From Fidelibacterota bacterium (GTDB lineage Bacteria > Marinisomatota > SORT01): a DNA stretch of 7,340 bases. Shown here piece by piece: positions 1 through 7,340 of the stretch. Below the pieces are notes generated by a model. It was not told the DNA's origin. It saw nothing but the letters and a program-made list of their open reading frames with translations, and ran no database searches. Both the position numbers and the translations under genes were made by a program. The DNA is taken from contig JADFMS010000063.1 in assembly GCA_022563775.1 (NCBI GenBank), positions 1 to 7,340 on the forward strand. Direction: 5' to 3'. The first letter of the stretch is position 1. Each line of letters opens with the position of its first letter.

Positions 1-47
1 TGTAGGGGAGATGGTATAAGTTCTGGGTCGAGCTCGTTAGTCTGCAT
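1..47 (-). CDS. Possible N-terminus of a gene running off the left edge
   Basis: Just downstream of the ferredoxin on the same strand, an ATG at 45-47 opens a frame that stays open to the window edge and begins MQTNELDPELIPSPL, a protein-like acidic composition. A competing ATG at 59-61 in another frame has a better ribosome site (GAGG about 8 bases upstream) but gives a Ser/Thr-rich peptide, MTSLTCRLTSST, that looks less like a protein. Only about 15 to 20 codons are visible, so no function can be assigned. If real, it would sit 44 bases or less after the ferredoxin stop and could be co-transcribed with it. Confidence 0.3.
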   Translation of the reverse strand, partial: MQTNELDPELIPSPL

Positions 48-91
48 GTCAATGAGGTCATGATTACTACCTCGTTTCTTCCCTGCGCATA

Positions 92-349
92 TTATTCATA
101 GAAATCTGCATTTATTTGTGTGTATTTCGACTGTCCTTCTGGTAGCTCATCTTCAGCATATATAGCATCAACCGGACAGACAGGTACGCATGCATCACAA
201 TCTATGCATTCATCCGGGTCTATGTATAGCATTGTTACTTCTTCAAACTGAGCTTCTTCTTTAGTTGGATGAATGCAATCTACAGGACACACATCCACAC
301 ATGCTGTGTCTTTTACATCAATACATGTTTCCGTTATTACAAATGTCAT
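92..349 (-). CDS. fdxA: Seven-iron ferredoxin (3Fe-4S plus 4Fe-4S)
   Basis: An 85-residue soluble cytoplasmic ferredoxin that carries low-potential electrons between redox enzymes. The cysteine pattern is that of the Azotobacter FdI/FdxA family. C9, C17 and C58 should bind the 3Fe-4S cluster; C21, C48, C51 and C54 should bind the 4Fe-4S cluster; C25 matches the free cysteine next to that cluster. The non-ligand second cysteine of the usual CxxC start is Val12 here, so conversion of the first site to a plain 4Fe-4S cluster looks unlikely. The stretch between the two binding regions (about residues 26-47, [11 protein letters not shown]...) is longer than in Azotobacter FdI, and the long C-terminal tail of FdI is missing. 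The start is ATG with no clear Shine-Dalgarno site. The gene appears to stand alone or to lead a short minus-strand operon. Confidence 0.9.
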
Positions 350-657
350 ATTTTTATACTTTCGTTATACTTACAAAATACAACTCGGGAGAACTGGAAT
401 GCAAGTATCTCGATAGTATGGAATTGACAGACCAAAATCCACTAAATCCGAATCTCCATGCACCCCTTTTACAATGGGTGCATGCGATTATTGAGATTAT
501 CACTCACATCGCAGAGCATTTTTCAACGTAATCCGTGGTTGGCATTTGATTCAAAGGGAGTGAATTTCCGTGGAGAAAATCTTCTATTTCAACAGCACCA
601 TCTTCCTCGTCTGGACAAAATCACCGACCCGATATTCCGTAACAGCATCTATATAAC
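350..657. other. Intergenic spacer without a convincing gene
   Basis: About 308 bases lie between the MBL-fold gene stop and the ferredoxin start. Short open frames exist on the plus strand (265-531 and 458-661), but the first runs antisense into the ferredoxin and neither resembles a known protein nor has a ribosome site. The clearest structure is the hairpin at 457-484. On the minus strand a weak promoter for the ferredoxin is possible: TTGCAT, 18 bases, TATTTT, about 40 bases before the ATG. It is only a four-of-six match at each box. Confidence 0.5.
457..484. repeat. Perfect 9-bp inverted repeat with 10-base loop
   Basis: CATGCACCC at 457-465 is the exact reverse complement of GGGTGCATG at 476-484, with the loop CTTTTACAAT between. 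Neither strand has a T-run after the stem, so it is not a standard intrinsic terminator. It could be a transcript-processing or stabilising hairpin at the end of the MBL-fold gene transcript, a protein-binding palindrome, or a REP-like remnant. Confidence 0.6.
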
Positions 658-1281
658 TTAATAATCACTTCTATCTATTACTCCTTGGAGCACGTCACTG
701 CAGCCATCAATACTGGGAAGGGCATGACCGGAACACATTACTTGTAAGGGCAATTGCAGCAGCCCTTTGACATCAAGCCGCCCATCCGCAGAATTAAAGT
801 AGCCAGGTTGAACCGGGAAACGATATGGACCGCCTTCATCGTGACAAATTAGATCACCACAGAACAGCACCCCAGTGCCGTCTGGATGTTCGAACACCAA
901 ATAGCATGTGTGCTGAAATGCGATAGCCTTAATTGCCTGAAAATCGCCCGGTAATCTGTCTTCTTCGCCAAACCAGTGATCGGGCTCTTCGTCTAAACTT
1001 GAACCGGTAGGGGCATAAACAGAAACCCCCAGTTTCTTTCGGAAGCGCCAGGCAGATCGTTGATGATTACCATGCGTTAAAAGAATAGCGCAGACTTCTT
1101 TTATTTCTGCCCAAGTTTCTTCAGTCAATGGTAATGGATCAATCATCACGAGTCCGTCGTTAGTTTTTACAGCAAAAGCATCACTACGGAAGTTGCCTAT
1201 ACGTTCATCTCTGATAGTCCAATGCAGTAACCAAGGAAAGATGTAATCAATTCGGTCAGATTTGGTCTTTGGTTCTGTCAA
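658..1281 (-). CDS. MBL-fold protein with degenerate metal motif
   Basis: A 207-residue protein with the metallo-beta-lactamase fold order. It has an early strand ending VMIDPLP (45-51, like the usual 'liDpg'), the motif 1 region ILLTHGNHQR (66-75), FQHT (122-125), FCGDLI (140-145) and SGH (184-186). H124, D143 and H186 match later metal-ligand positions. In motif 1, where HxHxDH normally supplies two histidines and an Asp-His pair, only H70 (and an off-register H73) remains; N72, Q74 and R75 replace the others. Binding of two zincs is therefore doubtful. There is no signal peptide, so it should be cytoplasmic. The first codon is TTG; the frame is open for about 60 more bases upstream without an ATG or a clear ribosome site. 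The substrate is unknown. It could be a glyoxalase-II-like hydrolase relative or a non-catalytic paralogue. Confidence 0.75.
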   Translation of the reverse strand: MTEPKTKSDRIDYIFPWLLHWTIRDERIGNFRSDAFAVKTNDGLVMIDPLPLTEETWAEIKEVCAILLTHGNHQRSAWRFRKKLGVSVYAPTGSSLDEEPDHWFGEEDRLPGDFQAIKAIAFQHTCYLVFEHPDGTGVLFCGDLICHDEGGPYRFPVQPGYFNSADGRLDVKGLLQLPLQVMCSGHALPSIDGCSDVLQGVIDRSDY

Positions 1282-1372
1282 TGTGCGCGGTACTTCAGGG
1301 CTAAGATAAGAGAAGGTCTTGAGGAGGGCAACATGAAATTATACCAAATGTGTAACTTGAAGTTTGCTACGA

Positions 1373-1389
1373 CTTTTGGGGCAAGGTCA
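1373..1389. repeat. 17-bp repeat, copy 1
   Basis: CTTTTGGGGCAAGGTCA occurs here and, identically, at 3532-3548. Both copies are intergenic, one on each side of the DUF885 gene. A degenerate relative, ATTGGGGGCAGGGTCA, lies at 1454-1469. A 17-base exact match is not expected by chance in about 7 kb. Confidence 0.75.
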
Positions 1390-1395
1390 TCTCGA

Positions 1396-1418
1396 TTTCA
1401 TGAGTTTAGAGACGGTTG
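1396..1418. repeat. Partial copy of dispersed intergenic repeat
   Basis: These 23 bases begin TTTCATGAGTTT and end GAGACGGTTG. They match 3451-3473 with a single difference (A instead of T at the 13th base) in the same orientation. Only the core of the longer repeat at 3422-3486 is recognisable here. A small plus-strand open frame (1333-1569) spans it, but I regard that as fortuitous because it overlaps the DUF885 3' end and the repeat. Confidence 0.7.
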
Positions 1419-1478
1419 GAAGATATCTCCGAATCTACGTTACGGCTCAACTATTGGGGGCAGGGTCACTTCTATCTA

Positions 1479-3245
1479 TCAATTAAAAAATTGTTCGATC
1501 TCATCTCTCAGCCCTAAATATTCCCATCGCAAGAGAGCGATCGGCACATTCCCATTCATCATCAAATAATCATGGATTTTGCGAAGATCGAATTTCTCTC
1601 CCTTCCGGATCTTCGCATCACTCAAAAACTTCATTATTTGTAATTTGCCAATCTGATAAGAAATCGCCTGACCGGGATTGTATGCGAAAAACCCCGCTTC
1701 GTCTATTGCTGTCTCTTTATCTAAAGGCACTTTCTTCTCCAAATACTCTCCGGCTTCTTCAATATCAAATTCTCCCACTGCGAGACGAATGTCTACTTCA
1801 ACCCTTAATGCCCTTAGCCTCATAAAACTATAGATGATCTCTCTGCTTCGAGGATTATCATCAAAAAGACCAAATTGAAGCATCATCTCTTCTACGTAAA
1901 AACCAATGCCTTCGTTTGCTCCTGAATCGATATAATGTCTTCGAATAGGATCCGGATTGCTCCAGGAAAGCGCCATTTGAAAATAATGTCCCGGTACTCC
2001 TTCATGAAGGATAAGCGGTCTTGGATCTTGGGCAGATGATAAACTGAAATAAGGCAGATCAGGCGAAGGATCATGGATATATGTTACCGCAGTGTCTTTT
2101 AATCGTGATTCCGAGGTAAGATCATCCATTACTCCCATATACGCGAGAGGCGCTAAATGATCGGGAACTTTTACGCTGATATAATGCGATAAGGATTCAG
2201 GAACAGTCATTATATCATTCTCTTCAAGAAATACTCTTATATTCTCTTCCTCTATTTTTGCTCGTGATAACTGTTCTTCCACATTAGCAAACAATGTCGG
2301 TTCAGGTAGTTTAGCATTTCTTAATTGTTCAAATTCTTCTAATATCACCGAACGGTTCCACTCCAACTCTCCCTGCTCCAACAACTCCTCCGGAGAATAT
2401 GGGATCAAAGCAATATTATCTAAAAAGTATTCATAGCCTTCCCTGCCGACGCTAAAATCATTTGTCATATCGGGATGCTTCATTTTTAACCATTTTGTAT
2501 AATCCTCTAACGCTTTGATGGCATTTTCGCTCGCATGACCTAATACGTCATGTAAGCTTTCCGGGAATAATGGCATTAAAGCATCGTTTGTAGCTTCCAA
2601 CTTTTTCCTGACGTCCTCAAGATTTCCAAGAGCAATATCCGTGAATGATGCAACAGGTTCAGTTAAATTGATTTTAGCATCTTCTACTGTCTGTGAAAAA
2701 GAATTTAATATGGCAATGATATTTGTAGCTCTTATCTCCGTCATCTGCGTACTGATCAATAGTAATTCGAAAACTGCGCCTAATGTCTGTTGAATGTAAA
2801 AATCGGGATTGCGGCTTGGGGCATTCAGCACGGTGAATTCCCAGTTTACCCTTTCCATTGCGGACCTCAGTATCAAATAATCCACCGAATCGGACACGTG
2901 CCAATTTTGTTTTGGAATATCTTCAAGCCTTATTATGAACTCTTTATACTTTGTTTTGATCTCTAAAATTGCTTCCTGCGAATAATCAGGGGCCCAATTG
3001 TCAGGTCGCTCAACTCGAGGGATATCATCGCCTGTCGCGGGCTGAGTCAGAGAACGCCAATTGAAAAATTCTGCCGCAAGTGATTGGAGATCGGCGTTCA
3101 GTTGACTGCCATCCTCATTTAAATATCTCATTTTAGCTGAGTCAGATGAATCATCTGAGCCGCATTGGACAAAAAATATAAATGACAAGAAAACTATGAC
3201 CCTGTTTCTGAACTTCAATTTATTGAAATACAAAGGAATCTCCAT
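1479..3245 (-). CDS. DUF885-family lipoprotein, putative metallopeptidase
   Basis: A 588-residue protein of the DUF885 (PF05960) family, whose members look like zinc metallopeptidases of the gluzincin type. The hallmark is HEGVPGHYFQ at 414-423 (H414, E415, H420), the family's HExxH-like zinc site with an extra residue. It is followed by NEGIGFYVEE (444-453), which can supply the third metal-binding Glu (E445, or E452/E453), and the conserved NPGQAISYQIGK (523-534). The N-terminus is a basic and hydrophobic segment (11-26) followed by FVQC (25-28), a loose lipobox, then a Ser/Asp-rich linker. I therefore infer a lipoprotein exported and anchored at C28, with the peptidase domain in the periplasm or at the cell surface. 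Length is normal for the family. The start is ATG without a visible Shine-Dalgarno site, in a very A+T-rich upstream region. It is transcribed away from the octaheme gene, and its substrate is unknown. Confidence 0.88.
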   Translation of the reverse strand: MEIPLYFNKLKFRNRVIVFLSFIFFVQCGSDDSSDSAKMRYLNEDGSQLNADLQSLAAEFFNWRSLTQPATGDDIPRVERPDNWAPDYSQEAILEIKTKYKEFIIRLEDIPKQNWHVSDSVDYLILRSAMERVNWEFTVLNAPSRNPDFYIQQTLGAVFELLLISTQMTEIRATNIIAILNSFSQTVEDAKINLTEPVASFTDIALGNLEDVRKKLEATNDALMPLFPESLHDVLGHASENAIKALEDYTKWLKMKHPDMTNDFSVGREGYEYFLDNIALIPYSPEELLEQGELEWNRSVILEEFEQLRNAKLPEPTLFANVEEQLSRAKIEEENIRVFLEENDIMTVPESLSHYISVKVPDHLAPLAYMGVMDDLTSESRLKDTAVTYIHDPSPDLPYFSLSSAQDPRPLILHEGVPGHYFQMALSWSNPDPIRRHYIDSGANEGIGFYVEEMMLQFGLFDDNPRSREIIYSFMRLRALRVEVDIRLAVGEFDIEEAGEYLEKKVPLDKETAIDEAGFFAYNPGQAISYQIGKLQIMKFLSDAKIRKGEKFDLRKIHDYLMMNGNVPIALLRWEYLGLRDEIEQFFN

Positions 3246-3421
3246 TGGTTATATCGTTAATTAATAATAACGTTACATAAAAAAATAACTTAGGCTTTAG
3301 AGCACGGCTTCACAAGCGAAATAATTGCCTCCTTAATACTTATTAGATGTTTTAATATACGTTTTTGATACTCGAAAAACATGTTTCACAAACGGTGGCA
3401 TATAAGACGAAAAAGCGCCTC

Positions 3422-3486
3422 CTCAAAAGCTAATTACAAAAAGCGTTCGTTTTCATGAGTTTTGAGACGGTTGAATTTGTGTTATA
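3422..3486. repeat. Dispersed intergenic repeat, copy upstream of the octaheme gene
   Basis: The 65 bases start CTCAAAAGCTAATT (3422-3435) and end TTGTGTTATA (3477-3486). They align along their full length with 5952-6018: 14 exact bases at the left, CGTTTTC-TGAGTT in the middle, 10 exact bases at the right, and about 70% identity overall by hand count. CTCAAAA (3422-3428) and TTTTGAG (3460-3466) are exact inverted arms, so this copy can fold into a hairpin with a smaller AAAA(G)CG-TT-CGTTTT stem inside. It lies about 205 bases before the octaheme gene. Confidence 0.7.
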
Positions 3487-3531
3487 TGTGGGGTTTTTAA
3501 GCCGGGTTTAGGAACTTTATGGATGGATCAT

Positions 3532-3548
3532 CTTTTGGGGCAAGGTCA
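3532..3548. repeat. 17-bp repeat, copy 2
   Basis: CTTTTGGGGCAAGGTCA, identical to 1373-1389 and in the same orientation. Here it follows the TTTCATGAGTTTTGAGACGG core by about 58 bases, whereas at the other locus it precedes the core by 6 bases. The two blocks therefore behave as separable modules. Confidence 0.75.
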
Positions 3549-3675
3549 AATGATATTGAGTTATTGCTTGTAATTGGCTACATTACATTCGAAAATGGGG
3601 AAAATATCTATACAATGCATGCGCTAACAATTCTATATAAATCGTAGTTATGTGTGATAAAAGCAACAAGGTTGA

Positions 3676-3681
3676 AGGAAG
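3676..3681 (+). promoter_or_regulatory. Ribosome binding site of the octaheme gene
   Basis: AGGAAG lies 10 bases before the ATG at 3692. A nearer ATG at 3685 is in another frame, so this site and the signal-anchor sequence support 3692 as the start. Confidence 0.45.
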
Positions 3682-3691
3682 ATAATGTTAT

Positions 3692-4933
3692 ATGAACTTT
3701 AAGAATATCTTTATCTCGATTATTTTTGCCACGGCTTTGGTAGTAGCAGCTTTTCTGATTAATCGTGCACGCCCTAAAGTAGAAATATCGCAACCGGGTC
3801 CAGAATATGTGCGAGCTACCGGAAAATGCGCGACGTGTCATCTTAACGAGACATCTGCGATAGTCCATCAATATTCATTCAGTAAACACGCAAAACTAAA
3901 TGTAACTTGCTACGAATGTCATCGTGTCCAGGAAGGTCAGGCAGAGTTCATTCATAAAGGATTTACTCTCGCCCAGGAACTGACAGCTTTAAACTGTAGT
4001 CAATGCCATTCCACTGAATATGACCAATTTCTGAGGAGTCGGCATGGTGCCCCAGCATGGGCTGCCGTTAGTGGATCGGAAGGATTCTCAACTGAGCAGA
4101 TAGCATACGCCGAGAAATATCATCCTGGATCGGTAATGCGTTCCGCAAACCAACTCGCTATTGCCGAAGGCAAAGGTGTCATGGAAAAAGGATGCTTGGC
4201 ATGCCATTCTGTGGGTAAGCCCAACGCGGATGGCAGTATAGGGACATGTACAGCCTGTCATGCCAGGCACTCAACCTCAATAGCTTTGGCGCGGCAGCCG
4301 GAAACTTGCGGACAATGCCATATGGGGCCAGATCACTCACAGTTGGAGATTTATAACGAATCAAAACATGGCGTGCTGTTCGCGTCACAGAGAGATCATT
4401 TCAATCTGGATGCTTCCCCCAAGAAGCTGACTACCAGAGATATGTCTGTCCCGACATGCGCTACATGTCATATGAGTGGGCTTGAAGGTATGAATGTAAC
4501 CCATGACGTAACAGAACGTCTTTCGTGGTGGCTCTTTTCAGCGGTGTCGAAGAAGCGGCCGAATTATAATCTGGGACAAGAAGCTATGAAGAATATATGT
4601 CTCAAATGTCATGCAAAATCACATGTCGAAGAATTTTATCGAGAGGCTGAGATTGTCGTGCACGCAACAAACGAAAAAGTACAGAAATCAGTGGATCTAT
4701 TAGCGGAACTACGTAAGGAAGGTCTTCTTACACCCGAACCGTTTGATGAGTCCATTGAATTTATCGCCTTTGACCTCTGGCATTACTATGGCCGGACTGC
4801 GAAACACGGTGCGTTTATGGGTGGCGCAGATTTTGTACAATGGCATGGAAATTACAAATTGCTCGCTAAAATAGTTGAAATGGAAGAAATAGCTAAAAGT
4901 CTGAGAGGTAAATCTATATCGGAGACGAAGTAG
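3692..4933 (+). CDS. hao: HAO-family octaheme cytochrome c, probably reductive
   Basis: A 413-residue exported cytochrome with exactly eight CxxCH heme sites, with first cysteines at 46, 73, 102, 168, 186, 206, 256 and 303. The spacing and surrounding motifs place it in the hydroxylamine oxidoreductase family: HMGPDH after heme 6, THDV after heme 7, and the C-terminal RTAKHG...GADFVQWHG. In this family heme 4 (CLACH, 168-172) is the catalytic heme, and D214-H215 match the active-site Asp-His pair. The position I align with the cross-linking tyrosine of true HAOs is F381 (ADFVQWHG), so a covalent P460 heme is not expected. Such homologues are thought to reduce hydroxylamine or nitrite, towards ammonium. 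Residues 5-24 form a signal anchor or signal peptide, placing the protein in the periplasm. At 413 residues it is clearly shorter than ammonia-oxidiser HAO (about 570), and it lacks that enzyme's C-terminal membrane helix. It abuts the membrane-protein gene that follows, with no gap, implying one operon. Confidence 0.85.
   Translation: MNFKNIFISIIFATALVVAAFLINRARPKVEISQPGPEYVRATGKCATCHLNETSAIVHQYSFSKHAKLNVTCYECHRVQEGQAEFIHKGFTLAQELTALNCSQCHSTEYDQFLRSRHGAPAWAAVSGSEGFSTEQIAYAEKYHPGSVMRSANQLAIAEGKGVMEKGCLACHSVGKPNADGSIGTCTACHARHSTSIALARQPETCGQCHMGPDHSQLEIYNESKHGVLFASQRDHFNLDASPKKLTTRDMSVPTCATCHMSGLEGMNVTHDVTERLSWWLFSAVSKKRPNYNLGQEAMKNICLKCHAKSHVEEFYREAEIVVHATNEKVQKSVDLLAELRKEGLLTPEPFDESIEFIAFDLWHYYGRTAKHGAFMGGADFVQWHGNYKLLAKIVEMEEIAKSLRGKSISETK
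4921..4924 (+). promoter_or_regulatory. Ribosome binding site fixing the GTG start of the membrane-protein gene
   Basis: GGAG sits inside the last codons of the octaheme gene, nine bases before the GTG at 4934, which directly follows the TAG stop (4931-4933). The arrangement suggests translational coupling of the two genes. Confidence 0.6.
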
Positions 4934-5761
4934 GTGAGTAAGTTGGTTCACCACGGATCACTAATAATTGAGTTATTTGTTGTATCTAATTTAGGCTTCC
5001 TGGCTCTGGATATCTATATCGCTCATTCGGCTAATGCGTTTTCTCATCCCGCCGAATGGATCCCGTTCTATTTTTCATTCAGCGTACCTTTGTTATTGAT
5101 CCTTGAAATGAGCTTGAATTGGTATAGAAAAAAACAACGCTATCGGTTAATTGGATTCTTGGTAGGATACTGCTCCGCCCTCGTTGGGATCGCTGGATTG
5201 CTTTGGCATTTAAACAGTACCTTTTTCGAGTACCAAACTTTAAAAAGCCTCGTGTATACCGCGCCTTTTATAGCTCCTTTAGCATATACGGGCCTGGGTT
5301 GTTTACTAATTATGAATCGCATGGTAAAACAAGATGAGATGGAGTGGAGTCAGTGGTTGATCTTCTTCGGACTTGCGGGATTTTTTGGTAATTTTGTACT
5401 TACCTTGCTCGATCACGCTCAGAACGGATTTTTTCTATTGACAGAATGGATTCCGGTTATAAGTAGCGCTGCAGCCGTAAGTTTCTTAGCAACAGCTTTA
5501 GCAAGAAAATGCTCTCGTCGTTTTTTCGAGCTTTGTATAGCAATAATGGTTGTACAAGTGCTTGTTGGCGTAATTGGTTTTTATTTCCATGCAATCTCTG
5601 TTAACAAAGGCTTATCATCCAGTTTTTTTGAAAATCTTGTTTACACCGCCCCTGTTTTTGCGCCCCTCTTGTTTATAAATTTGGCTTTTCTCTCCGTGTT
5701 AGGACTCCTGGGCGTACGCAACAACCTGATTCAATACGTTGAATTATCTGATGTGGCATAA
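4934..5761 (+). CDS. Eight-helix membrane protein, tandem duplicated, HAO partner
   Basis: I do not recognise a named family. The 275 residues form about eight membrane helices (roughly 9-31, 43-61, 72-92, 105-128, 140-160, 172-190, 198-219 and 236-258) in two homologous four-helix halves. H31...EWIP (41-44) in half one matches H161...EWIP (171-174) in half two at an exact offset of 130. H92 then matches H219, and LVYTAPFIAPL (106-116) matches LVYTAPVFAPL (235-245). Basic loops (RKKQRYR at 65-71, RKCSRR at 191-196) put the helix 2-3 and 6-7 loops in the cytoplasm. That sets all four histidines at the periplasmic face, next to the octaheme protein. I infer a quinol- or heme-binding membrane electron carrier feeding or anchoring the octaheme cytochrome, in place of the NapC-type partner seen elsewhere. 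The start is GTG, directly after the upstream stop. Transport or assembly roles remain possible. Confidence 0.8.
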   Translation: MSKLVHHGSLIIELFVVSNLGFLALDIYIAHSANAFSHPAEWIPFYFSFSVPLLLILEMSLNWYRKKQRYRLIGFLVGYCSALVGIAGLLWHLNSTFFEYQTLKSLVYTAPFIAPLAYTGLGCLLIMNRMVKQDEMEWSQWLIFFGLAGFFGNFVLTLLDHAQNGFFLLTEWIPVISSAAAVSFLATALARKCSRRFFELCIAIMVVQVLVGVIGFYFHAISVNKGLSSSFFENLVYTAPVFAPLLFINLAFLSVLGLLGVRNNLIQYVELSDVA

Positions 5762-5810
5762 CAACTCAATCAAGCGGGCGCTAAAGCGTCTCTGATTTTG
5801 AACGTTATCG
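5756..5810. other. attC-like imperfect inverted repeat at gene end
   Basis: The TAA stop of the membrane-protein gene lies inside GCATAAC, and the element closes with GTTATCG 48 bases on. Arms pair from the outside in: ATAAC (5758-5762) with GTTAT (5804-5808), then TCAATCA (5766-5772) with TGA-TT-TTGA (5793-5801) around a TT bulge, then GGCGC/GCGTC (5777-5781 and 5786-5790, one G-U) around a small loop. The order, the stop codon inside the left box and the TAACAA...TCAAGC and GAACGTTA pieces resemble an integron attC site. However, the right box departs from the GTTRRRY consensus and 55 bp is very short. It could simply be a structured 3' end without a U-tract. Confidence 0.35.
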
Positions 5811-5951
5811 ATAGGAGCGGAGGCACATTAAACCCACCTTCTATGTTACAGTTTAATCCCTAATTTTGCTCAATTTTCAGAATCGTATGAGTATTAAGAC
5901 ACGCGATATGTGTTTAAAAATCGATCCATTATTAAACAGTTCACCCTATGT

Positions 5952-6018
5952 CTCAAAAGCTAATTCTCATATGCTCCCGTTTTCGTGAGTTATTGGATAG
6001 CCTGAAAGTTGTGTTATA
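5952..6018. repeat. Dispersed intergenic repeat, copy downstream of the octaheme module
   Basis: Same orientation as the copy at 3422-3486, sharing the left 14 bases CTCAAAAGCTAATT, the TTTC-TGAGT core and the right end TTGTGTTATA. A two-base length difference falls in the right half. The CTCAAAA/TTTTGAG inverted arms of the other copy are degraded here (TTATTGG on the right). It starts 190 bases after the membrane-protein stop. Confidence 0.7.
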
Positions 6019-6036
6019 AAGTAAGTATTTTATAAC
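6013..6036. terminator. A+T-rich hairpin between convergent operons
   Basis: GTTATAAA (6013-6020) and TTTATAAC (6029-6036) are perfect 8-bp inverted arms around an 8-base loop, 16 bases beyond the SHOCT gene stop and in the spacer where the two operons converge. The stem is weak and neither strand has a proper T-run, so its role as a bidirectional terminator is only a possibility. It overlaps the right end of the dispersed repeat. Confidence 0.3.
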
Positions 6037-6051
6037 TTCCTAAAATTTATT

Positions 6052-6408
6052 TTAGTTTATAAGATCCTTCTTCACTTCTTCAAACTCTTTTATAGTTATC
6101 TCACCTTTGGCGTATCGTTTCTTCAGTATCTCTAATGCCGAATCACCGAAATTAGGACCAGACCAGCGCCCTTGATCCCGGCCCAAGATAAAATAGAGGA
6201 TAACAGCTAATACTATAATTGGGAATAATGGAAACATCCAGAAAGCTCCCATTCCCATCATATGCCAGGGTCCCGCCCACGTTCCCGCTTCGTGGTTATC
6301 CAAATGATCTCCCGTGATAGATGGAATAATCCAACCTGCTGCTGCTATCAGAACTATTAAAATAATTAGGATTAACAAGATATGATTGTTTTTAATTGAA
6401 CTATTCAA
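6052..6408 (-). CDS. Small SHOCT-domain membrane protein
   Basis: About 118 residues with two membrane helices and a C-terminal SHOCT domain, the short helical ALEILKKRYAKGEITIKEFE pattern (about 92-117 in this numbering). SHOCT domains are common oligomerisation tails on small membrane proteins, and the function is usually unknown. The first helix lies at about 10-29 and the second at about 53-75. Between them is a segment rich in His, Met and Trp (GPWHMMGMGAFWM), which might touch a metal such as copper, but this is only a composition hint. I prefer the TTG at 6406-6408 as start because AGGAG lies six bases before it. A GTG at 6421-6423 would add five residues but has no ribosome site. The gene follows the diheme cytochrome by about 48 bases on the same strand and is probably in its operon. 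Confidence 0.75.
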   Translation of the reverse strand: MNSSIKNNHILLILIILIVLIAAAGWIIPSITGDHLDNHEAGTWAGPWHMMGMGAFWMFPLFPIIVLAVILYFILGRDQGRWSGPNFGDSALEILKKRYAKGEITIKEFEEVKKDLIN

Positions 6409-6414
6409 AATAAT

Positions 6415-6419
6415 CTCCT
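6415..6419 (-). promoter_or_regulatory. Strong Shine-Dalgarno site deciding the SHOCT gene start
   Basis: AGGAG on the minus strand, six bases before the TTG at 6406-6408. If the GTG at 6421-6423 were the start, this site would lie inside the gene, which argues for the TTG. Confidence 0.55.
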
Positions 6420-6456
6420 GCACATAGATTAAATGTACATTGGCTTAGTAATTTCC

Positions 6457-7239
6457 TCATTCATTACTGAGCGAATATACATAGTTCACAAGGTCCCACA
6501 GTTCCTCATCCATATCCTCAAACGCGTCCTTATATGAGGGCATGGGAGTGCCATCTAACCCGGTTACGAGTGTAATATAAATATCTTCCTGGGTGGACCC
6601 TCTGCCGTAATTCTTACTAATCGTCAGGTCTCGGGGGACGGAAATCTTTCCGAAATTATCCTTCAGCTTATTTGCTGATGGTCCGTCACCTTTCCCGGAA
6701 TACCCATGACATGTCCAGCATTCCGCATCTATAAAGAACTGCTTACCTCGAGAAATACTCTCTCTTGTTAGTCGAGGCGGTACACCTACTGTTACCAGTT
6801 CAGGTTTTTCATTGGATTGAAATTTATCTGAGAAAGTTTTGATGTAACTTACAAGCTGCCATCGCTGCTCTTCGGTTAAATCCTTCCACCTTATCATTGA
6901 TGTACCATGAACCCCTTTCGTTATACTTTCATAGAGATCCCAATCTGTGGGGACCGAACCGCTTTCAGTCTGACGAAACTTATAAATCCCTGTGGTGAAA
7001 TCTCTCGGAGGGGGGATGAAATAGTAACTTGCCGGTCCGCCTCCCCTGCCGTCCAATCCATGACAATATGAACAGGTATAATCATAAAGAGTTTTACCCT
7101 TTTTAGTATTCTCCAAATCCTGAGAAAATACGGTAGTTGGGTATGTCAGAATCATTAAAGCCAATATGAATGAGACCTTCTTCACCAAGCGGAAAGGGTA
7201 AACCATATTTTTTAATTTAAAACTGCTATATACATTCAC
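6457..7239 (-). CDS. Periplasmic diheme cytochrome c (two class I domains)
   Basis: A 260-residue exported electron carrier built of two mono-heme cytochrome c domains in tandem. Domain 1 has CSYCH at 56-60 followed by GLDGRGGGPA, with M115 (HGTSMIRW) as likely sixth ligand. Domain 2 has CWTCH at 174-178 followed by GYSGKGDGPSA, with M233 (GTPMPSY). The C-terminal helices of both domains are recognisable (LTEEQRWQLVSYIKTF; MDEELWDLVNYVYSLS). A signal peptide spans about residues 20-39, ending VFS-Q. The first codon is GTG, supported by GGGGA eight bases upstream; an ATG at codon 12 (7204-7206) would give a tidier signal peptide but has no ribosome site. Such cytochromes usually shuttle electrons to or from periplasmic oxidoreductases or terminal reductases. 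Its enzyme partner is not in the window unless it serves the octaheme protein encoded on the opposite strand. The SHOCT gene follows in the same operon. Confidence 0.88.
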   Translation of the reverse strand: MNVYSSFKLKNMVYPFRLVKKVSFILALMILTYPTTVFSQDLENTKKGKTLYDYTCSYCHGLDGRGGGPASYYFIPPPRDFTTGIYKFRQTESGSVPTDWDLYESITKGVHGTSMIRWKDLTEEQRWQLVSYIKTFSDKFQSNEKPELVTVGVPPRLTRESISRGKQFFIDAECWTCHGYSGKGDGPSANKLKDNFGKISVPRDLTISKNYGRGSTQEDIYITLVTGLDGTPMPSYKDAFEDMDEELWDLVNYVYSLSNE

Positions 7240-7247
7240 TTTTCTAT

Positions 7248-7252
7248 TCCCC
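7248..7252 (-). promoter_or_regulatory. Shine-Dalgarno-like site of the diheme cytochrome
   Basis: GGGGA on the minus strand, eight bases before the GTG at 7237-7239. It favours the GTG over the ATG at 7204-7206. Confidence 0.4.
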
Positions 7253-7258
7253 GATTTA

Positions 7259-7340
7259 TTAAAAGGCGAGCACGAACATCATCATTATCCAATCTGCATC
7301 GACGTTGAGCACTCTCCCCGCCGCTCCGCTTCCCTCTCCG
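7259..7340 (-). CDS. Possible C-terminal tail of an upstream gene
   Basis: A minus-strand frame is open from the window edge to a TAA at 7259-7261, ending RVLNVDADWIMMMFVLAF. The hydrophobic end looks like part of a membrane protein. The stop lies 19 bases before the diheme cytochrome start, which would fit an operon. Another frame is also open here, ending in a TGA that overlaps the cytochrome's GTG, but its Arg-rich peptide is less protein-like. Only 26 codons are visible, so no function is offered. Confidence 0.3.
   Translation of the reverse strand, partial: GEGSGAAGRVLNVDADWIMMMFVLAF

Follow-up and report, generated by a model that had tools for sequence, protein, structure and literature searches.

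The 7,340-nucleotide window, that is, the whole stretch of DNA that was analysed, carries a two-gene module in which the gene for a HAO-family octaheme cytochrome c is followed directly by the gene for an eight-helix membrane protein, and the two are genetically coupled in the loci examined. As far as our searches show, the module is real, widespread and undescribed, and its membrane partner is new. We give a probability of roughly two-thirds to the reading that the pair is a minimal membrane-bound respiratory reductase, in which the eight-helix subunit passes quinol electrons to the periplasmic octaheme. The features of the pair are collected in Table 1.

Table 1. Features of the octaheme–membrane protein pair, in positions of the window
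Feature	Position	Strand	Basis
HAO-family octaheme cytochrome c, 413 aa, ATG start	3692..4933	+	ORF, eight CxxCH, PF13447, profile matches
Hydrophobic helix at the N-terminus, roughly residues 1-26, either signal peptide or signal anchor	3692..3769	+	Single hydrophobic segment, present in relatives too
CLACH, fourth heme site, residues 168-172	4193..4207	+	Aligns with fourth heme site of HAO (4fas)
Asp214-His215	4331..4336	+	Invariant in 46 rows; aligned with HAO Asp-His pair
GGAG, possible ribosome-binding site for the GTG at 4934	4921..4924	+	Sequence only
Eight-helix duplicated membrane protein, 275 aa, GTG start, unnamed family	4934..5761	+	Alignment, AlphaFold2, half-versus-half comparison
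First four-helix unit, residues 8-130	4955..5323	+	AlphaFold2, half-versus-half alignments
His31, end of helix 1, invariant	5024..5026	+	90/90 rows; equivalent His in 33/33 flavoprotein-linked rows
His92, GxxGxxxH of helix 3, invariant	5207..5209	+	1 degree off conserved face
Second four-helix unit, residues 136-274	5339..5755	+	AlphaFold2, half-versus-half alignments
His161, near end of helix 5, invariant	5414..5416	+	Alignment rows of both families
His219, GxxGxxxH of helix 7, invariant	5588..5590	+	14 degrees off conserved face
Terminator-like hairpin 3' of the pair	5776..5791	+	Not above chance

The octaheme has CxxCH motifs at residues 46, 73, 102, 168, 186, 206, 256 and 303, and eight such motifs are also present in all 75 relatives longer than 380 aa. 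It matches PF13447 above the Pfam cut-off (E 6.4e-26), and a profile of 46 relatives finds 4qo5 first among the solved chains (3.2e-46), followed by HAO (4fas, 7.7e-28) and hydrazine dehydrogenase (6hif), so that its description in an earlier note on this DNA as an octaheme of the HAO family is borne out. The database labels 4qo5 a hypothetical multiheme protein; we take it to be the Ignicoccus octaheme. The HAO heme site that aligns with CLACH is presumably the catalytic heme, and the HAO Asp-His pair, which reads VDH in HAO and faces PDV in 4qo5, presumably has an active-site role there. Whereas these regions align, the HAO chain is longer (546 residues), and nothing in it is aligned with the octaheme profile beyond residue 409. 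Since the alignment ends at that residue, it shows no visible counterpart of the tyrosine that is cross-linked to the catalytic heme in HAO in the strict sense (P460); we assume that this tyrosine sits in the part of the chain after residue 409.

The two open reading frames abut at 0 bp, the GTG start of the membrane protein gene coming directly after the TAG stop of the octaheme gene in a shared frame. The fusion-like spacing pointed out in the earlier note is therefore present in the window, but the exact 0-bp junction is not kept across 80 relatives, in which the gap ranges from -38 to +175 nt with a median of 1.5 (start codons estimated). Three hairpins were found in the region against 2.3 +/- 1.4 in shuffles, which is no excess over chance.

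Genome contigs were scanned with a 24-row alignment of the membrane protein that did not contain the octaheme, and so the link to the octaheme was not built into the query. The scan matched 160 coding loci, and in all of the best 80, the closer half, which were fetched, tblastn places an octaheme homologue on the same strand, immediately upstream of the membrane protein gene. An open reading frame with at least three CxxCH motifs ends near the start of the membrane protein gene in 78 of these 80 loci; in the two exceptions the octaheme match is split over two frames (L013) or the octaheme is cut by the contig end (L040). In scans of four phyla, the membrane protein was found in 8/199 Planctomycetota genomes, 12/199 Acidobacteriota genomes, 6/100 genomes of the phylum of L001 (Marinimicrobia) and 1/194 genomes of the phylum of L053 (Verrucomicrobia, from the labels of relatives), the last being the centre genome of its scan; these samples include centre genomes already known to be positive and overlap partly with the 80 loci. 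An octaheme adjoins the membrane protein in 23 of the 27 genomes with any match. The remaining four are a genome with a flavoprotein-type relative (G338), two in which the match lies beside efflux-type genes (G277 and G298) and one whose match (G375, E 9.6e-4) is probably spurious. Taken from the octaheme side, matches of at least 444 bits occur in 8/199 Planctomycetota and 8/199 Acidobacteriota genomes, and all 16 have the membrane protein beside the octaheme, whereas the next octaheme matches, at 332 bits (Planctomycetota) and 345 bits (Acidobacteriota), are in genomes without a membrane protein match. The neighbourhood survey of homologues proposed in the earlier note thus finds the octaheme next door, and the new type of membrane partner put forward there is supported by a pairing that is constant in the loci examined and by the lack of a match to a known family. 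At E 1e-10, no other gene of the window is a recurrent neighbour of the pair across the 80 loci, many of which are short, except for a ferredoxin-like match in L004, and so the pair looks like a free-standing cassette.

From the 90-row alignment described below, AlphaFold2 models the membrane protein as eight long helices, the fourth of which is broken (mean pLDDT 88.6, pTM 0.88), and its sequence has no CxxCH, both as first read from the letters. BLASTP matches one half of the protein to the other at E 3e-9 (31% identity over 105 columns), and a profile-against-profile comparison does so with 98.5% probability. The internal duplication, which had also been noticed, is beyond chance. In a 90-row alignment made of the window protein and 89 of the 120 homologues listed (at least 2869 found), one of the 89 being the window protein's own database copy, H31, H92, H161 and H219 are invariant in every row, and the remaining three of the seven histidines vary. 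These are the four histidines already predicted to be periplasmic. They lie near helix ends, and the positive-inside rule places them on the periplasmic side: the loops of the histidine side have 0.61, 1.14, 0.22 and 0.41 Lys plus Arg, against 1.71, 3.14, 0.76, 2.16 and 1.90 on the opposite side, so that the two termini and the loops of that opposite side are predicted to lie inside. The inside loop 130-137 is poor in Lys and Arg and rich in Asp and Glu (2.41) and gives this topology no support. Helices 3 and 7 have a conserved glycine-lined face, and their histidines deviate from its centre by 1 and 14 degrees, a pattern matched in strength by 0 of 2000 permutations; in helices 1 and 5 the corresponding deviations are 72 and 122 degrees, and the moments of these helices are not significant.

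Neither Pfam nor NCBIfam gives the window membrane protein a match above cut-off, and precomputed Pfam domains are absent from all 120 homologues listed among at least 2869 found. The protein thus stays as unrecognised as on first description, and it does not clearly belong to any known family of transporters or assembly proteins. It has no match at E 1 to PF03264 (NapC/NrfH), PF03916 (NrfD) or PF00033/PF13631 (cytochrome b). Weak Pfam matches of the 90 members are scattered, with transporter families among them and at most 3/90 members per family; the 25 families listed out of 27 do not include PF03916. By sequence, then, membership in the NapC, NrfD or cytochrome b families is rejected. The NrfD fold is absent from the Foldseek and VIA matches listed, an absence that does not by itself exclude such a fold.

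Sister octahemes of the module mostly lie near genes for other membrane proteins. A sister set of 44 octaheme loci (L106-L127, L148-L169) was taken from the Planctomycetota and Acidobacteriota scans, and five neighbours in it were identified by Pfam as a cytochrome b (L106, 9e-57), an NrfD (L110, PF03916 at 3.8e-44), a COX1 and two NapC/NirT proteins. When all 44 loci were searched with these five neighbours and the window membrane protein at E 1e-6, 35 had one of the four partner types nearby: cytochrome b in 17, a NapC-type gene in 8, NrfD in 5 and a COX1-like gene in 5. No partner gene was seen in the short stretch of the other nine, and the eight-helix protein was found in none of the 44. 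The earlier note had named NapC/cM552-type proteins or HaoB as the usual partners of such octahemes; the NapC type is indeed represented, but that list is incomplete, and bc-type cytochrome b is the commonest partner in this sample.

A maximum-likelihood tree was built from 77 octahemes, comprising 37 with the eight-helix partner (that of the window, 33 of the 75 full-length loci and three distant loci) and 40 sisters, four of the 44 having been omitted for length or heme count. The partner labels on this tree are coarser than the neighbour count in the 44 loci. All 37 are grouped together by a branch whose support is 100/99 and which 100% of 200 bootstrap trees recover; L164, L111, L105 and L124 have long branches and their placement is unsure. 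The octahemes with the eight-helix partner thus form one clade, apart from the sampled sister octahemes and with a partner of their own. Our reading is that the eight-helix protein may occupy the place held elsewhere by quinone-reactive or other redox-active membrane subunits, and the presence of cytochrome b, NrfD, NapC or COX1-like genes in the sisters instead lends support to an electron-carrier role.

The weak match in G338 led to a 316-aa relative with at least 3922 database matches, and none of the 120 proteins listed for this family has a precomputed Pfam domain. A profile of 33 rows chosen from these 120 matches the window family with 95.7% probability (E 1e-8, 220 columns) and pairs all four histidines, which are invariant in 33/33 rows. 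Prolines and glycines are kept between the two families, and Glu41 and Glu171 face Met and Gln. When one sequence of the 316-aa family was used as query against 149 Acidobacteriota genomes, it recovered octaheme-linked proteins in four of them (E 1.1e-7 to 4.5e-4) but missed that of G006. The family is present in 17/100 genomes of the order of G338, and in 16 of these the gene is followed by genes for Gluconate_2-dh3 (subunit 3) and a GMC protein; the exception, G434 (L188), has a truncated copy without either. The order membrane protein, subunit 3, GMC is the same in 16/16 larger stretches, one per genome. No same-strand CxxCH ORF of 90-449 aa was found in 15 of these 16 stretches of 11-14 kb, and the sixteenth has one of 127 aa about 2 kb away. 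In two genomes a single four-helix unit (L190 and L191; 190 and 177 aa) stands in the same place before the flavoprotein genes with both histidines kept. Four histidines are readable at matching places in the distant octaheme-linked L097, L133 and L199 and also in L135 and L136.

The alignments give a signature for each four-helix unit, with a histidine ending helix 1, [WY]xP at helix 2, GxxGxxxH in helix 3 and P-x3-P at helix 4, and the window membrane protein fits it. These observations lead to the hypothesis, which we hold at even odds, of an unnamed superfamily of membrane electron-transfer subunits whose building block is a four-helix unit, present alone or as a tandem fusion, in which two histidines on the periplasmic side are invariant. 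Each unit would bind heme b or another metal, and the superfamily would serve as an all-in-one quinone adaptor for two chemically unrelated kinds of periplasmic enzyme, octaheme reductases and GMC flavoprotein dehydrogenases, where it would replace subunits of the NapC, NrfD, cytochrome b or cytochrome c kind.

Comparison gives good support to a role of the membrane protein like that of a quinol dehydrogenase subunit. The same kind of protein adjoins two very different periplasmic redox enzymes, one of them a flavoprotein dehydrogenase, and redox-active genes adjoin the sister octahemes, so that electron exchange with the quinone pool would fit both settings. In the proposed mechanism, the octaheme would be exported, and perhaps anchored by its own N-terminal helix, with its catalytic heme at CLACH together with the Asp-His pair. 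The eight-helix protein would be its dedicated membrane subunit, made of two fused four-helix units of one fold; the two would form a physical complex in which quinol electrons are taken at the periplasmic side and passed to the octaheme chain. The histidines on helices 1 and 3 are kept where carboxylates are lost and look like cofactor ligands, and the two invariant histidines of each unit most likely hold a cofactor, with a bis-histidine heme b as the leading guess and another metal second. Since both histidine sites are predicted on the periplasmic side, quinol oxidation, like that by NapC-type enzymes, would transfer no net charge across the membrane. In the flavoprotein-linked relatives, electrons would run the opposite way, from the enzyme to quinone. 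The most likely reaction of the octaheme is a periplasmic reduction of nitrite, of hydroxylamine or of a similar small oxidant, and kinship makes nitrite or hydroxylamine the likely substrate; another HAO-family protein has been proposed, in the available part of the source, to reduce sulfur compounds (PMC9213671).

The direction of flow is a question separate from the other alternatives. If the octaheme instead oxidised hydroxylamine or a similar donor, the eight-helix protein would reduce quinone, much as the flavoprotein-linked relatives would have to run from dehydrogenase to quinone. This is unlikely, because the part of oxidative HAO after residue 409, the presumed region of the cross-linking tyrosine, has no counterpart in the alignment, which argues for flow from quinol to the enzyme. 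In the accessible text of PMC5317091, the absence of this tyrosine is read as a sign of nitrite reduction.

A quinol oxidase subunit without a cofactor would overlap with the preferred mechanism in everything but the cofactor. PsrC has two four-helix bundles, and a protein of the NrfD/PsrC kind would bind quinol at the periplasmic bundle ends, let the histidines take protons and pass electrons directly to the nearest octaheme heme. The two four-helix units, the invariant His, Asp, Asn and Glu residues clustered on the periplasmic side, and the occurrence of NrfD beside sister octahemes all agree with such a protein, and NrfD is described in the part of PMC11896075 available as reacting with quinones without redox cofactors. 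The window protein nevertheless lacks an NrfD Pfam match, and the flavoprotein-linked family keeps the histidines, prolines and glycines while losing the glutamates, a pattern more like that of cofactor ligands, so that this alternative appears rather doubtful. Constant linkage alone would fit equally a passive membrane anchor or a specific assembly or maturation factor that transfers no electrons. Such a role is improbable, since a hydrophobic helix is already present at the N-terminus of the octaheme itself, redox-active membrane genes lie near the sister octahemes, and the lack of a same-strand CxxCH ORF in 15 of the 16 stretches with flavoprotein-linked relatives makes a role in heme c assembly unlikely there. 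The multi-helix fold and the scattered transporter-family matches would suit a transporter or channel for a substrate or product such as nitrite or ammonium, but those matches are erratic, the GMC-type dehydrogenases beside the relatives perform a different chemistry, and the invariant histidines are clustered at one membrane side only, which leaves this the most far-fetched of the explanations.

Among known systems, NapC/NrfH proteins share with the new protein a place beside HAO-family octahemes, but they bear c-type hemes. NrfD/PsrC proteins are likewise polytopic, and the new protein is set apart by its four invariant histidines; NrfD also lies upstream of its octaheme, whereas the new protein lies downstream. 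The gluconate 2-dehydrogenase-type GMC complexes have a homologous four- or eight-helix protein, but their enzyme half is a flavoprotein; classical gluconate 2-dehydrogenase forms use a cytochrome c subunit. An anammox Rieske/cytochrome b complex, judging from the available part of its description, contains an HAO-like octaheme beside a membrane protein (PMC12954380), whereas the pair described here keeps no third gene beside it.

In the parts of the cited literature on HAO-like octahemes, NrfD clusters and strain ZRK32 that were available, the octaheme and eight-helix pair is not described. Within those parts, Phycisphaerae HAO-like octahemes are treated as possible nitrite reductases and no membrane partner is named (PMC11266412), a study of anammox enzymes gives an HAO-family tree (PMC12758564), Ignicoccus octahemes are modelled on HAO (PMC4429474), and a Planctomycetota NrfD-type gene cluster has mostly a five-heme cytochrome (PMC10732223). 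A small membrane protein of unknown function lies near Hao in Deferribacter (PMC6896113), octaheme tetrathionate reductase has a cytochrome b nearby (PMC4911364), and the words hydroxylamine, octaheme and cytochrome c are absent from the main text of the ZRK32 physiology paper (PMC10945688), each again as far as the available text goes.

The electron source of HAO-family octahemes outside the well-studied nitrifier and anammox lines is largely open, and their substrates are debated according to the accessible part of PMC9213671; the pair offers a two-gene, expressible answer to the electron supply of such octahemes. If the histidine pairs bind heme, one more family would join the short list of quinone-reactive membrane subunits, and it would be large, with at least 2869 and at least 3922 database proteins. 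It would also help annotators to separate reductive octaheme modules from nitrification and anammox genes. By database labels, the pair ranges over Marinimicrobia, Planctomycetota, Acidobacteriota, Verrucomicrobia, Zixibacteria, Poribacteria, Gemmatimonadetes and one Bacteroidetes bin, and its carriers include the cultured strain ZRK32 (L047, by strain name) and the named strains ZRK34 and Singulisphaera GP187.

The c-type cytochrome gene downstream of the two-gene cassette, which encodes the HAO-family octaheme cytochrome and the eight-helix membrane protein, is convergent with the pair, and no homologue of it adjoins the pair in 80 relatives (best 80 of 160 contig loci encoding membrane-protein homologues; E 1e-10). 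The DUF885, metallo-beta-lactamase-fold and ferredoxin genes are ordinary neighbours. Similar short intergenic stretches (27–40 nt, 75–93% alike) flank the cassette on both sides, and a further copy is located farther upstream. All of these stretches may be what is left of a small repeat or mobile element.

Features around the cassette and in another branch of the eight-helix family
Feature	Location	Strand	Match
Ferredoxin	window 92-349	-	
Metallo-beta-lactamase-fold protein	window 658-1281	-	
Similar intergenic stretches	window 1354-1418 and 3447-3548		
DUF885 protein	window 1479-3245	-	
Similar intergenic stretches	window 3422-3461 and 5952-5991		
Small membrane protein, C-terminal SHOCT domain	window 6052-6423	-	PF09851
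c-type cytochrome	window 6457-7239	-	PF00034 5.8e-23, two matched stretches
Eight-helix family member, another branch	L194 6732-7739	-	
Eight-helix family member, another branch	L195 12660-13664	-	

In the flavoprotein-linked branch of the membrane-protein superfamily, unnamed 4- or 8-helix relatives precede the gluconate 2-dehydrogenase subunit 3 and GMC genes in all 16 stretches (16/16, L200–L215). The eight-helix-family proteins of L194 and L195 adjoin RND-efflux-type genes, and no redox partner was seen nearby on these short contigs. Four His residues are apparent in the sequences of both proteins.

In one Verrucomicrobia bin the pair occurs twice on a single contig, CAINLR010000113.1 (L030, L051). 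Among the sister octahemes, L151, L152, L153, L154 and L156 have a COX1-like gene nearby, possibly making an octaheme plus heme-copper pair.
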